Assembly (NCBI GenBank): GCA_040752395.1
Contig: JBFMHD010000186.1
Coordinates: forward strand, 1-5,542
From: JBFMHD01 sp040752395 [NCBI: Candidatus Hydrogenedentota bacterium]
GTDB lineage: Bacteria; JBFMHD01
DNA: 5,542 nt
Direction: 5' to 3'
The notes beneath the pieces were generated by a model. The model saw only the letters and a program-made list of their open reading frames with translations, was not told where the DNA came from and searched no databases. A program made the position numbers and the translations under genes. Each line of letters begins with the position of its first letter. Position 1 is the stretch's first letter. Positions 1 through 5,542 of this stretch are shown here, in pieces.

Positions 1-103
1 AGCAATCAGGATTTAATCTCCAGTAATGAACCTCACCACTTAAAAGTGGTAGTTCTTTTTTATTTAGAATCAATTTTCTGTTTTTGATTTTTATTTTATT
101 CAT
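1..103 (-). CDS. GH35 beta-galactosidase, N-terminal fragment (runs off left edge)
   Basis: The first 34 codons of a gene continue past the left edge of the window. The translation begins MNKIKIKNRKLILNKK and goes on to LPLLSGEVHYWRL at residues 18-30. This matches the start of the GH35 TIM barrel, where family members read 'SGE-hHY-fR-p' shortly after a short strand describing the ligand-free fold. GH35 enzymes release terminal beta-galactose (some act on glucosamine or other sugars). No signal peptide is visible, so this enzyme would be cytoplasmic, unlike the two genes upstream. The start is well supported: AGAGGAG lies at 118-112 with 'ttctat' before the ATG at 103-101. The ATG overlaps the upstream stop (ATGAATAA), which implies translational coupling. 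The catalytic residues lie outside the window, so GH35 is a fragment-based assignment; another clan GH-A family is possible. Confidence 0.72.
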   Translation of the reverse strand, partial: MNKIKIKNRKLILNKKELPLLSGEVHYWRLNPDC

Positions 104-494
104 ATAGAACTCCTCTGAAAAACATTGATACAGCAAAGTTATAAGATTTAGCAAACGCTGTTTCCCATAAAAGCACAACTCTTTTTAATTCTATTAATTT
201 GCCAAAATCATCTGAGTATATTTCAACATAAGCATAAGTGACTTGATTGTCATTGTAACCGAATGCATATTTATCTTCAAAATCTATGATGTTTGTTACC
301 GAAGAATAAATCTTCCATTTTTTGTCAGATGAAACAAAACCGACGTTTGGTCTTAACAGAGCCTCGTCTTTTATATATTCGGTTTCAAGCTCCCCTGAAA
401 AAGGTCCGCATAATAAAAATGTATTTAAAATTCTGGCTTCTAAACTACTGATAAGTAAAGACGTTAATCCGAATAATAAGAGTTTTTTAATCAT
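96..494 (-). CDS. Short secreted protein with first half of a 'CGPF' lectin-like domain
   Basis: This 132-residue protein has a clear signal peptide: MIKKLLLFGLTSLLISS followed by LEA, with probable cleavage after Ala20. Residues 21-95 (ILNTFLLCGPF, then EALLRP, KKWKIY, DF, QVTYAYVEIYS) resemble the opening strands of a beta-sandwich domain often found in exported glycoside hydrolases and related proteins, where 'gPF' is followed by 'EA-i-P-G', 'W', and 'aYa--y--s'. In full domains this leads into a 'GSDDG-k-W-NG' segment. That segment is absent here, and residues 98-132 do not look like the rest of the fold. The gene starts 2 bases after the GH42-like stop without a recognisable Shine-Dalgarno site, so it probably depends on coupling. 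It may be a truncated or frameshifted remnant, or a stand-alone binding protein. The domain match is from memory of the family pattern; function is unknown. Confidence 0.6.
   Translation of the reverse strand: MIKKLLLFGLTSLLISSLEARILNTFLLCGPFSGELETEYIKDEALLRPNVGFVSSDKKWKIYSSVTNIIDFEDKYAFGYNDNQVTYAYVEIYSDDFGKLIELKRVVLLWETAFAKSYNFAVSMFFRGVLYE
110..127 (-). repeat. 18-nt initiation segment, copy at GH35 start
   Basis: Read on the minus strand, CAATGTTTTTCAGAGGAG is identical to 5443-5426 in front of trpF. It contains the Shine-Dalgarno AGAGGAG and an ATG that opens MFFRG; here that frame is the end of the upstream gene (MFFRGVLYE, stop). The start codon of GH35 follows 6 nt later. Confidence 0.55.
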
Positions 495-496
495 AG

Positions 497-2911
497 CTAT
501 TTTATCAACTGAAGTAAGATATTAGATTGAGATTCAATCTCTCTGCTAATCTCGTCGTTTTTACTGTCCCAGGTTAAAGCGTCGTATAAAAATGCTGTAT
601 GCCGCGCGTCATTGGTCTGTATCACGGCTGGATATCCATTTCCAAACCTCGCAAGTATATTATAATTTTTTTCTGTAATGTTATCTAAAAGAAAAACCCA
701 GGGAGAGCTACCCTTTATCCTGTCATCTCCGAAATTAATCTCAACATAGGAATTATTAACCTTTCCGGAATTATTGAATGAGACAGCAAAAAGATATATC
801 TCCTCATTATCAGGAAGTATAATAGCATCGAGCTTTTTCATAATATTACAGCTTATATCAAGATGAGTAATGTAAACGGTTTGATAATTTACTTTTTCTA
901 CTAAACCGAGATGGCCAAAATTCGGTTTTTCAAGATACGAAGGTATAGTTGGAGCAAAGTATCTCTGCTCTATGGTTCTGTCTTGATACAGAAGACTGAT
1001 TTTCTCACAGTAATCACTTGATGAAGATGCTATAAGAAAATGGATTTTAGTGTAATAATCATCTGCAATGTCGATTTTTTGTTTCATACATTTTAAATAA
1101 CAGAGATTATCATCAGCTGTTTTTGATATTATAAAATGAGTATTGCAACTGTTACATATTATTTCGTTGTTCGAAAAAGAGTAATCAAATGGTAGGGGAT
1201 GAGTCTGATATTTATCTTTGAGCTCTTTTGTATTAATACCAAGTATCTCAAGATACCAATCATCAGTCTTATTATACCCTTCATCCTGTTTCCCGATTTC
1301 TCCCAAAGTTATGGTTTTTTTATTTTTTAGTTTTTCCCTATCAGAAAGAGAAATTACCTCAAGAGATCTGCCTGCTAAAATTATCGGTTTATCATCATTG
1401 GGTATCGTATCAGTAAACTTGAAAGGCAACCATAACCTGTCAAAATCAGAGACCAACTCGTTTAGAGGTTTCTTAATGTTTTCATCAGATGGGCTGTCAA
1501 GAGACCGTAAAAGATTATTAATTATCGTTTCATATTTTTTCAGGTATTCGTTTTCAAGTAATAGAACAAGTGTTTGATATTGTTTGGAACTTGCGTAATT
1601 CGATGAAAAAGCATATTGCGGATAATATATCCATACAATAGGTTCTTTTTCCTGTTTTAGATTGATTGGTAATTTTTTGTTTAGAATTTTACCAGTTTTT
1701 GAGATAGGTTTTAAACTCACATCATCATTTATATAACCAAAGTCACCCTCAAACCATTTATCATAAAACTTAAAATAACCCCAACCTGATATAAAAGGTA
1801 AAGCGTTTAGAAGAGTCATCTCGCGTAAATACATTTCAGCTTGATGCTCTTTGTCTCTCAATTTAGATGAGGCATACATCATAGCAGGCGGGGTCTGAGA
1901 AAGAGGGTCTGTTCTAAAACCAGTTTCGCTGATATAAACTGTCAAGTTCTGCAAATCATAGTGAAATTTTGACTGAAAAATTAGTTTAGCTGCAGCTATC
2001 CAGTCACGGTTAAAATGAGCATCACTATTGTAATGCACAGGTGAGATAAAATCTATACCGCTGTTTTGTTTTGTTGATAATGGGAAGAGAAATACTTCGG
2101 GAAGCTCGGTCGTGTAGGTTATGAGGTAATTGGGATTAAGAAATTTCATATATGTGGTCAGTTTTTGAAGGAATGAGTTTATGGACCAGTTTGAGAATAA
2201 AACAAGGTCCAGCCGATACGGTTTTAGACCTATCGCTTCAGCTTTTATTATTTCCTCGTCTTTTAACACATCATTAAAATCTAAATAATTTTTATTCCAG
2301 ATTTTATTAAGAACATCGATAGAATTGTATTTATCTTTGAGCCAGTTTGGAAGATATGAAAGCGTTTTATCACCGATTTTAAGTTTAGAACCATGAAGTG
2401 TTCCGCTCCAATCAGCATCCGCAAGCATCCATCTCTGATCCATATCGATTGCAAGAACGCAGTGATGATTGTTGATTTTTTTGTAAAACTCGTCATAATA
2501 TTTTTTGACTTTATCAAAAAAGGCAGGGTCTAAAAAGTCAGGAAAATTTTCTTCTGCGTATTTGGTTCTGAAATAAACAGCCATTTTATTTTTATCGCAC
2601 CAGGGAAGTATAGAATCAAGAAACAAATCACCGTAAAGGTTTAAAGTGTTAAAGCTGTGTTCCTTTATTATTTCGAGGTCATTTATTACTTTTTCAGGAG
2701 TAAGCTTGATTTTAAGCTCAGGGTTTTCAGGACCATAGGCATATACCATACCGATTGAGTAGAATGTGCTACCGTCGGGATCGCTAAATATCTCTCTGCC
2801 ATCAATATTTTTTAGAGTAAAATACCCTTTATTTTCCCATCCCACAGCAAGCAAACAAGAAGAGGCAAACATTAAAAAAAGGTGTATGACCAGAATGTCA
2901 GTTTTTTTCAT
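497..2911 (-). CDS. Exported GH42-like glycoside hydrolase (clan GH-A), possible altered acid/base
   Basis: The chosen product has 804 residues. ATG at 2911 is preferred over the in-frame ATG at 2998 because it gives a signal peptide (MKKTDILVIHLFLMFASS, then CLLAVG) and because the promoter lies between the two. The order is signal peptide, short lead-in, TIM barrel (about 50-410), flavodoxin/amidotransferase-like region, and a C-terminal beta region ending 'ILARFGNGYPAVIQ', as in GH42 beta-galactosidases. GH42-like landmarks are 'WLKDKYNSIDVLNKIWNK' at 190-207, 'LDLVLFSNW' at 234-242, 'YISETGF' with Glu329 as expected nucleophile, and 'WGYFKFYDKWFEGDFGY' at 377-393. The acid/base position, normally Asn-Glu after strand 4, reads Asp158-Gln159 in 'AIDMDQRW'. 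Four cysteines (586, 589, 604, 608) form a CxxC-x14-CxxxC cluster. No Shine-Dalgarno site precedes the start. Family placement is good; substrate and activity are uncertain. Confidence 0.8.
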   Translation of the reverse strand: MKKTDILVIHLFLMFASSCLLAVGWENKGYFTLKNIDGREIFSDPDGSTFYSIGMVYAYGPENPELKIKLTPEKVINDLEIIKEHSFNTLNLYGDLFLDSILPWCDKNKMAVYFRTKYAEENFPDFLDPAFFDKVKKYYDEFYKKINNHHCVLAIDMDQRWMLADADWSGTLHGSKLKIGDKTLSYLPNWLKDKYNSIDVLNKIWNKNYLDFNDVLKDEEIIKAEAIGLKPYRLDLVLFSNWSINSFLQKLTTYMKFLNPNYLITYTTELPEVFLFPLSTKQNSGIDFISPVHYNSDAHFNRDWIAAAKLIFQSKFHYDLQNLTVYISETGFRTDPLSQTPPAMMYASSKLRDKEHQAEMYLREMTLLNALPFISGWGYFKFYDKWFEGDFGYINDDVSLKPISKTGKILNKKLPINLKQEKEPIVWIYYPQYAFSSNYASSKQYQTLVLLLENEYLKKYETIINNLLRSLDSPSDENIKKPLNELVSDFDRLWLPFKFTDTIPNDDKPIILAGRSLEVISLSDREKLKNKKTITLGEIGKQDEGYNKTDDWYLEILGINTKELKDKYQTHPLPFDYSFSNNEIICNSCNTHFIISKTADDNLCYLKCMKQKIDIADDYYTKIHFLIASSSSDYCEKISLLYQDRTIEQRYFAPTIPSYLEKPNFGHLGLVEKVNYQTVYITHLDISCNIMKKLDAIILPDNEEIYLFAVSFNNSGKVNNSYVEINFGDDRIKGSSPWVFLLDNITEKNYNILARFGNGYPAVIQTNDARHTAFLYDALTWDSKNDEISREIESQSNILLQLIK

Positions 2912-2968
2912 AGTGGAATTATATAATGCAAATTTGATACCATTCTTTATATTTACTCTATTAGTTAG

Positions 2969-2998
2969 ATTATTTATGAAAACGTTTTCATACGTCAA
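2969..2998 (-). promoter_or_regulatory. Sigma-70-type promoter of the glycoside hydrolase operon
   Basis: Read on the minus strand, TTGACG (2998-2993; 5 of 6 matches to the -35 consensus) and AATAAT (2974-2969; 5 of 6 to the -10 consensus) are separated by 18 bp. Transcription would start near 2962 and leave a leader of about 50 nt before the ATG at 2911. An A-rich stretch lies directly upstream (3029-2999 read on the minus strand) and could serve as an UP element. A second possible -10, TATAAT at 2923-2918, sits 6 nt before the ATG and would give a leaderless transcript, but it has no convincing -35 box. Confidence 0.6.
2975..2992. promoter_or_regulatory. LacI-family-type operator, perfect 18-bp palindrome
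   Basis: TATGAAAACGTTTTCATA is a perfect inverted repeat centred on a CpG. It fits the LacI/GalR/CcpA-type operator pattern (TG-aAA-CG-TTt-CA). It occupies exactly the spacer between the -35 and -10 boxes of the minus-strand promoter, so a bound regulator would block RNA polymerase. The regulator gene is not in the window. Sugar-responsive repression of the hydrolase operon is an inference from the operator type and the genes downstream. Confidence 0.72.
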
Positions 2999-3070
2999 GT
3001 TATTTTTTTTATTTTTCTTTTCTTTTTCTGTGTCTCATGTTTCAGTGGAGCAGTATAATATTATTTTATC

Positions 3071-3209
3071 TTAAAGTGCTACTGCTTCTCTAAAATCAGT
3101 TACAGGTACTGTAATGGTCCTTATTGCCTTCTCTTTGACCATAGCTATTCTTTCCACAATTTTGACAAATTCCTACAGGAACATTCTCAATTATTACTAA
3201 TTCTCCATA
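3071..3209 (-). pseudogene. Remnant of YgiT-type zinc-finger antitoxin (frameshifted, truncated)
   Basis: Two minus-strand reading frames together resemble a small YgiT-type zinc-finger protein, the antitoxin type paired with MqsR-like or DUF4258 toxins. From 3209 one frame reads YGELVIIENVPVG then ICQNCGK, the typical 'ViENVPa-vC--CGe' segment with the second CxxC. The continuation lies in another frame, ERIAMVKEKAIRT then ITVPVTDFREAVAL, ending at the TAA at 3073-3071. The 'VPV-dF--A' tail is characteristic of the family. About 8 residues between the two parts are missing, consistent with a small frame-disrupting deletion. An in-frame TAA at 3212-3210 closes the frame upstream, and the N-terminal CxxC part (about 30 residues) is not found. 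No partner toxin is visible. The gene is not functional. Confidence 0.66.
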
Positions 3210-3302
3210 TTACATAACATTTAAAAACTAATTATAAAAATAAATTGCATTTTTTATTAAAATAGTTAAACTGGATATAAATATTTAAGCGAGGTGAAAA
3301 CA

Positions 3303-3527
3303 ATGAATTATAAGATAACTGTTGTTATAGAGAAAGATAATAATGGTTTTTATGCATTCTGTCCTGATTTGGAAGGCTGTCAGACACAGGGAGACACTTT
3401 AGATGAAGTTAGAGTCAATATAAGAGAGGCAATAAATTTATATCTTGATTCAATGTCCGAAGAAGAAAAACAAGAAATGTTAAGTAAAGAAATATTGACT
3501 GAAGCATTGGAGGTACAAGTTGGTTAA
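3303..3527 (+). CDS. hicB: HicB-family antitoxin (short form)
   Basis: This 74-residue protein starts MNYKITVVIEKDNNGFYAFC and continues PDLEGCQTQGDTLDEVRVNI, then REAINLYLDS. It is the standard HicB N-terminal fold: a first strand, 'G-y-a--PdL-Gc-tqGdTl-Ea', and a helix 'nI-eAi-lyl'. HicB normally binds and neutralises the HicA mRNA interferase and represses its own operon. At this length there is no room for a separate C-terminal ribbon-helix-helix domain; the acidic tail (SEEEKQEMLSKE) follows directly. The ATG at 3303 is preferred because GAGGTG (3291-3296) provides a ribosome site 6 nt before it; the in-frame GTG at 3294 lies within that site. The adjacent hicA is truncated, so this antitoxin appears orphaned. 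Confidence 0.85.
   Translation: MNYKITVVIEKDNNGFYAFCPDLEGCQTQGDTLDEVRVNIREAINLYLDSMSEEEKQEMLSKEILTEALEVQVG
3509..3514 (+). promoter_or_regulatory. Shine-Dalgarno site for hicA remnant
   Basis: GGAGGT lies inside the end of hicB, 5 nt before a TTG codon at 3520-3522. It fixes the hicA start at that TTG, overlapping hicB by 8 bases, the usual tight coupling of a hicB-hicA pair. Confidence 0.65.
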
Positions 3528-3591
3528 GTTGCTCCGACTGACAGCTTCAGAAGTTGAATCATTATTATTTAAAAAAGGGTTTCACTATTAA
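3520..3591 (+). pseudogene. hicA: hicA toxin remnant, first 23 codons only
   Basis: Starting at TTG (3520) the frame reads VKLLRLTASEVESLLFKKGF followed by HY and TAA at 3589-3591. This is the first third of a HicA mRNA interferase ('p-LpRlta-EVe-lL-k-GF'). The following part, containing the catalytic His in the 'GSHH' segment and the rest of the dsRBD-like fold, is missing. HicA proteins are normally about 60-80 residues. The truncation point lies 9 bases before the tRNA-Pro gene, so the lost 3' part was removed in an event whose edge lies at the tRNA. The toxin should be inactive. Confidence 0.75.
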
Positions 3592-3600
3592 AATTACACT

Positions 3601-3676
3601 CGGGGCGTAGCGCAGCTCGGTTTAGCGCGCCTGCCTTGGGAGCAGGAAGTCGGTGGTTCAAATCCACTCGCCCCGA
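3601..3676 (+). tRNA. tRNA-Pro (anticodon UGG)
   Basis: A full cloverleaf folds by eye. The acceptor stem is CGGGGCG (3601-3607) with CGCCCCG (3669-3675) and discriminator A3676. The D stem is GCGC (3610-3613) with GCGC (3625-3628). The anticodon stem is CCTGC (3630-3634) with GCAGG (3642-3646), with loop CTTGGGA giving anticodon TGG at 3637-3639. The T arm is GGTGG-TTCAAAT-CCACT (3652-3668) with one G-T pair. The C1-G72 pair and UGG anticodon indicate proline. The 3' CCA is not encoded. The gene lies between two truncated protein genes (hicA remnant and decarboxylase remnant). Confidence 0.96.
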
Positions 3677-3680
3677 ATAA

Positions 3681-3818
3681 AAGTTAAAAATAAAAAGTGG
3701 CGAAATGCTGCCAGAACTAAAGATAAATGACCTGTTATATGCTGAAAACATAGGGGCTTATACCATAGTTTCAGCCACGTGTTTTAACGGTTTCCCGCCT
3801 GCAAGAGTAGTATATTAA
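3681..3818 (+). pseudogene. C-terminal remnant of ornithine/arginine/DAP-type decarboxylase
   Basis: An open frame from 3681 to the TAA at 3816-3818 reads KLKIKSGEM, then LPELKINDLLYAENIGAYTI, then VSATCFNGFPPARVVY. The end 'LPEL-vgDll-feN-GAYt-----FNGFp---v-y' is the signature C-terminus of fold-type III PLP decarboxylases (ornithine, lysine/arginine-type and diaminopimelate decarboxylases). The Tyr and Phe-Asn-Gly-Phe segment closes the active site in that family. Only about 40 of the usual 370-420 residues remain; the PLP-lysine barrel is absent. The ATG at 3705 is internal to the old gene and is not a credible start. It lies just after the tRNA-Pro and converges on the agmatinase gene. 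The 'GAYT---S-FNGF' wording favours ornithine/arginine-type over DAP-type, but this is not decisive. Confidence 0.75.
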
Positions 3819-3849
3819 TTTTGTATCCCATCAATTATAGGTGGAATTA

Positions 3850-3869
3850 AGAAGCAAGAAGCAAGATAA
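3850..3869. repeat. Direct repeat copy 1 flanking trpF-agmatinase block
   Basis: AGAAGCAAGAAGCAAGATAA here matches AGAAGCAAGAGGCAAGATAA at 5464-5483 in 19 of 20 bases, same orientation. This copy lies 18 bases beyond the agmatinase stop and is itself built of a GAAGCAA-type tandem; similar purine-rich text (GGAAGAAGTGAGAGG) continues to 3885. It could be a dispersed intergenic repeat or a recombination scar. Confidence 0.5.
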
Positions 3870-3887
3870 CGGAAGAAGTGAGAGGTA

Positions 3888-4757
3888 TCAGATTTTTAAT
3901 AAAGTCTTCAGGTAGATCATACTGAAGATTTCGTAAAGAAGCTGGGCAGCTGTGAAATCAGACCCTCTGTAAAATCTGTCAGGTATCAGTTCTACAAAAT
4001 CTAAACCTATAACATTTTTTTTATTTATAATTATTTTAATTATTTCAAGTCCCTGATAGTAGAATAGACCGCCGGGCACAGGTGTCCCGGTTGACGGGAA
4101 AACACTCGGGTCAAACCCATCGCAATCGATTGATAAATAAATATTATCGTTAAGTTTTTTAAGAACATCAAGGAGAGCTGTTTCATCCCATTTTTCAGGT
4201 TTTAGATGAAATACTCTGTTTTTATTCTTTTTTACATATTGGTATTCTTCTTTACAGTAACTACGTGCACCAATGATACATAATTTATGGTTTTCAGATA
4301 TCCGTCTTGAGACAGATGCGTGGGAATATTCTGTGCCTTGATAAGAGTCACGCAAATCAAGGTGTGCATCAATTACTATTACATCAAATTTTATTTTTAA
4401 TTTATCCTGATGGGCTTTAACCACTGGATATGATATCGAATGTTCGCCACCGAGTGTACATAATATTTTATTTGTTTGTATATATTTAAGAGCCTGTTTA
4501 TAAATATTTTTCATCATATTCTTTACTGAGCTTAAATCGAGTACTGGTGGGTCACAAATGATGAATCCCATCTTGCTTGAATCTTTTTCTAAATACGAAG
4601 AAAAATATTCGACTTGCTGTGATGCCTTAAGTATAGAATAAGGCGCTTCAGCTGTGCCGGACATATAAGATACTGTTGACTGATATCCGCAGGGTAATAT
4701 CCGAACAAATGATTCTGTAAAACTTTTTTCTGGTATATCAAGAAAACTTAGATTCAT
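3888..4757 (-). CDS. speB: Agmatinase-type ureohydrolase
   Basis: This 289-residue protein belongs to the arginase/agmatinase superfamily, which hydrolyses a guanidino group to urea with a binuclear Mn centre; agmatinase makes putrescine from agmatine in the cytoplasm. All metal-ligand motifs are present: LGGEHS with His106, IDAHLD with Asp130, His132 and Asp134, the substrate-loop SHAS with His146, and SIDCDGFDPS with Asp211 and Asp213; Glu256 follows in 'DFVELIPD'. The 'GTPVPGG' segment at 224-230 is typical of agmatinases rather than arginases. Length is normal. The ATG at 4757 lies 9 nt after the trpF stop, and the weak ribosome site AAGG overlaps that stop, so translation is probably coupled to trpF. 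A decarboxylase remnant just downstream on the opposite strand supports a polyamine role. A guanidinobutyrase-like or other ureohydrolase specificity cannot be excluded. Confidence 0.88.
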   Translation of the reverse strand: MNLSFLDIPEKSFTESFVRILPCGYQSTVSYMSGTAEAPYSILKASQQVEYFSSYLEKDSSKMGFIICDPPVLDLSSVKNMMKNIYKQALKYIQTNKILCTLGGEHSISYPVVKAHQDKLKIKFDVIVIDAHLDLRDSYQGTEYSHASVSRRISENHKLCIIGARSYCKEEYQYVKKNKNRVFHLKPEKWDETALLDVLKKLNDNIYLSIDCDGFDPSVFPSTGTPVPGGLFYYQGLEIIKIIINKKNVIGLDFVELIPDRFYRGSDFTAAQLLYEIFSMIYLKTLLKI

Positions 4758-4766
4758 TTAACGACC

Positions 4767-5423
4767 TTATTCTCGAAACTTTTTTATAATAGAGATAAAT
4801 CTTTTTAATTTTTTTGCGTCTTTGATACCTGGTTCAGATTCAACACCGCTTGCAACATCAACAGCGTATGGTTTATAAATAGCTAAAATATCCTTTATGT
4901 TATCACAATTTAAACCGCCTGCAATAATGATATTCTTATCTTTGATTATTTCATTATCTTTCAGAATCTCAAATATATTCCAATCGAAAGGTTTACCGGT
5001 ACCGCCTAATGTATTAAAAGAGCCAGAATCAAACATTATATTATTTGTATTATATTCTCTGGTTCTATGTAGAATCAATTTTATTGAATTTTTTGTATGT
5101 CTTCTCGTACCAAGATGTATGGTTTTTATAAATTGATAATCTAAGAACTGATTACAGAATTCAGGGGTCTCGAGACCTGAAAACTGTATCGTATCTATCC
5201 CTGTAAAATCAGCGATATATTTAATCGGACCGATGAACTCATTTGCGAAAACACCGACCTTGTTTATAAACGGTGGTAATTTTTTTATAATCTCTTTTGC
5301 ATCCTGAGGGTCGATGTATCGTTTTGACGATTGACAGAAGTTAAAACCCAGTGCATCAGCCCCTGCGTTTACGCAGATCAGTGCATCATCAAGATTTGTT
5401 ATGCCACAAACTTTTACTCGCAT
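4767..5423 (-). CDS. trpF: Phosphoribosylanthranilate isomerase
   Basis: The 218-residue (beta/alpha)8 protein carries out the Amadori rearrangement of phosphoribosylanthranilate in tryptophan synthesis. It starts MRVKVCGITNLDDAL with catalytic Cys6, continues with GADALGFNF and SKRYI, the catalytic acid Asp132 in 'MFDSG', then the phosphate-binding segments GGTGKPFDW (140-148), AGGL (168-171) and VDVASGVESEPG with KD (188-202). Length and motif order are those of a monofunctional TrpF; the usual 'QLHG' reads QFSG. The ATG at 5423 is preferred because it puts the KVCGIT motif at the usual position; AGAGGAG ends 2 nt before it, somewhat close. An in-frame ATG at 5442 would add MFFRGD. It is followed by the agmatinase gene instead of trpB/trpA, so the tryptophan operon is dispersed or lies elsewhere. 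Confidence 0.93.
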   Translation of the reverse strand: MRVKVCGITNLDDALICVNAGADALGFNFCQSSKRYIDPQDAKEIIKKLPPFINKVGVFANEFIGPIKYIADFTGIDTIQFSGLETPEFCNQFLDYQFIKTIHLGTRRHTKNSIKLILHRTREYNTNNIMFDSGSFNTLGGTGKPFDWNIFEILKDNEIIKDKNIIIAGGLNCDNIKDILAIYKPYAVDVASGVESEPGIKDAKKLKRFISIIKKFRE

Positions 5424-5425
5424 AT

Positions 5426-5443
5426 CTCCTCTGAAAAACATTG
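5426..5443 (-). repeat. 18-nt initiation segment, copy at trpF start
   Basis: CAATGTTTTTCAGAGGAG on the minus strand is identical to the copy at 127-110. Here the ATG inside it is in frame with trpF (MFFRGD before the Met of MRVKVCG), and the AGAGGAG serves as ribosome site for the ATG at 5423. Confidence 0.55.
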
Positions 5444-5448
5444 TAACT

Positions 5449-5482
5449 ATAATAATATCAAGTAGAAGCAAGAGGCAAGATA
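5449..5482 (-). promoter_or_regulatory. Possible promoter of trpF-agmatinase operon
   Basis: On the minus strand, TTGCCT followed after 18 bp by TATTAT lies just upstream of the initiation segment of trpF, with a TATAGT also nearby. The -35 is weak and overlaps the purine-rich repeat, so this is a tentative call. Confidence 0.25.
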
Positions 5483-5483
5483 A
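5464..5483. repeat. Direct repeat copy 2 flanking trpF-agmatinase block
   Basis: AGAAGCAAGAGGCAAGATAA, one base different from the copy at 3850-3869 in the same orientation. The two copies lie about 1.6 kb apart and enclose trpF and the agmatinase gene with nothing else complete between them. Confidence 0.5.
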
Positions 5484-5513
5484 ACAAACATCTGGTTTTT
5501 CATCCTTTGTGTA

Positions 5514-5530
5514 GAGCGCAAACCGCGCTC
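5514..5530. repeat. GC-rich hairpin at right edge
   Basis: GAGCGC and GCGCTC form a perfect 6-bp stem with loop AAACC. A second small palindrome, GAGTACTC (5533-5540), follows at once. Neither strand has a T-run after the stem, so it is not a standard intrinsic terminator; it looks more like an intergenic palindromic repeat unit cut by the window edge. Confidence 0.4.
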
Positions 5531-5542
5531 ATGAGTACTCTT

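What the first reader, a model, noticed from the sequence alone, without database searches (positions are those of the whole stretch)
2969..2998. A perfect LacI-type palindrome exactly fills the promoter spacer of a glycoside hydrolase operon
TTGACG and AATAAT are separated by 18 bp, and all 18 form the perfect palindrome TATGAAAACGTTTTCATA. The operator pattern is that of LacI/GalR-family regulators (established), and its position predicts repression by direct occlusion (inference). This gives a searchable motif for the regulon of an uncharacterised sugar regulator in this lineage, whose gene is not in the window.
Basis: partly seen in the sequence, partly recalled or inferred. Interest (0 to 1): 0.6.

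Follow-up and report, generated by a model that had tools for sequence, protein, structure and literature searches.

The report
Sugar-repressor operator inside a promoter
A short mirror-symmetric DNA site, of the kind that sugar-sensing LacI-type repressors bind, lies exactly between the two promoter boxes of a set of sugar-cutting enzyme genes, where a bound repressor would keep RNA polymerase off; this is an ordinary type of gene switch in a little-studied bacterium.

Summary
On the minus strand, TTGACG (2998-2993) and AATAAT (2974-2969) flank exactly 18 bp, TATGAAAACGTTTTCATA, a perfect palindrome. Dinucleotide shuffles give 0.052 perfect 18-bp palindromes per window, 0.004 with a central CG.

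The operon encodes a GH42-like glycosidase, a short accessory protein and the start of a GH35-like gene. No LacI or GntR gene was recognised in the window, and its genome is not held. Of three phyla searched, only that of G009 (a record labelled Auribacterota) held GH homologs. There, non-coding DNA at 24 LacI-gene loci holds 24 CG-centred near-palindromes against 1 GC-centred. Several adjoin TTGACA promoters; the closest half-site matches the window's 9/10. This supports a LacI-type operator.

The window's motif defines no regulon in those 44 genomes: 10 sites with up to 2 mismatches, 8 overlapping ORFs, control 7. No relative's site was seen in a spacer as here, and in G170 the homologous gene follows a GntR/LacI-sensor chimera with a direct repeat.

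Verdict: probably a functional LacI-type operator repressing by occlusion; a new member of a known kind.

The parts
2993..2998 (-). -35 box TTGACG
   Evidence: 5/6 to TTGACA; 10/12 together with the -10 box
2975..2992 (.). Operator: perfect 18-bp palindrome TATGAAAACGTTTTCATA, central CG
   Evidence: comparison with LacI-linked palindromes in relatives
2969..2974 (-). -10 box AATAAT, directly adjoining the operator
   Evidence: 5/6 to TATAAT
497..2911 (-). GH42-like glycoside hydrolase, 804 aa, apparent signal peptide (judged by eye); first gene of the operon
   Evidence: PF02449 E 3.4e-6; homologs in G170 (49% over residues 10-581) and G146 (four matching segments, 36-51%)
96..494 (-). Second gene, 132 aa, starts 2 nt after the GH stop; matches the first part of a 473-aa protein with an F5/8 type C domain that follows the GH homolog in G170, and proteins behind two GH homologs in G146
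1..103 (-). Start of a third gene, GH35-like (MNKIKIKNRKLILNKKELPLLSGEVHYWRL...), runs off the window, preceded by AGAGGAG
   Evidence: translation; PF01301 E 0.023, profile positions 1-24, below cut-off; a GH35 gene also lies in the G170 cluster
2918..2923 (-). Alternative -10-like TATAAT with 6 nt between it and the GH start codon, no recognisable -35 box; would make the mRNA leaderless
   Evidence: no Shine-Dalgarno-like sequence before this ATG, whereas trpF and hicB have one (by eye)

Best explanation
The 18-bp palindrome is the operator of a LacI/GalR-family repressor encoded outside the window. Without the inducing sugar a repressor dimer sits on the -35/-10 spacer and competes with sigma-70 RNA polymerase for the same DNA; when the sugar binds, the repressor leaves and the GH42-like / accessory / GH35-like operon is transcribed from a start site near 2962. 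Shown: the palindrome, its exact fit between two promoter-like hexamers, the gene order, and in related genomes the association of LacI-gene loci with CG-centred palindromes, several on core promoters. Inferred: that a LacI-HTH protein binds it, that it represses, the start site, and the effector (a sugar, perhaps a galactoside).
For: Perfect even palindrome with central CG, expected 0.004 per window; single copy; exact abutment with a 10/12 promoter; [quoted passage not shown] In related genomes 24 of 42 non-coding self-complementary palindromes at 24 LacI loci are CG-centred, against 27 of 117 in the coding DNA of the same loci and 4 of 17 in non-coding DNA of 13 other loci (Fisher p 9e-5 and 0.02, orthologous copies not collapsed). 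12 of the 24 have TTGAC on one strand 27-50 bp before their centre (no control was made for this count). The operon with two tandem lacI genes in G170 and G171 carries TAGTAAAACGTTTTCCTA and in G172 TAGTAAAACGTTTTCCCA; the two halves of the first agree with the window's half-site in 8/10 and 9/10 bases. The core nearly equals the RegPrecise consensus for the LacI-family protein CcpA of Streptococcus thermophilus, ATGAAAACGTTTTCAA (passage in PMC6090898). PMC7804116 (passages) says that earlier work found strong repression from operators in the spacer and that such an operator competes directly with RNA polymerase.
Against: The window's genome is not held, so neither a lacI gene nor a second site could be sought. 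No relative was found to conserve this site: it is absent upstream of the four GH homologs whose start is held (one in G170, three in G146), and G146 has no PF00356 match. In 44 genomes, sites with up to 2 mismatches are hardly more common than the reversed control (10 against 7) and 8 of 10 overlap ORFs. None of the 24 CG palindromes at relatives' LacI loci has TTGAC where the window has it, 15 bp before the centre, and 9 of the 24 LacI loci have no CG palindrome. The GH42-like gene of G170 follows a GntR-HTH regulator. [quoted passage not shown] AATAAT is not a strong -10 box.
Confidence: 0.72

Rival explanations
1. The palindrome is bound by a GntR-HTH / LacI-sensor chimera (AraR-like, named from recall), not by a LacI-HTH protein; the outcome, sugar-relieved repression, would be the same.
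For: In G170 the GH35 and GH42-like genes flank such a chimera (PF00392 + PF13377); G170, G171 and G172 each have several full-length matches to it. One near-palindrome with a CG centre, ATTAAAAAACGTTTTGTAAT, overlaps the start of the G170 GH.
Against: The promoter next to the chimera gene in G170, G171 and G172 is TTGACA...TATATA followed by a direct repeat ACCAGTA..ACCAGTAA, not a CG palindrome (read by eye). One-mismatch matches to ACCAGTAA in the window (2 on plus, 4 on minus) do not lie in 2900-3010. At 13 other loci, 9 of them with a chimera match, only 4 CG-centred non-coding palindromes were found against 24 at LacI loci (19.9 against 33.6 kb of non-coding DNA).
Confidence: 0.1
2. The palindrome is a cre site of a CcpA-like global catabolite regulator of the LacI family rather than of a local sugar repressor.
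For: 15 of 16 bases agree with the S. thermophilus CcpA consensus (PMC6090898; counted by eye).
Against: The GH homologs found lie in a phylum far from the Gram-positive bacteria that use CcpA (the use of CcpA is recalled); only one such site in the window and no excess in 44 genomes.
Confidence: 0.07
3. The operon is transcribed from the TATAAT at 2923-2918 as a leaderless mRNA; the palindrome then lies about 64-81 bp upstream of the start and acts as an upstream (activating or looping) site, not by spacer occlusion.
For: Perfect TATAAT 6 nt before the ATG and no Shine-Dalgarno-like sequence before the GH start, while trpF and hicB have clear ones (by eye).
Against: No -35 box at 16-18 bp and no extended -10 (by eye); TATAAT is common in DNA of 33% G+C; the TTGACG-18-AATAAT pair abuts the palindrome exactly.
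Confidence: 0.06
4. A MerR-type activator site: MerR-family regulators bind dyads in long (19-20 bp) spacers and activate by twisting the DNA (recalled).
For: A dyad that fills the spacer is their hallmark; the spacer is one base longer than the 17-bp optimum (recalled).
Against: The spacer is 18, not 19-20; the AACGTT centre is the one found repeatedly at LacI genes in relatives.
Confidence: 0.03
5. Chance palindrome or decayed site without function.
For: About 0.05 perfect 18-bp palindromes are expected per window; the region upstream seems to hold gene remnants; no relative was found to conserve the site.
Against: Central CG, the LacI-type core and the exact promoter fit together make chance unlikely.
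Confidence: 0.05

Closest known systems
LacI-family operators as catalogued by comparative genomics (PMC4052901, passages)
   Same: Even palindrome, central CG, 18 bp, 30-140 bp upstream of a carbohydrate operon.
   Different: Regulator unknown; the passages read do not mention this lineage.
CcpA cre of Streptococcus thermophilus, ATGAAAACGTTTTCAA (PMC6090898, passages)
   Same: 15 of 16 bases identical; CcpA is a LacI-family protein.
   Different: Different kind of bacterium; no evidence for catabolite control here.
Engineered spacer-operator promoters, Pspacer library of lacUV5 (PMC7804116, passages)
   Same: LacI operator placed between -35 and -10, competing with RNA polymerase.
   Different: Natural here; the spacer is 18 bp and the whole palindrome fits, whereas the 21-bp lac operators were trimmed to 17 bp; unrelated host.
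Tandem-lacI operon of G170/G171/G172 with TAGTAAAACGTTTTCCTA or TAGTAAAACGTTTTCCCA
   Same: Half-sites 8/10 and 9/10 identical, CG-centred, behind a TTGACA promoter (read in G170 and G171) of an operon that in G170 encodes a GH2-like protein.
   Different: TTGACA lies 39 and 42 bp before the centre (G170, G171), so the operator follows the -10 region instead of filling the spacer; other genes.

Membership tests
LacI/GalR-family operator | Even palindrome of 16-22 bp | tested here: met
   18 bp, 9+9 without mismatch
LacI/GalR-family operator | CG at the centre | tested here: met
   AACGTT centre; PMC4052901: 1173 of 1251 regulators with even palindromes
[quoted passage not shown]
   64-81 bp upstream of a GH42-like gene
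LacI/GalR-family operator | Cognate lacI-type gene in the genome | not testable with these tools
   No whole genome held; none among the five window ORFs scanned; in the related phylum over cut-off in 12 of 44 genomes, 0 matches in G146, 6 in G170
LacI/GalR-family operator | Site conserved upstream of orthologous operons | tested here: not met
   Absent before the GH homologs of G170 (1) and G146 (3 with their start held); these are distant (36-51% identity), so the evidence is weak
LacI/GalR-family operator | Regulator binds the site | not testable with these tools
   Needs purified protein
MerR-type spacer operator | Spacer of 19-20 bp (recalled) | tested here: not met
   18 bp
GntR/LacI-sensor chimera operator as proposed for G170-172 | ACCAGTAA-type direct repeat after the -10 box | tested here: not met
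   No copy with up to one mismatch in 2900-3010; such copies lie elsewhere in the window

The most novel reading that the evidence does not exclude
A glycosidase operon whose genes are shared between lineages has changed hands between two unrelated types of sugar regulator. In G170 the GH42-like gene follows a GntR-HTH/LacI-sensor chimera with a direct-repeat site after the -10 box; in the window the operon has a LacI-type palindrome that occupies the whole spacer, a placement not seen at the LacI-linked promoters of the relatives examined.
Probability: 0.3. Interest if true: 0.35.

Novelty: new member of a known kind. Interest (0 to 1): 0.2.

Why it matters
It gives a concrete, testable operator for a sugar operon of an unassigned, probably uncultured lineage, and the comparison suggests that LacI-linked CG palindromes on core promoters can be recognised in the related phylum. 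That would let regulators be paired with target genes there from sequence alone. It does not change how LacI-type repression is understood.

Tried and rejected
GH protein search of genome contigs found no relative. A 65-aa stretch of SpeB matched 322 relatives of which the best 80 were kept, from many phyla; the best full-length SpeB match among them was 44%. Of the 80 loci I passed 20 on; 18 genomes were held and none had the GH. The phyla of G001 (0 of 77) and G002 (0 of 39) were empty; the phylum of G009 gave 4 of 44, two strong (G170, G146) and two weak (G144, G171). The lineage of the window stays unassigned: TrpF is at best 49% identical in those 44 genomes and SpeB 39% in the 8 of them searched, so 'Auribacterota' is only where the nearest GH homologs found so far lie. 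A literature search for that name listed one paper, which I did not open.

Motif as a phylum-wide regulon: rejected for these 44 genomes (the single exact 14-bp core lies inside an ORF). Viral contigs: 5 stretches on 4 contigs with the exact 18-mer, none overlapping an ORF of 60 aa or more, against 1 with a GC-centred control, also outside such ORFs; the two on one contig are followed by T-runs. I drew nothing from this. RNA hairpin or terminator: the site is not in the scanner's terminator list and no T-run directly follows the stem; on the plus strand one starts about 10 nt later; rejected. The near-palindrome at the start of the G170 GH overlaps its start codons; not counted as an operator in the argument, though it is one of the 4 CG-centred palindromes of the 'other loci' group. 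Palindromes counted include orthologous copies, so the p values are too small. The 24 LacI loci are a part of the PF00356 matches, chosen mostly from the best-scoring ones.

Full report
What is there. The window (5542 bp, 33% G+C) holds on the minus strand a GH42-like glycoside hydrolase (497-2911, 804 aa, PF02449 over its cut-off), a 132-aa ORF 2 nt downstream (96-494), and overlapping that the first 34 codons of a GH35-like gene at the edge (1-103; PF01301 E 0.023, below cut-off). Further right lie a HicB-like antitoxin, tRNA-Pro(TGG), speB (agmatinase) and trpF. No LacI or GntR gene was recognised among the five ORFs scanned; two other ORFs of at least 80 aa, overlapping the GH gene or the operator on the plus strand, were not scanned.

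The finding. On the minus strand TTGACG and AATAAT enclose exactly TATGAAAACGTTTTCATA. Under dinucleotide shuffling a perfect 18-bp palindrome occurs 0.052 times per window and one with a central CG 0.004 times (2000 shuffles). A promoter of this quality with an 18-bp spacer is common (3 observed, 1.4 expected per window), but its exact abutment to a given site has a chance of about 2.5e-4. The coincidence was noticed after the fact, so these numbers are guides.

Type of site. [quoted passage not shown] this site meets all three. PMC6090898 (passages) gives the RegPrecise consensus ATGAAAACGTTTTCAA for CcpA, a LacI-family protein, in S. thermophilus; 15 of 16 bases agree by eye. A full-text search of the held library for the 14-base core found only that paper.

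Relatives. The window's genome is not held. Of three phyla searched, homologs of the GH were found only in the phylum of G009, whose record (L058) is labelled Candidatus Auribacterota: 4 of 44 held genomes match, strongly G170 (49% over residues 10-581) and G146 (four matching segments, 36-51%), weakly G144 and G171. In G170 the order is GH35, a regulator with a GntR DNA-binding domain and a LacI-type sensor, GH42-like, and a 473-aa protein with an F5/8 type C domain whose first part matches the window's 132-aa ORF (43% over 92 residues); two GH homologs of G146 are also followed by a match to it. So the same three kinds of gene occur together in the window and in G170. TrpF and SpeB of the window are no closer than 49% (44 genomes) and 39% (8 genomes) in this phylum, so I do not assign the window to it.

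LacI operators in that phylum. PF00356 is over its cut-off in 12 of 44 genomes, with 5-6 matches in each of G170-G172 and none in G146. At 24 LacI loci that I fetched (a part of the matches, mostly the best-scoring), non-coding DNA (33.6 kb) holds 24 CG-centred, 1 GC-centred, 6 TA-centred and 11 AT-centred near-palindromes (8+8, at most one mismatch); coding DNA of the same loci holds 27, 25, 30 and 35. At 13 other loci (19.9 kb non-coding) the counts are 4, 0, 5 and 8. 9 of the 24 LacI loci have no CG-centred palindrome, and orthologous copies are not collapsed, so the Fisher values (9e-5 and 0.02) are too favourable. TTGAC starts 27-50 bp before the centre in 12 of 24 (no control made), for example TTGACA-18-TATAAT running into ATTCGTAACGTTACGAAT in G154 and TTGACA-17-TATAAT running into AATGTAAACGCTTACATT in G155. 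The operon with tandem lacI genes has TAGTAAAACGTTTTCCTA in G170 and G171 and TAGTAAAACGTTTTCCCA in G172; in G170 it encodes a protein with a GH2 domain over its cut-off and one with a sub-threshold GH76 match. Its two half-sites agree with the window's in 8 and 9 of 10 bases. This is the main new support for the LacI reading.

What does not fit. Sites with up to two mismatches to the window's palindrome occur 10 times in 8 of 44 genomes; the reversed control occurs 7 times; 8 of the 10 overlap ORFs of 60 aa or more. The exact 14-bp core occurs once, inside an ORF. The four GH homologs whose start is held (one in G170, three in G146) lack the palindrome; G170 has only a near-palindrome over its start codons. 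Behind the chimera gene in G170, G171 and G172 the next promoter carries a direct repeat of the form ACCAGTA..ACCAGTAA (second copy ACCGGTAA in G170), as I read it from the printed sequences; in G170 the gene that follows is the GH42-like one, in G171 and G172 it is another gene. So the homologous GH in G170 is probably run by a different regulator. In the relatives' promoters with a clear TTGACA box that I read the operator overlaps or follows the -10 region, and none of the 24 palindromes has TTGAC 15 bp before its centre as in the window.

Mechanism. A repressor dimer bound to the whole spacer would cover DNA that sigma-70 polymerase must span (recalled) and so compete with it. PMC7804116 (passages) says that earlier work found strong repression from spacer operators and that they compete directly with polymerase; [quoted passage not shown] Whether repression happens here, and which sugar relieves it, is inference. 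A less likely alternative is a leaderless transcript from TATAAT (2923-2918), 6 nt before the start codon, which has no -35 box; the start codon itself has no Shine-Dalgarno-like sequence (by eye).

Verdict.

Noticed in passing
window 3303-3595 (+): HicB-like antitoxin gene (PF15919) followed by what looks like a HicA start that stops after about 22-23 residues, directly before tRNA-Pro: a toxin-antitoxin pair whose toxin gene looks cut off (HicA named from recall; no Pfam match for the short piece).
   Followed up: partly
window about 3700-3817 (+): Open stretch ...NDLLYAENIGAYTIVSATCFNGFPPARVVY* resembling the end of an ornithine/diaminopimelate-type decarboxylase (recalled; no Pfam match), next to the agmatinase gene: possible remnant of a polyamine gene.
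   Followed up: partly
window about 3100-3210 (-): Short open stretch with a zinc-ribbon-like ICQNCG motif (MqsA/YgiT-like by recall; the only Pfam match is a sub-threshold Mcm10 zinc-binding one) between the operator and hicB: perhaps another gene remnant.
   Followed up: partly
window about 3848-3870 and 5459-5483: AGAAGCAAGA(A/G)GCAAGATAA-type repeats in two intergenic places (by eye).
   Followed up: no
window 111-128 and about 5424-5445: The same CAATGTTTTTCAGAGGAG precedes the GH35-like start and trpF: shared leader or ribosome site.
   Followed up: no
L138 about 10788-10840, L187 about 4415-4470, L188 (minus strand, just after the gene that ends at 4216): Direct repeat of the form ACCAGTA..ACCAGTAA after a TTGACA...TATATA promoter, kept in G170, G171 and G172 downstream of a GntR-HTH/LacI-sensor chimera gene: candidate operator of that regulator.
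   Followed up: partly
L143 7276-9588, L147 3952-6251, L148 15905-18174: Two LacI-family genes in tandem in the later part of an operon (GH2-like/TPR protein in G170) preceded by TAGTAAAACGTTTTCCTA or near it, in three genomes.
   Followed up: partly
L081 2304 and L085 5959: Two copies of the exact 18-mer on one 237-kb viral contig, both outside ORFs of 60 aa or more and in similar flanks.
   Followed up: no
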